Shown: in pieces, positions 1 to 64,000 of the stretch | Position numbering within the stretch: the stretch's first letter is position 1 | Layout of the letters: each line of letters begins with the position of its first letter | Assembly (NCBI GenBank): GCA_025059875.1 | Contig: JANXCT010000001.1 | Coordinates: forward strand, 310,001 to 374,000 | Length of the DNA stretch: 64,000 bases | Direction: 5' to 3' | DNA from: Candidatus Kapaibacterium sp. | GTDB taxonomy: Bacteria > Bacteroidota > Ignavibacteria > Kapaibacteriales > HRBIN21 | Notes under the pieces: model-generated | Seen by the model: the letters and a program-made list of their open reading frames with translations, nothing else | Databases searched by the model: none | What the model was told of the DNA's origin: nothing | Made by a program: the position numbers and the translations under genes

Positions 1-443
1 AAGATGGACTCGGTGAGCTGGATTGGGAGGGATGGCGCCGACTGACGCAACGCTTAGGTAAGCAGCTCTTGTTAGTTGGGGATGACCTCTTTGTGACCAA
101 TCCAAAGCTGCTGCAACGTGGGATTGCAGAAGGGGTCGCAAATGCTATCCTCATCAAGCCGAACCAGATTGGGACACTCAGCGAGACAATCGAGGCTGTC
201 CAAATAGCTCACCGAGCGCACTACCGCACAATTCTCTCCCATCGCTCTGGTGAGACGGAAGACCCCATCATCGCCCATCTCGCTGTCGGCTTAGGGGCAC
301 ATGGTCTGAAAGCAGGGGCTCCCTGCCGAGGCGAGCGGACGGCAAAGTACAACGAGCTGCTCCGGATCGAGGAAGCGTTGGGGTCAGACGCTGTGTACAT
401 TGGGACAGCAGGTCTCTTCCCACAGGTGGTCTCACACACCTGA
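1..443 (+). CDS. eno: Enolase, C-terminal part (5' end outside window)
   Basis: Interconverts 2-phosphoglycerate and phosphoenolpyruvate in glycolysis, in the cytoplasm. The reading frame is already open at base 3, so the N-terminal two thirds lie outside the window. The 146 visible codons hold the C-terminal barrel: VGDDLFVTN, the catalytic lysine motif LIKPNQIGT, the substrate loop SHRSGETED, then [20 protein letters not shown], all diagnostic of enolase. The stop TGA overlaps the ribosome-binding site (GAGGAG) of the next gene, a phosphohexomutase 8 bp downstream, so the two are probably cotranscribed as a small sugar-phosphate unit. Identity is certain; only the missing 5' part limits the description. 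Confidence 0.97.
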
Positions 444-451
444 GGAGCAAC

Positions 452-1855
452 ATGATCCGGTTTGGGACAGATGGCTGGCGCGGCGTCATTGCGTACGATT
501 TTACTGTGGACAACCTCAGGCTCGTTTCACTGGCAACAGCGCGCTACATTCACAGCCTAGGGCTGCGGTATCCGGCAGTCGTGGTAGGCTACGACACGCG
601 CTTCCTATCACGAGAATTCGCTCACGAGGTTGCCTGCGTGCTTGCCTCTGAGAACATTGTGGTGCACCTTATGGAGACATTTGCCCCCACTCCCTTGGTG
701 TCGTTTCACACCAAGCAGAAGGGAGCTGCGCTAGGGATTGTCATCACCGCTAGCCACAATCCTGCCAAATACAACGGCTACAAGATTCGGGGAAACTTTG
801 GTGGGCCAGCAACTCCGGAGCAGGTGGCGGAAGTAGAGCAGTTCGTTGCTCAAGTGTTCCAGAATCCCCCTAGGCGCTGGAAACTTAAGTCGCTGGAGCA
901 GTACATCGAAGACAATTTGGTTCGCCCGTTTGATCCACGCGAATCCTACGTCCGGCACATCCGCAAGAAGATCGCGCTAGAGCTCATCCAAAGGTCCAAC
1001 CTGCGCATCCTTCACGATCCGATGTACGGGGCAGGCATAGGGCTTCTGCGGTCGATATTGCCCCAGGTAGAGGAACTCCATTCGGAGCTCAACCCTATCT
1101 TCGGAGAGGTAGAGCAGCCGGAACCTATCCCCGAACGGCTGCGGGCAACGATGGAGTATGTCCGGCGGGCAGGACGCTACGACGTCTGTATCGTCACCGA
1201 CGGAGATGCCGATCGGGTAGCAGCCATAGACCACGAAGGCAACTACGTTGACTCCCAACGACTGTTCATGCTGCTGCTGAAGTACCTGTACGAGGACAAG
1301 AAGCGGAGTGGTATCGTCGCGAAGACGGTGTCGGTGACCTCGATGGTGGACCTCTACTGCCAGCGCCACGAGATTCCGCTGGTGGTCACCCCGGTTGGCT
1401 TCAAGCATATTGCCCGTCTCATGCAGGAGGAGCGGGTTCTGTTAGGTGGTGAGGAGTCCGGTGGATTTGCCACGGTGATTCACATTCCGGAGCGGGATGG
1501 CATCTTCTGTGGGCTGCTGCTGCTGGAGATGATGGCACGTCGCCAGAAGTCGCTGAAGCAGTTGAGTCAGGAGCTGGATGAAGAATTTGGTCCTCATCGG
1601 TACCGGCGGTTAGATGTCCATGTCAGCGAGCGGGAGAAGGCGGGAATTCTGAAGGCCTGTGCCAAGCAGCCGGCACGTTTGGGGCGCTATCCCGTAGAGC
1701 GAATTGACACCACTGATGGCTTCAAGTTCTTTGTCCCCAAAGGATGGCTACTTATCCGCCCCTCAGGAACAGAGCCACTAGTGCGGTACTACGCTGAAGG
1801 GGATTCGCTCAGCATGGTGAACGAGCTGCTAGAGGAGGCTCGAAAGCTACGTTAA
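452..1855 (+). CDS. Phosphoglucomutase/phosphomannomutase family (alpha-D-phosphohexomutase)
   Basis: Moves phosphate between C1 and C6 (or C1) of a hexose phosphate. All four domain signatures of the superfamily are visible in 467 residues: N-terminal GTDGWRG, the phosphoserine loop TASHNPAKYNGYK (Ser near residue 101), the metal loop DGDADR near residue 250, the sugar-specificity loop GGEESGGF, and the C-terminal phosphate-binding RPSGTEPLVR. The EESGG type favours glucose/mannose phosphates over GlmM's glucosamine phosphate, but substrate cannot be fixed from sequence alone. The start has a good GAGGAG site lying over the enolase stop. Its 3' end overlaps the convergent threonine dehydrogenase gene by 4 bp. 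Confidence 0.93.
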   Translation: MIRFGTDGWRGVIAYDFTVDNLRLVSLATARYIHSLGLRYPAVVVGYDTRFLSREFAHEVACVLASENIVVHLMETFAPTPLVSFHTKQKGAALGIVITASHNPAKYNGYKIRGNFGGPATPEQVAEVEQFVAQVFQNPPRRWKLKSLEQYIEDNLVRPFDPRESYVRHIRKKIALELIQRSNLRILHDPMYGAGIGLLRSILPQVEELHSELNPIFGEVEQPEPIPERLRATMEYVRRAGRYDVCIVTDGDADRVAAIDHEGNYVDSQRLFMLLLKYLYEDKKRSGIVAKTVSVTSMVDLYCQRHEIPLVVTPVGFKHIARLMQEERVLLGGEESGGFATVIHIPERDGIFCGLLLLEMMARRQKSLKQLSQELDEEFGPHRYRRLDVHVSEREKAGILKACAKQPARLGRYPVERIDTTDGFKFFVPKGWLLIRPSGTEPLVRYYAEGDSLSMVNELLEEARKLR

Positions 1856-2883
1856 GATAGACTGCCTTGGTAGCAACGACGGATATTCGGCGCTAAGTAG
1901 TGCTCAAAGGTGCGGTCGCAGTCGTATTCCGGTTCCCACCCCCAATCGCGGCGGGCAGCGCTGTCATCAGTGTCCTCAGGCCATGTATCCACAATGGCTT
2001 GGCGACGTGGGTCAGGGTCAAACTCGATCTGAGCCTTGGGGAACAGGCGGTGGACGTACTCGGCGATCTCCTCCGCACTGGCGGAGAAAGCAGTGACGTT
2101 GTATACGTGACGTTGTAGAGCTGTGGCAGGAGCATCCGCTAAGAGGAGTAGTGCCCGTATGGCGTCGGGCATTGCCATAAAGGGGATACGGGTATCGGGG
2201 CTTACAAAGCAGCGGTACGGCTTCCCTTGAGCAGCAGCGTGGACCATTTCGGGCGCGTAATCGCTTGTGCCACCGGTGGGGACGGTGAAGGCCGATAGGA
2301 GCCCGGGAAAGCGCAGCGCTCGGAAATCAATCCAGCCAGTGTCGGGTTCCGGTGCTAGGCGGCGATAGAAGCGGGCGTAGTAGAGGCCTAGGAGCTCACA
2401 GTAGAGCTTGGTGGCACCGTAGATGGTCATTGGGGTCAGATACTGGTCTTCATGGACTCGTCCGGCGCGGCGTTTTTCCTCGCGACTGGGAAGTCCGTAG
2501 ACAGCGATTGAGCTGGGGAAGAGGAAGCGGATTGGTTCGCCGAGCCGCTTTGCCATGCGGTGTGTGGTCTGTAGGAGCTGGAGGGTACCCTCAACATTGA
2601 CGCGATGGGCTTCCTCAGGTTCTCGCTCCGCCTGTGAAGAGAGGAGTGCAGCTAAGTGGTAGACGCGTCGGAAGCCGAAGTGCAGGAGTTGCCGATGCAC
2701 CTCTGGGTCGGTGATGCTCCCAAGCACAACGCTCCAACAGCGCTGGGCAATTGGAGGTGGCAATGGCCGGATGTCTGTGGCAATGATAGGGACTCCATGC
2801 TCGCTCAAGGTGAGGATGAGACTTTGCCCGATTTCACCGCTGGCGCCAGTGACAAGGGTTACAAGTCCTTCCACAGCCCGCAC
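1852..2883 (-). CDS. SDR-type L-threonine 3-dehydrogenase
   Basis: Probably oxidises L-threonine to 2-amino-3-oxobutyrate with NAD+. 343 residues, an extended SDR/UDP-galactose-epimerase fold: nucleotide loop TGASGEIG at residues 12-19 and YGATK near 154-158 (Tyr-x3-Lys). Several stretches are typical of the SDR-type threonine dehydrogenases rather than sugar epimerases: FRALRFPGLLSA, GGTSDYAPEM, DTRIPFMAMPDAIRA and the C-terminal WPEDTDDSAARRDWGWEPEY. It stands alone on the reverse strand, divergent from smc, with a candidate -7 box (TAATTTCG) about 22 bp before its ATG. A general NAD-dependent epimerase is the fallback name. Confidence 0.85.
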   Translation of the reverse strand: MRAVEGLVTLVTGASGEIGQSLILTLSEHGVPIIATDIRPLPPPIAQRCWSVVLGSITDPEVHRQLLHFGFRRVYHLAALLSSQAEREPEEAHRVNVEGTLQLLQTTHRMAKRLGEPIRFLFPSSIAVYGLPSREEKRRAGRVHEDQYLTPMTIYGATKLYCELLGLYYARFYRRLAPEPDTGWIDFRALRFPGLLSAFTVPTGGTSDYAPEMVHAAAQGKPYRCFVSPDTRIPFMAMPDAIRALLLLADAPATALQRHVYNVTAFSASAEEIAEYVHRLFPKAQIEFDPDPRRQAIVDTWPEDTDDSAARRDWGWEPEYDCDRTFEHYLAPNIRRCYQGSLS

Positions 2884-2905
2884 CGCACGAGGACGAAACT
2901 GGGAG

Positions 2906-2913
2906 CGAAATTA
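2906..2913 (-). promoter_or_regulatory. Candidate -7 box of the threonine dehydrogenase gene
   Basis: Read on the reverse strand this is TAATTTCG, one mismatch from the Bacteroidota -7 consensus TAnnTTTG, leaving a leader of about 18 nt before the ATG at 2883. No clear -33 element is seen. It lies back to back with the smc box at 2918-2925. Confidence 0.4.
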
Positions 2914-2917
2914 CGCC

Positions 2918-2925
2918 TATTTTTG
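2918..2925 (+). promoter_or_regulatory. Candidate -7 box of smc
   Basis: TATTTTTG is an exact match to TAnnTTTG, about 75 bp before the smc ATG and in the only gap between two divergent genes. The placement supports a promoter; a -33 element is not evident. Confidence 0.5.
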
Positions 2926-3000
2926 CGCAGCCCTGGAAGGCTTTCGGACTAGCTTGGTGCGAGCTGTAGCTGGTCTTATTCTGCGCAGTCTGCCAAATCA

Positions 3001-6000
3001 ATGGTCATCTCCCGTTTGGAGTTGTTCGGCTTCAAGTCCTTTGCGCACCGTGCAGTGTTCATCTTCCCTAATAAAGGCCTGACAGCGATTGTCGGTCCTA
3101 ACGGCTGTGGCAAGAGCAACGTCGTGGATGCTTTCCGATGGGTGCTCGGAGAGCAGCGCCTTTCGGTGCTGCGCTGCGAGAGCCTAGAACAGCTCATCTT
3201 CAACGGCAGCCGGACTCTCAAGCCAATAGGCATGGCGGAGGTATCGCTGACGGTGGAGAACACCGATGGTGTCTTGCCGGTGGAGTTCACACAAGTGGTC
3301 GTGACACGTCGGCTCTACCGCAGTGGGGACACGGAGTATCGGCTCAACGGTGCCCCTTGTCGCTTGCGGGACATCCAAGAGCTCTTCCTGGACTCTGGCC
3401 TTGCTGCCCGTAGCTACTCGATTATGGAGCTGCGGATGGTGGAAGAGCTCCTAAATGGGCGTCCAGAAGAGCGTCGACGCCTTCTGGATGAAGCTGCTGG
3501 AATTGGGAAATACAAAGCTCGGCGCCAGGAGGCGCAGCGCAGACTGGAGCAGGTCCAACAGGATTTGCAGCGTGTGGAGGAGGTCCTCTCCGAGGTCCGA
3601 CAGCAAGCTTCTGCTCTTCGGGAACAGGCAGAGCAAGCGCGGCAATGGTACTACTGGACGGCAGAGCGGGAGCGAGCGGAACGGTTGCTACTAGCCCTTC
3701 AGTGGCAGCAGCTCAGCAAACAGGTTCAGGAGGTGGAAGAAGAGCTGCAGGCTCGTCAATCCGAAAGCGAGCAGCTCCAAGCACAAGCAGAGGCATTCCG
3801 CCAGCAGCTCTGTCAGCAAGAGGAACGTCTAGAAGAGCTCCGGCAACTTGGTCGGCGCCTTGCTGAACAGCAGCGGCAAGTCGGTGAGCGGCTCCATCAA
3901 CTTCGTCTCCGCCAAGTGCAGACGCAGGAGCGCCTGCGCATAGCTGCAGACGCCACTGAGCGACTACAGCGTGAAGAGGCCCGACTGAGACAAGAAGAAG
4001 CCGAACTCCAGCGGCGCCTGGTAGCACTGCAGCAGCAGCTCGAGACAGCACGCCGTGCGGCCGAGGAGTTCCAGCATCGCCTTGAGGAAGCACAGCAACG
4101 GGTGGAGGCTGCGCGGCGAGCGTTCCAGCAATGGCAGCGAGAGCTCCAGCCTCGGCGTCAGCAGAGGGAAGAGCACCGACAACACCTCCTGCAGCTCCGC
4201 GTGGAGACCGAACGGCTCCAAGCACGCCAAGAAGCCCTTCAGCAGCAGCTCCAGCAGTGGCTCACTGAGCTCTCCGCACTCCAGCAACAGTGCTCGGTCG
4301 TAGAGGAGGAACTGCATCAGACAGAGATCCAGCTCCAGCAGCAGCAGGAGGAATACAAGCGTCTAGTAGCGCAGTTAGGAGAATCGCAGCAGCAGCATCA
4401 GCACCTGTCGATCTGCCTGGAATCGCTGCGACGTCAGCGGGAGCAGCATCGGCAGGAGCTTTTGATAGTAGCCGCCCGTCGGCAGTGGCTGGTGGGCCTG
4501 AGCCAGGAGCACTCGCTACTTCGGACCCTCCAGGCTATGATGCCGGAGGCAGAAGTGTCCGTATTGGCTGAGCACATCGTTGTGCCAGAGGGGCTGCAGA
4601 AGGCGGTAGCCGCGGCAATAGCAGCGCTCATGGAACTGCCGGTGTTGCATTCGGCGCGCGTGGAGGAAGTACTGCAGGGCCTACGAGACCAGGCTCCGCA
4701 AGGAGAGCTGTTGCTCGCGTTGCCTGGAGTGGAAGACCTTCACTCTACCGAGGTCCCTCCGGGGGCTATCGGCTGGCTGTGGCAGCAGCTCCAACTCCCT
4801 TCGGCGCTTACGGCAGCGCTCTCCCGGCTTGTCGGGCGCGTGCTTCTCGTGGAGTCTCTCGCTTCGGGATATGCCTTCCTGCAGCAGGGCAAGGCGGAAG
4901 CTGTCGTGACACCTGACGGGCTCTTCCTCCATCGCAGTGGGCTGCTCCGATGGAGTGACGGGTCCTCACGGGCCCCATGGCTTGGACGTCGACAGGCGCT
5001 GGAGGAATTGGAGTCCCGGGAGAGGGCGCTTCAGGCCGAGCTAGAGCGCTTCGTGGCAGAGGAGGAGAGCCTCTCCAGGCAGCTACAGGACTTGGCTGTG
5101 GACCAGCTTCAGGCCCAATCTGCAGAAGTGGAGCGCCACATCCAGCGCCTGCAGCTACGGACAGAACAGCTCCGGCAGCGTCTGGAGGAACTGCGGCAGC
5201 AGCAACAGCGGCTACAACAGCGGATCGAGCAGGCCCGGGAGGGGATAGCTACCTACGAACGCCAGCACAGCGCTGCAACAGAACGGCTCCGGTCAGTACA
5301 GCAAGGGCTCACTGTAGTGGAGGCAGAGCTTACCGAAGCGGCTGCTGCTGAGGAACGGCTTCGGGCAGCCGCAGAGTCTGCCACCCGAGAGTGGCAGCAA
5401 CTGGAGCGTCAGTGGCATGCAGCACAGTACGAGCATGAGCGTATTCGCCAGCAGCTCCAGGAACTGCAACGCCGTGGTGTGGCACTTCAGCAGCGTCTGC
5501 AGCAGGTGGAACAGGAGCTTGCCGACGGCAAGCAACTCCAGAGCCGGCTCCAGCAAGAGGCCGAGCAGCTTGCCCACGAGCAACAAAGCCAGGAGGTGGA
5601 GCTCCAGCAGCTACAGTTCCGCGCAGATGCTGTATCAAGAGAGCAGGAGGAGCTCCGACACTCCGTCAGTATGCTGCGGCAGCGCTTAGAGGAGGTTCGG
5701 CGGCAGGCAGAAGCTTGTACTGCTTGGATCCACGCTGCTGAGCTGCAGCAGAGGCAGTTGCGGACGCAGCTCCAGTCGGTTGCCGATCTCTTTTGGGAAC
5801 GCTTCTCCGCAGATCCCAGCGCGGAGGAGCTTCCCGAGCCGCCGCCGTCAGTCAGTCGCTTACAACACCAGATTCGTACAGCAGCACGGCAGTTGGAGGT
5901 GCTAGGAGCTGTCAACTTCCGAGCACTCCAGGAGTACGAACAAGTTGCTGGACGACTGCAGCTTCTGGAGCAGCAGTACGCTGAGCTGCAGCAGGCAGCC

Positions 6001-6510
6001 CGTTCTCTCCAGCAGCTCCTTGAAGAGACCTACCGAATGGCTCTTGAGCGTCTGACGAGCACGCTGGGGCTGGTCCGTCGCAACTTCCAGCGCCTCTTTC
6101 GGCTACTCTTTGCAGAGGAAGACGAGGCTGATTTGCAGCTGGGCGAGGGTGATCCACTGGAAGCTCCCCTGCAGATCATCGCCAGGCCGCGAGGGAAACG
6201 CTTGCATTCGCTGGAACAGCTCTCCAGCGGGGAGAAAGCGTTGGTGGCGATTGCCCTGCTGTTCGCCATCTACTTAGTCAAGCCCAGTCCCTTCTGCGTG
6301 CTGGATGAAATTGATGCACCGCTCGACGATGCGAACATTGATCGCTTCCTGCGTCTGCTACGCAGCTTCTCCGACCGGACCCAGTTCCTCCTCATCACCC
6401 ACAACAAGCGGACAATGGAAGCAGTGGATACCCTCTACGGGGTGACGATGCAGCCAGAGGGCGTCTCAAAAGTTGTCGCAGTTCGTCTACCTGACCCTAA
6501 GGTCGTATGA
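3001..6510 (+). CDS. smc: Chromosome segregation ATPase SMC
   Basis: Forms the DNA-embracing condensin dimer that organises and segregates the chromosome. 1169 residues, full length for bacterial SMC. The N-terminal ATPase half has Walker A GPNGCGKSNVVDAFRWVLGE at about residues 32-50. Then come about 330 residues of Q/E/R-rich coiled coil, a hinge at roughly 505-640, a second coiled coil, and the C-terminal half with the signature LSSGEKALVAIALLF (near 1073) and Walker B FCVLDEIDAPLDD (near 1097). The hinge is less conserved than the heads. The kleisin partners ScpA/ScpB are not in the window. The next gene begins 16 bp after its stop. Confidence 0.97.
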   Translation: MVISRLELFGFKSFAHRAVFIFPNKGLTAIVGPNGCGKSNVVDAFRWVLGEQRLSVLRCESLEQLIFNGSRTLKPIGMAEVSLTVENTDGVLPVEFTQVVVTRRLYRSGDTEYRLNGAPCRLRDIQELFLDSGLAARSYSIMELRMVEELLNGRPEERRRLLDEAAGIGKYKARRQEAQRRLEQVQQDLQRVEEVLSEVRQQASALREQAEQARQWYYWTAERERAERLLLALQWQQLSKQVQEVEEELQARQSESEQLQAQAEAFRQQLCQQEERLEELRQLGRRLAEQQRQVGERLHQLRLRQVQTQERLRIAADATERLQREEARLRQEEAELQRRLVALQQQLETARRAAEEFQHRLEEAQQRVEAARRAFQQWQRELQPRRQQREEHRQHLLQLRVETERLQARQEALQQQLQQWLTELSALQQQCSVVEEELHQTEIQLQQQQEEYKRLVAQLGESQQQHQHLSICLESLRRQREQHRQELLIVAARRQWLVGLSQEHSLLRTLQAMMPEAEVSVLAEHIVVPEGLQKAVAAAIAALMELPVLHSARVEEVLQGLRDQAPQGELLLALPGVEDLHSTEVPPGAIGWLWQQLQLPSALTAALSRLVGRVLLVESLASGYAFLQQGKAEAVVTPDGLFLHRSGLLRWSDGSSRAPWLGRRQALEELESRERALQAELERFVAEEESLSRQLQDLAVDQLQAQSAEVERHIQRLQLRTEQLRQRLEELRQQQQRLQQRIEQAREGIATYERQHSAATERLRSVQQGLTVVEAELTEAAAAEERLRAAAESATREWQQLERQWHAAQYEHERIRQQLQELQRRGVALQQRLQQVEQELADGKQLQSRLQQEAEQLAHEQQSQEVELQQLQFRADAVSREQEELRHSVSMLRQRLEEVRRQAEACTAWIHAAELQQRQLRTQLQSVADLFWERFSADPSAEELPEPPPSVSRLQHQIRTAARQLEVLGAVNFRALQEYEQVAGRLQLLEQQYAELQQAARSLQQLLEETYRMALERLTSTLGLVRRNFQRLFRLLFAEEDEADLQLGEGDPLEAPLQIIARPRGKRLHSLEQLSSGEKALVAIALLFAIYLVKPSPFCVLDEIDAPLDDANIDRFLRLLRSFSDRTQFLLITHNKRTMEAVDTLYGVTMQPEGVSKVVAVRLPDPKVV

Positions 6511-6526
6511 GGCCTGGCTAGGAGCA

Positions 6527-7063
6527 ATGCTCGGACGGTGGTTTTTAATCTTCGTTGTGGCTACAGGAGCGAGTATAGCTCAGCAGGAGTTTCGGTTGGT
6601 GATACCGAAACGCTTCCCGGAGGTATGGCGTGCCGCTAAGCAGGCAATTACAGAGCGGGGTTGTCAGCTGGAGTACGAGCGCTCGCGGGAAGACACGGCA
6701 GGACTGCTCTCCGGAATCTTGCGTTCTGAGTACTGCGTCCTGGTGCAAGGAGAGGACTCTACGCGCGCAGTCATGGAGCGTTATAGCGTACAGTTGCCGC
6801 GAATACGTGGTGCCCGGTGGATGAACGGTCGGATCCAGTATGTAGTGCGGCTGAGCGAGCTGGATACACAAGGGGTAGAGATGCGGCTAACAGCAGAGCT
6901 GAGCGGCATGGAGGGATACATCACGAATCGGATCCACTTTTGGGCCTCGAACGGAATCTTGGAGCGCCAGCTCCTGCAGCGGATCTTGGAACTTCTGGGG
7001 CTAAGCTCCGAAGTTGCGTTGCCCAAGCCGTTGGAGCAGCAACAGGAAGAGGATTCATGGTGA
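6527..7063 (+). CDS. Small secreted protein of unknown function
   Basis: 178 residues. I chose the ATG at 6527 because AGGAG lies a few bases before it and it begins a clean signal peptide, MLGRWFLIFVVATGASIAQ, with likely cleavage before QEF. An upstream ATG at 6473 would place the N-terminus inside smc. The mature part is a mixed alpha/beta domain with no motif I recognise. It repeats ideas such as FPEVWRAAKQAITERGC, resembling lipoprotein-like domains that begin with a Val-Trp-x-Ala helix. Its last 7 bp overlap the start of murE, so it is translationally coupled to a cell-wall gene. A periplasmic or envelope role is an inference from the signal peptide. Confidence 0.7.
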   Translation: MLGRWFLIFVVATGASIAQQEFRLVIPKRFPEVWRAAKQAITERGCQLEYERSREDTAGLLSGILRSEYCVLVQGEDSTRAVMERYSVQLPRIRGARWMNGRIQYVVRLSELDTQGVEMRLTAELSGMEGYITNRIHFWASNGILERQLLQRILELLGLSSEVALPKPLEQQQEEDSW

Positions 7064-8592
7064 CAACTGCAGTGCCGCTCAGATTCCTACTGGAGGGGAT
7101 ACCGCACGAGTTGGTGCAGGGAGAACGAGAGCAGCCGATTACAGCAGTCTGTGACGTTGCCCAGCAGTGTCTTCCTGGCTCTCTCTTCGTTGCCGTTCGG
7201 GGGCGTACCGTGGACGGGCATCAATTTGTCGGTGAAGCTTTGCGACACGGAGCCTGTGGTGTCGTCTGCGAAGTCCTCCCTGAGCCTTTGCCGGCTGGGT
7301 GCGCTGTCGTTCGTGTCCCAGATTCCCGCGTGGCACTCTCTGTATTGGCCCATCGCTTCTTCGGCGAGCCTAGTCGGTATCTGCGGCTCATCGGAGTGAC
7401 GGGCACAAATGGGAAGACAACGACGACCTTCTTCGTGCGCGGTGTCCTGGAGCGGGCTGGTATCCCGAGCGGAATCGTTGGCACGACTGGCGTGGTGTGG
7501 AGAGAGGAACATTGGCCATTGGCACATACGACGCCTGGCCCGGTTGAACTCAACTCTGTGCTAGCTGAACTCCGCCGACGTGGAGCGGTGGCCGTTGCGA
7601 TGGAGGTGAGCTCTCATGCGTTGGACCAGCATCGGGTGACAGCACTGCGGTTTGCGGCAGCTCTGTTTACGAACCTGACCCATGACCACTTGGACTACCA
7701 TGGCACCATGGAAGCATACGCGCGTGCAAAGCGTCGGCTCTTTGAGCTCCTGCCAGCGGATTCCGTCGCGATTGCCTGCGAGGCCGGTGATGGCTGGGGA
7801 CGCTGGATGCTGGAAGCGGCAGCTTCCCGACAGCGGCTAAGCGTTGGGACGGCTTCAGAAGCCGATGTTGTATTGCGGGAGATACGGGCAACGCGTGAAG
7901 GTGTCTCCTGGGAGATGCGCTTTCCTGGGACATCAACGTGGGTTCCGTTCCGCACGCGTGCGCTGGGAGAGCACAATGCGTGGAACGGGGCCCTGGCAGC
8001 CACCCTGGGGTGGGCACTGGGGTTAGAGATTCCGCTCTTACAGGATGCAATCGCTATGGCCCAAGCTCCGCCAGGACGCATGGAGGCGATTCCACTGCCG
8101 AATGGAGCGCTGGCGCTAGTTGATTACGCCCATACCCCCGATGCACTAGAGCGAGCGCTGCGGGCCGCTCGTGGTCTGCTGTCGGAGGAAGGGGGACGGC
8201 TGTTCTGCGTCTTCGGCTGTGGGGGAGGGCGTGACCGCGCTAAGCGTCCGCTCATGGGCGCTATTGCTGCTCGAGAGGCCGACATTGTTGTGCTGACGAA
8301 CGACAACCCGCGGTGGGAGCCTCCAGAGGAGATCCTCGCCGACATCCTCAGCGGCATCCCCGCCGAGGCACGACATCAGGTTTGGGTCATCCCGGATCGA
8401 GGAACAGCCTTGCGCGAAGCTGTTTTCACGAGTCGGCAAGGGGATGTCATCCTCGTGGCTGGCAAAGGGCACGAAGAGTACCAGATCATTGGCAGCGAAG
8501 TCTGGCCGTTCAGTGACCGGGCAGTGCTGCGGACGATCGCTGAGCAGATGGGTGAGGAGGATGTTCGTGCAGCCACGATGCGGGACAAATGA
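7057..8592 (+). CDS. murE: UDP-MurNAc-L-Ala-D-Glu:meso-DAP ligase MurE
   Basis: Adds the third residue to the peptidoglycan stem peptide, using ATP. The frame is open from 6817, but the real start is the ATG at 7057, preceded by AGGAAGAGG; this gives 511 residues, the family length. Visible: P-loop TGTNGKTTTTF near 115, SSHALDQHR, the carbamylated-lysine region YARAKRRLF, and the specificity motif DNPRWEPPEEI near 415. Arg in DNPR is the meso-diaminopimelate signature (lysine-type enzymes differ there), so the wall is predicted to be of DAP type. The other mur/fts genes are not adjacent. The stop overlaps the following aminopeptidase start by 4 bp (ATGA). Confidence 0.96.
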   Translation: MVTTAVPLRFLLEGIPHELVQGEREQPITAVCDVAQQCLPGSLFVAVRGRTVDGHQFVGEALRHGACGVVCEVLPEPLPAGCAVVRVPDSRVALSVLAHRFFGEPSRYLRLIGVTGTNGKTTTTFFVRGVLERAGIPSGIVGTTGVVWREEHWPLAHTTPGPVELNSVLAELRRRGAVAVAMEVSSHALDQHRVTALRFAAALFTNLTHDHLDYHGTMEAYARAKRRLFELLPADSVAIACEAGDGWGRWMLEAAASRQRLSVGTASEADVVLREIRATREGVSWEMRFPGTSTWVPFRTRALGEHNAWNGALAATLGWALGLEIPLLQDAIAMAQAPPGRMEAIPLPNGALALVDYAHTPDALERALRAARGLLSEEGGRLFCVFGCGGGRDRAKRPLMGAIAAREADIVVLTNDNPRWEPPEEILADILSGIPAEARHQVWVIPDRGTALREAVFTSRQGDVILVAGKGHEEYQIIGSEVWPFSDRAVLRTIAEQMGEEDVRAATMRDK

Positions 8593-10727
8593 ATTGGCTA
8601 GTAGTAGTAGGCTTGTTTGGACTCCTGTGCTTGGTCGGTCAGGTGTGGGCAGCAGGAGGCAGAGTAGCGTGGTCGCTACCGAAGTCCGTTGCAGTAGAGC
8701 CAGAGGATGCTCCTCTTCCGTCATGGTGTTCGGCTTCGCAGCAGTACTTTGGAGAGCGCCGTCCTTCGGCGATCCGACGGCGTCCCTACGATGTGCTTCG
8801 CTACGACCTCTTCCTAGACTGGGTAAGATTGCTCTCGCGAACAGGAACGACAGCTCAAGACCGGATCTTCACGGGGGTCAACCGCATCACCGTGCGCATC
8901 GACAGCCCCCAAGTCCGGCAGTTAGTCTTCGACGCCGCAGCGATGCGGATTGATCGGGCAACGGTCAACGGCACCTCGGCAACTGTGACACAGCCTGCTG
9001 GCGATACCGTCGTCGTCTGGCTCCCATTCGCTGTACGTGCTGGCGACACGGTTACAGTGACGCTGGAGTACACCTCCCAGACCACTCGCAACATCGGGCT
9101 CTACCTCTACCCGAAGGGGGAGTTTGTGGGGGTTGGTCCGGCGGGAGATTCGGTCTTCGTAGAAGAGCGGATTGCGTACACAATGAGCCAGCCGGAGGAT
9201 GCACGCTACTGGATGCCGTGTAACGATGCCCCGCACGATAAGGCACTGGCAGAGATTTCTGTGCTCGTGCCCGACTCTTTCGTTGTGGCCTCCAATGGGT
9301 GGCTCGACACCGTCATCCAGAGGAGTGACCCGCAGTTCGGGAGGGTACGGCTCTACCGCTGGAAGGATACTGTTCCGATTGCCACCTACCTCATGGTAGT
9401 CCACGCCTCCCGCTATGCCGAGTTCGGTGATGTCTACGTGCGTCCTGATGGTAGCCGAGTCCCGCTGTCGTACTACGTTTGGGCTCCGGATGTAAGCAGT
9501 CCGGACACGACGGGGCGGCGCTACAACGCTCGCTTTGCCTTCCGGCGGGTGCCGGAGATGATGAGGGCCTACGAACACTTCTTCGGCCGCTACCCTTTCG
9601 TCAAGTACGGCATGGCTGCAGTGCAGCCCTTCGCATACGGTGGGATGGAGCACCAGACAATGACGACCGTCAACCGCGCTTGGCTCCGCGGATGGGCAGA
9701 ATGGGGGATTGCGCATGAGTTGGCGCATCAATGGCTGGGCGACTTAGTCAGTTGCGCCACGTGGGATGACATCTGGCTCAACGAGGGCGGAGCTACGTGG
9801 TCAGAGGCGCTGTGGCTGGAGTGGATTCAGGGTCCGCGGGCGTACCAGGATCGGATGGAGCGTGCGCGGGGGAGCTACTTAGAGCGGCGCAACGTTGCCA
9901 TGTACCTCCCGCTCTACGCTCCTCCTCGTGAGCTCATCTTCTACTACCCCACCGTCTACGCGAAGGCGTCGTGGGTCTACCACATGCTGCGTCGCATGGT
10001 TGGGGATAGCCTCTTCTTTGCCGCGCTCCGGGCGTACATGGAGCGGCACCGTTATGGAGCGGCGGAGACAGAGGACCTGTTGGCATCTCTGCAACGCGAC
10101 ATCCCGAATCCGCCAGTGCCATGGCGTGTCTTCTTCGGCCAGTGGGTGTACAGCGCTGGCCACCCCATCATAGAGCTGCAGCCAGTCGTCTCTCGACTAG
10201 CCGAGGGGCGATACTGGGTGCGCTGCTATGTCCGGCAGACGCAAGGTGGGCAGAATATCCCCGCCGTCTTCGTCATGCCCTGGGTTCTGCGCTTCACAGG
10301 AAGGACCGGCGAGCAGGCGGAACAGCGGTTCATTAGCACCGAGCGAGAGGTGGTGGTGGAAGCGGAGCTGTCCTTTTTCCCGGACTCCATTCGGCTGAAT
10401 GCCGAGGATGTGCTGTGTGAGTACTCCGTCGCTCCGACCACCGTGAGGAGGGAGGCCTCCGAGGGAGCTTCGCTGCAGATATTACCGCACCCGGCGCAAG
10501 AGGGCAGCATGCTCGAAGTCGTGCTCCCTTCGGCAGGGGAAGTAAAGGTAGAGTTGGTCTCGCTCACTGGGGAGGCTCAGGTGTTGCACACGGGCTTTCT
10601 CGAGGCTGGCACCTACCGTCTCCCCTTGCAGCTCAGAGAGCGGGGCGTTGGAGCTGGGGTATACGCTGTGCGCTTGTGGCACGACGGCCGTCCCATTGCA
10701 GCCCGGGTGTTCCAGTGGCAACCGTAG
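8589..10727 (+). CDS. M1-family metallo-aminopeptidase with T9SS sorting domain
   Basis: A zinc aminopeptidase predicted to be exported and released or anchored outside the cell. 712 residues: signal peptide MNWLVVVGLFGLLCLVGQVWA; N-terminal beta domain; substrate-binding YGGMEH (the GAMEN-like motif); zinc site HELAHQW at about 375-381 followed 18 residues later by the third ligand in NEGG, a complete HExxH-x18-E arrangement. Residues about 628-712 form a beta-rich C-terminal domain beginning LQILPHPAQEGS, with the GVGAGVYAVRLW pattern typical of type A T9SS sorting signals. The start overlaps the murE stop (ATGA). Related cold-active and eukaryotic M1 enzymes are usually about 600-900 residues. 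Confidence 0.92.
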   Translation: MNWLVVVGLFGLLCLVGQVWAAGGRVAWSLPKSVAVEPEDAPLPSWCSASQQYFGERRPSAIRRRPYDVLRYDLFLDWVRLLSRTGTTAQDRIFTGVNRITVRIDSPQVRQLVFDAAAMRIDRATVNGTSATVTQPAGDTVVVWLPFAVRAGDTVTVTLEYTSQTTRNIGLYLYPKGEFVGVGPAGDSVFVEERIAYTMSQPEDARYWMPCNDAPHDKALAEISVLVPDSFVVASNGWLDTVIQRSDPQFGRVRLYRWKDTVPIATYLMVVHASRYAEFGDVYVRPDGSRVPLSYYVWAPDVSSPDTTGRRYNARFAFRRVPEMMRAYEHFFGRYPFVKYGMAAVQPFAYGGMEHQTMTTVNRAWLRGWAEWGIAHELAHQWLGDLVSCATWDDIWLNEGGATWSEALWLEWIQGPRAYQDRMERARGSYLERRNVAMYLPLYAPPRELIFYYPTVYAKASWVYHMLRRMVGDSLFFAALRAYMERHRYGAAETEDLLASLQRDIPNPPVPWRVFFGQWVYSAGHPIIELQPVVSRLAEGRYWVRCYVRQTQGGQNIPAVFVMPWVLRFTGRTGEQAEQRFISTEREVVVEAELSFFPDSIRLNAEDVLCEYSVAPTTVRREASEGASLQILPHPAQEGSMLEVVLPSAGEVKVELVSLTGEAQVLHTGFLEAGTYRLPLQLRERGVGAGVYAVRLWHDGRPIAARVFQWQP

Positions 10728-10732
10728 CGTGG

Positions 10733-10766
10733 TTCCATGGATTGGCAGATTCCATGGATTGGCAGA
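10733..10766. repeat. 17-bp perfect tandem duplication at an aminotransferase start
   Basis: The 17-base unit TTCCATGGATTGGCAGA occurs twice in a row, with TTCC of a third copy following. Each copy contains an ATG; only the second (10754) is in frame with the downstream aminotransferase. Confidence 0.95.
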
Positions 10767-11932
10767 TTCCGTACGAGCTGGAGACAGCCCCGTATCGAGA
10801 GCTTTTTCCCCACTATCGGGAGGGCGTCGCATACTTAGACCACGCGGCAACAGGACCGTTGCCCACCCCTGTTGTAGAGGCGGTACAGCAGTACCTCTTT
10901 CGGCGTCATTGGGGCACGGCTGAGCTCGATTGGGAGATTGCACAGTTGGAGAAAGGCCGGCAACTCCTTGCGAAGCTCATCGGGGCACCATCGCCAGAGA
11001 CGATTGCGTTCGTTCCGAACACGACGACAGCTCTGGCGGCGGTTGCCTTGTCACTGCCCTGGAAGACGGGCGACGTAGTTGTGGTAGGGGCACAGGAGTT
11101 CCCTGCCAACGTCTACCCATGGCGAGCGCTGCGCCGTTTCGGCGTAGAGCTGCGGTTTGTGCCGATGCCTGATGGGCAGCTACCGGTAGACCGTGTTGAG
11201 CAGGCACTGTATGGGGCAGTCCGAGTCGTGGCTGTGAGTGCCGTTCAGTTCCTCTCGGGCTATCGGGCAGACCTGGAAGCACTCGGAGAGCTCTGTGCTA
11301 AGCGAGGTGCCCTTCTGGTCGTTGATGGTATCCAGGCCGTAGGTGCGCGCCAGATAGATGTCCTGAGTGCCCGAGTTGCAGCTTTGGCGTGTGGTGGGGC
11401 GAAGTGGCTGCTTGCGCCACATGGGACTGGCTTCCTCTACGTACACCCCAAGCTTCTGGAGGACCTTACCCCAGCCATACTCGGGTGGTTGGCGGCAGAG
11501 GACCCGTGGGACTTCTTTGCGTTTGAGCAACCGCTGGCTCGGACGGCACGGCGCTTTGAAGGAGGTTCGCTCAATCTTGGGGGACTCGCTGGGCTCATCG
11601 CAGCAGTCGAGCTGCTCTGGGACTATGGGCCTGCTCGCGCAGAGGAGCGTGTGATGGCGTTGAGCGGCCTCCTTCGGGATCGGCTGGAGGAGGTGCTTCC
11701 TGAGGGAACCCTGGTAACCCCACGGGAGCCAGAGCGGCGAGCGGGTATCGTCACCTGTCGGCTCCCTAGTCGGGAAGCTGCATCCCAGCTGGTGGCACAT
11801 CTTGCTCAGTTGGGAATCCGCTGCTCGGCTCGCCTGGAGTACGTTCGTTTCTCCCCACACTGGTACAATGCTGCTTCTGAGGTTGAGCAGGCCGTTGCAG
11901 CGGTTGCAGAGCTTCTGCCCACCGTGTCGTGA
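10754..11932 (+). CDS. Class V aminotransferase / cysteine-desulfurase-like PLP enzyme
   Basis: PLP-dependent enzyme of the aminotransferase class V fold. 392 residues from the ATG at 10754, which lies in the second copy of a 17-bp tandem repeat; the frame is open further upstream but only inside the preceding gene. Motifs: YLDHAATGPLPTPVVEAV at the N-terminus, VVDGIQAVGARQIDV, and the PLP lysine in ACGGAKWLLAPHGTGFLYV. There is no Cys in the loop where cysteine desulfurases carry the catalytic one, and the genuine SufS is elsewhere in the window. It is therefore more likely an isopenicillin-epimerase/aminotransferase-like member. Substrate unknown. lysS starts 12 bp after its stop. Confidence 0.8.
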   Translation: MDWQIPYELETAPYRELFPHYREGVAYLDHAATGPLPTPVVEAVQQYLFRRHWGTAELDWEIAQLEKGRQLLAKLIGAPSPETIAFVPNTTTALAAVALSLPWKTGDVVVVGAQEFPANVYPWRALRRFGVELRFVPMPDGQLPVDRVEQALYGAVRVVAVSAVQFLSGYRADLEALGELCAKRGALLVVDGIQAVGARQIDVLSARVAALACGGAKWLLAPHGTGFLYVHPKLLEDLTPAILGWLAAEDPWDFFAFEQPLARTARRFEGGSLNLGGLAGLIAAVELLWDYGPARAEERVMALSGLLRDRLEEVLPEGTLVTPREPERRAGIVTCRLPSREAASQLVAHLAQLGIRCSARLEYVRFSPHWYNAASEVEQAVAAVAELLPTVS

Positions 11933-11944
11933 AGTTGGTCATGG

Positions 11945-13495
11945 ATGGCGAGTTGGATGGAGCGGCTCAGCGACCAGGAACTTCGACGGCGCGAGGAGCT
12001 GCAGCTACTGCGGCAGCAAGGGATTGAGCCTTATCCATACTCCTACGAGCGCACGGCAACGATAGCTCAGCTACGGCAGGGGGTCCTATCTCAGCCTTTG
12101 GAAGCGTTCGCGGACGTCGCCCTCGCTGGGCGCATCATGGTCCTTCGCCGGATGGGCAAGGTTACCTTCGCGGATGTGCAGGACGAGAGCGGGCGCCTAC
12201 AGGTATACTTCCGCGCAGACGATTTGGGCGAGCACTACAAGTTGCTGCCGCTGCTGGACATTGGCGACATCATCGGTGCTCGTGGCTTCCTCTTCTATAC
12301 TCGCACCGGCGAACTAACCCTCCACGTTCGCTCGTTCCAGCTCCTTTGCAAGGCGCTGCGCCCAATCCCAGTGCCGAAGGAGGTGGTTGACCAGCAGGGC
12401 CACCGAATTCGGTATGATGCGTTCACGGACAAAGAACAGCGCTACCGTTACCGGTACCTTGACCTCCTCGTCAATCCTGAAGTGCGCGAGGTCTTCCGCA
12501 AGCGGGCCCACATTATCCGGGCAATCCGGGACTTCTTCGACGCCCGCGGGTGGTTGGAAGTAGAGACCCCAGTCCTACAGCCCGTCTACGGTGGAGCGAA
12601 TGCGCGTCCGTTCCGAACCTACTTCAATGCCTTGGACAGCTACTTCTACCTCCGCATCGCCACAGAGCTGTACCTGAAGCGCTTAATCGTCGGTGGGTTC
12701 GAGGGGGTCTACGAGATTGGCAAGAACTTCCGCAATGAGGGGATTGACCGCCTCCACAATCCGGAATTCACGGCTTTGGAGCTTTACGTTGCGTATCGGG
12801 ACTACGAGTGGATGATGGAGCTCGTGGAGGAGCTCTTAGAGACGGTCGTCCAACAGGTCAACGGTTCACTGTGGCTACAACGGGGTGGACAGAGGGTGGA
12901 GCTCCGGCGCCCGTTTCGGAGAGTGCGCTGGTATGATGCCGTGCATGAGGCGACAGGATATGATCTGCGAGAGTGTTCAGTGGAGACGCTGCGAGAGATC
13001 GCTGAGCGCTTGGGGATACAGGTCTCGCCGACAGTCTCTGAGCCGAAGCTGCTGGACGAGATCTTCTCCACAGCGGTCCAACCGCGGCTTGTGGAGCCGA
13101 CGTTCGTGATAGATTATCCGCTAAGCCTCTCCCCATTAGCAAAACGGCACCGCAGCCTGCCTGGAGTTGCCGAGCGGTTTGAGCTTTTCCTCTTCGGGAT
13201 GGAGATTGCGAACGCCTTCTCTGAGCTTAACGATCCCATGGAGCAGCGCCAACGTCTAGAGCAGCAAGCCCGCTGGCGGGAGAAGGGGGACCTTGAGGCG
13301 ATGCCGCTGGATGAGGACTTCCTGCGGGCTCTTGAAGTAGGCATGCCGCCAACAGCGGGCTTGGGGATTGGCATAGACCGGCTGGTGATGATACTGACGG
13401 AGCAGCCCACGATTCGGGATGTCATCCTGTTCCCTCACATGCGTCCGGCAGAGCCCCAGAACGTAGAGCAGGTCTTAGCAACGCCGGAAACATAG
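11945..13495 (+). CDS. lysS: Lysyl-tRNA synthetase, class II
   Basis: Charges tRNA-Lys with lysine. 516 residues: N-terminal OB-fold anticodon-binding domain (FADVALAGRIMVLRRMGKVTF, about 55-160), then the class II catalytic core with motif 2 FRNEGIDRLHNPEFTALELY near 260 and motif 3 GLGIGIDRLVMIL near 471, ending DVILFPHMRP, which is characteristic of LysS. The reported start is the ATG at 11945; a second ATG at 11957 (MERLSDQEL) would also fit the family. It is followed after only 3 bp by the M50 protease gene and preceded by the aminotransferase, so these form one forward transcription unit. Confidence 0.96.
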   Translation: MASWMERLSDQELRRREELQLLRQQGIEPYPYSYERTATIAQLRQGVLSQPLEAFADVALAGRIMVLRRMGKVTFADVQDESGRLQVYFRADDLGEHYKLLPLLDIGDIIGARGFLFYTRTGELTLHVRSFQLLCKALRPIPVPKEVVDQQGHRIRYDAFTDKEQRYRYRYLDLLVNPEVREVFRKRAHIIRAIRDFFDARGWLEVETPVLQPVYGGANARPFRTYFNALDSYFYLRIATELYLKRLIVGGFEGVYEIGKNFRNEGIDRLHNPEFTALELYVAYRDYEWMMELVEELLETVVQQVNGSLWLQRGGQRVELRRPFRRVRWYDAVHEATGYDLRECSVETLREIAERLGIQVSPTVSEPKLLDEIFSTAVQPRLVEPTFVIDYPLSLSPLAKRHRSLPGVAERFELFLFGMEIANAFSELNDPMEQRQRLEQQARWREKGDLEAMPLDEDFLRALEVGMPPTAGLGIGIDRLVMILTEQPTIRDVILFPHMRPAEPQNVEQVLATPET

Positions 13496-13498
13496 CCG

Positions 13499-14596
13499 AT
13501 GGGATACACACCATTGCCGCCTGTCTCTGTGCCAGAGTGGCAGCAGAGAGTACGTCGCCGTGTCTGGATTCATGTCGTACTGTTCGCGCTTACTTTCTTC
13601 TCGGTTCTGCTTGCTGGCGTCCAGTGGATGGGAAAAGATCCGCTGGAGCTGACGAATCTGCATTACGGGCTTACCTATGCCGTGTTGATCCTCAGCTTCT
13701 TGGGGGCACACGAATTTGGACACTACTTCGCTGCCCGCTTCCACAAGGTGGAGGTAACGCTACCCTACTTCCTGCCGGTACCGCTCCCCTTCTTCTTCTT
13801 TCCCTTCGGGACCATGGGAGCACTGATCCGGACGTTGTCTCCGATCCGCTCACGGCGAGTGCTCTTCGACATTGGCATAGCAGGTCCATTAGCTGGGTTC
13901 GTGGTCAGCGTTGCCATCCTCATCATCGGCTTCCGTACGCTGCCGCCGAAGGAATACATCTTCGCCGTCCATCCGGAGTATGCCGTGCTTGGACAGATTC
14001 CCTCGTGGGGACTGCACTTTGGGGATATCCCGCTCTACCACTGGTTGGCAGAGCTCCTCGCTCCGCCAGGCAGTTTCGTCCCGCCGATGAATGAGATGTA
14101 CCACTATCCCTTCCTCTGCGTGGGCTGGTTCGGGCTCTTCGTGACGATGTTGAATTTGCTACCTCTGGGCCAGCTTGACGGAGGCCACATCACGTATGCT
14201 CTCTTCGGCGATGCCCACCGTCAGATTGCGCGATTGGTCTGGTGGGCTCTCGTGCTACTTGGTCTAGGGCCGATCGTGGGCTGGATAGCAGAACTGCTGG
14301 CTGTGGATTCGCCGAACCCCCTTGTGCAGCTCTTGCAGCAGATTGTGCTCCCCTTGACAGGCTGGATTCAGCAGCATGCACCTTGGTACTTCAATGCGTG
14401 GGAGGGGTGGCTAATATGGGCCTTGTTGACGCGGCTCTTCATACGGCTAGAACATCCCCCTGTGCCGGAGTCAGAACCGCTGACGCCAGGACGGCGGCTC
14501 TTGGGGTGGGCGGGGTTAGCGATCTTCGTGCTGTGCTTCAGCTACAACGGCATCTACGACGTTCCCCCTCCGGCAGGGACCTTGTTGGGGCCGTGA
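13499..14596 (+). CDS. M50-family site-2-type membrane metalloprotease
   Basis: Predicted intramembrane zinc protease, 365 residues with about six hydrophobic segments. The zinc motif HEFGHYFAARF (HExxH) sits in a membrane segment near residues 64-74. The second motif, LLPLGQLDGGHITYALFGD, supplies the Asp ligand (the LDG motif of site-2 proteases). There is no PDZ domain, so it resembles the compact SREBP-protease/plant EGY-like subgroup more than RseP. Substrate unknown. Its 3' end overlaps the convergent rnr gene by 43 bp, so the last 14 codons of each are encoded on opposite strands of the same DNA. Confidence 0.88.
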   Translation: MGYTPLPPVSVPEWQQRVRRRVWIHVVLFALTFFSVLLAGVQWMGKDPLELTNLHYGLTYAVLILSFLGAHEFGHYFAARFHKVEVTLPYFLPVPLPFFFFPFGTMGALIRTLSPIRSRRVLFDIGIAGPLAGFVVSVAILIIGFRTLPPKEYIFAVHPEYAVLGQIPSWGLHFGDIPLYHWLAELLAPPGSFVPPMNEMYHYPFLCVGWFGLFVTMLNLLPLGQLDGGHITYALFGDAHRQIARLVWWALVLLGLGPIVGWIAELLAVDSPNPLVQLLQQIVLPLTGWIQQHAPWYFNAWEGWLIWALLTRLFIRLEHPPVPESEPLTPGRRLLGWAGLAIFVLCFSYNGIYDVPPPAGTLLGP

Positions 14597-16731
14597 GAGG
14601 CAACGTAGCGGAAGTCAACGTGGCGCCGCTTGAGGTCAACGGAACTGATCTGCACCTTCAGGCGTGAGCCGAGCGTGAAGGATCTGCGTGTCCGCTTGCC
14701 GACGAAGCGGTAGCGACGCTCGTCGAAAGTGTAGAAATCGCCCGGCATCTCCCGGAGGGGGAGGAGTCCCTCGATGTAGAGTCGCTCGAGCTGGACGAAG
14801 AGACCGAAGGAGGAGAGGCCGGTAACGATCCCCCAGGATTTTCGTCCCAACAGCCGGCTTGCCAAGAGAACTTGTGCAAGTTTGGTGCTTGCTCGCTCCG
14901 CTTCAATGGCAACTTGTTCACGGCGGGAGCAGTGTTCGCCGGCATGCTCCAGAGAACGCAGTAGTTGGCGCAAGCGGTGAGGAGATGGTTTCCGGGGCTG
15001 ACTGTAGGCTTTCAAAAGCCGATGGGCGACCAAATCAGGGTAGCGGCGAATCGGCGAGGTGAAGTGAGCATACGCGGAGAAGCCTAGCCCGTAGTGCCCG
15101 ATGTTGTACGGAGAGTAGATTGCTTTTGCCATCGCCCGGAGGAGGAGCTGATGGAGGACGAGTTTCTCGGGGCGCTGCTCTATGCGGCTCAGAAGCTCTG
15201 TCCACTCCTGGGATGTCTTCGGCTCATGGCGGATGGGGATGCCTAAGGAGCGCAGAATTTCCAGGACTTCGCGGACCTTTGCTGGGTCAGGAACGTCGTG
15301 GATGCGGTAGAGGAATGGGAGGGGTTCAGGCAGGCGCCAATGTTCAGAGCGCTCGTGGACAAACTGAGCTACCGTACGATTAGCCGCCAGCATGCACTCC
15401 TCCACCAAACTCGTGGCTTCCGTCCGCTGCTTAGGGATAACCTCTAGCGGGAAACCACTCTCGTCGAGCTGGAAGCGAAGCTCCACTGTCTCAAAATCGA
15501 TGCCGCCTTCGCGGAAGCGGCGTTCTCGGAGCGTCTGCGCTAAACGATGGAGGAGCAGGAGTTGTTCCGCATACGGGCCCTGTCCCGTCGTGATGATGTG
15601 CTGGACTTCATCGTAGGTGAAGCGCCGATGGCTTCGGATAACGGACTCGCAGAGTTCGTACTGGCACAGCTCCCCGGTGGGGGTGAACTCCATTAGTACT
15701 GAGTACGTCAGCCGGTCTTCCCCGGGAACTAGCGAGCAGATATCGTTGGAGAGCACCTCAGGTAGCATCGGCACGACTTGGTCCACTAGGTAGACGCTTG
15801 TGCCTCTTCGGAATGCTTCTTGGTCTGTCAGGCTCCCTTCGGGCACGTAGAAGCTAACGTCAGCGATGTGGACTCCGAGGAGGAGGTTACCGTTCGGCAG
15901 AGGCTGGATGGAGAGGGCATCGTCGAAGTCTTTGGCGTCTTCGGGGTCGATGGTGAAGGTGACCACAGAGCGGAAGTCACGTCGCTGGGCGATCTCTTCA
16001 GGCGTTGGCGGATGCGCCAATTGGCGGGCCTCTTCTTCTACGGCAGGCGGGAAGCGGAAGGGGAGCTCAAACTCTTTGAGGATGCTAGCAAATTCAGCTT
16101 TCGGGTCGCCTGTGCGACCCAAGACCTCTACGATCTCAGCCTCGGGGTTCTTCAATGGGTCGGTCCACCGGAGGAACCGAGCTAAGACCTTATCGCCGTG
16201 GCGGGACCCGTTGAGTTTGTCCGCTGGGATGAGAAAGTCTACGTAGTAGCTCTCGTCGTCAGGCACCAGAAAGAAGAAGTTGCCGTCGTACTCCACAGTG
16301 CCGCTCAAAAGCTTCAGAGAGCGACGGAGGATGGCAACGACTTCACCGCGAGGCTTCTTGCGTGAACTCTCTCGTAGTGGGCAGACCAAGACGTAGTCTC
16401 CGGGGAGGGCTGTGTTGAGGTGATGCCGGCGAACGATGATTTCGGGATACTCCGGATGCGCGGTCCGGACGACCCCAACTCCGTGCTCGATGGAGAGCTC
16501 CCCCTCTAGTAGCGTCTGGCCTTCAGGGAGCCGAAGGCGGAAGCGTCGGCGAGTCCCTCGTTCGATGAGTCCCTGGGCCTGGAGCCACTCCAAGGTGCCC
16601 AGGAGCTCTTCATACCGCTCCGTTTGGGTGGGGATGCTCAGGAGCCGGGCCATTTCGTAGAGCCGGAGGGGACGTTTGCGGAGCAGGCGGAGGATTGCTT
16701 CAGCTAAGTCTGGATAGATGGGTCGCTGCAT
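14554..16731 (-). CDS. rnr: Ribonuclease R (RNase II/VacB family)
   Basis: Processive 3'-5' exoribonuclease for structured RNA. 725 residues: an N-terminal winged-helix region (AILRLLRKRPLRLYEMARLL), cold-shock OB domains, and the RNB catalytic centre DPEDAKDFDDALS near residue 262 with the conserved metal-binding aspartates. Further on are YFTSPIRRYPD-like (AYAHFTSPIRRYPDLVAHRL) and a C-terminal S1 domain (GIVTGLSSFGLFVQLERLYI), ending in a short basic/Gly tail. The start ATG at 16731 lies 7 bp beyond the stop of the upstream GAF protein gene, so rnr is downstream in a reverse operon. Confidence 0.95.
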   Translation of the reverse strand: MQRPIYPDLAEAILRLLRKRPLRLYEMARLLSIPTQTERYEELLGTLEWLQAQGLIERGTRRRFRLRLPEGQTLLEGELSIEHGVGVVRTAHPEYPEIIVRRHHLNTALPGDYVLVCPLRESSRKKPRGEVVAILRRSLKLLSGTVEYDGNFFFLVPDDESYYVDFLIPADKLNGSRHGDKVLARFLRWTDPLKNPEAEIVEVLGRTGDPKAEFASILKEFELPFRFPPAVEEEARQLAHPPTPEEIAQRRDFRSVVTFTIDPEDAKDFDDALSIQPLPNGNLLLGVHIADVSFYVPEGSLTDQEAFRRGTSVYLVDQVVPMLPEVLSNDICSLVPGEDRLTYSVLMEFTPTGELCQYELCESVIRSHRRFTYDEVQHIITTGQGPYAEQLLLLHRLAQTLRERRFREGGIDFETVELRFQLDESGFPLEVIPKQRTEATSLVEECMLAANRTVAQFVHERSEHWRLPEPLPFLYRIHDVPDPAKVREVLEILRSLGIPIRHEPKTSQEWTELLSRIEQRPEKLVLHQLLLRAMAKAIYSPYNIGHYGLGFSAYAHFTSPIRRYPDLVAHRLLKAYSQPRKPSPHRLRQLLRSLEHAGEHCSRREQVAIEAERASTKLAQVLLASRLLGRKSWGIVTGLSSFGLFVQLERLYIEGLLPLREMPGDFYTFDERRYRFVGKRTRRSFTLGSRLKVQISSVDLKRRHVDFRYVASHGPNKVPAGGGTS

Positions 16732-16738
16732 ACGGGCA

Positions 16739-18724
16739 TCAATCGTAGGGGATGACGGAATTGCCCTTCTGCAGAGCTTTCTGCAGAGCTATCTGGACTG
16801 CTCGGAGGGCATCCTCGGCGCTCATGTGCCGCCGGAGGTCAGTGAGACCTATGCTGAGAGTCAAGCTCAGCCGGTGTCCCTCAAACGAGAACACGGTTGT
16901 AGCAACCTGCTTTCGGACTCCCTCTGCCCAGAGTTGGGCATGGGTGAGCTCCATGCCCGGCAAGAGCAGCCCGAGCATGTCTTCAGCTAGGTAGCCAATC
17001 AAGTCGCAGGGGCGTACTTGCGCGCGCAGCAGTGGGACGACATGGCCACTGAGGAGTGTGCGCATCTGCGCCAAACTTAGTCCAGCAAGAGAGCCATAAC
17101 GGTCTACCTGGAGGGCGCAGAGGACGGCGGCACCCCGTAGACAGGCGATCCGCTCTATCTCTTCCGCTATTCGGTGTCGGAATCCTTGTTCGGTCCACAG
17201 CCCTTGGTGCGCCGAGAACCAGAGTCCTCCGCGGAGTTGTTCCTGCCAGTAGCGGTGCTCTAAGATTCCACCGACCCAGCAGCTTACGGTCTCCAGCAGC
17301 TCCTCCTCTTGTGGAGCCAATGGTTCGGTGAGTTCACAGTAGAGCGCTCCGTAGGCATGCGTTTCAGAACGGAGCGGGAAGGCGTAGGCGTAAGATGAAG
17401 CAGCCAGCAGTGGCTCGTTGGGATGGAGGCGGAAGCGATGGGCTGATTCATTCCATCGCTGTGGCTCACCAGAGTAGATGGCGGCCCCAATGAGCGTTCC
17501 CTCTAAGAGGCAGAGCACGTCTTGAAGTGACGACCATGATTCGGGGGCACGTAGAGCGGCAACCCTCCATCCTCGGTGAGCCGGGCTGTAGAGGCAGAGT
17601 AGTGCGACTGGGGCCGGCACAAGCTGAACGAAGAGCTCGAGGAGCCCTTGCTCAAAGGTACCGTTCGGTGCTGAGCGGAGGTCCCACAAGGAGGTGACGG
17701 ACTCCCACACTTTTGCCTTCTGGCGCAGCTCATAGTGCTGGATGTAGTTCTGCAGGAGCCCGCCAATCAGGAGGACGATATGTCCCAGGAGGCTTACGGT
17801 CGTTGCCGTATAGGCGTGGGGTTGGTCGCTGTCCAAGCATAGGACACCAACGGGGCGATTCTGTAGCAGGATTGGGACCCCTACAAAGGAGCTCGTCTTC
17901 GCTGGTTCCCGGTAGTAGGGGAGGAGCTCTAACTCTGCTGTGGGCTGGATTTCGGTGACGATCTCTGCCCGCCCTTCTGAGGCGATTTGGCTGACGATAT
18001 CACGCCCGAGGGAGATTCTCCGAGGGTCAGCGCGGAAGAGCTCGGGAATGTCAGACTGCCAAGCTTCCAAAAAGAGCGCCTGCCGCTCGGCATCGAGCCA
18101 GAAGAGGGCTGCGGTCCGTGTTGGGGTGATGAGGCGCACGAGGGTGAGGACCCGTTCAATGAGAGCGCGGAAAGCATGCCGGGGCTCCGCTGGGGCTGCC
18201 GCAGGGGCGATGACGAACTCGGGGAGGCTGACCGCCCGAATACGTGCAGGCGGTGCTAGCGGAGGCGATGTTGGTTGCTGTTGGGCTGGTTGGGCTGGGA
18301 CGGATGGGGTAGCGGCCTCTTGGCGCGGCCGGCGTCCAACGATCCGGACGCTGGAGATAGGGTCAGCGAACTCCACAGTCTCGAGGGATTCGGTATCAGC
18401 GTCAGCAGGGCCTTCGGTGGTAGTGAAGGCCTCTGCAAAGTCGTCGAAGATGAGGCGAGTGCCACGGCTTTCTTGCTGGACGGTCTTCCGGAGTCGGGCG
18501 GCTTGGGAGCGTAGAGCTGAAGCTGGGGGTAGCCCATCTCCAAAGCGCTGAGACAGCAGCACGAAGAAAGCAACGGCTCCCAGCAGGGCAGCAGAGACCC
18601 CGATGAGGCGAACAGCGGCATCGTCGAGCGCGAGAGCAATGAGGAGGCCCAAGAGAATGACGCCAGCAGCGAGCCAATCAATCGGGGTAAGGAGGCGCAG
18701 GAGGCGCTTCACTTCCTCAACCAT
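16739..18724 (-). CDS. Membrane GAF-domain protein with degenerate GGDEF domain
   Basis: 661 residues. Two transmembrane segments lie near the N-terminus (about 18-62: WLAAGVILLGLLIALAL, then LIGVSAALLGAVAFFVLL), then an Ala/Pro-rich linker (about 130-175), one clear GAF domain (about 195-340), a second GAF-like region (about 365-500), and a C-terminal domain shaped like GGDEF (about 505-655). At the place of the catalytic GGDEF signature it reads YLAEDMLGLLLPG, so diguanylate cyclase activity is very unlikely. The domain may bind nucleotide or only dimerise. A sensory role at the membrane is inferred. Its 5' end overlaps the stop of the upstream lipoprotein gene by 16 bp. Confidence 0.75.
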   Translation of the reverse strand: MVEEVKRLLRLLTPIDWLAAGVILLGLLIALALDDAAVRLIGVSAALLGAVAFFVLLSQRFGDGLPPASALRSQAARLRKTVQQESRGTRLIFDDFAEAFTTTEGPADADTESLETVEFADPISSVRIVGRRPRQEAATPSVPAQPAQQQPTSPPLAPPARIRAVSLPEFVIAPAAAPAEPRHAFRALIERVLTLVRLITPTRTAALFWLDAERQALFLEAWQSDIPELFRADPRRISLGRDIVSQIASEGRAEIVTEIQPTAELELLPYYREPAKTSSFVGVPILLQNRPVGVLCLDSDQPHAYTATTVSLLGHIVLLIGGLLQNYIQHYELRQKAKVWESVTSLWDLRSAPNGTFEQGLLELFVQLVPAPVALLCLYSPAHRGWRVAALRAPESWSSLQDVLCLLEGTLIGAAIYSGEPQRWNESAHRFRLHPNEPLLAASSYAYAFPLRSETHAYGALYCELTEPLAPQEEELLETVSCWVGGILEHRYWQEQLRGGLWFSAHQGLWTEQGFRHRIAEEIERIACLRGAAVLCALQVDRYGSLAGLSLAQMRTLLSGHVVPLLRAQVRPCDLIGYLAEDMLGLLLPGMELTHAQLWAEGVRKQVATTVFSFEGHRLSLTLSIGLTDLRRHMSAEDALRAVQIALQKALQKGNSVIPYD

Positions 18725-19752
18725 CCTCGCTGCACGAGGCGAAATTCCACATACGAGTTCGCCGTCTGGCGGATGTTCTCCGTCCGCTGCTGGAGAGTGT
18801 CGCGGAGCAGCACCTCAAAGCGGGACTGGAGCCGCACTTCTTTTGCAACGGTGTAGCCCTGTTGCGCATCGGCCAGGATTCGACCTCTGCCAGACAGCGA
18901 TGCTTGCCGGAGCTCTACCTGTAGCGGGCCCTGCTGGAGACGGCGCTGTTGTGGCCGGGAGCGGAGCACCGCGTGAATCTCTAAGAGTTGGCGACCACCC
19001 ATAGGGCGGGCACCAACAATTCGGTACTCCGCTGTGTTCTGAACGGGGAACATCGCTGCAAGGACGTCCGAGTACTCGTGACGCCATGTCCGAGTGGTAT
19101 CCAGAGGTGCTGTGGGGAAGGCAACGTACTCTTGCTGCAGGGGCAGGTACATCTGCTCCTCCAGTTGGCGTTCCATGAGTGGCTCCAATGCTTCTGGTAT
19201 GGTGTCAGTACTCAGTTGCCGGAGACGGCGGAGGACAGCGTCGAGCCCGAAGACGGAATCAATGCGCCCATCGGGTGTGACGAGCATACGCACCTCAGTC
19301 CCTAGTAGCGCCGATAGGTGGGCAAACTCTGGGTTCGTCCGGTCACCAGCACTTCGGGAGTCGTACGCAAAGCTTCGCGCAGTCCCGTTAGTGTCAGGGA
19401 GAGTGAAGCTGGCAATCAAGGTGTCAATTCGCAAGCCTACTTCGATGCGTCCATCGGGCCGAATGGCGTGGATGACTTTTCGGTAGAACTGCCGTACGGC
19501 GCTTGTGTGCCGCATCGTGTCTTGGATGAGCGTGTCCAGCCGTATCATCCAGTAGTCGTACCACTCCGTTGGCTGGACGGCGTAGCGGAGTGTTTCTGGT
19601 AGGGTTACACGCTCGACAGGGATGAGGGAGTCACCAGCGGAGAAAGGTTCTACGTTGGATTCAGCTTGCGGAGCCTGCTGTGGACGGCAGGATGGGATGA
19701 GGAGGTAGCTGATCGCTGCGGCAATTGCTACTCTTCTCGCACAAAGCGCCAT
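18709..19752 (-). CDS. Predicted lipoprotein of unknown function, related to its upstream neighbour
   Basis: 347 residues with a lipoprotein signal: hydrophobic stretch AIAAAISYLLIPSC, lipidation Cys at about residue 22, then RPQQ. The mature part is all beta/alpha without known catalytic motifs. It resembles the DUF6263-type proteins of Bacteroidota: conserved-looking LSALLGTEVRMLVTPDGRID followed by a long helix and a beta-rich C-terminal half. The gene immediately upstream has the same plan (SAVLAAELEILFSSYGDI at the equivalent place), so I read the pair as diverged duplicates. It overlaps that neighbour by 25 bp. Confidence 0.6.
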   Translation of the reverse strand: MALCARRVAIAAAISYLLIPSCRPQQAPQAESNVEPFSAGDSLIPVERVTLPETLRYAVQPTEWYDYWMIRLDTLIQDTMRHTSAVRQFYRKVIHAIRPDGRIEVGLRIDTLIASFTLPDTNGTARSFAYDSRSAGDRTNPEFAHLSALLGTEVRMLVTPDGRIDSVFGLDAVLRRLRQLSTDTIPEALEPLMERQLEEQMYLPLQQEYVAFPTAPLDTTRTWRHEYSDVLAAMFPVQNTAEYRIVGARPMGGRQLLEIHAVLRSRPQQRRLQQGPLQVELRQASLSGRGRILADAQQGYTVAKEVRLQSRFEVLLRDTLQQRTENIRQTANSYVEFRLVQRGWLRK

Positions 19753-20735
19753 GTAAGCATAGTCTGCACGGTTTGACGGAAGGGAGGCGAGCCACCAGTG
19801 GGGGCGGCGGTGTATTCAGTGTGGGCATGGAGCTGTGAGCGTAGGATGAGGCCCCGCGGAGCCAATTCTACGGTGATTTGGGCGTGCCCCTTGCCGTCGC
19901 TGATGGTAACAGGAGACGGGCCAGCATTTGGTAGCCACGCTGTGGACGACAGCGGTACAAGCGCGGGCAGAACCCCAACCAGGATGCGGGTTGTGTCCGT
20001 AGTCTGAGAGATGAGGACCCGTGCCGTATCGCGCCATTCAATTCCTTCCAGCCACAGTGTGACGACTCGTTGCCATATGGAGTCCTCGCGTACTCGAATG
20101 CCGGGGACAATCCCTTTGTGAAGGTCGAACAGCAGTGCCCACCGCCCGTCAGAGACAGCAGCAAGCTTTGCTGGAAGCTCTGGGGACTTCTCGCCGAGCT
20201 CGTCCCGGAGATATAACCGCAGCCACTCTAGTTGCTCGCCTCGGATGTGAGCTATGTCCCCGTAGCTGGAAAAGAGGATTTCCAGCTCTGCAGCGAGCAC
20301 GGCAGAGATGTATTCCAGGTCGGGATGGCGACGGCGAAGCTTTTCGGGAGCTTGGCTGTCAAACTCTACGACGACCGTGTCTTGCTGGAAGCGGTACTGC
20401 AGCCTCTCCACGCGGCATGCCACATCTGTCATGTCATGCTCACGACTGCTGAAGGCATAGAGTCGCAGGAGATAGGTGACCTCACGCTGCCACTCTTTGA
20501 CAGAGCCGTCGGCAAAGGAGAGTCGGCCACGGGTCTGTTCCCGGAGTTCCCAGTATCGGATTCGTCCTACGGGGATGGAGGCTAGGAGCCGTGGACGAAT
20601 CGGCTCCCGTACGGCTGGCGGTTCCCCTGCCACTTGTGCGGTTGAAGGTAGCGCCCACCAGCACGCCGTCCAGACGCTCCAGAAGATGCCGGAGCACAAC
20701 AGTTTCGCTCCCTGATACCAGGGGAGCGCGCGCAC
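19728..20735 (-). CDS. Secreted protein of unknown function, diverged duplicate of the next gene
   Basis: 335 residues from a GTG at 20735. The frame is open further upstream, but only inside ndk. A TTG at 20702, preceded by GGGAG, is an alternative start. The N-terminus looks like a signal peptide (KLLCSGIFWSVWTACWWALP, cleavage near STAQVAGE). The mature domain has a long beta-rich N-terminal half, then ISAVLAAELEILFSSYGDI and a helix WLRLYLRDELG, matching the layout of the lipoprotein encoded just downstream. No enzyme motif is visible. It lies 13 bp after the ndk stop, so it is probably cotranscribed with sucD-ndk, without an obvious functional link. Confidence 0.6.
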   Translation of the reverse strand: MRALPWYQGAKLLCSGIFWSVWTACWWALPSTAQVAGEPPAVREPIRPRLLASIPVGRIRYWELREQTRGRLSFADGSVKEWQREVTYLLRLYAFSSREHDMTDVACRVERLQYRFQQDTVVVEFDSQAPEKLRRRHPDLEYISAVLAAELEILFSSYGDIAHIRGEQLEWLRLYLRDELGEKSPELPAKLAAVSDGRWALLFDLHKGIVPGIRVREDSIWQRVVTLWLEGIEWRDTARVLISQTTDTTRILVGVLPALVPLSSTAWLPNAGPSPVTISDGKGHAQITVELAPRGLILRSQLHAHTEYTAAPTGGSPPFRQTVQTMLTWRFVREE

Positions 20736-20748
20736 ATATGGGATAGCG

Positions 20749-21180
20749 CTACGGCGAATCGTGGTCCACCAGTTCCGTAAGGCTGAAGAAGAAGGCAATC
20801 TCGCGAGCTGCGCTATCAGGCGAGTCAGAGCCATGGATGGCATTCTCTCCCTTGGAGGTCCCGAAGCGATGGCGGATTGTATTCGGAGCTGCTTCTGCAG
20901 GGTCGGTGGCACCAATCAGTTCCCGAAAGTCCTCCACTGCACGCTCTTTCTCGAGGACCATGGCAACGACTGGCCCGCTACTCATGAAGAGCGTCAGGTC
21001 TCGGAAGAAGGGGCGACCACGGTGGACCTCGTAGAAGCGCTCTGCCTGCTCGAGAGTGAGGCGGACCAACTTCATGCCGACGATTCGGAACCCTGCTTGG
21101 GTGATAGCAGTGATGATGTCGCCGATGAGGTTGCGGCGTACGGCGTCTGGCTTGATGATGGCCAACGTACGCTCGCTCAT
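20749..21180 (-). CDS. ndk: Nucleoside diphosphate kinase
   Basis: Transfers the gamma phosphate between nucleoside tri- and diphosphates through a phosphohistidine. The frame is open up to 21732, but the real start is the ATG at 21180 ([20 protein letters not shown]), giving 143 residues, the standard length. The active His is at 116 in [25 protein letters not shown] and NTIRHRFG are also canonical. The start overlaps the sucD stop by 4 bp, a coupling that makes sense because succinyl-CoA synthetase produces NTP that Ndk redistributes. Confidence 0.97.
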
Positions 21181-22154
21181 CGCTTCGAGCTCCGTTGGGA
21201 TGACGGACTCTTTGAAGAGCGACGTCTTGAGGGTGTACCGCGGTGCTGACGGTTGTGTTGCGCTACGACGGCCGCAACCGTTGCGCCGATCTGGGCAGGG
21301 GATTCTACTACAGTAATCCCTGCCGCCTCGAAGGCCGCAATCTTCTCTGCAGCCGTACCACGCCCGCCAGTGATGATGGCACCGGCATGTCCCATGCGGC
21401 GTCCCGGTGGGGCCGTCCGTCCGGCGATGAAGCCAATGACCGGCTTGTGCACGAACTGCCGCACGTACTCTGCTGCCTCCTCCTCTGCCGTGCCGCCAAT
21501 CTCTCCAATCAGCAGGATAGCGTCGGTGTCTGGGTCTTCGTTGAAGAGGGCTAGCAAGTCTACGAACGTAGAGCCGAGGACAGGATCGCCTCCAATTCCG
21601 ACACAAGTAGACTGTCCCAGCCCAGCATCCGTAATCTGCTTGACCGCTTCGTACGTCAGCGTCCCGCTCCGTGAGATGACACCAATTCGCCCAGGTCGGT
21701 GGATGTAGCCCGGCATGATCCCGATTTTGCATTCACCTGGGGTAATGATGCCCGGGCAGTTTGGCCCGATGAGGCGTGATCGGCTACCCGCAAGCACTTC
21801 GCAGACCCGCACCATGTCCCGCACAGGGATGCCCTCGGTAATGCAGACGATGAGGGGAATCTCGGCCTCTATCGCTTCCAGCAGTGCATCGGCAGCAAAA
21901 GGCGCAGGGACAAAGCTGACGATAGCTGTAGGATTCGTTGCCTCTACGGCCTCTCGGACGGTGTTGAAGACTGGAACGGGCTGTGGGAAGATGTCGTTGC
22001 CCCTTCCCGTATAGAGGATGCCACCTTTGCCTGGAGTGACACCACCGACGATCTGTGTCCCGTACCTGAGCATCTGCGCTGTGTGGAATGTCCCTTCGGT
22101 CCCTGTGATTCCCTGCACGATTACGCGCGTTGAGCGATTGACGAGGATGCTCAT
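21177..22154 (-). CDS. sucD: Succinyl-CoA synthetase (ADP/GDP-forming) alpha subunit
   Basis: Carries the phosphohistidine of the TCA-cycle enzyme that converts succinyl-CoA to succinate with NTP formation. I use the ATG at 22154 ([20 protein letters not shown]), the family N-terminus; a GTG at 22166 is in frame but lies nearer the promoter. Landmarks: CoA-binding [29 protein letters not shown], and the active His in [10 protein letters not shown]. The last 25 or so residues ([20 protein letters not shown]) are a basic Ser/Arg/Lys-rich tail beyond the usual end. No sucC lies next to it in the window. Confidence 0.95.
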
Positions 22155-22188
22155 GTCCTTTACCACCTTCGAGGCTTTGTAAGCTCCG

Positions 22189-22196
22189 CAAACTTA
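22189..22196 (-). promoter_or_regulatory. Candidate -7 box of the sucD-ndk unit
   Basis: Reverse-strand TAAGTTTG, an exact TAnnTTTG match, about 35 bp before the sucD ATG and in the gap after the upstream TPR gene. The same 8-mer recurs before the HU gene, the fused Opp ATPase gene and the methyltransferase gene. Confidence 0.55.
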
Positions 22197-22223
22197 CAGC
22201 ACAGACAGCGAAGGCTTGTGGAC

Positions 22224-23345
22224 TTATGGAAAGTTTACAGGCAGCGCTATCGGCCGCGACCAGCGTAGCCACTGTGACCCACATGCTCGATATGCCCGCT
22301 GGAGCTCGGCTTCGGAGGACTCTTGTGGCTCTATTCCAAGAAGGCGTCGGAGGAGGTGGAGGTGGAGAAGCTCGAACCAGTACCCATGACGGTTAGCCCA
22401 TCGGAGGGCGCGTTGGAGGGAGTGGAGATGGTCCTTGGGGAGATGTCCGTGCGATAGTGCGGTGAGTTGGAGGTGTACCATGGTGGTGTAGATGAGTCCT
22501 CGCCGGTCCCCTATGCGTTGGAAGATGCGTTCGGCAGAATGCAGCCGCTCGGCAGCGGCGTCCCAGCGCCGAAGGAGGAGAAAGAGCATTGCCTCGCCCC
22601 ACAGGGTGTACGCGTAGCTGAGCCGCTCGCCAATGTGTTCGTAGTGGAGTCGGGCGACGGTGAAGAAGTGCTCTGCAGCCTCCCAATCTCCAAGGATGCG
22701 GTAGGCATTCGCAATCCCACATGCAGAGTAGGCAATTCCGAAGAGATCTTCCTCACGGAGAGCATTCCGATGTGCCTGCCAGTAGTAACGTAGCGAGCGC
22801 TTTGGGGCTCCTTGCATGCGAGACAGCCCGCCGAGAGCGCAGTAGAGGTAGGTTGGAGAACCCACCCGAGTGCGTCGGTAGAGCTCCATGGCTTGGCGGA
22901 GGTATCCCCAGGCTGAGCGGAAATCGCCGGCAAAGCGAAGAGTAGTGCCGAGAGCCCAGAGGGTGTGGAGAATACCCTCAGTGTCGTGCTGCCGCTGGTA
23001 TGTCTGGAGGGCCTGCTGCAGGAGCTGCTGTGCGGTCTTCAGGTCACCGAGGACGCGTAGTGACAGCGCCTTGCCGACAATGAGGTCCGTCGAGTCCTCT
23101 CTGCTAGTTTCTGTGACAAAGCGCTGGAGCTGTTCGTAGAGTTGGAGGGCGTGGCGGAATCTACCCAATAGTCGGAGGCAATGGGCGCGGTGGAGCTGAC
23201 AAGTGTACCACTCAGGCGTCTTTGGAGTCAATAGGGTAGCCAGCTGAGCATAGAGTCGAGCTGCTTCTCGGAAGCGCGCTTCGGCGTATGCGGCCTCTGC
23301 CCGTTCCCAAAGGGCGGGAAGGGCACGGGACAACGTGGGTGGCAT
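22224..23345 (-). CDS. TPR-repeat protein
   Basis: 373 residues built almost entirely of tetratricopeptide-like helix pairs, for example ALWERAEAAYAEARFREAARLYAQL, HRAHCLRLLGRFRHALQLYEQL (shortened here) and GIANAYRILGDWEAAEHFF. No signal peptide or extra domain is seen, so it probably acts as a cytoplasmic protein-interaction scaffold. I set the start at the ATG at 23345, which overlaps the previous stop as TGATG; an upstream in-frame start at 23375 would intrude into that gene. Function and partners cannot be read from the sequence. Confidence 0.72.
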   Translation of the reverse strand: MPPTLSRALPALWERAEAAYAEARFREAARLYAQLATLLTPKTPEWYTCQLHRAHCLRLLGRFRHALQLYEQLQRFVTETSREDSTDLIVGKALSLRVLGDLKTAQQLLQQALQTYQRQHDTEGILHTLWALGTTLRFAGDFRSAWGYLRQAMELYRRTRVGSPTYLYCALGGLSRMQGAPKRSLRYYWQAHRNALREEDLFGIAYSACGIANAYRILGDWEAAEHFFTVARLHYEHIGERLSYAYTLWGEAMLFLLLRRWDAAAERLHSAERIFQRIGDRRGLIYTTMVHLQLTALSHGHLPKDHLHSLQRALRWANRHGYWFELLHLHLLRRLLGIEPQESSEAELQRAYRACGSQWLRWSRPIALPVNFP

Positions 23346-23773
23346 CAGCGAAACATCTCTTTGATCATGCCCCACGTGCGGCGAATCCCGCTGGTGTTAT
23401 AGGCTACGGTAACAGTGGGGCTGTAGGAAGTCGTGCCGTCTTTCCCAACGATCTTGATGCGGTAGGTGTACAGACGCTGCTCCGGTGCCGTGGGTCGGAG
23501 TACGTCGCGGTCTTCGTAGGTGTAGGTGGCAGGAGCTCCTTTCGGAGTGACAGTCGTTAGGGTGCGGAACTCCTGTGAATTGCCATGTGAGCGCTCGACT
23601 TCGTAGCGCGCTACCCCTTCCTCGCGGCTCACACGCCACTCAACCACGATTGCGTTACCCTGCGGTCGGGCGGTGAAGCTTTCAATGACGACAGTAGCGG
23701 CCGTGGCGGCCACCGTTGCCAGCAGGCCTACCGCAGCGACCAGCTGTACATGTTGCCCCATCGCCACTGCCAT
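23345..23773 (-). CDS. Small secreted fibronectin-III-like protein
   Basis: 142 residues with a hydrophobic N-terminus (LVAAVGLLATVAATAAT) that is a signal peptide or anchor, followed by a single FN3-like beta sandwich. The sandwich shows IVVEWRVSREEGVARYEVER, then YTYRIKIVGKDGTTSYSPTVTV. Such a domain commonly occurs in surface proteins of this phylum, but no sorting domain follows. The protein ends in an amphipathic helix, RRTWGMIKEMFR. It lies 8 bp downstream of tRNA-Arg and overlaps the TPR gene (TGATG), so tRNA, this gene and the TPR gene may share a transcript. A second ATG at 23761 is a possible start. Confidence 0.65.
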   Translation of the reverse strand: MAVAMGQHVQLVAAVGLLATVAATAATVVIESFTARPQGNAIVVEWRVSREEGVARYEVERSHGNSQEFRTLTTVTPKGAPATYTYEDRDVLRPTAPEQRLYTYRIKIVGKDGTTSYSPTVTVAYNTSGIRRTWGMIKEMFR

Positions 23774-23781
23774 ACTCTGTG

Positions 23782-23855
23782 CGCACCCGCAGGGACTCGA
23801 ACCCCGAACCTTCTGGTCCGTAGCCAGACGCTCTATCCAATTGAGCTACGGGTGC
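23782..23855 (-). tRNA. tRNA-Arg (anticodon ACG)
   Basis: 74 nt folding as a complete cloverleaf on the reverse strand. The acceptor stem GCACCCG pairs with CGGGTGC. The D arm is AGCTCAATTGGATAGAGC. The anticodon stem TCTGG/CCAGA closes the loop CTACGGA, whose anticodon is ACG (read as ICG for CGU, CGC and CGA). The T arm holds GGTTCGAGTCC-type bases (GGGTTCGAGTCCC). The discriminator base is G and the 3' CCA is not encoded. It starts only 5 bp after the rpsT stop, an unusually tight tRNA/ribosomal-protein arrangement. Confidence 0.95.
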
Positions 23856-23860
23856 GCTCT

Positions 23861-24145
23861 CTATGCTGTGCCGCTCTGCGCGGCTAAGCGTTGCCGAAGT
23901 GTTTGGACGAAAGAAGCCAGACGCGATTTTCTGTTTGCCGCCGCGTTTGGATGGAGGACTCCGCGAGCTGCTACCCTATCGAGTATGCTGTAGGCTCGGC
24001 GCAGGAGCTGTTCGGCCTCTTCGAGCGTCGTTGCTTGCAGGACAGCTTTCATGGCCTCTTTGACCAACCGCTTATTGCGGCGGTTGTATTGACGCCGCTT
24101 CTCCGATTGCCGAACGCGCTTCTTCGCCGAGCGATGGTGTGGCAT
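23861..24145 (-). CDS. rpsT: 30S ribosomal protein S20
   Basis: Small-subunit protein bS20 that binds 16S rRNA. 94 residues from the ATG at 24145 (MPHHRSAKKRVRQSEKRRQY), preceded by GAAAGAGG; six residues upstream another start is possible but does not match the family. Conserved features: the basic RRQYNRRNKRLVKEAMKAVL helix, the central LDRVAARGVLHPNAAANRKS and the C-terminal helix. It has its own candidate promoter at 24182-24189 and is followed 5 bp later by tRNA-Arg. Confidence 0.96.
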   Translation of the reverse strand: MPHHRSAKKRVRQSEKRRQYNRRNKRLVKEAMKAVLQATTLEEAEQLLRRAYSILDRVAARGVLHPNAAANRKSRLASFVQTLRQRLAAQSGTA

Positions 24146-24181
24146 TAGCGTGCCTCTTTCCAACTACAAGCTCGCGGGGCG

Positions 24182-24189
24182 CAAAATTA
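24182..24189 (-). promoter_or_regulatory. Candidate -7 box of rpsT / tRNA-Arg
   Basis: Reverse-strand TAATTTTG, an exact TAnnTTTG match, overlapping the stop codon of the endonuclease V gene and about 36 bp before the rpsT ATG. Confidence 0.55.
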
Positions 24190-24891
24190 CGCACTCCTCT
24201 CTATCGCGGAAGGGCTTCGTCGAGCGCTTCGGGAGAGGCGCTTGCTCAGAAGGTCGGCAAGGCGGATTGGTTCGGGAAGTCGATGGCCGCGGCAGCATTG
24301 CAACACTACCTCGACCGCGGAGGGGAGGTCTACGCGGTGCCCGACTGAAATGTAAACTGGCCTCGCGCGCGATCGAGTGCGAAGAGCAAGGGCAATTACC
24401 TCACCTCTGTCCCATACAGGGGCTGTCACACCTACGGTGTCTGCGAGATGTTCAGCTTGCCCGCAGAGGAGAGACTTTGCGCACCCGATGCTAGGGATAT
24501 CGGCCAGTACCCCGATGTGCGAGGCAATCCCGAAGCGTCGTGGATGGGCAATCCCCTGACCGTCACAGAGGATGACGTCCGGCTGTGCACGGAGCAGCTG
24601 GAGAGCTCCCAGTAGTGCGGGGGCTTCTCGGAAGCTGAGGAGCCCAGGGATGTAGGGGAACTCCTCCGGACAGACGGCGATTGCGCTCTCCGCCACTTCT
24701 AGCGAGGGTAGCCGCAGAGAGACAGCAACGCCATAGATGTTCTTACCATCATAGGCAGCGTCCAGCCCTGCTACGATACTGACTGTGTCCGGCAACTGGC
24801 GTTCTCGACAGACCTGTTGTGCCCACTGGCGTTGGAGCTCTATGGCCTCTTCAACGGAGACCTTCCACTGCACCGTATGATGGCCAACCAT
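24187..24891 (-). CDS. nfi: Endonuclease V (deaminated-base repair)
   Basis: Cleaves DNA (or RNA) next to deoxyinosine/inosine. 234 residues from the ATG at 24891; upstream in-frame codons to 24996 fall inside the preceding gene. Diagnostic motifs: AGLDAAYDG with the first catalytic Asp, the wedge segment FPYIPGLLSFREAPALL carrying the strand-separating PYIP and the catalytic Glu, and CDGQGIAHPRRFGIASHIG with the second Asp. The gene starts 4 bp after the stop of the giant surface-protein gene, but its function is unrelated to that neighbour. Confidence 0.95.
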   Translation of the reverse strand: MVGHHTVQWKVSVEEAIELQRQWAQQVCRERQLPDTVSIVAGLDAAYDGKNIYGVAVSLRLPSLEVAESAIAVCPEEFPYIPGLLSFREAPALLGALQLLRAQPDVILCDGQGIAHPRRFGIASHIGVLADIPSIGCAKSLLCGQAEHLADTVGVTAPVWDRGEVIALALRTRSRARPVYISVGHRVDLPSAVEVVLQCCRGHRLPEPIRLADLLSKRLSRSARRSPSAIERSA

Positions 24892-24895
24892 GGAC

Positions 24896-27800
24896 TCATC
24901 GGAGCCAGGGTACCAGGAAGCGCTCTGCCGTGCTTCCGTCGGCTGAACGGACTGTAAGGACATAGAACCCACTCGCCAGTGTCTGGGTGGGGACAATCAC
25001 CGTGTGGAAGCCATTGACGAGCTCCCGAGAATGCCAGCATTGGCGGCCATCGGGAGTATTGAGGCGAAGGTCCCAGAGTTCGCGGATGGGGCTGTAGAGC
25101 TGGATGTGGAGCCCATCAGCGGCTACCCTGACAGTCGCCCACGGGGCTGCACGGATGCCGAAGCGGCCGGGGCTGCAAAAGAGCACTATCAGGAACCCAT
25201 CGCGGGTCTCCACGGAGGTCTGCTTCTGTGCGACGACCCGGACGTTAGCAAAGTGGATTGGTGTCTCTGAGGGCAGGGATGCCAGCACGACGCCGACGAG
25301 TCGTGCGATCGGTCGGGAGGTGCTAGCATCTGGAATTGGCGGGACGTTGACAGTGCAATGCAGTCGTCCAGCGCCGTCGTAGGAAGAGGGAGCCCTGCCG
25401 GCTTCTGTCGAAACCTCCAGCGGGAAGAAGAGGGCGGGGTCAAACCGGAGCTCTATCTCCAGTTGCTGTGCCACGGCACGTTGCGTCGGTCCCTGGAGCC
25501 ATAATGGGATACTGAGGGTATCCCCAGGACGAGCAGCATGGCGATCGATCCAAAGCTGCAGCGTGTAGGCCTCTATCGGCACAACGGCGCGGAGCTCTCC
25601 ACTTGCTGTGACTTCACATACGGAGCGTGCCCTGACCTGAAGCGTGGCTTGCCAGCTCCCAGATTGCACAGCGGTAAAACGGATAGGGAGCACCAAGCTT
25701 TGCCTTGCTGGCAGGAGGAGTGGCAGTGGAGAGAGCCCCTCCAAAGCGAATCCTGCATCTGCGGGCTCAATCCAGACGGCTTCGACTTGCACATCCACAG
25801 GCGAGGGGTTCTGGAGGACAACGGTGTCCACCTTGGACTCTCCAACCCAGATGCTGCCGAAGTCCCGAGCCGGTGGTGTGACAGCGAGCTGCGGCCGAAC
25901 GCCAATGACTGTCACCGACCATAGGAGCTCGCCGGGACAGACAAGGCTCCTTAGGCGCAGCGTGAAGTGATTTGCACCCTCTCGGAGCTGCTCTGGGGAG
26001 AGTCGGAGTAGAATCGTGTCGTAGCCCTTCCCTGGTAAGGCGAAGCGTGCCGGACTCTGAAGCTGTAGAGCGGGTGTTGGAGGGATAAGCTCAGCGAGCA
26101 CAGTGTCCGTGAGCATACCGCTATTGTAGACGGGCAGGGCAAGGATACGCTCAGCCTCACAGACTTCGGCGGTGAGTGTGTCCGGTGGGAGCGGTGGGGA
26201 GAGTTGGAGGATGGAGCGGTAGAACTCGGCCGCTATAGGATAGCGCAGTACCAGCGAATCTCCTGAGGATTCCGCGATGAGGACAAGCTCAGCCATAAAG
26301 CGCCCTTCTACGGGAGTCTGAATCCGGAGGCGGATGGGTAGGAGCTCTCCAGCCCGAACGACAAAGGGCAGCGGTGGTAGTCCAGTGAGCTCAAAGGCCG
26401 GTGTCGGAGGTTCAATCCAAACGGAACGGACGAGCCCCAGAGTCTCGGGGAGATGCGGGTCAGTGTCGCCAATCCATAAGAGCGTGACCACAGTGTCCAA
26501 CGGTATGCAGAGCCGGCGCCACTCAGGCGATGTCCCAAGCTCCACGCGGAGGCGCGAGCGTGGCCGAACGATCTCCACGGGGATGCACGTAGTCGTGGGG
26601 CACTCTGCATCGCTCTCTACGCAGAGTGTGCCACTGTATCGGGCTGCAGTGTCGGTCGGTAGGAGTTGCAGTGCGATCTCCTGCTGTGTCCCGCTCTGGA
26701 CCCATGTGCCTACGGGAGGCTCCAGGATGCGCAGCCATGAGGGAGCTGGTGGATCCCAGCGGTAGCGATCCAATCGGAGGTGGGCCGAGCCAACAGCGGC
26801 CAATGGAGTCCGGAGGGTGTCTGCTTTCGCCGCGGGGATTTGCCTCTGCAGACGTCCAGCGAGGAACTGCCCTGCTGCCCGGATACCCTCACCACGGACG
26901 GCGATGGCAATTCGCTCTCCACAGGGTGTAGCCGTGATGAGCACCGTGTCAGCAAAGCTGCCCTCCCATGCGGGGCTGAATCGGATGCGCAGGCCTACGG
27001 AGTCCATACCCAGGATGAGCGGTGGGTTCCGCCGGTCTTCCAGCTCTGCTGCAAACGGCGGAGCAATGCGTGGCTGGCTCAAGAATGCCGTCAGAGTCCC
27101 ACGATTCTCCAGGCGGAGGCGGATCTCGCGGCTTGTTCCCACGCAGACACGCCCGAAGTCGTAGGACTGGAGCTGGCTCACGACGGCTGTCCGACGGGCC
27201 TCGCCACCAAGCTCAATGCGGAAGGGGTTCTTCTGTCCACGGGCCTTCGTGGAGTCGTTGTTCTCAAGCCACACGGTAGCTGTGAAGGGGCCTTCAGCGG
27301 ATGGCTGAATAAGGAGCAGCAGGGTGTCGGCACGGCGCGGAGGGATGCGGATAGGGAAGCTCCGGCCACTACTCCAGCCCAGTACAGTGATGGTGCCTGC
27401 AGGAGACTGCTCTATCCAGAGGCGCGGGATGTGGAGCGTATCGTTGCCCGTGTTGGCGATGGGGATGGAGTCCACTTGGCTAAGCTGGCAGCGGAGCGGG
27501 TATGTTCGGACCGTAGGGGCTGTCAGGATGGGTGATATCCCGTAGGCCCGCACGACGATTGTGGTGTCGTGGGTGCACGGCTGGAGTCGGACTCGGAAGC
27601 GGGCCTCTGTCCAGCCTGTATCGGTCGGGAGGATGCTGAAGCTGAGCGTGGCTCCCTGGCGTGGGATTGGCAAAGGTGGGGGCGACTCGGGACGGATGTT
27701 AGGGTCTCCTCCGATCCAGTCAATGCGGACAATCGCTGCGCTATCTCGGCTCCGCCATGGGAGCTGGACTGTTGTCCGGACACCGCATGGGGCAGCAGCA

Positions 27801-29107
27801 ACCACGAGTGTGTCCCGTTCTGGAAAGCCATCCCGCTGGCGTCCAATCCCGACGAGCTCCAGCCGACGTACCGTGCCGTCTGCGAAGGTTGCCACCAACT
27901 GGGCACGGTGCACCCCAGCCCGCGTAGGCTCAAACTGTAGAGGGATTGGCGTCCATGAGCACGACGCCAGAACGGCGTTTGGAGGGAAGTTCCCTAATCG
28001 GAATGCAGAGGCGTCTGCCCCAGTAATGCTGAGGGTGACGGAGCTCTGCGTAAACGAACGGTTCTCCAGCCGCACGACGCGCTCGACACTGCCTGGGATG
28101 CAGACGTCGGGGAAGATGAGAGTGTCGCGTTCAAAGCGGCGCTCTGGGGGACCATAGCGCCAGACGCCCTGCCCAACGACCCAGCCGAGCGTGTCGTTGA
28201 CAAACCAGATGTCGTCTAGGTGCAGTGTGGTGTCAATCCCGCAGTTGCGGAGCTGCCACGTCTGACCACCATCGGAAGTGTAGTAGGCCGCCCCGTTGTA
28301 TCCACATGCCCAGCCAGTTGTAGCATTGAGCAGGAAGGCCCCGAACATCGGTCGGCCGGTGGAGAATTCCCTCCACGTCGTGCCGCCGTCCGTAGAGAAG
28401 CGCATACCGCCGGCATTCCCTTGACCGCTGCAGGTGATTCCAGCAAAGGGCAGGAGGAAGGAGTTACCGATGCGGGTGATCTCTTCCTGCCACACAGCCG
28501 AGCCAGAAGAGGCAAAGACAGCCCAACTCTGCCCACCGTCGGTTGTGCGCCAGAGACGGCCGCTACTGACGGCGTAACCTGTGCCGTCGGAGTAGAGCAA
28601 CAGGTCTGTCAGACCGCTGTTTGGCTCCGTGCCCGTGAAGAAGCTCCAGGTAGCCCCACCGTCCGTGCTGCGGAAGAAGCGCTGTGGCGTGCTACCACAG
28701 CCACCCCCGATGACCATCACGAGCGTTGGGCTGAGGGCGTAGCAGCCCCAGAGGGCAAAAGCGCTATCGGGAGTTACTTCCGTCCATGTGGTCCCCCCGT
28801 CGGTGGTACACCAAATCCCATCGGGACCGGAAGTGTAGCCAACGCTGGGGTTGACGAAGTGGATGCTCTCCAACTGATTGGCCCCTGGGATCCGCGTCCC
28901 CTGCCATGACTGACCACCGTTCGTGGTGCGGATGACCATCCCATTGAAGCCACAGACCCAGCCGTACTGCGGGTTAGAGGGCAGGAAGAAGACATCCAGC
29001 CAGTAGTTGCTGCTGTATGGGGCTGGGATCGAGGTGACTTTATGCCACTGCTGTGCCGTGACAACGATCGGGAAAACTGGGATGAGCACAAGCCAGCGTG
29101 CAGACAT
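24896..29107 (-). CDS. Giant T9SS-exported surface protein: YCF48-like propeller, Ig-like repeats, cohesin-like domain
   Basis: 1403 residues. A signal peptide is followed at about 25-330 by repeated DGGxTW/NGGQSW blades (for example RTTDGGQSWAVF, STDGGATWSF), as in YCF48/BNR beta-propellers. From about 340 to 1170 come successive Ig-like beta domains of the ASPM-SPD2-Hydin kind, often with the strand pattern VRLENRSF or IRFSPAWEGSF. Residues about 1178-1315 look like a cohesin-type domain (PGDTLSIPLWLQG, LEIELRFDPALFFP). The last 80 are a type A T9SS sorting domain (LASGFYVLTVRSADG). Predicted to be displayed or secreted through the outer membrane. A TATTTTG element at about 29136-29142 may be its promoter. 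Confidence 0.87.
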   Translation of the reverse strand: MSARWLVLIPVFPIVVTAQQWHKVTSIPAPYSSNYWLDVFFLPSNPQYGWVCGFNGMVIRTTNGGQSWQGTRIPGANQLESIHFVNPSVGYTSGPDGIWCTTDGGTTWTEVTPDSAFALWGCYALSPTLVMVIGGGCGSTPQRFFRSTDGGATWSFFTGTEPNSGLTDLLLYSDGTGYAVSSGRLWRTTDGGQSWAVFASSGSAVWQEEITRIGNSFLLPFAGITCSGQGNAGGMRFSTDGGTTWREFSTGRPMFGAFLLNATTGWACGYNGAAYYTSDGGQTWQLRNCGIDTTLHLDDIWFVNDTLGWVVGQGVWRYGPPERRFERDTLIFPDVCIPGSVERVVRLENRSFTQSSVTLSITGADASAFRLGNFPPNAVLASCSWTPIPLQFEPTRAGVHRAQLVATFADGTVRRLELVGIGRQRDGFPERDTLVVAAAPCGVRTTVQLPWRSRDSAAIVRIDWIGGDPNIRPESPPPLPIPRQGATLSFSILPTDTGWTEARFRVRLQPCTHDTTIVVRAYGISPILTAPTVRTYPLRCQLSQVDSIPIANTGNDTLHIPRLWIEQSPAGTITVLGWSSGRSFPIRIPPRRADTLLLLIQPSAEGPFTATVWLENNDSTKARGQKNPFRIELGGEARRTAVVSQLQSYDFGRVCVGTSREIRLRLENRGTLTAFLSQPRIAPPFAAELEDRRNPPLILGMDSVGLRIRFSPAWEGSFADTVLITATPCGERIAIAVRGEGIRAAGQFLAGRLQRQIPAAKADTLRTPLAAVGSAHLRLDRYRWDPPAPSWLRILEPPVGTWVQSGTQQEIALQLLPTDTAARYSGTLCVESDAECPTTTCIPVEIVRPRSRLRVELGTSPEWRRLCIPLDTVVTLLWIGDTDPHLPETLGLVRSVWIEPPTPAFELTGLPPLPFVVRAGELLPIRLRIQTPVEGRFMAELVLIAESSGDSLVLRYPIAAEFYRSILQLSPPLPPDTLTAEVCEAERILALPVYNSGMLTDTVLAELIPPTPALQLQSPARFALPGKGYDTILLRLSPEQLREGANHFTLRLRSLVCPGELLWSVTVIGVRPQLAVTPPARDFGSIWVGESKVDTVVLQNPSPVDVQVEAVWIEPADAGFALEGLSPLPLLLPARQSLVLPIRFTAVQSGSWQATLQVRARSVCEVTASGELRAVVPIEAYTLQLWIDRHAARPGDTLSIPLWLQGPTQRAVAQQLEIELRFDPALFFPLEVSTEAGRAPSSYDGAGRLHCTVNVPPIPDASTSRPIARLVGVVLASLPSETPIHFANVRVVAQKQTSVETRDGFLIVLFCSPGRFGIRAAPWATVRVAADGLHIQLYSPIRELWDLRLNTPDGRQCWHSRELVNGFHTVIVPTQTLASGFYVLTVRSADGSTAERFLVPWLR

Positions 29108-29153
29108 TGTTTAGGCCCTTCGACGCTGTCTTTTACAAAATACGCCAATGGCG

Positions 29154-30845
29154 CTACGTAGGCACCTGCGCTCTCTGCCCCGTCGGCGAGAAGAGCTGCT
29201 GAAGGCGACGTTCCATGAGCGCCATCAGCACTGCTCTGCAGAGCTCACCAACAGGTGCTGTTGCCGGGCACAAGAGTCGGTCACCCACTGGGAGCTCGTC
29301 TGGGGGTTCGTAGCGGGGTGCTAAGCGCTCAAGTTCCCGAAGGCCTGCGTCGGAGTCGGTCGGAGTACCCCGGCGTTCTGCAACCCGTTGGCGGAGTACC
29401 TCCATCGGGGCTGTGAGTTCAACAAAGATCGTGGGAACCCCACTTTGGCTGGCTTTGCGGCGGAAGCTATCCCGTAGGGAGCGTCGGGCGAACGTGGCGT
29501 CTACGATGGCACCACCATGGAGGCGGAGGAGATCGCTAGCGCTCTGCCACAGTTGCTGGTATGTTCGGTGAGTCATCGGCGGAGAGTAGAGCCATGGTCG
29601 CAGCCACTCTGGACTAGGCTCTAAGGCAGGGAGTCCTGCTAAGGTCTTGCGGATTGCGTCGGAGCTGACCACGTGCCATCCCAGTTCCTGGGCAATGCTC
29701 CGGGCCAAGGTCGTCTTGCCGGAGCCAATTGGCCCCATGATGACGAGGATGGTTGGCTCTGAGCCAATGGTGGCGTATCGGAGTGCAAGCTGGAAGTAGC
29801 GTCGGGCTCGGTCGTAGGCATTGGCCCGTTCGTGTTCCGGTACTTCCGGAGATGCCCCCCGTAGGCTCTCCACCTTGCCTCGTACGTAGGCGCGGTAGCA
29901 CTTGTAGAAGTCCGCCAGCAGCCGGAGCTCGGGGTCCTGTAGGAGGGTTGCTGCTGTCTCCACGGCGACTTTGCTGAGGGCAGGGTAGCCGTAGAAGTCC
30001 AGATCCATCGCCAAGAAAGCGATGTCGTTGGCGACATCAATGCAGCGGAAGCGCTCGTTGAACTCGATGCAATCGTAGATGAGGATGCGCCGCGGGGTGT
30101 AGGCGATATGCTCGCTGTGGAGGTCTCCGTGGCACTCTAGAATCCGCTTCTGCTCCAGGCGGCGCTGGAAGAGCTCGGCCGCCTCGTTGTAGACCCTCTC
30201 GGTGTAGTGGCGGATAAGCTCGTAGGCTAGTGCCGAGACAGTCGTTCCAACAAAGGGCTGGGTCTGCTCGAAGTTTTCGTCCGTGCTAATCCGGAGCCGC
30301 TCGGGACTACCCCAGGAGAGGACTTCCGGGGTCGGCTCTTGGCCTGCGTAGAGGTGGGCTACGAGGTGGCGGATGATGCGGCGAATGTCTTCTGGGCGGA
30401 CGGTGGGGCGCCGCTGTTGAAGACGGTAACGGAGCACCCACCCTTCGGGAATGTAGCGCATCAGGAGAGCATGTTCTACAGCAGGGCCACGTCCGCCGAA
30501 CCGGAGGCGCCCCGTCGATGTCCGCGTAATCGGGAGGATCCGGCGGTAGATGCCGGGAGCCAATCGGCGGTTGAGCTCAAGCTCTCGCTGGAGGAAGTAG
30601 TAGCGGCGTTCGGCGGTGGAGTAGTCTAGGAATCCGAGGTTGACGGGCTTCTTGACCTTGTACACCCACGGTGGGACGAGAGCGACGTACGATGCATGCG
30701 TCTGGACGAGCCGAACGGTTGAAGGTCGGTGAGGATACGATGCTGGATCGCTGAGGAAGGCCAGGAGCTCTGACGGAGAAATCGAGGAGCCGACGAAAGA
30801 CCCCTCCGTCTGAGGGTCAGGGTAAACCTCACGCTGATGAGGCAT
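29154..30845 (-). CDS. Aminoglycoside-phosphotransferase-like domain fused to P-loop kinase
   Basis: 563 residues with two enzyme-like domains. Residues about 45-335 form a protein-kinase-like phosphotransferase domain, with a catalytic-loop motif CHGDLHSEHIAY and a metal motif IYDCIEFNERFRCIDVANDI. Residues about 360-560 form a P-loop kinase (GPIGSGKTTLARSIAQEL) with zeta-toxin/shikimate-kinase-like HVVSSDAIRKTLAG. The fusion is a known but biochemically obscure bacterial family, usually labelled bifunctional APH/ATP-binding protein. Nothing in the sequence specifies an antibiotic substrate, so resistance should not be assumed. It is the last gene of the long suf-associated reverse cluster and overlaps the regulator gene upstream by 17 bp. 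Confidence 0.82.
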   Translation of the reverse strand: MPHQREVYPDPQTEGSFVGSSISPSELLAFLSDPASYPHRPSTVRLVQTHASYVALVPPWVYKVKKPVNLGFLDYSTAERRYYFLQRELELNRRLAPGIYRRILPITRTSTGRLRFGGRGPAVEHALLMRYIPEGWVLRYRLQQRRPTVRPEDIRRIIRHLVAHLYAGQEPTPEVLSWGSPERLRISTDENFEQTQPFVGTTVSALAYELIRHYTERVYNEAAELFQRRLEQKRILECHGDLHSEHIAYTPRRILIYDCIEFNERFRCIDVANDIAFLAMDLDFYGYPALSKVAVETAATLLQDPELRLLADFYKCYRAYVRGKVESLRGASPEVPEHERANAYDRARRYFQLALRYATIGSEPTILVIMGPIGSGKTTLARSIAQELGWHVVSSDAIRKTLAGLPALEPSPEWLRPWLYSPPMTHRTYQQLWQSASDLLRLHGGAIVDATFARRSLRDSFRRKASQSGVPTIFVELTAPMEVLRQRVAERRGTPTDSDAGLRELERLAPRYEPPDELPVGDRLLCPATAPVGELCRAVLMALMERRLQQLFSPTGQRAQVPT

Positions 30846-31575
30846 CCGCTGATGTGTCTGCTGGTGTCTCAGCTACGGGGCGGAAACGGTAGCCGAGGTT
30901 CTTGACAGTCTCCAGGAGCTCGGCGTAGTGCCGAAGTTTGGCGCGGATCTTTGCTACGTGGACATCTATAGTCCGAGGAGTCACCACCTGGCTCTCGCCC
31001 CAAATGAGGCGTAGCAGCTCTTGCCGCGAGAAGACGCGGCCAGGATTGGCTGCCAACAGGGCTAGGAGTTCAAACTCCTTGCGAGCAAAGAAGACTTCGC
31101 GCCCTTCGTAGCGGGCACTGTAGCTGGCGCGGCGCAGCTCTAAGCCGCCAACACGGATGACTTCAGGCGCCACCAGGACTTCTGTGCGAGTCCGTTCGCG
31201 GAGGCGCCGCATGATGGCGCTGATTCGAGCAACGAGCAGGCGTGGGCTGATTGGCTTGACGATGTAGTCGTCTGCGCCGAGCTCTAAGCCTACGATTTGG
31301 TCTACTTCGTCAGAGCGTGCCGTCAGGAAGAGCACTGGAATGGAAGCAGTCTCCGGCAGCTGCCTAAGTCGGCGATAGACCTCAAACCCATCTGTGCCAG
31401 GCATTATGATGTCCAAGACGATGAGATCGGGACGCACTTGCCGTGCTAACTCTATCGCACGTTCACCGTCGTGGGCTGCAATTGTATTCCACCCCTGCCG
31501 CCGGAAAGTGTAGGCTAGGAGTTCCGTGATGTCCCGCTCGTCGTCAACGACCAGGATCACTGGAGGTTCGTTCAT
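30829..31575 (-). CDS. OmpR/PhoB-type response regulator
   Basis: 248 residues: receiver domain (acidic DDER, phosphorylatable Asp in LIVLDIIMPGTDG, Lys in DYIVKPISP) and a C-terminal winged-helix DNA-binding domain (FFARKEFELLALLAANPGRV, VTPRTIDVHVAKIRAKL, VKNLGYRF). No histidine kinase gene is adjacent; the regulator sits 29 bp downstream of superoxide dismutase and is followed by the APH/kinase fusion. It is therefore an orphan regulator, and its targets cannot be inferred. The Ala/Thr/Ser-rich tail after residue 235 is probably flexible. Confidence 0.93.
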   Translation of the reverse strand: MNEPPVILVVDDERDITELLAYTFRRQGWNTIAAHDGERAIELARQVRPDLIVLDIIMPGTDGFEVYRRLRQLPETASIPVLFLTARSDEVDQIVGLELGADDYIVKPISPRLLVARISAIMRRLRERTRTEVLVAPEVIRVGGLELRRASYSARYEGREVFFARKEFELLALLAANPGRVFSRQELLRLIWGESQVVTPRTIDVHVAKIRAKLRHYAELLETVKNLGYRFRPVAETPADTSADASSA

Positions 31576-31604
31576 GGATGAGGGCTTTCATGCCCAACAG
31601 AACT

Positions 31605-32246
31605 TCACCCTTGCGGGCTCCGCAACACGTATGTGCGGTAGAGCTCGTTGATCCGCCCCCAGTGCAGGTTCGCTAGGAAATTATCCACGTAGCGAGCGCG
31701 AGCAGGACCGTCCTTGTGGTAGTATGCGTGCTCGAAGACGTCGCAGGCAATCAGCGGGATGCCGCCCCAAATAGCGCCATAGTGATGCTCATCCACCAGG
31801 ACGTTGAGGAGACGGCCGCTGTAGAGCTGGTCGTAAACTAGCAGTGCCCATCCCGAGAGTTTTGCCGACAGTGCCGTTGCCTTGAAGTCTGCTTTCCACG
31901 CCTCGAGGCTCCCGAACTCACGCTCTATGGCAGCCACGACATCGGGGCCTTTGCTGGGATCTCCATCGCCACCGAGGACCTTCCAGTAGATGTCGTGCAG
32001 CAACGCACCAGCGTGGTTCCAAGTGAAGCGACGCTTCAACTCGCCAATATGGGACCAATTCCCGTTGGCTGCGGAACGGTCAGCCTTCTCCAGCTCCTCC
32101 TCTATCCGGTTCAGTGCTGTCACATAGCCCTTGTGGTGAGTGTTGTAGTGCCAATCGGCCGTCTCTGGGGAGATGACCTGCTTGAGTAGCTCAGCCGCTT
32201 CCTCGTCCGAATACGGTCGAGGATTGAATTTCCACTGGTAGGGCAT
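31605..32246 (-). CDS. Iron/manganese superoxide dismutase
   Basis: Dismutates superoxide in the cytoplasm. 213 residues with the Fe/Mn-SOD ligands in place: His in WHYNTHHKGYV, His in FTWNHAGALLHDIYW, and Asp plus His in IACDVFEHAYYHKDG. LSGWALLVYDQ is the usual core strand. The loop after the last His (HKDGPARARYVDNF) differs a little from the textbook LDYQNRRPDYV pattern, so metal preference (Fe, Mn or cambialistic) cannot be told from sequence. Position at the end of the suf cluster, 32 bp after the A-type carrier, ties Fe-S assembly to oxidative-stress defence. Confidence 0.93.
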   Translation of the reverse strand: MPYQWKFNPRPYSDEEAAELLKQVISPETADWHYNTHHKGYVTALNRIEEELEKADRSAANGNWSHIGELKRRFTWNHAGALLHDIYWKVLGGDGDPSKGPDVVAAIEREFGSLEAWKADFKATALSAKLSGWALLVYDQLYSGRLLNVLVDEHHYGAIWGGIPLIACDVFEHAYYHKDGPARARYVDNFLANLHWGRINELYRTYVLRSPQG

Positions 32247-32278
32247 GGCTTTTCGGGCTAGAATGTGGGACAGACTGT

Positions 32279-32665
32279 CTACACACCGAAGGAATGACCA
32301 CAGCCGCAGGTGCGGGTCGCATTCGGATTGCGGAAGGTAAAGCCGCGCTGCATGAGTCCGTCGGCGAAGTCCAGCGTGCAGCCCATGAGGTAGAAGGCAC
32401 TACGCTGGTCAATGAAGACTGGGATACCGTCGGCCTCTAGGATGAAGTCATTGGCTCGGGGGCGCTCGTCAAAGCCCAACACGTACGAAAAGCCCGCACA
32501 TCCACCACCACGGACCCCCATCCGCAGCCCGTAGTGCTCGGGGATCTGGTGTTCGCGCCGAATGCGGTGCAGTTCCTCTAGGGCGCGAGCGGTGATGGTG
32601 ATTGCGTCTTCCTCATCGGCACCCTCGATTGCAAAGGCCAACCGTACATCCGTCACGGTTGTCAT
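32279..32665 (-). CDS. A-type Fe-S carrier (HesB/IscA/ErpA family)
   Basis: 128 residues from the ATG at 32665, which overlaps the Rrf2 gene stop by 4 bp. The three cluster-binding cysteines are present: Cys56 in RGGGCAGFSYVLGF and Cys120/Cys122 in TRTCGCGHSFGV, i.e. the C-x63-C-x-C pattern of the family. The protein receives [Fe-S] clusters from the SufBCD scaffold and passes them to apoproteins. An N-terminal extension of about 20 residues precedes the domain. A second copy of this fold, stripped of all three cysteines, is fused to a SufT domain two genes upstream in the operon. Confidence 0.95.
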   Translation of the reverse strand: MTTVTDVRLAFAIEGADEEDAITITARALEELHRIRREHQIPEHYGLRMGVRGGGCAGFSYVLGFDERPRANDFILEADGIPVFIDQRSAFYLMGCTLDFADGLMQRGFTFRNPNATRTCGCGHSFGV

Positions 32666-33081
32666 AGCTCTACCCGTGAGTATCCGACCAACTCCGCAAG
32701 TGTCGTGGACGCCAAGAGATCGTGGAGCCGGTGCTCTAAGACGGCCAGAGGATGCCGGATCGTGCACTGGGGGAAGATGTGGCAGCGGTGCTCGTCACCA
32801 CGGCATTCTACTAGTCCGCCCCATTCTCCCTCCACGGCATCAATGACCATTGACAGCGTAATCATCTCCGGGGGCTGTAGGAGCGAATAGCCGCCGTGAA
32901 CACCGTGGTGGGCGCGAATGAGCCTAGCACGGCTGAGTTGTTGGAGGACTTTAGCAAGGAACTCGCTCGAGAGATTGTAGGCACAGGCTATTTCCCGGGC
33001 AGTTGCAATCCCCGGGTGTCGAGCTAAGTGATATAGGGCCAAGAGAGCGTATTCCACGCGGCGGGAGAGCCTCAGCATCAC
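32662..33081 (-). CDS. Rrf2-family Fe-S transcription regulator, IscR-like
   Basis: 139 residues: an N-terminal winged helix-turn-helix (RRVEYALLALYHLARHPGIA, AKVLQQLSRARLIRAHHGVHGGY) and the Rrf2 wing, then three cysteines at 93, 100 and 106 (ECRGDEHRCHIFPQC, C-x6-C-x5-C). IscR binds its [2Fe-2S] cluster through C-x5-C-x5-C plus a His, so this spacing is close to that of a cluster sensor. It lies inside the suf operon and overlaps both neighbours by 4 bp. The obvious target is the palindrome in front of sufB at 39456-39488, giving feedback control of the operon. Operator binding is an inference. Confidence 0.92.
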   Translation of the reverse strand: MMLRLSRRVEYALLALYHLARHPGIATAREIACAYNLSSEFLAKVLQQLSRARLIRAHHGVHGGYSLLQPPEMITLSMVIDAVEGEWGGLVECRGDEHRCHIFPQCTIRHPLAVLEHRLHDLLASTTLAELVGYSRVEL

Positions 33082-33425
33082 TGGTCGTAGTCTACTACAA
33101 TGCGGTCAGTGAGCGGGAGGGACTGGCATGTCAGGATGTAGCCTTGTGCTACCTCCTCCTCCGTCAGTGCGTCGTTGATCTCCATCTGCACTTGTCCTTC
33201 GACCAGCTTTGCTCGACAGGTAGCGCAGTAGCCGCTGAGGCATGAATGGGGGGCATCCAGTCCCGCTTCTATGGCAGCGTAGAGAACGTACTCGGTTGGT
33301 TTCATGCTGAAGGTGTGTGTCTCACCATACAGTCGGACGGTTACCTGGACTGTTCCGTCCGGACCAGTTGTTGGCTGTGCTGTGTTGGCGGAGTGTTCAC
33401 CTGAGGTTGGGGTTACCTCTGCCAT
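33078..33425 (-). CDS. [2Fe-2S] ferredoxin, plant/bacterial type
   Basis: 115 residues from the ATG at 33425; a TTG at 33443 is also in frame. The plant-type ligand pattern is complete: CLSGYCATC gives C-x4-C-x2-C, with the fourth Cys about 30 residues later in GYILTCQSL. The N-terminal 22 or so residues are an Ala/Thr/Ser-rich extension. In this position, between the SufT fusion and the Rrf2 regulator, it probably supplies electrons for cluster assembly or repair, like Fdx in isc operons, but a link to other redox partners is possible. Confidence 0.93.
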   Translation of the reverse strand: MAEVTPTSGEHSANTAQPTTGPDGTVQVTVRLYGETHTFSMKPTEYVLYAAIEAGLDAPHSCLSGYCATCRAKLVEGQVQMEINDALTEEEVAQGYILTCQSLPLTDRIVVDYDQ

Positions 33426-33446
33426 TCTCTCGCGAAGACTCAACTC

Positions 33447-34151
33447 TCACATCAAGCCAAGCTGGAGTCGAGCGGCCTCTGACATCATGCCCATGTGCCA
33501 TGGAGGATTGAACGTGATCTCAACGCGCACGTCCTTCACCCCCGGAACCTGACGGACAGCATCCTCTACCTGTCGCGGTAGCAGGTCTGCTACGGGACAT
33601 GCTGGGGTCGTCACTGTCATCACGATACGCACGTTCTGCTTAGGGTCAATCTTGATCTCGTACACCAGCCCCAAGTCCCAGATGTTGACGGGGATTTCGG
33701 GGTCGTAACACGTCTTAAGGGCTTCGATGATGCGGGCACGCAGCTCCCCGTCTGGTGTGGTGTTGGAGGCCTGTGACTGCGGCTGCTGTGGCTCTCGGAA
33801 GAGGAACCCACGACCGCTAGGGCCTTCGGTGTAATCGAGCGTGATTCCCATTAGGTAGAAGATGCTGCGGGCATCTGCGACGAACCGCAGGTCCTCCACG
33901 GGGAAGGCATAGTCTTCTGGGCGGACCTGGGCGTCGAAGCCGAGGGTGTACGGGATACGGCGCTGAGGGGGCCCCGTCCGGATTCCAAGCCTGACGACAT
34001 AGTGATCAGGCAGGTGGTTGAGCTCACGGAGCTGGCGGAGGGCCATGAGTGCCTGTTCGGTGATGTAGATGTCGTCGCTGGGTTCTGCACCCTCGATGAC
34101 GTGGTGAATCGGGAGGGAGTAGACCCGTTGCTCGGTCGCGGTTACGCTCAT
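33447..34151 (-). CDS. Degenerate A-type carrier domain fused to SufT (MIP18/DUF59)
   Basis: 234 residues in two domains. Residues about 18-120 align, segment by segment, with the A-type carrier encoded at 32279-32665: LGFDAQVRPED against LGFDERPRAND, and ARSIFYLMGITLDY against QRSAFYLMGCTLDF. All three cluster cysteines are missing: the first loop reads RTGPPQRRIPY and the C-terminal CxC is gone. Residues about 135-234 are a MIP18/SufT domain with TCYDPEIPVNIWDLGLVYEI and the conserved Cys184 in TTPACPVAD. SufT-type proteins help mature Fe-S proteins. The carrier half may now be a protein-docking module. I know of no described family with this arrangement, but have not searched. Confidence 0.9.
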   Translation of the reverse strand: MSVTATEQRVYSLPIHHVIEGAEPSDDIYITEQALMALRQLRELNHLPDHYVVRLGIRTGPPQRRIPYTLGFDAQVRPEDYAFPVEDLRFVADARSIFYLMGITLDYTEGPSGRGFLFREPQQPQSQASNTTPDGELRARIIEALKTCYDPEIPVNIWDLGLVYEIKIDPKQNVRIVMTVTTPACPVADLLPRQVEDAVRQVPGVKDVRVEITFNPPWHMGMMSEAARLQLGLM

Positions 34152-34154
34152 GTC

Positions 34155-34601
34155 TCACTCTTTCGTGACGGCTTCGGGGACATTTCGTAGTGCTGCCCGC
34201 AGGGTGTGCCACGCGAGAGTGGCACACTTCACGCGTGAGGGGAACTCGCGAACGCCAGTGAAGGCTGCAAGCGAACCCAAGGCTTGGAGATCTGGGACTG
34301 TTTTGCCAGCAACAACAGCATGGAACAGCTCGAAGAGGCGTTCTGCCTCCTCTACTGTCTTACCCTTGACAACTGTCGTCATCACCGAGGCTGAGGCCTG
34401 GGAGATCGCGCAGCCATTTCCTTTGAAGCGAATCTCCTCAATCTTGCCGTCCACAACGCGGAGAGCCACTGTAACATGGTCGCCGCAGAGGGGGTTGTCC
34501 CCTTCAGCCCTGTGGGTAGCTCCGGGCAAATCTCCAGCATTGCGCGGGTTTCGGTAGTGCTCTAAGATGATCTGCTGGTACAGTTCACGCAGCTCATCCA
34601 T
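34155..34601 (-). CDS. sufU: SufU-type sulfur-acceptor / Fe-S assembly protein
   Basis: 148 residues from the ATG at 34601. The three conserved metal/sulfur-binding sites of SufU are seen: [26 protein letters not shown] and [11 protein letters not shown]; the insert separating the last two Cys regions is SufU-like. In Gram-positive systems SufU takes persulfide sulfur from SufS, using zinc. It starts 8 bp before the sufS stop, consistent with that partnership. The presence of SufU rather than SufE puts this operon closer to the Firmicutes-type and other suf systems than to E. coli. Confidence 0.93.
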
Positions 34602-35856
34602 GGTTGCTCCCGAAGAATGCGATTGCTTTCCGCAGTGCTGCCACGAAGCAGTCAATCTCTGCCTGCGTGTTGTAGAGGGCGAATGAGGCCCGAGCAGTGG
34701 CGGGGACCCCGAAGAAGTCCATGACAGGCTGTGTACAGTGATGGCCAACGCGGATGGCTACCCCCTCTCGGTCTACGAAGGTGCCGAGATCGTGGGGGTG
34801 GATGCCGTCCACGACGAACGAGACGATTGCTGCCTTGTTTGGGGCTGTCCCAATGAGGCGAAGTCCGGGGATCTGCTGGAGCTGCTCGGTAGCATAATCC
34901 AGTAGCGCTTGCTCATGAGCGGAGATAGCTTCCATGCCTACGGCTTCGACGTACTCCAGCGCCGCTTTCAGACCGATCGCTCCGGCGATATTGGGGGTAC
35001 CGGCTTCGAACTTGTGAGGGGCATCGTTGTATGTGGTGCGCTCAAAGGTCACGTGCCGTATCATATCGCCGCCACCTTGGTACGGTGGGAACGCCTCCAG
35101 CCACTGGCGCTTTGCGTAGAGGACACCGATGCCAGTAGGGCCGTAGACTTTGTGCCCCGAGAAGACGTAGAAGTCACAATCGAGCTCCTGGACGTTAACC
35201 CGCATGTGGGCTACAGCTTGGGCACCGTCAAGCAGTACAGGGATGCCTCGCGCGTGGGCTATGCGGATGATTTCGTGGACGGGATTAATCGTGCCCAAGG
35301 AGTTGGATACGTGCACAACGGCTACGATTGCTGTCCGCTCTGTCAGCAGGCGCTCGTAGGCTTCTAAATCTAGCTCTCCTTGCTCGGTGATAGGAATAAC
35401 GCGCAGCCGAGCTCCTGTCTGCTCAGCAACGAGCTGCCATGGCACGATGTTGGAGTGGTGCTCCATGTGGGAGAGCACAATTTCCGACCCTTCCCGGAGG
35501 CGGATTCTCCCGAAAGCATGAGCAACCAGGTTAATCGCTTCGGTAGTGCCGCGGACGAAGACGATCTCTTTCGGAGAGGCCGCTTGGATGAAGCGCTGGA
35601 CGGTGCAGCGAGCCTCTTCGTAGAGCTCCGTAGCCTGCTCGCTCAGGTAGTAGACCCCTCGATGGACATTGCTGTTGAGTTCGGCATAGAAGCGCTGAGT
35701 CGCTTCCAGAACGATTCGCGGCTTCTGTGTCGTAGCGGCGTTGTCCAGGTATACCAACGGCTTTCCGTAGACGGTGCGCAGAAGGATTGGGAAGTCCTCG
35801 CGCCAGCGAGCAACGAGCTGTTCAGAGACACTGGTGGGGAGCGATTCTACGTTCAT
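34594..35856 (-). CDS. sufS: Cysteine desulfurase SufS
   Basis: Class II PLP enzyme that takes sulfur from L-cysteine as a persulfide. 420 residues from the ATG at 35856, which overlaps the sufD stop by 4 bp; the frame upstream (to 36063) is inside sufD. Motifs: [35 protein letters not shown], the PLP lysine in [16 protein letters not shown], and the catalytic Cys in [12 protein letters not shown]. The RVGxHC context is of the SufS/CsdA class. Downstream sufU overlaps its end. Confidence 0.96.
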
Positions 35857-37154
35857 GGGGTCACCTCTGCAGTGCGATGCGCCCACCCCTCGAGTACTGC
35901 CTCCGCTCGGTTCCGCACGACTTCGTCGGGCAGCGAGGAGATTGCTTCTGTCAGGAAGGCCTGGAGCAGAAGCGCTCGAGCCTCGGCGTGTGGAATCCCG
36001 CGACAGCGGAGGTAGAAGAGGGCCCCTTCGTCCAGGCTGCCGGTTGTAGCTCCGTGGGTACAACGGACATCGTCAGCGTAGATCTCTAACTGTGGCCGTG
36101 CGTTGACGGTAGCCTTCTCTGAGAGTAGCACGGCTCGGTGGGACTGGTAAGCATTCGTCTTTTGGGCCCCTGGGTATACGTGGATTCGTCCTGAGAAGGT
36201 GATGGTCCCTTGGTCGTCGGCCACGGACTTGTAGAGCTGATTGCTGGTACACTGCTCTACCCGGTGTTCCACCAGCGTGCAGTGATCAATGATCTGCTGC
36301 CCTTCGACCATCATTGCGCCAAAGAGCTGGGCATCAGCACCAGAGCCGGCGAGGCGAATATACAGATTGTTGCGTGTCACTGCCCCGCCCAGGGCCACGT
36401 GCCAGACGCCCAAGCGAGCATGCTGTTCCAGTAGGGCGCTGAAGGTCGTAATGAGGTATGCTGTCGTGACGTCGGTCTCCCAGACGACGAGCTCCAAGTG
36501 AGCGCCTGGACCTACCAACAGCTCAGCGGCAGCGTTCGTCAGGCCGGGATGCGTGCCCAAGCTGTGGAAGCTCACCAGGACACGCCGGTGGGCATTCGGT
36601 TCTATGCGTAGCCACAGCCGAGGGTGTGCAAGCTGCGGCTCAGTTTCTGCGGTTGTTACGATGGCAACGTGGAGTACTTCATCAGGCAAGTCGCCCGAAA
36701 GGCTCACGAATGCTGCATCGGGAGCAAAGGCTGTGTTGAGGGCTACGAAGGCCTCATCCTCAAGTGGCAGAAGGCTACCGAAGGAGGGATGGCCTTCCGG
36801 ATTCTGCAGGAAGCTCCAGCACTGCACCTGCTCGGGCAGCCTGGCGATTACCGGGAGACCGTTGAGGAGCCACACGTGGGGCGTGGGGAGTCCTTCAAGG
36901 GCAGGAAACCGGTGGAGGAGAGCGGTCGGTTCCAGAGGTGGCGGGGGGGTAAGCCGGTATGCTGGGCGCAGCAGTGGTGCAATGCTGGTGTATTTCCAAT
37001 CCTCGTGCCGTGTTGTCGGGAAGCCAAGGCGCTGGAAAGCTGCTATTGCCCGGTGGCGCAGGGGATGTTGCGGAGACCAGGGTAGGTTGTCACCATCATG
37101 TTGCCAGCGGTGGAAAGTCTCCACCAAGCGTGTCTGGAGATCGTGTGCTGCCAT
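35853..37154 (-). CDS. sufD: Fe-S scaffold component SufD
   Basis: 433 residues. The beta-helix core repeats RAV/VLV strands, and the C-terminal part reads [40 protein letters not shown] and [19 protein letters not shown], the SufD version of the SufB/D family signature. Upstream, residues about 25-60 ([14 protein letters not shown]) are the N-terminal SufD motif. It combines with SufB and SufC to form the scaffold on which clusters are built. Stop and sufS start overlap (ATGA); sufC ends 9 bp before its start. Confidence 0.95.
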
Positions 37155-37163
37155 AGCCCTGTC

Positions 37164-37946
37164 CTACGGGAGGGTCGGTAGCACAAGCTCTTCGCCTTCG
37201 GTGCGGAGCCAATCGTATCCGCGCTCTTCCAGCTCCAGCGCGAGCTCCTTGCCGCCGGAACGTATGATGCGCCCGTCGAAGAGTACGTGCACGATGTCGG
37301 GGACGATGTAGTTGAGGAGACGCTGGTAGTGTGTGATGACAACGAAGGCCCGCTCTGGAGAGCGCATTCGGTTGACTCCGGAGGCGACGATCTTCAAGGC
37401 GTCGATGTCTAGTCCAGAGTCAGTCTCGTCCAGAATTGCCAACCGAGGCTCCAAGAGCAGGAGTTGGAAGATCTCGTTCCGCTTCTTCTCGCCCCCGGAG
37501 AATCCCTCGTTGACGGCACGCTGCAGGAAGGCTGGATCAATCCCGAGCCAGCTCATGCGCTCGCGAGCAAGATTCAGGAACTGGATGGGGTCTAACGGCT
37601 CCTGCCCGCGCGCGGTTCGAATGGCATTGAGGGCAGTCCTCAGAAAGGTGGCCAGCGTGACGCCGGGAATCTCTACCGGATACTGGAAGGCCAAGAAGAG
37701 ACCCAATCGGGCACGCTCTTCTGGCTCCATCTCCAGCAGGTTCTGGCCATCGAAGAGGACCTCGCCCTCCAGGACTTCGTAACCCTCGCGGCCTGCAAGG
37801 ACCGCTGCGAGGGTGCTCTTACCGGACCCATTCGGTCCCATGATGGCATGGATCTCTCCGGGGCGAACCTCCAGGTCCACTCCCCGCAGAATCTCTTTCC
37901 CTTCAACGGCAACGCGGAGATTCCTTACACTCAACAGTGGCTGCAT
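37164..37946 (-). CDS. sufC: Fe-S assembly ATPase SufC
   Basis: 260 residues, ABC-type ATPase: Walker A MGPNGSGKSTLAAVLAG at about residues 35-51, FSGGEKKRNEIFQLLLLEPR signature and Walker B LAILDETDSGLDIDALKIV, the exact SufC style. It drives conformational change in the SufB-SufD scaffold. The N-terminus MQPLLSVRNLRVAVEGKEIL is family-like. It lies between sufB (17 bp) and sufD (9 bp) in the operon. Confidence 0.97.
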   Translation of the reverse strand: MQPLLSVRNLRVAVEGKEILRGVDLEVRPGEIHAIMGPNGSGKSTLAAVLAGREGYEVLEGEVLFDGQNLLEMEPEERARLGLFLAFQYPVEIPGVTLATFLRTALNAIRTARGQEPLDPIQFLNLARERMSWLGIDPAFLQRAVNEGFSGGEKKRNEIFQLLLLEPRLAILDETDSGLDIDALKIVASGVNRMRSPERAFVVITHYQRLLNYIVPDIVHVLFDGRIIRSGGKELALELEERGYDWLRTEGEELVLPTLP

Positions 37947-37963
37947 CCTGATCCACAGCTGTG

Positions 37964-39409
37964 TTACCCAACACTACCCTCCAGCGAGATCGCCAGCAGC
38001 TTCTGCGCTTCTACAGCAAATTCCATCGGCAGTTGGTTGAGGACTTCGCGGCAGTAACCGTTGACGATCAGGGCCACGGCATCTTCCTCCGAGATACCGC
38101 GCTGCTGGCAGTAGAAGAGCATGTCCTCACCAATCTTGGATGTCGTTGCTTCGTGTTCGGTCACCGCTGTTGGGTTGAGCACCTCGATGTAGGGGAAGGT
38201 ATGAGCCCCGCAACTGCTCCCGATGAGTAGGGAGTCGCACTGGGTATAGTTGCGGGCGTAGTCAGCCCCGCGGAGGATGCGGACCAACCCTCGGTACGTG
38301 TTGTTACTCCGCCCAGCAGCGATGCCTTTAGAGACGATACGGCTTCGGGTGTGCCGGCCGATGTGGATCATCTTGGTGCCGGTATCTGCCTGCTGGAAGC
38401 CTTTGGTGACAGCGACTGAGTAGAACTCGCCGACGCTCCCTTCACCCTTGAGGATAACACTCGGGTACTTCCACGTGATGGCAGCGCCTGTCTCCACCTG
38501 AGTCCACGAGATCTTAGACTCCTTGCCCAAGCAGATACCGCGCTTGGTGACGAAGTTGTAGATGCCACCGCGCCCCTGAGCGTCGCCCGGGTACCAGTTC
38601 TGGACAGTGGAGTACTTGATTTCCGCTCCGTCCAACGCGATCAGTTCCACGACGGCAGCGTGGAGCTGGTTTTCATCCCGCATTGGAGCGGTGCAGCCCT
38701 CTAAGTAGCTGACGTACGAGCCTTCATCAGCAATGATGAGGGTGCGCTCGAACTGTCCGGTCCGAGCAGCGTTGATGCGGAAGTACGTGGAAAGCTCAAT
38801 TGGACAGCGCACTCCGGGCGGGACGTAGACAAAGGAACCGTCGCTGAATACAGCGGAGTTGAGGGCTGCGAAGAAGTTGTCCGTGTATGGCACCACGGAG
38901 CCGAGATACCGCTGCACCAGGTCTGGGTACTTCTGGATTGCCTCGCTCATGGAGCAGAAGATGATACCCAGCTCCGCCAGCTTTTCCTTGAAGGTTGTCG
39001 CAACGGAGGCGCTATCCAGAACAGCGTCAACAGCAACCCCAGCCAGTAGCTTCTGCTCCTCCAGTGGGATACCCAAACGCTCAAAGATGCGGCGAATCTC
39101 GGGGTCAACCTCGTCCAGGCTACTGACGTGTCGTTTCTTTGGTGCTGCGTAGTAGCTGATGGCCTGGTAGTCGATCGGTGGATAGGTAACCTTTGCCCAC
39201 CGGGGCTCCTGCATCGTCTTCCAGTGGCGATAGGCTCGTAGGCGCCATTCGAGCATCCACTCTGGTTCGCCCTTTCGCTCCCAGATGTAGCGGATGATGT
39301 CTTCGTTGAGCCCTACTGGAGCAATTTCTTCCTCAATCTCTGCAACGAAGCCGTACTTGTATTCCGATTCCGTGACCTGCTGGAGAACGTCCTCGTACTG
39401 CGCTGGCAT
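37964..39409 (-). CDS. sufB: Fe-S scaffold protein SufB
   Basis: 481 residues, full length. Characteristic stretches: [16 protein letters not shown] near the N-terminus, [58 protein letters not shown] and the C-terminal [19 protein letters not shown]-type segment. SufB holds the nascent cluster in the SufBCD complex. It is the first gene of the operon; the 120 bp upstream contain the palindrome at 39456-39488, the likely Rrf2 operator. Confidence 0.97.
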
Positions 39410-39455
39410 CGAAGCTATGTTTCACCGTGGCACGTTTCGCAGGGGCGGAGACGAA

Positions 39456-39488
39456 GGGAAAAAGGGACTATTTTAGTCGCCTTTTCCC
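39456..39488. promoter_or_regulatory. Palindrome with IscR type-1-like core in front of the suf operon
   Basis: Two 15-nt arms (GGGAAAAAGGGACTA / TAGTCGCCTTTTCCC) separated by TTT match at 13 of 15 positions. The core GACTATTTTAGTC fits the GACTRWWWYAGTC core of the E. coli IscR type-1 consensus at every base. It lies 47 bp before the sufB ATG, and the operon encodes an Rrf2 protein with three cysteines. It could instead act as an intrinsic terminator for the thiolase gene, since it is a stem with adjacent T-rich arms. Confidence 0.7.
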
Positions 39489-39529
39489 GAGCTCGGTGGT
39501 CTCGCGTTAGTGATGCCAGGGACTGAGGG

Positions 39530-40711
39530 TTACTGGAGGTTTTCAACGATCAGCGCACTGGCCTCTCCACCGCCAATGCAGATAGCAGCCATACCGTAGC
39601 GCTTGCCGTATCGCCGAAGGGCGTGGATGAGGGTAACCAAGATGCGAGCACCCGAAGCACCAATCGGATGTCCAAGCGCAACGGCTCCACCGTGGACGTT
39701 AAGCCTCTCCAGGGGTATCCCCAGTTGCTTCTGGGCTACGAGCGCAACAACAGCGAAGGCTTCGTTGATCTCAAACAGGTCGATGTCCTCCAACTGCATG
39801 CCGGCTTTGCGTAGGACATGCCGGATTCCCTCGATGGGGGCAGTTGTGAACCATTCGGGTTTCTGGGCAACCGAGCCATGAGCGACGATGCGAGCCAATG
39901 GCTTGATCCCCAGGGCTGCTGCACGCTCTTCAGACATTACGACCACAGCAGCAGCACCGTCGTCGATAGAGCTAGCGTTTGCAGCCGTTACTGTTCCGTC
40001 GGGGCGGAAGACAGGCTTGAGGTGGGGAATCTTTTCGAAGCGCACCTTTGCAGGCTCCTCATCGGTATCGACAGTGACCGTCTGTCCGTTCGGGCGTTCG
40101 TAGGTAACAGGGACAATCTCGTCAGCGAAGTATCCCTTCGCTTGGGCCTCCAGAGCCCGGCGGTAGCTTAGGATGGCGTATTCGTCCTGTTCGTCCCGTC
40201 CAATCGAGCATGTCTTGGCACAGAGCTCAGCAGCGTCGCCCATGTGGAACTGGTTGTAGACGTCCCAGAGTCCGTCGTGGATCATGGAGTCAACGAGCTG
40301 GGCATGTCCCATGCGCAACCCTGTGCGGACTCTAGGGAGGAGGTAAGGAGCATTCGACATTGATTCTTGGCCGCCTGCAACAACGATTTCAGCGTCACCA
40401 CATCGGATAGCCTGTTCAGCGAGCATAACTGCCTTCAACCCGCTGCCGCAGACTTTGTTGATGGTCATGCAGGGAACGTGTTCCGGAAGTCCAGCGAAGA
40501 TGGCGGCTTGACGGGCTGGGGCCTGTCCAACACCAGCCGTGAGGACGTTGCCCATGATGACTTCATCAACGATCGCTGGCTCAATCCTAGCGCGGCGAAG
40601 CGATTCCGCAATGACGTGCGCTCCTAGGCGTGGAGCAGGAAGCTCAGACAGCGAGCCTAAGAAGGCACCAATCGGGGTACGGACAGCGGAGACGATAACG
40701 GCTGCGGGCAT
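39530..40711 (-). CDS. Acetyl-CoA acetyltransferase (thiolase)
   Basis: Condenses or cleaves acetoacetyl-CoA. 393 residues from the ATG at 40711 (MPAAVIVSAVRTPIGAFLGS); an upstream in-frame codon at 40744 would overlap the candidate promoter at 40742-40749. The nucleophilic Cys is in INKVCGSGLKAV, the His in HGGAVALGHPIGASG (truncated here) and the second Cys in CIGGGEASALIVEN. VAGGQESMSNAPYLLPRVR is typical of degradative/biosynthetic type II thiolases. It ends about 120 bp before sufB; a hairpin-like palindrome between them may terminate it. Confidence 0.95.
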   Translation of the reverse strand: MPAAVIVSAVRTPIGAFLGSLSELPAPRLGAHVIAESLRRARIEPAIVDEVIMGNVLTAGVGQAPARQAAIFAGLPEHVPCMTINKVCGSGLKAVMLAEQAIRCGDAEIVVAGGQESMSNAPYLLPRVRTGLRMGHAQLVDSMIHDGLWDVYNQFHMGDAAELCAKTCSIGRDEQDEYAILSYRRALEAQAKGYFADEIVPVTYERPNGQTVTVDTDEEPAKVRFEKIPHLKPVFRPDGTVTAANASSIDDGAAAVVVMSEERAAALGIKPLARIVAHGSVAQKPEWFTTAPIEGIRHVLRKAGMQLEDIDLFEINEAFAVVALVAQKQLGIPLERLNVHGGAVALGHPIGASGARILVTLIHALRRYGKRYGMAAICIGGGEASALIVENLQ

Positions 40712-40741
40712 AGCAGAAGCGCGAGTAATGCAACACGGCCG

Positions 40742-40749
40742 CAAAATTA
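40742..40749 (-). promoter_or_regulatory. Candidate -7 box of the thiolase gene
   Basis: Reverse-strand TAATTTTG, exact TAnnTTTG match, with a leader of about 26 nt to the ATG at 40711. Its position decides the start in favour of 40711. Confidence 0.55.
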
Positions 40750-40827
40750 CCCCCTCTCCGGCCTCTGAGCAGGCGATAGCGGCTGTAGGGAAATTTCTAA
40801 TTTGCTGCAGGCAAGCCGCGCGGACTC

Positions 40828-42378
40828 ATGGAGTCAGCACAGCGCTCGGTTGACGAAGTTGGGCTGTTCCTGCTGGCAATGCAGGAATTCGGGCTCTTTG
40901 AGGCGGTGGAGCGCCACCTACCAAAGGAGTTTGCTGCCGTCTACGAAATTGCCCGTGTCCTCCTTCGGCCGGATAATCCCCTGGCGCAGCGTCTGGCACC
41001 GCTCTTCGGGCTCTTGGCATCGCATGCTACCCTACAGCGTGAGTCGGTGTCGAAACCCCTACTACATCACCAGTTCGTGGCGGAGGAGTACGAGGCCGAA
41101 CTCATCCGGCACTACCGTGACGTAGCCAGAATCTACTCGCACCAGTTTCTGCTGCCGGAGGAGGTCTTCTACCACCGCTTGGCTGAACGGTCTCTGTGGA
41201 TGCCCGTTGCCCGCCCTCCGCAGGTCTACGGCTACCAGACTCAAGCCGACGTGTACGCCCCGGACATCCGCAAGCAGAAGGTGTACGTGCTGCTTGACAC
41301 TTCTGCCTCTATGCAGATGCACCACCGCATCCAGTTGGCAAAGGCGATCACGTACATCTTCCTCCGACGAAACCAGGCAGAGCTTGGTGAAGTCTTCTTC
41401 CGCACTTTCGATTTGCAGTTGGGCGAACTCCTCCATGCTAGCGATCGGGCTTCGTTTGAGAAGCTGCTGCAGACTGTGCTTCGCCTCCGGGCCGTGGGCC
41501 AAGGGACGGCCTTGGAACAGGCAATTGTGACGGCAGTCAATGATATCCGCCGGCGCCCTTCGTTAGCGCAGAGTGAGATTTTGGTCATCACCGACGGGAT
41601 TGCGTACTTGCACGTCCAACAGCTCCGGGAGTTGCTGGGCACGGACATCCGCTTGCATGCCGTCCGGCTGGGCGCAGGCCAGCTTCAGCTAAAGGCGAAA
41701 GCGGTGGAGGATTTTGCTTATCGGGATGACAGTGAGCCGAGCCGGCTTCTGCGGAAGCTCTCCGACGAGAAGCGCCATGTAGAACGGCTTCTGGCCAACG
41801 CCTCCGGGGAACAGCAACGGCGGTCACTGGCCAACCAGCTACGGGCACTGGAGCAGCAGTATGCGGCACTTTTTACACAGGTGGAGCAGCAGGCGCATGA
41901 GCACTACAGTACGGCCCTCCAGCAGCTCTGCACGGTGTTTGTGGCCGTGGAAGACATGGAGTTGGCCTCCCTCGTTGAGCTATCGGCGGAACGTCGGGTG
42001 CTGCTGGAGAAGGCAGTACAGCAGTTCCTGGAGCGTCTTCGGGACTTGCCAACAGCGCAGGACTACCGCGATGCAGCCGTCCTTGCTGAGTACCTAAGCT
42101 TCTTGGCAGAGTGCTGTCCCGAGGCAAGTTCTCTGCAGGCTTTAGAAGAGCAACTGCGGACTCATGTGGCACGTGTCATCCGCCAGGGGGAGTACGTGAG
42201 CGCACACCAGCGTGTGTCGCTCAACCGTATGGAGCGTCGGTCTCTGATGGTTCTGGCGGCGGCTTCTGGGAGTTCGTTGGAGTGGCTCCTGAGGTTGCTG
42301 TCTCCGCTGTACTGGTTCCGGCGCCTACGGCTGTGGCTACGGCGGCGGCTTCTGCGCTTGCGGTGGCGCTTTCGGTGA
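40828..42378 (+). CDS. VWA-domain protein of unknown function
   Basis: 516 residues. A von Willebrand factor A domain occupies about 150-315, with a complete metal-ion site: DTSASM, the Thr in GQGTALEQA and the Asp in LVITDG. It is flanked by helical regions, and the last 30 residues are strongly basic (RRLRLWLRRRLLRLRWRFR), perhaps a nucleic-acid or membrane contact. Such proteins often pair with a MoxR-type AAA ATPase, but none is adjacent. The protein has no signal peptide. A TAATTTG sequence about 28 bp before the ATG is a weak promoter candidate. Confidence 0.8.
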   Translation: MESAQRSVDEVGLFLLAMQEFGLFEAVERHLPKEFAAVYEIARVLLRPDNPLAQRLAPLFGLLASHATLQRESVSKPLLHHQFVAEEYEAELIRHYRDVARIYSHQFLLPEEVFYHRLAERSLWMPVARPPQVYGYQTQADVYAPDIRKQKVYVLLDTSASMQMHHRIQLAKAITYIFLRRNQAELGEVFFRTFDLQLGELLHASDRASFEKLLQTVLRLRAVGQGTALEQAIVTAVNDIRRRPSLAQSEILVITDGIAYLHVQQLRELLGTDIRLHAVRLGAGQLQLKAKAVEDFAYRDDSEPSRLLRKLSDEKRHVERLLANASGEQQRRSLANQLRALEQQYAALFTQVEQQAHEHYSTALQQLCTVFVAVEDMELASLVELSAERRVLLEKAVQQFLERLRDLPTAQDYRDAAVLAEYLSFLAECCPEASSLQALEEQLRTHVARVIRQGEYVSAHQRVSLNRMERRSLMVLAAASGSSLEWLLRLLSPLYWFRRLRLWLRRRLLRLRWRFR

Positions 42379-42406
42379 AGGTAGACCTGCAGGATGGTGA
42401 GGCGAA

Positions 42407-42943
42407 ATGAACCGGTGGCGACTCTTCGGTTCACTGCTAGCGTTTTACGCGGGGATCACGCTGTGGGTAGGGAGCTTGGGGGTGTTCGGGATTGCGGTAG
42501 CGGGGGTTCCCTTTGAGGTCCTCTCACGCGATACGGCTGGGGTAGTGAATCGGCTCATCTTGGCACGCCTACATGTACTGGAAATTGCGGGAATCCTGCT
42601 CGTCGGAACAGGCCTGTGGCTCCTCAATCTACGGCTCCGTGGGTGGCAATGGCGGTTAGGGTTGGTGGCCTTCGTGGTGATGGTTACGCTCTTCGGCATC
42701 TACGCTGGCCTGCTGGAGCCGCTGATGAACAGCATCGCACGCGCCGTTAGCTTCGACAATCCGACGCCTGAGACGCTGGCTGCGATTGCTCGGTTTGAGG
42801 GATACCACCGCCTCTACTCTCTCCTGGCGGGGCTGACGGTAACGTGTGGTGTTGCGCTCTTTGGGTGGCAGACCTGGTTGGTGGTGCGTCTGTTGATGCC
42901 CTCTAGGGACGCCGCTGCTGGGGATGGGGCTCAGCGCTCTTGA
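42407..42943 (+). CDS. DUF4149-like membrane protein
   Basis: 178 residues with four hydrophobic segments (about 10-32, 58-76, 82-105, 135-160). N-terminal [41 protein letters not shown] and the late [19 protein letters not shown] match the arrangement of DUF4149 small integral membrane proteins. No catalytic motif is seen and the function is unknown. The gene starts 28 bp after the VWA gene and its 3' end overlaps convergent recA by 13 bp. Confidence 0.72.
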
Positions 42944-43995
42944 GGTGCTAGGGGCTTTCGAGAGGCATTGCGGGTGGCTTCTCCGTCACCACGTTGTGGT
43001 AGCTTGAGAGTAGTTCGGACAGCTTCCTCGAGGCGGGCGTAGAGGGCTGGGTCTTCTTGGAGGAGCTTCCGCAAACCTTCGCGTCCCTGGACGCGTTCCT
43101 CGCCGAAGGAGAACCACGAGCCACTACGGGCAACGATACCGTACTCTACACCGAGGTCTATGAGCTCGTTGAGCCGGGAGATACCTTCGGTGTAGAGGAT
43201 GTCGAACTCGCCTTCTTTGAAGGGAGGTGCCACCTTGTTCTTGACCACCTTGAAGCGGATGCGGCTGCCGACAATCTCCGTGCCCTCCTTGATGACGTCT
43301 TTGCGGCGTAGCTCGATGCGGACCGAGGCGTAGTACTTGAGAGCGTTCCCACCAGTAGTCGTCTCTGGGTTCCCGTAGAGCACGCCGATCTTGCTGCGGA
43401 GCTGGTTTGTGAAGATCACGACGGCATTCGAGCGGCCAATAGCAGCGCTGAGCTTCCGCATTGCCTGTGACATCAAGCGTGCCTGCAGCCCAACTTGGGC
43501 ATCCCCCATCTCCCCTTCAATCTCAACCCGTGGCGTGAGGGCTGCGACAGAGTCAACTACGACGACGTCCACAGCACCACTCCGCACGAGTGTCTCCACG
43601 ATCTCCAGCGCTTGCTCTCCGAACTCTGGCTGGGAGAGCAGTAGGTTGTTGAGGTCTATCCCTAAGCGCTGAGCGTACTGGATGTCTAGCGCATGCTCGG
43701 CATCCACAAAGGCAGCGATGCCGCCCTGCCGTTGGGCTTCTGCGATGATGTGGAGGCATACGGTCGTTTTGCCCGAGGATTCGGGGCCGAAGATTTCCAC
43801 GATGCGTCCGCGGGGGACACCACCAACTCCAATTGCAGCGTCCAAGGTCAGGCTGCCCGTAGAGATGGCTTCCACGGGAACGACCTGGGAGTCGCTTAGG
43901 CGCATGATGGCCCCCTTACCGAACTGCTTCTCGATTTGGTCGATCGCTAACTGCAGGGCCTTCTGCTTCGCTTCTGCCGGTCGGGCCTCGGGCAT
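42931..43995 (-). CDS. recA: Recombinase RecA
   Basis: DNA strand-exchange and SOS coprotease. I set the start at the ATG at 43995 ([20 protein letters not shown]), preceded by GGA, giving 354 residues; a TTG at 44040 is in frame upstream. Conserved motifs: MRLSDS, Walker [32 protein letters not shown] and the L2 loop [20 protein letters not shown]. The C-terminal tail ([20 protein letters not shown]) is polar and basic, whereas many RecA proteins end acidic. Its promoter is not clear; the next divergent gene begins about 155 bp away. Confidence 0.96.
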
Positions 43996-44134
43996 TAGGG
44001 GTCCGTTCTGCTGTTCAACAGCCGTCTTCTCGCACCTCAAGGCGTGGTACTACGGCGAGGATACGCGTGCTCAGAAGACGTTCGCAGAAGGGGTTTCATG
44101 CATACAGCGGTTGTTCCCGACGGGGCCTTTTGGC

Positions 44135-44142
44135 TAAGTTTG
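44135..44142 (+). promoter_or_regulatory. Candidate -7 box of the methyltransferase-OsmC unit
   Basis: TAAGTTTG, exact TAnnTTTG match, only 9 bp before the ATG at 44151. If real, transcription would begin very near the start codon (leaderless mRNA), or the true start is the in-frame ATG at 44166. Confidence 0.4.
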
Positions 44143-44150
44143 CGGGGCAA

Positions 44151-44815
44151 ATGCCAACCGTTGACATGGATGCCAGCGCTGTAAGCTACTGGCCCGAGCG
44201 ATACCGTCGGGGGGAAGATGGGATGGGACTTGGGTAGAGAGACACCGGTACTCCGGGAACTCCTTCGGCAGCGGTCTTTCCCCCTCTTACCGCGGGTGGA
44301 CGGAAAGCAGACTCGTGTCGTCCCAGGATGCGGTTTCGGACACGACATTAACATTATCTTGCTGGCACGCGAGGGGTACGACGCGGTCGGAGCAGACTTC
44401 GCACCTGGACCACTATGGTGGCTGGCGGACCAACTCCAGCAGCAGGGACTGCAAGCAGAGCTCATCTATGAGGACATTTTCCAGCTCCCTGCGGTTTGGG
44501 CCAGGCCTGCTGGCGCAGTGTGGGAGTATACGTGCTACTGTGCGATTGACCCCCAACGGCGCGGGGAGTACTTTGCTGCCATGGCTGGCTTGCTGCATCC
44601 TGGGGGGCGGTTGGTGTGGCTCTTCTTCCCGCTGGACTCCATAGTAGGCGGGGATGGTCTTGCCCTTCGTTGTGAATACGACAGAAGCGGTGGAATTGAT
44701 GCAGCAGCAGGGCTTTCGCCCTGTGGAGGTGGTATATCCCAAGGCTTCGCATCCAGTAAGGGCTGGTGGGGAAGTGTTGCTCATGTTCCAAAGGACTACA
44801 GGGAGCGTGCGATGA
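44151..44815 (+). pseudogene. SAM-dependent methyltransferase (thiopurine-methyltransferase-like), two frameshifts
   Basis: Three reading frames together spell one coherent protein of about 220 residues. Frame 1 gives MPTVDMDASAVSYWPERYRR and then GEDG up to 44219. After one extra G (GGG at 44220-44222) frame 2 continues WDLGRETPVLRELL with the SAM loop VVPGCGFGHDINIILLAREG. After a second extra G (GGGG at 44650-44653) frame 3 gives PFVVNTTEAVELMQQQGFRP and ends at TGA 44815. Each insertion is in a G run. The order and motifs fit the TPMT/UbiE-like small-molecule methyltransferases. Either both shifts are assembly errors, or the gene is broken. Confidence 0.75.
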
Positions 44816-45267
44816 AGGCAGTTTTGGAACTCGTCGATACTGGCATGCGTTTGGAGGGACGCAATGAGCGTGGACAGCGCACGTACTTTGATGCTGACCC
44901 GAGCGTTGGGGGGAGCGACACAGCACCGCGCCCAATGGAGCTCTTCCTCCAAGCGATGATGGCTTGTACGGCCATGGATGTGCTCAGCATCATCCGGAAG
45001 AAGCGGCGGACGGTGACGACCTTCCGAATCAGTGCGGAGGCAGAGCGAGCGCCGGAGCATCCCAAAGTCTTTCGGCGTATCCATCTCCGTTACGAGCTCG
45101 TCAGCCCCGATGCGACGGAGCAAGACTTGCAGCGGGCCGTGGAGCTGTCGCAGAGTACCTACTGCAGTGCCTCCATCATGGTGCGCCGTTCGGGGTGCGA
45201 GATAACGTGGGAGGTTCTCCTGCGTCGCCCAGAGGAAGTAGAGGTGATGCCACAGTCGGCAGAGTAG
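44812..45267 (+). CDS. OsmC/Ohr-family peroxiredoxin-like protein
   Basis: 151 residues from the ATG at 44812, overlapping the methyltransferase stop as ATGA. A longer open frame from 44218 is an artefact of the methyltransferase frameshift, not a fusion. Two cysteines are seen: Cys in FLQAMMACTAMDVLS and Cys near residue 122 in SQSTYCSASIM, the positions of the OsmC/Ohr pair that reduce organic hydroperoxides. FDADPSVGGSDTAPRPMELF is also typical. A role in hydroperoxide removal is likely; many members of the subgroup are uncharacterised. Confidence 0.9.
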   Translation: MKAVLELVDTGMRLEGRNERGQRTYFDADPSVGGSDTAPRPMELFLQAMMACTAMDVLSIIRKKRRTVTTFRISAEAERAPEHPKVFRRIHLRYELVSPDATEQDLQRAVELSQSTYCSASIMVRRSGCEITWEVLLRRPEEVEVMPQSAE

Positions 45268-45272
45268 CCCAC

Positions 45273-46385
45273 ATGGAGACCCGCCGGCTCTTGGAACACT
45301 GGCATGATGAGCGGGAGTCCGCTCTCATCTACGACGCATTGGCTGAAGCAGAGTCCGACACCGAACGACAGGCGCTTTATCGAGAGCTAGCTGAGGTAGA
45401 GCGTCGGCATCAGGCATGGTTTGAGGAGCTCCTTCGGAGCCAAGGCGTGAGTCCGAAGCCGCGCCCGCTCAGCTTACGGACACGCTTCCTCCTGTGGATG
45501 ATTCGCCGAGGCAATGCCCGCTTTGTGGTACACGCGCGTATCAACGAAGAGGCACGCGAGGTTCGGCAGTATCTCCGTGAGCAGCCCCGTCTCTCAGGGC
45601 GGCTTCGAGAGGTGACCTCCCGGGTAGCTCGGGACGAGGCAGAGCACATTGCCGAATTGAACCGACTGCTGGGGAACGGAAGCGAGCCCTGGCATCGGAT
45701 GGAGTCGGGGGGCTTCTTACGCAACGTCGTCTACGGCTTCAACGATGGCCTTACGGCGAACTTCGGACTCGTCATGGGTGTCATCGGGGCAGAGGTTGCT
45801 CCCCACATTGTGCTCTTGTCGGGCATTGCCGGTTTGGTGGCCGACGCACTCTCTATGGGTGCCAGTGGCTACCTGGCAGCGAAGAGTGAGCGGGAGGTCT
45901 ACGAGCACGAAATCCAAACGGAGCGAGAAGAGCTGCAGTTGATGCCAGAGCTGGAGCGAGAGGAGCTAGTGCTGCTCTACCGTGCAAAGGGAATGCCGCC
46001 GGAGCAGGCCCAGCAGGCTGCAGAGCAGGTCATGGCTGATCCAGAGCTTGCTCTCCGCGAAAAGGTACGGGAGGAGCTTGGGATTGGTGAATTCCGGAGC
46101 TCACCGTTGCGAGAAGGGGTCACCACCGGGATAGCAACAGCCTTGGGAGCACTCGTGCCTGTTATCCCGTTCCTGTTTGGGCACAGCACGTTGGTCGTCT
46201 GGATCTCCTTCACCGTGAGCATGCTCATGCACTTCGTCGTTGGGGCAGCTCGGAGCATCTTCACGGGCCGCGGGGCGTTCAGGAGCGGGCTGGATATGTT
46301 CCTGGTTGGGCTTGGAGTTGCAGTCGTCGGTTACGTCGTTGGTGACCTCCTCATGCGCCTGTTCCAGGTCGGTGCTGGTGGGTGA
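45273..46385 (+). CDS. Ferritin-like domain fused to VIT1/CCC1 metal transporter
   Basis: 370 residues from the ATG at 45273. The N-terminal part (about 1-145) is a rubrerythrin/ferritin-like helical domain with metal-ligand motifs EVERRHQAWFEELL and ARDEAEHIAELN. The C-terminal half is a VIT1/CCC1 domain with FNDGLTANFGLVMGVIGA, DALSMGASGYLAAKSEREVY, and further membrane helices ending VGDLLMRLFQ. The same fusion is known in bacterial MbfA-like iron exporters. It probably binds Fe2+ or Mn2+ in the ferritin part and exports it. Its neighbour OsmC also protects against oxidants. Confidence 0.93.
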   Translation: METRRLLEHWHDERESALIYDALAEAESDTERQALYRELAEVERRHQAWFEELLRSQGVSPKPRPLSLRTRFLLWMIRRGNARFVVHARINEEAREVRQYLREQPRLSGRLREVTSRVARDEAEHIAELNRLLGNGSEPWHRMESGGFLRNVVYGFNDGLTANFGLVMGVIGAEVAPHIVLLSGIAGLVADALSMGASGYLAAKSEREVYEHEIQTEREELQLMPELEREELVLLYRAKGMPPEQAQQAAEQVMADPELALREKVREELGIGEFRSSPLREGVTTGIATALGALVPVIPFLFGHSTLVVWISFTVSMLMHFVVGAARSIFTGRGAFRSGLDMFLVGLGVAVVGYVVGDLLMRLFQVGAGG

Positions 46386-48091
46386 GCCATTCGCGAATGC
46401 GTGCTGTAGAGGGGCGCCAAATCCCTGGACGCCGTTGGTTAGTGCAGCTCGTGGGCATTGGACTATCTGCCGGCTTCATACTTGTGTGGGCACGGCTTGC
46501 TATGCTCCATCTCTTCGCCAGCTCCGAGCTGCGGGAGGCACTCCACGGGCAGGCATATGTCTCTGTGCTGTCACTGCCTCAACGCGGGCGCATCGTGGAT
46601 TGCCGAGGCGAGACGATTGCTGAGAGCGTCCAGGGGGTATCGTATGGAGTTGACCCGGCAATGGTGCGGTGTGCGGAATGCCTCTGCCGGCGGGTGCAGG
46701 AAGTGCTGGCCATCCCGGAGGCGGAGTGCTTGGAGCGGATTGCTACGGCAAAGGGGCGCTTCTTCTGGCTGCGCCGTGGTATTTGGGGCAAGGAGACGCT
46801 TGGGCTGGACACACTCTCGGAGCCTGGACTGGTGCGGCTGCGCGAGCGTGTGCGTGTCTATCCGCACGGTGACCTCTTCCTGCCAGCAGTGGGCAGCGTT
46901 GGCGTGGACCAACAAGGGCTGTCGGGGTTGGAGCTCGTCTACGACTCCGTGCTGCGGAAGAACCCAGAGCCAATCGTGATGCGCCGCGATGCTCGGGGAT
47001 ACCTCTCGCCGCAGGTAGAACATGTCCTGGAGTCCGGAAGGCGCCCTCCAACACTACGGACGACGCTGGATGGTGAACTCCAGAGCATCGTGGCTTACGA
47101 ACTATCCGAAGGCGTACGTCGGGTAAAGGCCGCTTCCGGTTTGGCGCTAGCGATAGAGCCGTCCACTGGTGCCGTGCGGGCTATGGTGGTCGTCCCTACG
47201 CCGCCGCGCGGGAGTGCTCATGCGCCGATCGTCAGCGACGTCTACGAGCCTGGGTCTATTCTCAAGCCCCTCATAGCAGCGGCGGCTCTAGAGCAAGGTC
47301 TTCTGCGCCTGTCAGATACCCTCTTCGGGCATCATGGAGTATGGGATGGCGATGGCTATCGAATTGTCGACGAGCACCCGCTGGGATACACAACGTTGCG
47401 AGAAGCACTAGCGTGGTCCAGCAACGTCATCTTCGCCAAAGTAGCCCAGGGCCTGTCCCCTCGACTCCTGTATCGCTACATCCGTGACTTCGGCTGTGGG
47501 CTTCCGACGGGCATCGAACTGCCTGGCGAAGCACCTGGGATTGTCCCAAAGCCGCACCAGTTCCAGCCTTTGACCGCGCTCTTCTGGGGCTTTGGCTACG
47601 GGTTAGCGGTGACCCCACTCCAGCTAGCCTGCGCTTACGCTGCCATTGCCAACGATGGCGTCCTGATGCGCCCGTACTTGGTAGAGGCGGTGCTGGATCC
47701 AGATGGGACGAAGCTCCAGAAGTTCTCCCCACAGCCTGTCCGCAGGGTTTTGACGGTCCCGGTAGCGCAGCAGCTCCGGCAGCTTCTCCGGAGTGTGGTA
47801 GAGGAGGGGACGGGACGGCCTGCCTATCTTGCGGGGATTGCCGTTGCGGGCAAGACAGGGACAGCACAGCAGCTTGTTGGAGGGCAGTATAGCCGCGAAC
47901 ACCATACGGCCTCGTTCGTGGCTCTCTTCCCGGCGGACCGTCCTCGGTTGGTGCTACTGGTGATGCTCCTACGCCCACAAGGGGGCGGCTCTGGGGGACA
48001 TACCGCCGCCCCAGTCGTCCGCCGAATCCTCCAGCGGATGATGGCCCATCCGCGCTTGAGCTGGTACGTTGCGCCTAACGGCACTGCCTAA
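46382..48091 (+). CDS. Class B penicillin-binding protein (FtsI/PBP2-like transpeptidase)
   Basis: 569 residues with an N-terminal membrane anchor (LVQLVGIGLSAGFILVWARL), a dimerisation domain (about 60-230) and the transpeptidase domain. Active-site motifs: SxxK as EPGSILKP (Ser near 292), SxN in AWSSNVIFAK near 345, and KTG in AGKTGTAQQ near 489. The pattern matches FtsI-type PBPs that cross-link septal wall. The start is a GTG overlapping the previous stop (GTGA); an ATG at 46397 is an alternative. It is away from the division cluster, while murE is 38 kb upstream. Confidence 0.92.
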   Translation: MSHSRMRAVEGRQIPGRRWLVQLVGIGLSAGFILVWARLAMLHLFASSELREALHGQAYVSVLSLPQRGRIVDCRGETIAESVQGVSYGVDPAMVRCAECLCRRVQEVLAIPEAECLERIATAKGRFFWLRRGIWGKETLGLDTLSEPGLVRLRERVRVYPHGDLFLPAVGSVGVDQQGLSGLELVYDSVLRKNPEPIVMRRDARGYLSPQVEHVLESGRRPPTLRTTLDGELQSIVAYELSEGVRRVKAASGLALAIEPSTGAVRAMVVVPTPPRGSAHAPIVSDVYEPGSILKPLIAAAALEQGLLRLSDTLFGHHGVWDGDGYRIVDEHPLGYTTLREALAWSSNVIFAKVAQGLSPRLLYRYIRDFGCGLPTGIELPGEAPGIVPKPHQFQPLTALFWGFGYGLAVTPLQLACAYAAIANDGVLMRPYLVEAVLDPDGTKLQKFSPQPVRRVLTVPVAQQLRQLLRSVVEEGTGRPAYLAGIAVAGKTGTAQQLVGGQYSREHHTASFVALFPADRPRLVLLVMLLRPQGGGSGGHTAAPVVRRILQRMMAHPRLSWYVAPNGTA

Positions 48092-48142
48092 AGGTAGCGT
48101 TCGTCATAGCCTGCGTACATCTGTGGTGTCCTCGGCAGAGTG

Positions 48143-48886
48143 ATGGACCAGCCTACATCGGAACGCATAGCCTGGCTCCAAGGTGTACGCTACCTCTTGC
48201 GGCCTAGCCATCTGGTTCCCCTACTCGGAGCTCATGCCGGTAAGGTCTTCGCGATGGCCCTGCTCTGTATGACGGGAGCGTCGGTGGTAGTCAATTGGCT
48301 CTACGCCGAAAACCCGACGCTCCGAGAACAGATGCGTCGTATGGCTGAGCAGCGGCTTGAGGACTACTTCGCCCGGCATCCGGAGATTACTGAGCAGCAG
48401 CGTGCAGAGATCCGCCAGCGCTTGCAGGAGGGATTAGCCTTCTCGCTACCGCGGAGCCTGCTCGGAGGGCTGTTCACGAATGTCATCACACTGTTGTCGC
48501 TTGCAGGGCTCCTGTGGCTACTGCAGCCGCTTGTTGGGGTGCAGTGGAAGAGCTTATCGTTTGCGGTTCTGGTGACGGCTCTGGGATACTGTAGCCTCGT
48601 AGGCGCAGCAGGTGAGGTCATCACCGCGGTCGTCCAGACACTTGGGGGGTCCATTCAGATACAGCCTGGACTTGCCCTGTTCGTTCCATACGAGGCTGAC
48701 CCGACGCTGTTTTCTGTGCTGTCGCGGATGCACGTCGGGGCAATTGCGCAGTTCGGCATGCTGGGGTACCTCTTTGGGCGAGTGGCGGCAATACCTTTGT
48801 GGCATGGGATGGTGTGGAGCTTTGCTGCCTGGGGACTGTGGTTGGGGGCAATCTACGCAACGGCAGTCGTTGTTCTCCGCGGGTAA
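48143..48886 (+). CDS. Yip1-like multi-pass membrane protein
   Basis: 247 residues from the ATG at 48143. There are five or so hydrophobic segments: about 32-52 (VFAMALLCMTGASVVVNWLY), 105-130, 135-160, 195-220 and 225-245. The soluble loop between the first two is charged and contains EQMRRMAEQRLEDYFARHPE. The layout resembles the Yip1-domain proteins of bacteria, which lack a known function. There is no catalytic motif. It precedes the response-regulator gene by 49 bp, which has its own candidate promoter. Confidence 0.65.
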   Translation: MDQPTSERIAWLQGVRYLLRPSHLVPLLGAHAGKVFAMALLCMTGASVVVNWLYAENPTLREQMRRMAEQRLEDYFARHPEITEQQRAEIRQRLQEGLAFSLPRSLLGGLFTNVITLLSLAGLLWLLQPLVGVQWKSLSFAVLVTALGYCSLVGAAGEVITAVVQTLGGSIQIQPGLALFVPYEADPTLFSVLSRMHVGAIAQFGMLGYLFGRVAAIPLWHGMVWSFAAWGLWLGAIYATAVVVLRG

Positions 48887-48896
48887 GTGGAATTGG

Positions 48897-48904
48897 TATT
48901 TTTG
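48897..48904 (+). promoter_or_regulatory. Candidate -7 box of the response-regulator gene
   Basis: TATTTTTG, exact TAnnTTTG match, 31 bp before the GTG at 48936, which also has an AGAGGG ribosome-binding site. Confidence 0.5.
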
Positions 48905-48935
48905 TGCTGCGTAGCTCACAGCAGAGGGTGTAGCG

Positions 48936-49423
48936 GTGGCTGCTCCTTACGTGCTCGTAGTGGACGACAACCGGATTATGGTCAAGCTCCTGCGGCGCTA
49001 CCTTGAGAAGTACGGCTACGAGGTTGGCGAGGCATACAACGGGATGGAGTGTCTGAGGCCGTTGCGCAACGCCTGCCCGATGCAATCGTACTGGATGTGA
49101 TGATGCCGCAGATGGACGGCTATACAACGCTTCAGCGGCTACGGCAGGACCCTGCAACGGCGCTGGTTCCAGTGGTCATTGTGACGGCCCTCACCGATGC
49201 TCCAAACCAGCTTCGGGCGATAGAGGCAGGAGCCCACGACTTTCTCGGCAAGCCCGTTGACGAGCGTCTGCTGGTCGCGAAGGTACGTCTCCTGACGACT
49301 CTTAGCCAGCTGCGGCGGGCATGTCAGCTCCTGTACCATCATGCCCACCAGCATGGGGTCCCCATACCACCAGAGATCCGCGAGCTATGGAGCTCCCTTG
49401 GCTTTACCGAACAACCCTCCTGA
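48936..49423 (+). CDS. Single-domain response regulator, interrupted by a one-base deletion
   Basis: The N-terminal part (GTG at 48936) reads VAAPYVLVVDDNRIMVKLLR and runs to about 49055. The C-terminal part is in another frame from about 49053: EAVAQRLPDAIVLDVMMPQM, DFLGKPVDERLL. Adding one base at about 49053-49055 joins them with the acidic pair DD and the phospho-Asp spaced 43 residues apart, as in CheY. Without it only the C-terminal 124 codons are open. The Lys in GKPVD and the output-free tail suggest a CheY/Spo0F-like regulator without DNA-binding domain. The shift may be a sequencing error or true inactivation. Confidence 0.75.
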
Positions 49424-50007
49424 GCACTCTCTGGTTGGGGATCTCTGGCTGCCAGGCAGTCCGCCAAGTCACAGAGGCACTTGTCGGCATTGAGCACCTC
49501 CAGTTCCGTCTCAACGGCATCACGGATGTCCAGTTGGTAGGGATCTCTCTGGGCCAGAAGCAAAGGGTCAGCGACTTTAGCGCCGTGGAGGCAGCACAGT
49601 TGCTAGCATCCTATCGGGCCGGGAGCTTGCCGGTGGACTTCATACTCCAGGTAGCGGTCCGCAATCCAAACGATGGTACTATGGGGCGCCGTCAGCTCCC
49701 AATTCGGCTGGCGGCAATGGAATGGAGATTGCTGCTGGATGAGGTCCCTACGATACGAGGGACACTGGCACAGCCAGTGGAGATCGCAGGTGGTGCAGAG
49801 ACGTTGTTGCCTCTGCAAATTAGGGTGGACCTAGTAGAGTTCTTCCAGCAGCGGCGGTATGAGGATGTGCTCCGTCTGGCACTGGAGCTTGGCCAGGGGC
49901 AACTGTCTCGAGTTTCACTAGACGTTCAGCCGACGCTCCAGACTCCTCTTGGGGAGATCCGTTATCCGAGGCCAGTCCGAGTGGTAGCGGCAGAGTTCCG
50001 TCCGTAA
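49387..50007 (+). CDS. Predicted lipoprotein with LEA/WHy-like domain
   Basis: 206 residues from the ATG at 49387 (MELPWLYRTTLLSTLWLGIS), with lipobox LGISGC at about residues 17-22. It overlaps the response-regulator 3' end by 37 bp. The mature part has beta strands with paired patterns (IEHLQFRLNGITDVQLVGIS, VDFILQVAVRNPNDGTMGRR), like the late-embryogenesis-abundant type 2/WHy domain. Function unknown. An envelope location is inferred from the lipobox. Confidence 0.65.
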   Translation: MELPWLYRTTLLSTLWLGISGCQAVRQVTEALVGIEHLQFRLNGITDVQLVGISLGQKQRVSDFSAVEAAQLLASYRAGSLPVDFILQVAVRNPNDGTMGRRQLPIRLAAMEWRLLLDEVPTIRGTLAQPVEIAGGAETLLPLQIRVDLVEFFQQRRYEDVLRLALELGQGQLSRVSLDVQPTLQTPLGEIRYPRPVRVVAAEFRP

Positions 50008-50014
50008 CTGCTCC

Positions 50015-51058
50015 ATGGAAGAGCTCTTGTGGCTCGTACTTTGGGGTACTCTGCTGGCGCAGATTGCCTTAAATCTCTGGCGGGGCGTGGTGGAGGAAGA
50101 GCCATGGATGCTCATGGCTGAGCGCTCAGGTGAGGAGGTGCGTCTACACCGAGCTGTGCTGAGCTTTTGGGAGACTGTTGTCGAGGGGGCCTTTCTCTTC
50201 GCCGTCTTCTTCTTGCTACAGCAGTGGGGACTGCCGATGTGGGGGCGGCTCGTGGGGGTAGCGGTGGCGATACTCCTCGTGGGGTGCCTGAGACCGATGG
50301 CCCAGGTGGTAGGGATGTTGTACCCGGAGCCCCTCTTCCGAGCGCTGCGAGGCTTCTTCTGGCTGCTCCATCGAACGGAGGTCCCTTGGCGCTTCTTGCT
50401 GCGTTGGCTTCCTCGACGCCAAGAAGCGGAGCTTGTACGGCAAGAGCTCTCCGCGGTCGTGGAGACAGCCCGCCAAGAGGGGGCCTTGGAGCCGGAAGAG
50501 TACCGGCTGGTGACGAACCTCATGCGCCTTCGGAATATTCGAGTCGCTGATGTCATGACGCCCCGCACGGTGATGGTCTCCTGCCCTGCGGACATCAGCG
50601 TGCGGGATGCTCTCCGTATCCCTGAGCTCCGGAACTACTCGCGAATTCCTGTGTGGGAAGGAGAGCCGGACACGATCATTGGCTATGTGCTGACAAAGGA
50701 GCTCCTCTGGGCCTTCTGGGAAGGCAGAGCGGAGATCCCCGTTCGGCAGCTCGTCCGCGAGGTCCACTTCTTGCCCGAGACCTTGGAGCTAGACCATGCA
50801 CTAGAGGCCTTCTTGGAGAAGCGGCAGCATCTCTTCGTCGTCGTGGATGAATACGGGGGCGTAGAGGGGATTCTGACGCTGGAGGACATCGTGGAGACGC
50901 TGTTGGGGGTGGAAATCGTTGACGAGGCGGACAAGGTTGCTGACCTCCGCGAGCTTGCAAAACTGCTGCGGCAGGAGCGGATTGCGCGTTCTCGAGGTGT
51001 GTCGGCCGGAGGGATTCAGTCAGCGGAGGGGCAGGGCAAGGAGACCATGGAAGCATGA
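50015..51058 (+). CDS. CNNM/CorC-type CBS-domain membrane protein
   Basis: 347 residues. The N-terminal half has three or four hydrophobic segments (WLVLWGTLLAQIALNLW, FLFAVFFLLQQWGLPMW, LVGVAVAILLVGCL) of a DUF21-like membrane domain. Then comes a paired CBS region at about 175-300, with DVMTPRTVMV, NYSRIPVWEG and FVVVDEYGGVEGILTLEDI. The C-terminal CorC/HlyC transporter-associated domain found in many relatives is missing; instead there is a charged tail of about 45 residues. Such proteins are thought to sense or move Mg2+/Co2+, although this truncated form is not proven to. Confidence 0.85.
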   Translation: MEELLWLVLWGTLLAQIALNLWRGVVEEEPWMLMAERSGEEVRLHRAVLSFWETVVEGAFLFAVFFLLQQWGLPMWGRLVGVAVAILLVGCLRPMAQVVGMLYPEPLFRALRGFFWLLHRTEVPWRFLLRWLPRRQEAELVRQELSAVVETARQEGALEPEEYRLVTNLMRLRNIRVADVMTPRTVMVSCPADISVRDALRIPELRNYSRIPVWEGEPDTIIGYVLTKELLWAFWEGRAEIPVRQLVREVHFLPETLELDHALEAFLEKRQHLFVVVDEYGGVEGILTLEDIVETLLGVEIVDEADKVADLRELAKLLRQERIARSRGVSAGGIQSAEGQGKETMEA

Positions 51059-51091
51059 CCACGGCCGGGATGGAATTGGAGGAGGGCGCTG

Positions 51092-51099
51092 TAAGTTTG
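51092..51099 (+). promoter_or_regulatory. Candidate -7 box of the HU gene
   Basis: TAAGTTTG, exact TAnnTTTG match, 30 bp before the ATG at 51129; AAGGAG lies 5 bp before that ATG. It is the cleanest promoter/ribosome-site pair in the window. Confidence 0.6.
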
Positions 51100-51128
51100 C
51101 TCCGCTGTAGCTTGAGCAAAGGAGTGGG

Positions 51129-51410
51129 ATGCGACGTCAGGATGCAGTGCGGTACGTGAGCCAGAAGACGGGAATCCAGCCATCACGGGTGCGCGCCGTG
51201 CTTGAGCACCTTTTGGAGTTCGTCCAGGAACAGGTTGCGCGGGGTGAGCGAGTTGACTTTCGGGGATTTGGGGCGTTCTTCCTGCGACGGCGACGTCCGC
51301 GGATGGCCCGCAATCCACGAACGGGCGAGCCTGTTCCCGTCGGCGAGCGACATGTGCCAGACTTCAAGCCTTCACCGAAGTTCATCCGAAGGGTTCAGCA
51401 GCAAGGTTGA
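51129..51410 (+). CDS. HU/IHF-family DNA-binding protein
   Basis: Nucleoid protein that bends DNA. 93 residues with the HU arrangement: N-terminal dimerisation helices (RRQDAVRYVSQKTGIQPSRV), the beta region VDFRGFGAFFLRRRRPRMAR with the conserved GFG, and the arm RNPRTGEPVPVGERHVPDFK that contacts the minor groove. The C-terminal FKPSPKFIRRV is the family end. It has a strong ribosome-binding site and its own candidate promoter, and a TPR-protein gene starts 9 bp after it. Confidence 0.95.
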   Translation: MRRQDAVRYVSQKTGIQPSRVRAVLEHLLEFVQEQVARGERVDFRGFGAFFLRRRRPRMARNPRTGEPVPVGERHVPDFKPSPKFIRRVQQQG

Positions 51411-51419
51411 GGTGAATCC

Positions 51420-51977
51420 GTGCGGAGCTGGGTCATTGCTGTGGCGGTTGTTGTCGTATTGAGCCTTGGCTCCTGGCTGCTGAAACAAGTCTTCCGTCCG
51501 GTGCCTGCCTCGGCAACGGCAGGGGAGCCGGAGCTGTCCCAGGAACAGCAACAGCGCCTGAGCGTGCTCCAGCAGCAGTTGGCACGGGACTCTACCAACC
51601 TAGTCGCCGTGCTGGAGTTGGCGAATCTCTACTACGACATAGGACGTTTCGCTGAAGCAGTCCCGCTCTACCAGCGCTATCTGGCAGCCGATCCAGGCCA
51701 GGCCGAAGTGCGGATAGACTACGCCTATGCCCTCTTCGCTAGCGGTCAGCAGGCAGCGGGAATTAGGGAGCTGCGTCGGGTATTGGAGCGCTTCCCTGAT
51801 CACCCGATTGCACTCTTCAATCTCGGTGTGCTCTTAGCCCAGTCTGGCGACCTCCAGGGGGCTCGGCAATCATTTGAAGAGCTTATCCGTCTGCATCCTG
51901 CGCTCCCCCTGGCCGAGAGGGCGCAGCAGGCACTACGGACGTTAGACTCGCTCCAGGCAAGTTCCACAAAACCGTAA
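51420..51977 (+). CDS. Membrane-anchored TPR protein
   Basis: 185 residues from a GTG at 51420. There is a single N-terminal transmembrane segment (VIAVAVVVVLSLGSWLL), then a Q-rich linker and three TPR motifs (about 60-170): LANLYYDIGRFAEAVPLYQR, YAYALFASGQQAAGIRELRR and FNLGVLLAQSGDLQGARQSF. The layout recalls the C-terminal domain of cytochrome-c-maturation CcmH/NrfG-like helpers, but no cytochrome maturation genes are near, so no role is assigned. Confidence 0.8.
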   Translation: MRSWVIAVAVVVVLSLGSWLLKQVFRPVPASATAGEPELSQEQQQRLSVLQQQLARDSTNLVAVLELANLYYDIGRFAEAVPLYQRYLAADPGQAEVRIDYAYALFASGQQAAGIRELRRVLERFPDHPIALFNLGVLLAQSGDLQGARQSFEELIRLHPALPLAERAQQALRTLDSLQASSTKP

Positions 51978-51984
51978 GAGGCCG

Positions 51985-52077
51985 ATGCCGTGTGGTCGGA
52001 AGCGTAAGCGTTACAAGATGAATCGCCACAAGCTCAAGAAGCGGCGTCGGAAGAATCGCCACAAGAAGAAGCGGTAA
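51985..52077 (+). CDS. COX24/AURKAIP1-type basic ribosomal-like small protein
   Basis: A 30-residue protein (31 codons with stop), too short for usual gene callers. It has an ATG preceded by AAGAGG and is very basic: it begins MPCGRKRKRYKMNRHKLKKR and ends RRKNRHKKKR. This composition and the RKRKR...NRHKLKKRRRKNR pattern match the COX24/AURKAIP1 (mS38-like) family that is widespread in Bacteroidota and related to the mycobacterial ribosomal protein bS22. It very likely binds 16S rRNA of the small subunit. It stands between the TPR gene (7 bp upstream) and the ACMSD gene. Confidence 0.87.
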   Translation: MPCGRKRKRYKMNRHKLKKRRRKNRHKKKR

Positions 52078-52106
52078 TCTAGCTGCTCCCCTAGGGAGCG
52101 GGCACT

Positions 52107-53132
52107 ATGGCACTGCGTAAGATAGATGTCCATGCTCACATTGTGCCTCCTAAGTGGCCTGATCTGAAGAGTCGCTTCGGCTACGGAGGCTTCGTCCGGA
52201 TGGAGCACTATGCCCCCGGGCGGGCTCGAATGGTGCGTGATGATGGGGTGGTCTTCCGGGAGCTGCAAGAGAACAGTTGGAACCCGGAGTGCATCCTACA
52301 GGACATGGACCGACACGGGGTGGAGATGATGGTGCTCTCCACGGTGCCGGTGCTCTTCTACTACTGGGCCCGCCCTAAGGACTGCTACGAGTGGTCCCGA
52401 TTCCTCAACGACCATCTGGCGGAGGTGGTCGCCCGTTTCCCGAAGCGGTTCTTGGCGCTCGGAACAGTCCCTCTGCAGGATGTAGACTATGCCATTCGCG
52501 AGCTGGAGCGCTGCGTCCAGGAGCTTGGCTTCCCAGGGGTGGAGATTGGCTCCAACGTGAACGGACGGAACCTGGATGACCCCGAGTTCTTTCCCTTCTA
52601 CGAAGCGGCCCAAGAGCTTGGCGCTGCACTTTTTGTCCATCCGTGGCAGATGTTGGGGCGTGAGCGGCTACAGCGCTACTTCTTGGAGTGGCTCGTTGGA
52701 ATGCCGGCAGAGACGACAGTAGCCATCTGCTGCTTCATCTTCGGAGGAGTCTTCGACCGGTTCCCTCGGCTGCGCGTCCTCTTCGCCCATGGGGGTGGCT
52801 CCTTTGCTTTCACGCTGGGCAGGATTGCGAAGGGGTATGAGGCACGCCCGGATCTCTGCAACGTCAATGCCATCAGCAATCCCCGAGCGTACGTAGGGCG
52901 TTTTTGGGTTGACACCGTCACGCATGACCCGCGAGCTCTCCGCTTCTTGCTGGAGACCTTTGGCCCCAACCGAGTGGTCTACGGCACCGATTACCCTTTC
53001 CCGCTGGGCGATCTGGAGCACGGGCGCTTCATTGAGGAGACGGGATTGCCTGAAGACGTGCTCCGCCGCGTCTTTGCGGAAAACGTGCAGGAGTTCCTCG
53101 GGCTGACGCAGCCGGCAGCGCTTCGGTCATGA
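52107..53132 (+). CDS. 2-amino-3-carboxymuconate-6-semialdehyde decarboxylase (ACMSD-like amidohydrolase)
   Basis: Converts the kynurenine-pathway intermediate ACMS to 2-aminomuconate semialdehyde. 341 residues of the amidohydrolase barrel. Zinc-binding motif HAH in KIDVHAHIVPP at the N-terminus, LFVHPWQML, LFAHGGGSFAFTLGR, and the catalytic Asp region VVYGTDYPFPLGD. NVNGRNLDDPEFFPFYEAAQ is typical of ACMSD. The neighbour, kynureninase, overlaps its stop (ATGA), making the assignment much stronger than motifs alone would. Confidence 0.88.
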   Translation: MALRKIDVHAHIVPPKWPDLKSRFGYGGFVRMEHYAPGRARMVRDDGVVFRELQENSWNPECILQDMDRHGVEMMVLSTVPVLFYYWARPKDCYEWSRFLNDHLAEVVARFPKRFLALGTVPLQDVDYAIRELERCVQELGFPGVEIGSNVNGRNLDDPEFFPFYEAAQELGAALFVHPWQMLGRERLQRYFLEWLVGMPAETTVAICCFIFGGVFDRFPRLRVLFAHGGGSFAFTLGRIAKGYEARPDLCNVNAISNPRAYVGRFWVDTVTHDPRALRFLLETFGPNRVVYGTDYPFPLGDLEHGRFIEETGLPEDVLRRVFAENVQEFLGLTQPAALRS

Positions 53133-54421
53133 GGAGCGAGTACGAGGCAACGGAGGAGTATGCCCGGCACTTGGATGACTCCGACCCCATAGCGGAGTTT
53201 CGCCGGCGCTTTTTCATTCCATGTCGAGACGGCAAAGAACTCGTCTACTTCTGCGGCAACTCGCTCGGGTTACTGCCCAAAGAGGCGGAAGTAGCAGTCC
53301 ACGAAGAACTTCGCCGCTGGGCTGAGTTGGCAGTGGATGGGCACTTCCACGGCCCACTCCCGTGGTTTTCGTACCACCGCACAGTGACGGAGTACCTTGC
53401 TGAGCTGGTGGGAGCGCAGCCACACGAAGTCGTGGCGATGAACTCGCTATCGGTCAACCTCCACTTGCTCCTTGCCAGCTTCTATCGGCCGGCTGGGCGA
53501 CGCACCAAAATCCTCATGGAGCACTACCCCTTCCCTTCAGACCTCTACGTTGCCCAGACACACTTGCGATGGCACGGACTAGAACCCAGCCAGCACATCG
53601 TTCTCGTCGAGCCCCCGCTAGATGGGCATTTGTCGCGCACAGAGGATATCTGCTCCCGGATTGCAGAGTTCGGAGAAGAGTTGGCCCTTGTCTTCCTCAG
53701 CGGCGTGCACTACTACACTGGACAGCGATTCGAGATTGAGCCAATTGTGCAGGCGGCTCACGCTGTGGGGGCACATGTCATCTTGGACCTGGCCCATGCT
53801 ATCGGCAACGTAGAACTCCAGCTCCATGCCTGGGGAGTAGACGCTGCGGCATGGTGCTCGTACAAGTACCTCAACTCTGGCCCAGGTGGGGTTGGGGGCA
53901 TCTTCGTCCACGAGCGGCATGCCACTGATAGAAGCAGGGTGCGGTTAGGGGGATGGTGGGGGACTCCGGAGGAGACTCGCTTTCGCCTCTTGCCGGAGTT
54001 CCTTCCGACTCTTGGGGCGGAGGGGTGGCAGCTCAGCAACGCCCCGGTCTTGCCCTTGGCGGTTCATCGCATAGCGCTTCGGCTCTTCCATGAGGCTGGC
54101 TTTGAGCTGCTCTGCGCGAAGCGGGATTGGCTCAGCAGCTATGCCGAATACTGGATTGAGACTGTGCGTCAGGCGGTACCCAAAGCCCCTCTGCGCCTTC
54201 TGACGCCCTCTGATCTTCGCCATCGGGGGTGCCAGCTTTCGCTCTGGGTCGGTGAGAACGGCCAAGAGCTTTACAACCGGCTCCAGGCTGCTGGGATCGT
54301 CGTGGATTGGCGAGAGCCGAACGTTATACGGCTGGCCCCTGTGCCGCTCTACAATAGCTTCCGGGACGTCTACATCTTCGGAAGGACACTGCTGGAGGCA
54401 GCGCGGGCTCTGTGGGGGTAG
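53129..54421 (+). CDS. kynU: Kynureninase
   Basis: PLP enzyme that cleaves kynurenine or 3-hydroxykynurenine to anthranilate or 3-hydroxyanthranilate and alanine. 430 residues: ELVYFCGNSLGLLPKEAE near the N-terminus, MNSLSVNLHLLLASFYRP, HVILDLAHAIGNVEL, the PLP lysine in WCSYKYLNSGPGGVGGIF and RVRLGGWWGTPEETRF. It follows the ACMSD gene by an ATGA overlap. With tryptophan dioxygenase, kynurenine formamidase and monooxygenase absent here, the pathway must be completed by genes elsewhere. Its 3' end overlaps the convergent MlaF-like gene by 52 bp. Confidence 0.95.
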   Translation: MRSEYEATEEYARHLDDSDPIAEFRRRFFIPCRDGKELVYFCGNSLGLLPKEAEVAVHEELRRWAELAVDGHFHGPLPWFSYHRTVTEYLAELVGAQPHEVVAMNSLSVNLHLLLASFYRPAGRRTKILMEHYPFPSDLYVAQTHLRWHGLEPSQHIVLVEPPLDGHLSRTEDICSRIAEFGEELALVFLSGVHYYTGQRFEIEPIVQAAHAVGAHVILDLAHAIGNVELQLHAWGVDAAAWCSYKYLNSGPGGVGGIFVHERHATDRSRVRLGGWWGTPEETRFRLLPEFLPTLGAEGWQLSNAPVLPLAVHRIALRLFHEAGFELLCAKRDWLSSYAEYWIETVRQAVPKAPLRLLTPSDLRHRGCQLSLWVGENGQELYNRLQAAGIVVDWREPNVIRLAPVPLYNSFRDVYIFGRTLLEAARALWG

Positions 54422-55206
54422 GAGTCTAAAGGGATGACGTACCGCTCCAAGAAGCGCTGCACGATTGGCTCGCTGCTCTGCAGCATCTCCTCTGGGGTTC
54501 CGACGAAGCGGATGATCCCCTCGTCGATCAAGGCCACGCGGTGGGCGATCCGGAGGACGGTGAACATATCGTGTGTGATGACGACCGAGGTCACCTGTAG
54601 CCGCTGGGCCAGTTCGGCGATGAGGGAGTCAATCTGCTCGGAGGTGACGGGGTCCAAGCCGCTTGTGGGTTCGTCATAGAAGACGTACTCTGGGTTCCCG
54701 ACCAGCGCTCGGGCAATCCCCACGCGCTTGCGCATGCCACCGGAGAGATCAGCGGGGTACTTGCGGCAGAGGAGCTCGTATTCCCGCTGGAACTCGCGAC
54801 TGTTGGCTTCTTCCAATGGCGGCAGAAGCCCAACGGCGCTGAGGACGCGCTGCGCCTCGCGGTGCAAGACTTCAGGCTGGCGGATGTCGTGCTCGTAGAG
54901 TCCAATGACGACGTTCTCGAGCACGGATAGCGAGTCGAAGAGTGCTGCACCCTGGAAGACATATCCGAAGCGCCGCCGGAGCTGGAACCACTCATCCCGC
55001 CGGAGCTTGGTGACCTCTTGCCCGTCAATCCAGATTGTGCCGGAGTCGGGGCGTAGAAGCCCGACGATGTGCTTCAGGAGTACCGTCTTGCCAGAGCCAG
55101 AGCGCCCGATGATGCATGTGGTCTGGCCTGTGGGAATCTTCAGGCAGACGTCTTGGAGGACAACCTTTGGGCCGAAGCGCTTTGTGAGGTGGAGGACTTC
55201 AATCAT
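54370..55206 (-). CDS. MlaF-like ABC transporter ATPase
   Basis: 278 residues of one ABC ATPase domain: Walker [19 protein letters not shown], signature [15 protein letters not shown] and Walker [41 protein letters not shown] and the Q-loop fit the MlaF/Mce-type group that drives phospholipid or lipid transport between membranes. The permease (MlaE) and the MCE subunit are not adjacent. Its ATG overlaps the stop of the Opp-type ATPase gene by 4 bp, so it may use that gene's promoter. The C-terminal tail [15 protein letters not shown] is short and unrelated. Confidence 0.85.
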
Positions 55207-56996
55207 GCCGGTGCCGTTCCCACACGCTGGTGCTGGAGCTGCTCTAACCGAGCGCCAGGGATGGCAGCAATGAGGGTCCTCGTGTAGTCGTGCCGTGGGT
55301 TCCGGTAGAGTTCTTCGGCGTCGCCAATTTCCACGATGCGCCCGGACTGCACGACGGCGATTCGATCGCTAATGAACTTGACGACGCTCCAGTCGTGGGT
55401 GATGAAGAGGTAGGTTAGCCCAAACTCCTCGCGCAGCTCGACCAAGAGGTTGAGTACTTGGGCCTGGACGGAGACATCGAGGGCTGAGACAGGCTCATCG
55501 CAGACGATGAAACGGGGCCGAACGGCGAGGGCCCGAGCGATGACGAGGCGCTGGCGCTGGCCGCCGGAGAACTCGTGTGGGTAATGCCAGAAGTGGCGTG
55601 GCTCCAAGCCAACCCGGTGGAGGAGCCAGAACACGTACTCACGGCGCTCGCGGTCTGAGTCGAAGAGCTGGTGGACCCGCAGGACCTCCATAAGAGCGCT
55701 GCCAACTGAGAGCCGGGGGTTAAGCGAGGCATAGGGGTCCTGGAAGATAATCTGCATTTGACGTCGGAGGGCTTTCAGCTCTGCTGGCTTGAGGGCGAGG
55801 AGGTCCTGCCTATCGAAGAAGACCCTTCCGCCTGTGGGCTCAATGAGGCGTAAGATAGCGCGCCCGGTGGTCGTCTTGCCGCTGCCAGATTCGCCCACCA
55901 GCCCTAGCGTCTCTCCCCGGCGGATCGAGAAGGAGACGCCGTCGACGGCCTTGACGAAGCCACGAGTTCTGCTGAATAGACCTTTGCGGATTGGAAAGTA
56001 GACGCGCAGATCCTCTACCTCCACCAGCGGAACTTCTCCAGCTATAGCGGTAGTGCGAGCGGCCAGCTCTTCAGGACGGAGGGTGAGGGAATTGATGTAC
56101 TCTTGGACACTGATGTGGAGCCGTTCCTGAGTAGCGCCGTCCGGCAGTTCCTCCATGAAATCTCGCACTGTTGGGAGCCGCCGTAGCTTCCGGTCTAACC
56201 GCGGCCGACACGCTAGTAGTCCCTTTGTGTATGGGTGCTGTGGCTCTGTGAAGATTTGTTCCAGCGGGCCATACTCTACGATGCGCCCTCTGTACATGAC
56301 GGCGACTTCGTCAGCGATCTCCGCCACTACGCCCAAGTCGTGCGAGATGAAGATGAGAGCCATCTGGTGAGAGCGCTGGAGCTGACGCATCAGCTCAAGG
56401 ATTGTCGCTTGGACAGTCACGTCCAGTGCTGTCGTGGGTTCGTCAGCAATCAGGATATCGGGCTCACAGCTCATCGCCATGGCAATCATGACACGCTGCT
56501 TCTGCCCGCCCGAGAGTTGGTGGGGATAGCTTTGGGCGATGAGCTCTGGGTCCTGCAGTCCAACTTCAGCGAACAGCTCCAGTGTGCGCTGGTATGCCTC
56601 CTGACGACTCATGGAGCGATGGATCGTGAGGGCCTCCATGACCTGATCCCCGCAGCGGAAGACGGGATTCAGGGAGGTCATAGGCTCCTGGAAGATCATA
56701 GCAATGCGGTCGCCACGGTACCGCTGCATTTCGCGTTCGGGCAGAGAGAGGAGGTCCACAACCCGGCCATCCTGGTGGTGGAAGAGGACCTTGCCGCTCA
56801 CGATGCGTCCAGCTGGGGCAGGCACGAGCCGCATCAGCGAGAGCGCTGTCACGGACTTCCCAGAGCCCGATTCGCCTACGATTCCCAGTGCCTTGCCCCG
56901 ATCTAGGCGGAAGCTGACCTGGTCTACTGCTCGGATTACGTACTGCTCCGAGCGAAATTCCACCGTAAGGTCTCGGACTTCCAGCACCGTTGGCAT
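55203..56996 (-). CDS. Fused DppD-DppF-type oligopeptide ABC ATPase
   Basis: 597 residues with two complete ABC ATPase domains in tandem: first (about 20-270) Walker [20 protein letters not shown], signature [20 protein letters not shown]; second (about 320-560) [36 protein letters not shown]. Each has the oligopeptide/dipeptide-type C-terminal extension ([29 protein letters not shown]). Fusions such as GsiA are known. Permease and binding protein are not here. The ATG at 56996 is supported by GGAG and the -7 box at 57026-57033; an in-frame codon at 57041 is upstream of that box. Confidence 0.92.
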
Positions 56997-57025
56997 GCGT
57001 CGCACTCCAGTCACATCGAGAGGTA

Positions 57026-57033
57026 CAAACTTA
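57026..57033 (-). promoter_or_regulatory. Candidate -7 box of the Opp/Mla ATPase unit
   Basis: Reverse-strand TAAGTTTG, exact TAnnTTTG match, giving a leader of about 25 nt to the ATG at 56996. A perfect 6-bp inverted repeat GCTACC-GT-GGTAGC lies immediately upstream at 57044-57057, over the region of a -33 element. Confidence 0.55.
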
Positions 57034-57085
57034 GGGACCACTGGCTACCGTGGTAGCATGGGGGACCGGAGGGCAGCACAGGATA

Positions 57086-57590
57086 CTACGACTTCGGGAA
57101 CTCGCGGCGAAGCTGCGAGAAGAACTCCTGAGCCTTGAGGTGGTCATTCTCTGCACATACTAGATGCCCGGGGCGGAGCAAGAGTCGTTCTCGCAGAGAA
57201 GGCCTGCTGTCGGGCTGCTGTAGAAGTTTGTATTGAGCGTGTCTCTGAAGGCTAGCCCAATGCTGCCATGCACTCGGCGACGTGGAAGAGGGCTTCGTTA
57301 GCTGGAGAATCGGGCTGCGGAGAGGGCCGTGAGACGCTGCAACAGTACTAGTGCCGAGTCGTGCTCCTCTTGTTGGAAGAGCCGTAGAGCTTCAGCATGC
57401 GTTGTCAGTGGCGTGCCAGTAGAGACTACTCCTGCTGCTACGACGAGCGTGTCGCTGAACCGCTGTAGGGTTGTAGGAGCCACAGGGGCCTGCGCTAGAC
57501 TGCGTGCAGCGAAGGGGTGTGGGTGCACGGGAGAGGCTCGGAGAGCAGTACACCCAACCCACATAGCACAGCAACACTATCAGCTGCCGT
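57086..57590 (-). pseudogene. Decayed TPR-type secreted protein gene (several frameshifts)
   Basis: No single frame is open, but pieces in different reverse frames join: a hydrophobic N-terminal stretch (LLCYVGWVYCS), LFQQEEHDSALVLLQRLTAL, then NEALFHVAECMAALG, and finally LKAQEFFSQLRREFPKS before the stop at 57086. The pattern (ALxLLQRL, EALFHVAECMAAL, AQEFFSQLRREFP) is typical of TPR repeats of periplasmic scaffold proteins such as YbgF. At least three frame changes are needed, so I call it a pseudogene, although poor sequence quality is possible. Confidence 0.5.
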
Positions 57591-57608
57591 AGACGTGGTG
57601 CAGGGGCA

Positions 57609-58142
57609 TCAGCGGAAGTAGTACATCAGCCCGAACTGGGGTAGTGGAAGTACCTGCAGAGCGTCGCCATTGGTGTAGGCGGTAATCGCGAGTTCAGCCC
57701 CTAAGGCCAGGAGCTCGACGAGGAAGACCTCAGCCCCTAGCCCTACTCCGAACCGAACTGGCCAGATTGGCTCTGGCTTAGAGTCTGTCGTGTGCGAGTA
57801 GTAACCTAGCCCGGCTAAGAGGTAGGTCCTGTAGCTGGGGGTAGCACTGAGGCGGTAATGGACTTCGCCGCCGAGGCACCAGAAGCTGGTTTTCTTTAGC
57901 TTGAGGATGCCGGCGTTGAGCTCCCCTCCCCACCGAACTGGTGAGGAGATGCGGAAACTCAGCCCTATGCCGCTCATCCAGCCGACCTGGAGGCCAGCAC
58001 CGTAGTAAGTATAGAGCTCAAACGGATCTGCCGCTGTCACCGGCCGGGGCGGGCGGCCATCCTGTGGCTCTACGCGGTACTGCGGGATTTGCTGTGCAAT
58101 CGCACTACCAAGTGTCACGAGAACAAGGCAGAGAAGACGCAT
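57609..58142 (-). CDS. Small outer-membrane beta-barrel protein
   Basis: 177 residues. A signal peptide (MRLLCLVLVTLGSAIA, cleavage before QQIPQYR) is followed by alternating-polarity strands: ELYTYYGAGLQVGWMSGIGL, RWGGELNAGILKL, RTYLLAGLGYYSHTT, WPVRFGVGLGAEVFLV. It ends in FGLMYYFR, the aromatic-terminal pattern of outer-membrane beta-barrels. Eight or so strands fit an OmpA/OmpW-size barrel. No ligand can be inferred. It lies 2 bp downstream of the FabL-like gene and probably shares its transcript. Confidence 0.8.
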   Translation of the reverse strand: MRLLCLVLVTLGSAIAQQIPQYRVEPQDGRPPRPVTAADPFELYTYYGAGLQVGWMSGIGLSFRISSPVRWGGELNAGILKLKKTSFWCLGGEVHYRLSATPSYRTYLLAGLGYYSHTTDSKPEPIWPVRFGVGLGAEVFLVELLALGAELAITAYTNGDALQVLPLPQFGLMYYFR

Positions 58143-58144
58143 TC

Positions 58145-58990
58145 CTACGACATCTGAGGTATGTGAGACTCACTCTTCTCGGGCTTCCACCAAGTGACGT
58201 CAACGACGTTCTCACCCCCGTCAGCAGCAATAACTGCGCCGTTAATCCAAGCTGCTTCAGGACGGACTAATAAGGTGACGATGCGTGCGACGTCTTCTGG
58301 GGTCGTCAAGCGATGGTACGGATTGCGGCCGATGGCGTTCTCTATGAGGATCTCATGCCCGGGGATACGCCGCAGGGCAGGAGTGTCGGTGACGCCGGCC
58401 CGGATGGCGTTCACTGTGATGCCGTAGGGAGCCAGCTCTAGAGCCAATTGCCGGACGTACGCTTCTAGCGCGGCCTTTGCTGCAGAGACTGCGCCGTACA
58501 TCGGAATGGCACGTTCGCTGCCGGCACTCGTCATGGCTAGGATCCGACCTCCAGCACCAATGAGTCCTTCCCTGATGAGCTCTTGGGTCCAGTAGACGAG
58601 GCTGTTGGCCATCACATCTAGCGTCATCTCAAGCTGCTTCTGGCTGATGCTCTCCTGAGGAGGAGCAGCGACGAGTGGGAGGAGCGTGCCGAACGCCAGA
58701 GAGTGTAACAAGACACGCACGGTCGCTCCGGGATGGAGACTGAACTCTTGCTTCAGCACCCCTACAACTGTTCGGCGACAGGTAGGATCAGCCGCATTCT
58801 GGTTGAAGAAGAGAACGCGAACCCCGCAGGCTTGGAGTTGAGCTTTGAGCTCGTCAACCTTGGGCAAGGTTGCAGCCCGGTCCAAGTGGACTCCGACGAT
58901 ATGGTATCCCTCGCGGGCCAGGGCTAACGCAGTGGCGCGTCCGAAACCGCTGGAGGCCCCTAGTATAACGGCGTACAGCGGCTGCTCCAT
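58145..58990 (-). CDS. FabL-like enoyl-[ACP] reductase (short-chain dehydrogenase)
   Basis: Probably reduces the enoyl-ACP double bond in fatty-acid synthesis. 281 residues from the ATG at 58990, preceded by AAGGGG; an upstream codon at 59011 lies closer to the promoter. Nucleotide loop VILGASSGFGRATAL; LLHSLAFGTLLPL resembles the HSLAFG of enoyl reductases. The catalytic pair is Tyr-x6-Lys (YGAVSAAK near 164-171) instead of the usual SDR Tyr-x3-Lys. TDTPALRRIPG is FabL-like. A generic SDR oxidoreductase is the alternative. Confidence 0.78.
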   Translation of the reverse strand: MEQPLYAVILGASSGFGRATALALAREGYHIVGVHLDRAATLPKVDELKAQLQACGVRVLFFNQNAADPTCRRTVVGVLKQEFSLHPGATVRVLLHSLAFGTLLPLVAAPPQESISQKQLEMTLDVMANSLVYWTQELIREGLIGAGGRILAMTSAGSERAIPMYGAVSAAKAALEAYVRQLALELAPYGITVNAIRAGVTDTPALRRIPGHEILIENAIGRNPYHRLTTPEDVARIVTLLVRPEAAWINGAVIAADGGENVVDVTWWKPEKSESHIPQMS

Positions 58991-59024
58991 CGAACCCCTT
59001 GACAGTGGCACTTCGTGGGCGTCG

Positions 59025-59032
59025 CAAAGATA
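59025..59032 (-). promoter_or_regulatory. Candidate -7 box of the FabL-like gene
   Basis: Reverse-strand TATCTTTG, exact TAnnTTTG match, about 35 bp before the ATG at 58990. It faces away from the uvrA box at 59061-59068. Confidence 0.5.
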
Positions 59033-59039
59033 TGAACTC

Positions 59040-59052
59040 CGAAGGCCCTTCG
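59040..59052. promoter_or_regulatory. Palindrome midway between divergent fabL-like and uvrA promoters
   Basis: CGAAGG-C-CCTTCG, a perfect 6-bp inverted repeat about the same distance (7 and 8 bp) from each of the two -7 boxes. It is a candidate binding site for a regulator acting on both genes. Confidence 0.45.
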
Positions 59053-59060
59053 TGTCGCCT

Positions 59061-59068
59061 TATTTTTG
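59061..59068 (+). promoter_or_regulatory. Candidate -7 box of uvrA
   Basis: TATTTTTG, exact TAnnTTTG match, 35 bp before the ATG at 59103, which has GAGAGGG just before it. Confidence 0.55.
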
Positions 59069-59102
59069 TGCCTTTGCGGGCGCTTGGCGCTACCGAGAGG
59101 GA

Positions 59103-61898
59103 ATGGCAGAGCAGCGCTGGATTCGCATCTACGGAGCTCGAACCCACAACCTGAAGAACATTGCGCTTGCCCTTCCACGCGGGCGCCTGATTGTCATTAC
59201 TGGTCCGAGCGGTTCAGGGAAGTCGTCTCTAGCGTTCGACACGCTCTACGCCGAAGGACAGAGGCGCTTTGTGGAGTCGCTCTCTGCCTACGCCCGGCAG
59301 TTCCTGGAGCGGATGCCACGGCCGGACGTGGAGAGCATCGAAGGACTCCCACCAGCCATCGCACTGGAGCAGCGTCCGCTACAGCGGAATCCCCGCTCTA
59401 CGGTAGCCACGATGACCGAGCTCTACGACTACTTCCGCCTACTCTACGGGCGCGTGGGGAAGACGTACTGTGTCCGCTGCAACCGACTCGTCCGGCGGTC
59501 ATCCCCACAGTCGTTCTCAGAGGAGATTCTGCGCCTGCCCGTAGGCGGACGGCTGATTGTGGGATTCCACTTTCCGGAGACACCTCCTTCGCTGCAGGAG
59601 CGCCTGGAGCGCCTTCAGGCAGAGGGGTTCGTGCGGCTTTTCCATCGTCCGACAGCGGCAATGGTACCGCTTTCGGAGGCAGCCTCTTGGATTAGTGACG
59701 CGGCCGAATGGGTTGTCGTTGTAGACCGGCTCGTGCTTGAGCTTGACAAGGAGACACGTGCACGGCTCGTAGAGGCCTTGGAGACGGCGTTCGCCAAAGG
59801 GCAGGGACGGGCTATGGCGTACGAGCTCTCTACCCGGACGGAGCTGCAGGCCAGCACTCGGTACGAGTGCCCAGTGTGCCGGATTGAGTACGTAGAACCT
59901 GAGCCTCGACTCTTCTCCTTCAACAGTCCCTTGGGAGCCTGCCCGACCTGCCAGGGGTTTGGACGGACGATGGGGATTGACCCAGAGCTCGTCATCCCTG
60001 ACAAGCGTCGCTCCCTGCGGAATGGAGCTATCCATCCCTTTCGGACCCCCGCGTATGCGCACCATCTCCGACGGCTCTTGGCGGTTGCTCCGAAGTATGG
60101 CATCTCCCCAGACGTTCCCGTAGAGCAGCTTACCCCCGAGCAGTGGCGCATCCTCTGGGAGGGTGCTGATGGCTACATTGGGCTGAACCGCTTCTTCGCT
60201 CAGTTGGAGGAGCAGACGCAGAAAGTACAGGTGCGGGTACTGCTGAGCCGTTACCGTGGCTACACGCGCTGTCCAGCCTGCGGGGGCTCGCGGCTGCGGA
60301 CCTCTGCGCGTCGGGTCGCCGTTGGCGGGAAGTTCTTCCCGGAGCTCATCACGATGGACTTAGCGTCGGCGCTGGGGTGGTTTCTGCAGCTCCAGCTTTC
60401 GCCATCTGAGGAGGCCGTTGTTGGGGCCGTATTAGCAGAGATTCGGCGCCGGCTGCAGGTCTTGGTGGACATTGGGCTAGGGTACTTGACGCTGGACCGG
60501 CTCTCCCATACGCTCTCTGGTGGAGAGGTGCAGCGAATCCAGTTAGCAACGGCCTTGAGCTCGGCATTGGTGGGCACGCTCTACGTATTGGACGAACCCA
60601 GCATCGGGCTCCACCCGCGGGATACGCAGCGGCTTCTGCACATCCTCTTCCGTCTGCGCGAGCTGGGCAACACGATTGTCGTAGTGGAGCATGACCCGGA
60701 CATCATTCGTCATGCCGACTGGGTTGTGGAGCTCGGTCCGGGCGCCGGAGAACACGGTGGACAGGTTGTCTTCCAGGGCACTGTGGAGGAACTACTCCGG
60801 GCTGAAACGTTGACGGGGCAGTATCTTTCTGGCCGTCGCCAGGTGGATTCCAACAAGAGGGGGCATCGCACGCCCAAAGGCTGGCTCCGCATTCGGAAGC
60901 CGATCGCCAACAACCTCAAGGGGGAGGATGTCGAGCTGCCGTTGGGTTGCTTGTCGGTGGTGACAGGTGTCTCCGGGTCGGGCAAGAGCACGCTAGTCTA
61001 CGATGTTCTCTACACTACGCTGCGCCGCCTCAAGGGACTGCCGGCGGAGGGGAGCGGCAGTTGCGCTGGTATAGAGGGTGCGGAGGCAATCGACCACGTG
61101 GTGCTCATTGACCAAGCCCCGCCAGGGCGTTCCAGCCGTTCCACGCCGGCAACCTACACGAAGGCCTTCGATGGCATCCGAGAGGTCTTCGCTACCACAG
61201 ACTACGCGCGGCAGCGGGGCTGGACCCCGGGCTACTTCTCCTTCAACATCCCCGGCGGGCGCTGCGAAAGCTGCCAAGGCGAGGGGATTGTGTGGGTGGA
61301 GATGCAGTTCCTCTCCGACCTCCCCTTGGAGTGCGACGCTTGCCGGGGGACTCGCTACAAGAGCGAAGTCCTGCAGGCCCGCTATCGGGGCAAGTCCATC
61401 GTGGACGTGCTCCAGATGACCGTGGACGAAGCGGTGGAATTCTTCGCCGAGCATCGGCGGATTGTGGAGCGCCTTCTGCCGCTTCAGCAGGTCGGATTGG
61501 GCTACCTACGGCTTGGGCAGCCCACGACGATGCTCTCCGGTGGGGAGGCACAGCGGCTGAAGTTGGCTTCCTACCTGCTGGAGGAGGTCTCCGGACACGT
61601 GCTTTTCTTGCTGGACGAGCCTACTACAGGGCTTCACCTCTGCGATGTAGAGCGGCTGCTAGCCGTCCTGCAGCGGCTCATCGATGCTGGACACACGGTC
61701 GTGGTCATCGAGCATCACCTACATGTCATCGCAGCAGCTGATTGGGTGGTGGATCTAGGTCCGGAGGCGGGGGATGCTGGGGGGCATGTCGTTGTGATGG
61801 GGACCCCGGAGCGGGTGATGCGCCATTTAGGCTCGCATACGGGGGCGGCGTTGCGTGCGTTCATGGGCAAGCGGGCACTTGTGCATGCAGCCTCGTAG
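59103..61898 (+). CDS. uvrA: Excinuclease ABC subunit A
   Basis: Damage-recognising ATPase of nucleotide-excision repair. 931 residues from the ATG at 59103; the frame is open upstream to 58845 but there it overlaps the FabL-like gene. N-terminal ATPase GPSGSGKSSLAFDTLYAEGQ, the UvrB-binding region, first zinc module CVRCNRLVRR and CPVCRIEYVEPEPRL, signature LSGGEVQRIQLATAL, second Walker A GVSGSGKSTLVYDVL, second zinc finger CESCQGEGIVWVEMQF, then CDACRGTRYKSE and a second signature LSGGEAQRLKLASYL. Class I UvrA length. The next gene starts inside its last 14 bases. Confidence 0.97.
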   Translation: MAEQRWIRIYGARTHNLKNIALALPRGRLIVITGPSGSGKSSLAFDTLYAEGQRRFVESLSAYARQFLERMPRPDVESIEGLPPAIALEQRPLQRNPRSTVATMTELYDYFRLLYGRVGKTYCVRCNRLVRRSSPQSFSEEILRLPVGGRLIVGFHFPETPPSLQERLERLQAEGFVRLFHRPTAAMVPLSEAASWISDAAEWVVVVDRLVLELDKETRARLVEALETAFAKGQGRAMAYELSTRTELQASTRYECPVCRIEYVEPEPRLFSFNSPLGACPTCQGFGRTMGIDPELVIPDKRRSLRNGAIHPFRTPAYAHHLRRLLAVAPKYGISPDVPVEQLTPEQWRILWEGADGYIGLNRFFAQLEEQTQKVQVRVLLSRYRGYTRCPACGGSRLRTSARRVAVGGKFFPELITMDLASALGWFLQLQLSPSEEAVVGAVLAEIRRRLQVLVDIGLGYLTLDRLSHTLSGGEVQRIQLATALSSALVGTLYVLDEPSIGLHPRDTQRLLHILFRLRELGNTIVVVEHDPDIIRHADWVVELGPGAGEHGGQVVFQGTVEELLRAETLTGQYLSGRRQVDSNKRGHRTPKGWLRIRKPIANNLKGEDVELPLGCLSVVTGVSGSGKSTLVYDVLYTTLRRLKGLPAEGSGSCAGIEGAEAIDHVVLIDQAPPGRSSRSTPATYTKAFDGIREVFATTDYARQRGWTPGYFSFNIPGGRCESCQGEGIVWVEMQFLSDLPLECDACRGTRYKSEVLQARYRGKSIVDVLQMTVDEAVEFFAEHRRIVERLLPLQQVGLGYLRLGQPTTMLSGGEAQRLKLASYLLEEVSGHVLFLLDEPTTGLHLCDVERLLAVLQRLIDAGHTVVVIEHHLHVIAAADWVVDLGPEAGDAGGHVVVMGTPERVMRHLGSHTGAALRAFMGKRALVHAAS

Positions 61899-62898
61899 CC
61901 TTGGGCGCTTTCTCCGCTGGGGGCTGAGCCTTGGACTTCTGGGCCTCTCAGTAGTAGTGGCAGCACGGATCACCGACTGGAATGCCTTCGTGGAGGTGCT
62001 CGGCCGAACGGCGTATGAATGGCTGTGGGTGTTCGTGCCGGTCATTCTTGGGGCCCATCTCCTGCGAGCATGGCGGTGGCAGCTGTTGGTGCAGGCAGCC
62101 CTGGGTCGGCTGCCGGGTTTAGGGAATGCTTTCTCCGCCGTGATGGTCGGCTACGCTGTGAACTCGATTGTGCCAAGGGCGGGCGAGTTGGTCCGCCCGT
62201 ACGTCCTGAGCCGTCGCGAGGGGCTCTCCCCAGCGACGCTCCTCTCTACAGTTGCCGTTGAGCGGCTGCTCGACGTTGCTACGCTGGTGATGCTACTCCT
62301 CGTTGCGAGCACGTTGTTTGCCGAGAGGCTCATCGGCATCGTGGAGAGGTCCGGCGGGATCGGCTCAGTGCTCGTGAGCCTAGGTGTGTTGGCCCTTGTG
62401 GTTGCGGCTCTAGTGAGCGCCCGGCGTTGGGGAGGATGGTTGCTACGGTGGATGCACACGCGGCTTCCCGGCACGGTGCAGCGAGGCAGCAAACTCCTTC
62501 AAGAACTCGCTGCTGGAGTGGCTGCACTCCGGCAGCCCCGCCTGTACGTGCTGCTATTGCTGCAGACTCTGCTACTGTGGTTCAGCTACTGGGTGCCGCT
62601 GTATGGGCTCTTCTGGGTCTGTTCGTTGCCACTCGGTCCGGCTGAGGCGTTTCAGGTGCTGGTGGTCTCTGCGGTGGCCATCTCAGTAGCCCCGACCCCA
62701 TCGGCAGCAGGGGTCTACCATGTGGCCGTCCAGCTCGCATTGGTGGAGCTCTTTGCCATACCGCCGGCGGAGGCACTAGCCTATGCTGTGATTGCCCATG
62801 GAGTCAACACAGCAGTTGCCCTCGTCGTCGGGGGACTCTGTTGGCTGTGGGAGCAGCTCCGGCCAGTAGGAGCAAAGCTTGCTACGGGGCCAGACTAG
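61885..62898 (+). CDS. Lysylphosphatidylglycerol-synthase-type flippase-like membrane protein
   Basis: 337 residues from the ATG at 61885, overlapping the uvrA 3' end by 14 bp. About eight transmembrane segments, for example LGLLGLSVVVAARITDW, WVFVPVILGAHLLRAWRW, VALVVGGLCWLWEQL, with the family loops MVGYAVNSIVPRAGELVRPY, VERLLDVATLVMLLL and SVAPTPSAAGVYHVAVQLAL. This is the UPF0104/lysylphosphatidylglycerol-synthase membrane domain without the synthetase part, seen in many glycolipid/flippase-like proteins. Substrate unknown. Confidence 0.85.
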   Translation: MQPRSLGRFLRWGLSLGLLGLSVVVAARITDWNAFVEVLGRTAYEWLWVFVPVILGAHLLRAWRWQLLVQAALGRLPGLGNAFSAVMVGYAVNSIVPRAGELVRPYVLSRREGLSPATLLSTVAVERLLDVATLVMLLLVASTLFAERLIGIVERSGGIGSVLVSLGVLALVVAALVSARRWGGWLLRWMHTRLPGTVQRGSKLLQELAAGVAALRQPRLYVLLLLQTLLLWFSYWVPLYGLFWVCSLPLGPAEAFQVLVVSAVAISVAPTPSAAGVYHVAVQLALVELFAIPPAEALAYAVIAHGVNTAVALVVGGLCWLWEQLRPVGAKLATGPD

Positions 62899-63350
62899 GG
62901 GGGTGTCTTGAGCCTGCACAGGGAACGACAGCGGTGCTGTGTTCTGCCCTGGCGGGTGTCGGGCGGGTGGAGCCGGTAATGAGAGACCAGCGGAGTCGGA
63001 AGCTGCGATGTATAGGATTGCCCGGGCGTAGGGTATGGACGGGTGACATCTGGAAGTGCGGCCGTGGGACACTAGGGTGTACGAGCATGGCCTAGCACTA
63101 GATGGGCGAGATGGTCGCGTGTGGAAGGATGCTCGTGTGATGGGCCCGAGGCGGGGCTGAGACAGCGTGTTGGAGTGCTCAATCTCCGCGTGTCCCAATT
63201 GTTTTGATGGGAGCTGGGGCGTGGCTGAGACTATTGCATGGCTACAGCGGGGCTGTGAGGAATGCTGGAGTTGTCTCGGCAGGGCTATGTTGCAAGAGGT
63301 TGGTTCGTCTCTTTGTGGCGCCAGTGTGAAGAGCGATTCGGTACCCGGTA
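62899..63350. other. 450-bp stretch without a convincing gene
   Basis: Between the flippase-like gene and queE I find no protein with recognisable motifs on either strand. One long reverse frame (62776-63432) is open but reads as Pro/Ser/Arg/His-rich filler. The + strand is G-rich over the whole stretch, with several short inverted repeats. I checked by eye for RNase P, tmRNA and SRP RNA landmarks and saw none. It may hold an unidentified structured RNA or a decayed gene. Confidence 0.5.
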
Positions 63351-64000
63351 GATGCTGCGACAGCCGACGCGGGAAGCTGTGGAGGCGATCGACCCTGTGA
63401 GGGAGCGTTTCCACGTGAGCGAGATCTTCCACTCCATCCAGGGCGAGGGGAGCCGGTCGGGAATGCCCTGTGTCTTCGTGCGCCTGCAGGGATGCAAACT
63501 GCGCTGCGTGTGGTGCGACACGCCGTATGCACTGGACCGACGCGACGGAGGACAGTGGATGACGGGGGAAGAGATTCTGCGGAGTGTGCAGGCTTACGGG
63601 TGCCGTTTCGTAGAGTTCACCGGCGGCGAGCCGCTGGAACAGTGGGGGAGCTTTGGGCTAATGCGGCTGCTGTGCGACGAAGGCTACACTGTCGCCGTTG
63701 AGACAGGTGGGCACATCAGCATTGAACCACTGGATGAGCGAGTCATTGGGATTGTTGATGTCAAGTGCCCGTCCTCGCGTATGACGCCGTTGATGTACTG
63801 GCGTAACTTGGAGCTGCTGCGCCCACACGATGAGGTGAAGTTCGTCATCGCTGACCGGCAGGACTACGAATTCGCCCGCCAGGTAATCGAACAATATCGC
63901 CTGCCAGAGCGGACGGCAGCTGTGCTCTTCTCGCCAGCTTTTGGACTGATCTCTCCGCGGCAGTTGGCTGAATGGATTCTGCAGGACCGGCTGCCGGTGC
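63351..64000 (+). CDS. queE: 7-carboxy-7-deazaguanine synthase QueE (3' end outside window)
   Basis: Radical-SAM enzyme of queuosine biosynthesis that contracts the ring of 6-carboxytetrahydropterin. The frame from 63351 is open to the window end (216 codons). IFHSIQGEGSRSGMPCVFVR is the QueE N-terminus and CKLRCVWCDTPYALD gives the cluster-binding C-x3-C-x2-C. FTGGEPLEQ follows, then ETGGHISIEP and VDVKCPSSRM. The N-terminal 15 residues before FHVSEIF are extra; a GTG at 63396, with GGAGG 11 bp upstream, is an alternative start. No other queuosine genes are visible. Confidence 0.95.

Follow-up and report, generated by a model that had tools for sequence, protein, structure and literature searches.

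In the suf operon of Candidatus Kapaibacterium sp. we identified a protein in which a cysteine-less A-type-carrier (IscA) domain is fused to the front of SufT. The domain arrangement is real, conserved and apparently undescribed, and what is new is that all nine genomes with the fusion lack the Nfu carrier domain PF01106. The front domain most likely became a docking adaptor, as judged by analogy with NfuA, and, with some reserve, we favour the reading that it is a docking module which brings SufT to its clients, to the true carrier or to both, in a protein that may replace the missing Nfu.

The fusion gene lies at positions 33447-34151 on the minus strand of the window, the stretch of 64,000 nucleotides that was analysed, and encodes 234 amino acids in a single uninterrupted frame, with its ATG start at 34151 and its TGA stop at 33447-33449. 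A sequence-only reading of this DNA had placed the gene and the A-type carrier gene of the same operon (32279-32665) correctly and had left their strand unstated; both are on the minus strand. The front domain, recognized by blastp, TIGR00049, Foldseek and VIA-align, covers approximately residues 14-121 (33789-34112) and contains no cysteine. In the alignment, its former cluster loop (residues 58-68, 33948-33980) reads RTGPPQRRIPY instead of RGGGCAGFSY. A linker (residues 122-136, 33744-33788), apparent in pN/pS and pLDDT, stands in place of the C-terminal CGCG tail of the carriers and leads into the SufT/DUF59/MIP18 domain (residues 137-234, 33450-33743), which matches PF01883, TIGR02945 and the structures 3lno, 3cq2 and 1uwd. 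Only two cysteines are present, C148 and C185, both within the SufT half, and C185 (33597-33599) corresponds in the sequence to the single reactive cysteine of the DUF59 motif (PMC9045647). When the window genome (98% complete, 1.97 Mb) was searched with the fusion, the two further matching places were the operon's own carrier and PaaD of phenylacetate breakdown, and the fusion is thus the sole SufT of this genome.

The C-terminal half was identified as FeS_assembly_P (PF01883, 3.5e-23), and the MIP18/SufT domain with a retained cysteine that the sequence-only reading had proposed is borne out, C185 being that residue. The DUF59 motif, given as DPE-X26-31-T-X2/3-C (PMC9045647), is intact in the form DPE-X29-T-X2-C, with DPE at residues 150-152, followed by T182 and C185. 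TIGR02945 scored 140.3 bits on the SufT domain of the window protein, its equivalog cut-off being 143.4, and in the comparison of the AlphaFold2 model by Foldseek the back half came out as DUF59 (3lno, TMt 0.87), with 3cq2 and 1uwd also matching. Both C148 and C185 are present in unfused SufT as well. By its sequence, the window protein belongs to the SufT/DUF59 family and has one domain more than usual: it shares with the SufT of suf operons (PF01883, TIGR02945) the whole DUF59 domain, the motif and the operon place, and differs from plain SufT in bearing the additional carrier-type domain. Membership in the long SufT family (TIGR03406) was rejected, as the N-terminal part remained unmatched and the score was 122 bits against a cut-off of 202.6.

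Residues 10-130 align by blastp with the operon's A-type carrier at 37% identity (E=7e-27), and the motifs quoted earlier as showing that the N-terminal part tracks this carrier were found as described. The assignment to the A-type carrier family was likewise upheld by a profile built solely from cysteine-containing carriers of the fetched loci, which detected the front domain across the fusions at 1e-17 to 1e-30 (E-values lay between roughly 1e-26 and 1e-30 for the six species of the genus and near 1e-17 for the second fusion family, f8). TIGR00049 matches the domain of the window protein at 1e-9. Pfam Fe-S_biosyn (PF01521) gave E 0.014, under its cut-off, so automatic annotation would overlook the domain; the f8 version just attains that cut-off. 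The AlphaFold2 model of the window fusion has a mean pLDDT of 85, with values below 50 at residues 124-131; Foldseek matched its front half to IscA (1r94, TMt 0.81), and VIA-align gave Z 12.7 against the same structure. An IscA front and a DUF59 back were also obtained for f8. The alignments behind these models included true carriers and SufTs, biasing the models to those folds, and the structural evidence is therefore supportive and not independent.

The fold is shared with IscA, SufA and ErpA (PF01521, TIGR00049), as is an identity of about 40% to the operon's own carrier; unlike these proteins, the front domain has neither the three ligand cysteines nor the CGCG tail. The three cluster-ligand cysteines (GGxC and the CxC tail) are absent in 9/9 fusions, which extends to all of them the loss that had been claimed for the window protein. 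Cysteines restored in close relatives had been named as a possible refutation, and none of the eight relatives has one in this domain. Every fusion protein has exactly two cysteines, the same pair, both in SufT. The loop that formerly held the cysteine differs between the two fusion families and is ligand-like in neither, and the CGCG tail is missing. Because it lacks the ligand cysteines, we do not count the domain as a member of the A-type carriers. Among 51 distinct carrier domains in the loci, ten have no cysteine, nine of them fused to SufT and one standing alone; 40 of the remaining 41 have at least three cysteines, and the last is a contig-end fragment. The stand-alone domain is a cysteine-less A-type-carrier paralogue of family f5 (genome G268, L151:1438-1866, plus strand), which sits between a TrmH-like gene and uvrA. 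A search of G268 found no second carrier besides this paralogue and no SufT match.

In the window, the fusion is embedded in a block, all on the minus strand, that runs in the order sufB (37964-39409; NF008773, 5.4e-269), sufC (37164-37946; TIGR01978, 6.3e-109), sufD (35853-37154; TIGR01981, 7e-72), sufS (34594-35865; TIGR01979, 5.4e-182), sufU (34155-34601; TIGR01994, 5.1e-46), the fusion, a [2Fe-2S] ferredoxin (33078-33443; PF00111, 1.6e-16), an Rrf2-family regulator (32662-33081; PF02082, 5.1e-32), the true A-type carrier (32279-32665; PF01521, 1.1e-17; TIGR00049, 2.1e-32) and a Fe/Mn superoxide dismutase (31605-32246; PF02777, 1.7e-23), with which the conserved block ends. The stop of sufU lies three bases ahead of the ATG of the fusion, the junction reading GAGTGAGACATGAGC, and the ferredoxin gene follows within a few bases. 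The true carrier retains its three ligand cysteines (GGGC..., CGCG). The Rrf2 regulator also has three cysteines (CRGDEHRCHIFPQC) and likely provides cluster-sensing control of suf. This ferredoxin is nearest to the ferredoxin domain of PaaE, and SufT is akin to PaaD; the pair is reminiscent of the phenylacetyl-CoA epoxidase set. The order from sufB to the superoxide dismutase gene is identical in five named records of the genus (L004-L008); the dismutase gene is present in 5/5 named relatives and also in families f4 and f8. In families f4 and f7, a plain SufT occupies the operon place of the fusion, between sufU and the ferredoxin gene. In the f8 relatives, the fusion gene lies apart from the suf operon, and their sufU-ferredoxin junction contains no sufT.

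The nine fusions come from the window genome, five more species of its genus (together G000, G240, G253, G271, G294 and G295) and three genomes of f8; loci L004-L008, L113, L114 and L087-L089 carry the same fusion as the window. A search for the same fusion near suf genes in relatives, as had been suggested, thus yielded five further species of the genus, the f8 copies being outside the operon. The version in f8 shows 41-47% identity. Within the six genus members, the cysteine-less domain shows a pN/pS of 0.23 and a mean identity of 76%, close to the values of the true carrier in the genus (0.19 and 81%), while linker residues 122-135 reach a pN/pS of 0.89 and a mean identity of 15%; synonymous sites are near saturation, which makes these ratios rough. 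Their closeness to the values of the true carrier, beside a drifting linker, indicates that the domain is maintained by purifying selection. Searches of the whole order (123 genomes), of the class samples (294 and 391 genomes) and of the phylum sample (395) turned up no fusion beyond these nine, and the plasmid collection held SufT halves and zero fusions; scanning contigs with exact peptides of the window protein can overlook distant fusions, and it overlooked those of f8. An artefact or frameshift was rejected, since nine genomes share the fusion. Elsewhere in the class, SufT is in some cases preceded by a large open frame; these frames were also rejected as fusions, having no cysteine-less carrier domain inside. 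Profile matches across both halves in class family f12 turned out to be two separate genes, a carrier followed by sufT. In this family (L228-L234), the carrier gene stands immediately ahead of the separate sufT on the same strand and in the same frame, as an unfused counterpart, and all five fully read carriers have three cysteines.

We found no description of an A-type carrier-SufT fusion in the open-access literature, and none of the nine reported DUF59 architectures, S1-S9, contains an A-type carrier domain (PMC4982691). SufT is joined to an Fe-S assembly protein in the U-type scaffold-SufT architecture (S5) and to the N-terminus of Nfu in Oligotropha OCA5_c02770 (both PMC4982691), with other partner domains, and no reported SufT fusion involves a degenerate A-type carrier. 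SufE-SufT fusions (PF02657 and PF01883) occur in three f3 genomes of the same order (L105:1498-2307, L120:1498-2385 and L129:1498-2340, all on the minus strand); there, too, SufT is fused to an Fe-S assembly protein, and the partner is not a degenerate A-type carrier. SufT seems prone to fusing with Fe-S assembly partners. The closest parallel in design is NfuA of γ-proteobacteria, whose degenerate cysteine-less A-type domain is reported to target or bind clients and which is also reported to bind the carrier ErpA (PMC8593673, PMC11327457). Both proteins have an N-terminal cysteine-less A-type fold ahead of a C-terminal Fe-S maturation domain and, by analogy, probably share a docking role for the first domain. 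Unlike NfuA, which ends in Nfu with a CxxC, the fusion ends in SufT/DUF59 with one reactive cysteine, and it lies within the suf operon (in the genus) in Kapabacteria-type genomes without any Nfu. The sequence-only reading had the families, the fusion and the cysteine loss right and missed both the NfuA precedent and the absence of Nfu.

In a tree with the cysteine columns masked, the cysteine-less domains of both families form one clade (96/93). The domain is nearest to Kapabacterial carriers. With the same masking, an independent duplication of the adjacent carrier within the genus was disfavoured (AU p 0.029), with long branches in the tree, so that a single origin of the domain is likely on these sequences and stays short of proof. 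As to whether the two families, f1 and f8, go back to one fusion event, a single f1+f8 clade was not rejected in the SufT-domain tree (AU p 0.25). The RpoB tree did not join f1 and f8, their sister grouping having AU p 0.11 and thus not being excluded.

PF01106 was found in 106 of the 123 genomes of the order. It is missing from 9/9 fusion genomes and from 8/114 others (G071, G288, G303, G320, G321, G326, G331 and G352, of which G071 is rated 100% complete). The association gives a Fisher p of 1.8e-9 when counted without correction for kinship; a kinship-corrected test on independent pairs gave no significance and has no power at one or two events. The association indeed represents one or two evolutionary events. 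In three f3/f4 genomes (L217, L218 and L219), mrp is followed by nfu; in four members of the window genus, mrp is followed by rplU-rpmA-mdh, and there is no nfu there. LipA, an NfuA client in E. coli, is encoded in 9/9 fusion genomes, and Mrp in 8/9.

A docking adaptor is favoured mainly because the degenerate carrier domain of NfuA has been reported to bind clients. We propose that a Kapabacterial A-type carrier was duplicated, that one copy was fused in frame to SufT where SufT had stood in the suf operon, and that this copy then shed every cluster ligand and was retained for protein-protein contacts. Through its carrier-type surface, SufT with its one reactive cysteine would be brought to apo-clients that the carrier pathway serves, to the true carrier or to both, and a [4Fe-4S] cluster made by SufBCD would then be inserted or repaired. 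The docked partner may be the true carrier, clients or the SufBCD scaffold. The location of the f8 fusion gene apart from the suf operon speaks against this reading. The front domain would thus act as the docking head and SufT as the effector in a step that is covered by Nfu elsewhere. Pairing of the front domain with its intact paralogue, as a carrier-fold hetero-dimer that ties SufT to the holo-carrier and leaves client recognition to the carrier, is compatible with the docking-module reading and, taken by itself, unlikely. Carrier and fusion share one operon in 6/6 genus members, f8 keeps its carrier, the cysteine-less domain is nearest to Kapabacterial carriers, and NfuA reportedly binds ErpA (PMC11327457), all of which would suit such pairing; the f8 domain, however, has diverged far from its carrier, with 39-40% identity to the window carrier. 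That the front domain still holds iron or a cluster, through non-cysteine ligands or by sharing C148 and C185 of SufT or of a partner, is very improbable: these two cysteines are invariant in 9/9 fusions, but unfused SufT has them as well, the cysteine loop has been replaced by sequences that are not ligand-like, and the CGCG tail is gone. Least probable of all is a functionless relic or an error of assembly or gene model, which the Pfam miss could suggest when a single gene is viewed; the fusion is present in nine genomes from independent assemblies, with fold and sequence conserved while the linker drifts.

Only tentatively do we suggest that the fusion stands in for Nfu, SufT having taken over terminal [4Fe-4S] delivery or repair after Nfu was lost, in a second, independent trick of the NfuA type. 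SufT assists the maturation of [4Fe-4S] proteins (PMC4982691), and in S. aureus SufT and Nfu overlap genetically (PMC4982691, PMC8593673). SufT of M. tuberculosis binds SufS, SufU and clients via its reactive cysteine and carries no cluster (PMC9045647), so that, strictly speaking, SufT may be no substitute for Nfu in carrying clusters. It is also conceivable, if somewhat doubtful, that the association is coincidental, Nfu having been lost for other reasons in small, hot-spring-type genomes and the fusion merely fine-tuning SufT. The eight Nfu-less genomes without a fusion, the small number of independent events and the small genomes of the genus (1.8-2.0 Mb) would fit a coincidence; against it, Nfu is missing from every fusion genome, at 92-100% completeness, as opposed to 8/114 others, and two coincidences would be needed should f1 and f8 not be sister families, which is what the RpoB tree suggests without rejecting a sister grouping (AU p 0.11).

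The task of SufT is unsettled, as the protein assists in maturing [4Fe-4S] proteins and overlaps genetically with Nfu, yet purified M. tuberculosis SufT is cluster-free. An NfuA-type head driving SufT in genomes that lack Nfu would mean that SufT can occupy the step of Nfu, and it makes the role of SufT testable. It would also mean that reuse of the carrier fold purely for docking has happened repeatedly.

Follow-up and report, generated by a model that had tools for sequence, protein, structure and literature searches.

A methyltransferase gene broken by two +1 shifts upstream of osmC is probably a fairly young pseudogene

The window analysed here is a stretch of 64,000 nucleotides in contig C1 of a 1.97 Mb genome (33 contigs, 98.1% complete) of a Candidatus Kapabacteria genus, whose members we take to be of hot-spring origin. 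Gene order across the window (1-64000) is largely common to three congeners, G001, G003 and G004, and translated matches cover 62,606 of its 64,000 bases, overlapping frames counted. Between recA, on the minus strand at 42931-44040, and an osmC-like gene lies a methyltransferase gene (MT, 44166-44815) of the PF05724 thiopurine/thiol type, which is spelled across three frames (Table 1). Alignment to congeners, checked against G001 and G004, placed one additional base at each of the two junctions, and the path through the three frames contains no internal stop. The alignment thus agrees with a sequence-only reading of this DNA, which had described an MT in three frames with two +1 shifts, an open frame of 349 residues and a stop overlapping the next start. 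The OsmC start ATG (44812-44814) overlaps the MT stop TGA (44813-44815), and a purine-rich, ribosome-site-like AGGGAG is located 6 nt upstream of the osmC ATG. The start proposed in that reading, ATG 44151 with 220 codons, was not borne out. The orthologues begin at the equivalent of ATG 44166, suggesting that this is the more likely start and that the product has ~215 residues. The C-terminal piece in frame 2 is more than a chance open frame, as judged by its identity to the MT C-terminus over 50 residues.

Table 1. Features of the MT-osmC locus (window coordinates)
Feature	Position	Strand	Basis
MT N-terminal piece, frame 0	44166..44210	+	orthologues begin at the matching ATG
Zone of first +1 shift	44210..44223	+	profile scan of frame-switch points; +1 relative to G001 and G004
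MT SAM-binding core, frame 1 (= OsmC frame)	44224..44646	+	PF05724 E 2.9e-10; 61% identity to G001 orthologue
Zone of second +1 shift	about 44646..44662	+	profile scan; shift +1 relative to congeners
MT C-terminal piece, frame 2, ends in TGA	44663..44815	+	40% identity to G001 C-terminus over 50 residues; residual SHP..GxE motif
osmC-like gene, intact	44812..45267	+	PF02566 E 3.9e-18; 72-80% identity to congeners
Spurious 349-aa MT-OsmC ORF	44218..45267	+	open frame; absent from relatives examined

The two shifts were placed by a frame-switch scan, in which 270 pairs of switch points were scored against a profile of six orthologues. The first shift can lie anywhere in its zone, with scores of 257.4-258.8 bits. 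Two G runs fall in this zone, GGG at 44220-44222 and the greater part of a run of six Gs (44209-44214), and the conserved E of GETGWDLG favours its later part. The best score for the second shift (258.8) was obtained after 44658 or 44661, just downstream of the GGGG run, compared to 256.3 for a shift inside the run. It had been claimed that both shifts lie in G runs. This is possible at both sites but is not established, because the second shift fits slightly better outside its run, and on the profile scores its placement within the run appears slightly disfavoured.

In all five congeners (G001-G005) and in G041, a genome of the same taxonomic order, the MT is one intact frame of 205-222 codons and is followed by a separate osmC. 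These orthologues carry the motifs GxTGWDLG (GDTPWDLG in G041), VPGCGYGHD (IPGCGYGHD in G041), PPF/PPY and SHPARxGRE. A strong uninterrupted match to both the MT and the OsmC halves was found in none of 60 other genomes, and there was no uninterrupted MT-OsmC fusion among the matches listed from 395 genomes. The fusion-query matches in G005 and G041 each contain a stop, and G020 gave a weak 28% match to the fusion ORF (E 2e-4), covering query residues 128-276 only. A comparison with the orthologous locus had been proposed as a check, and in the five congeners and G041 it revealed neither split frames nor a fused protein. Since MT and osmC are separate intact genes in these six genomes, the fusion is spurious and an effect of the broken frame, as the earlier reading had held. 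The MT shift leaves the middle frame in phase with osmC and thereby gives rise to the false fusion. Annotation of this locus calls for caution, as an automatic gene caller would report an MT-OsmC fusion that is absent from every relative examined.

The middle-frame piece is the only MT piece that matches PF05724 (TPMT/thiol and halide methyltransferase family), scoring 40.6 bits where the cut-off is 26; two of the orthologues scored 92.5 and 84 bits (E 3.8e-26 and 1.5e-23). An uninterrupted PF05724 frame is present in the five congeners and in G041 but not in the window copy. The closest solved structures to the orthologues are 9h04 (methyltransferase domain-containing protein), thiol methyltransferase 1 (9h0g, 9h0d) and a halide methyl transferase (8ajp). 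The G001 orthologue scored 49.6 bits against TIGR03840, the NCBIfam thiopurine S-methyltransferase equivalog, far below its cut-off of 223.2, suggesting that the protein is a relative within the family rather than a classical TPMT. The MT is a putative small-molecule thiol/thiopurine-type SAM enzyme of PF05724. The window copy differs from the orthologues in its three frames and in changes at family-conserved residues, including the loss of an arginine (GRE to GGE) that is present even in the solved relative 9h04. The downstream gene is a typical and intact PF02566 OsmC-like gene, with nothing notable beyond the apparent fusion to the MT.

Constraint on the MT was examined by counting lone changes, that is, changes in one copy at columns identical in the other four congeners. 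A gene entered the comparison if every one of the five genomes had it and 25 or more columns were usable; 33 genes passed and the rest were dropped. With the junction zones masked, the MT had 14 lone changes in 88 columns here compared to 3/77, 7/81, 6/80 and 5/79 in the other copies. The lone-change rate of this genome over the other 32 genes was 5.84%, against which the MT count has a binomial P of 0.0006 as a single test and of about 0.02 after multiplication by 33. Unmasked, the MT had 17/93 lone changes and ranked first of the 33 genes. Second codon positions of the MT were changed alone at 14 of 116 sites here compared to 16 of 526 for the remaining five copies pooled (Fisher P 0.0002). 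At columns that do not vary among the other five congeners, the ratio of lone non-synonymous to synonymous changes was 14:14 here and 20:38 pooled, a modest difference in raw counts. The window copy also has in-frame indels, with one residue lost before and two gained after the SAM-binding motif VPGCGxGHD, which are found in none of the six other rows. The residual MT reading is still 47-56% identical to the congeners and has no internal stop, suggesting that decay, if real, is recent and not advanced. On either side of the MT, recA (8/278 lone changes) and OsmC (4 lone non-synonymous changes) were normal. The stretch is thus not generally bad, and local bad sequence was rejected as the sole cause. 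This genome has no second close copy of the MT; the sole other match was 26% identical over part of the protein.

One-base breaks were also found in two other genes of this genome. A response-regulator receiver gene in the window (48924-49420) is in two frames, with one base fewer than G003 and G004 at about 49055-49079, and its match was also split against G001 and G005. It is otherwise well conserved, with 3/42 lone changes; the G002 row, with 56/95, is probably the wrong gene. Outside the window, at about 268,740 of contig C1, a gene whose name, sensor-kinase-like, is a guess has its C-terminal ~95 residues in another frame relative to G003 and G004, and the break adjoins GGGGG. Over the 112,689 coding bases tested, one-base shifts thus number four, namely two in the MT and one in each of these genes. 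By our own arithmetic, the chance of two shifts lying as close together as the MT pair is about 0.05, which is weak. One-base offsets were also observed in the controls G004, G003, G001 and G002, and in this rough comparison the break rate here was not clearly above those of G003 and G004. Split matches whose offset differed from one base were attributed to gene borders and to ORFs extended from stop to stop. Two further apparent splits were rejected. The one at 23.7 kb is a tRNA-Arg (acg) gene at window 23781-23855, which mimics a split in translated searches. The other, at merged position 152.6 kb (L123), corresponds to the tmRNA gene, and neither is a frameshift.

Frameshifted bacterial pseudogenes have a broken frame, more change at conserved sites, and intact orthologues and neighbours. 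The MT shares these features and differs in that its shift happens to bring the middle frame into the frame of osmC. It has both disabling changes relative to intact orthologues and signs of relaxed constraint. Collectively, these results suggest that the MT is a true and fairly young pseudogene, to which we assign a probability of roughly 0.65, and the case looks like ordinary gene decay. We infer a loss of function, with the two shifts carried by the organism itself and not introduced during assembly. The MT, which is upstream of osmC in the genus, may have lost constraint in this lineage and gathered changes at conserved residues together with small indels, two of which would be the +1 frame shifts. 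The loss would be confined to the upstream gene of the two, since OsmC retains its own start, a ribosome-binding-site-like sequence and normal constraint. Biologically, a single lineage would have lost an accessory enzyme.

The sequence-only reading had leaned towards an artefact, in which the MT is intact in the organism and an assembly or sequencing error put two single-base insertions into the consensus. We consider this the main alternative, though less likely than real decay. Each MT shift involves a single base within or close to a G-rich stretch, the response regulator is broken by one base yet well conserved, as an error would leave it, and the kinase-like gene breaks beside its G run. 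However, errors would explain neither the excess of substitutions at conserved MT residues nor the in-frame indels at the SAM motif, the genes flanking the MT are normal, and the rate of one-base breaks does not clearly set this genome apart from G003 and G004 in the rough test. The changes at conserved residues point instead to real decay. Use of the frames as they stand, either by +1 frameshifting recoding or as a 349-residue fusion made as a new protein, is very improbable. The fused frame is open throughout, but the orthologues need no frameshift, no relative examined has the fusion, and OsmC has a start and ribosome-site-like sequence of its own. The linker frame (44663-44811) matched no methyltransferase or other family, whereas a match to the methyltransferase persists in the other frame of this segment. 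We give even less credence to a translated fusion created by the frameshifts in this species, in which the SAM-binding core, an out-of-frame linker and the OsmC domain would be kept as a new protein.

The overlap of the MT stop with the osmC start as ATGA had been called the normal style of this genome and taken to argue that the gene was intact recently. Neither point held. ATGA junctions are a minority here, at 11 of 125 close same-strand pairs, with TGATG/TAATG junctions at a further 8 of the 125. The MT-osmC junction itself varies among the five congeners, three having gaps of 3-4 nt, one TGATG and one a longer overlap, and the ATGA therefore says little about the age of the MT break.
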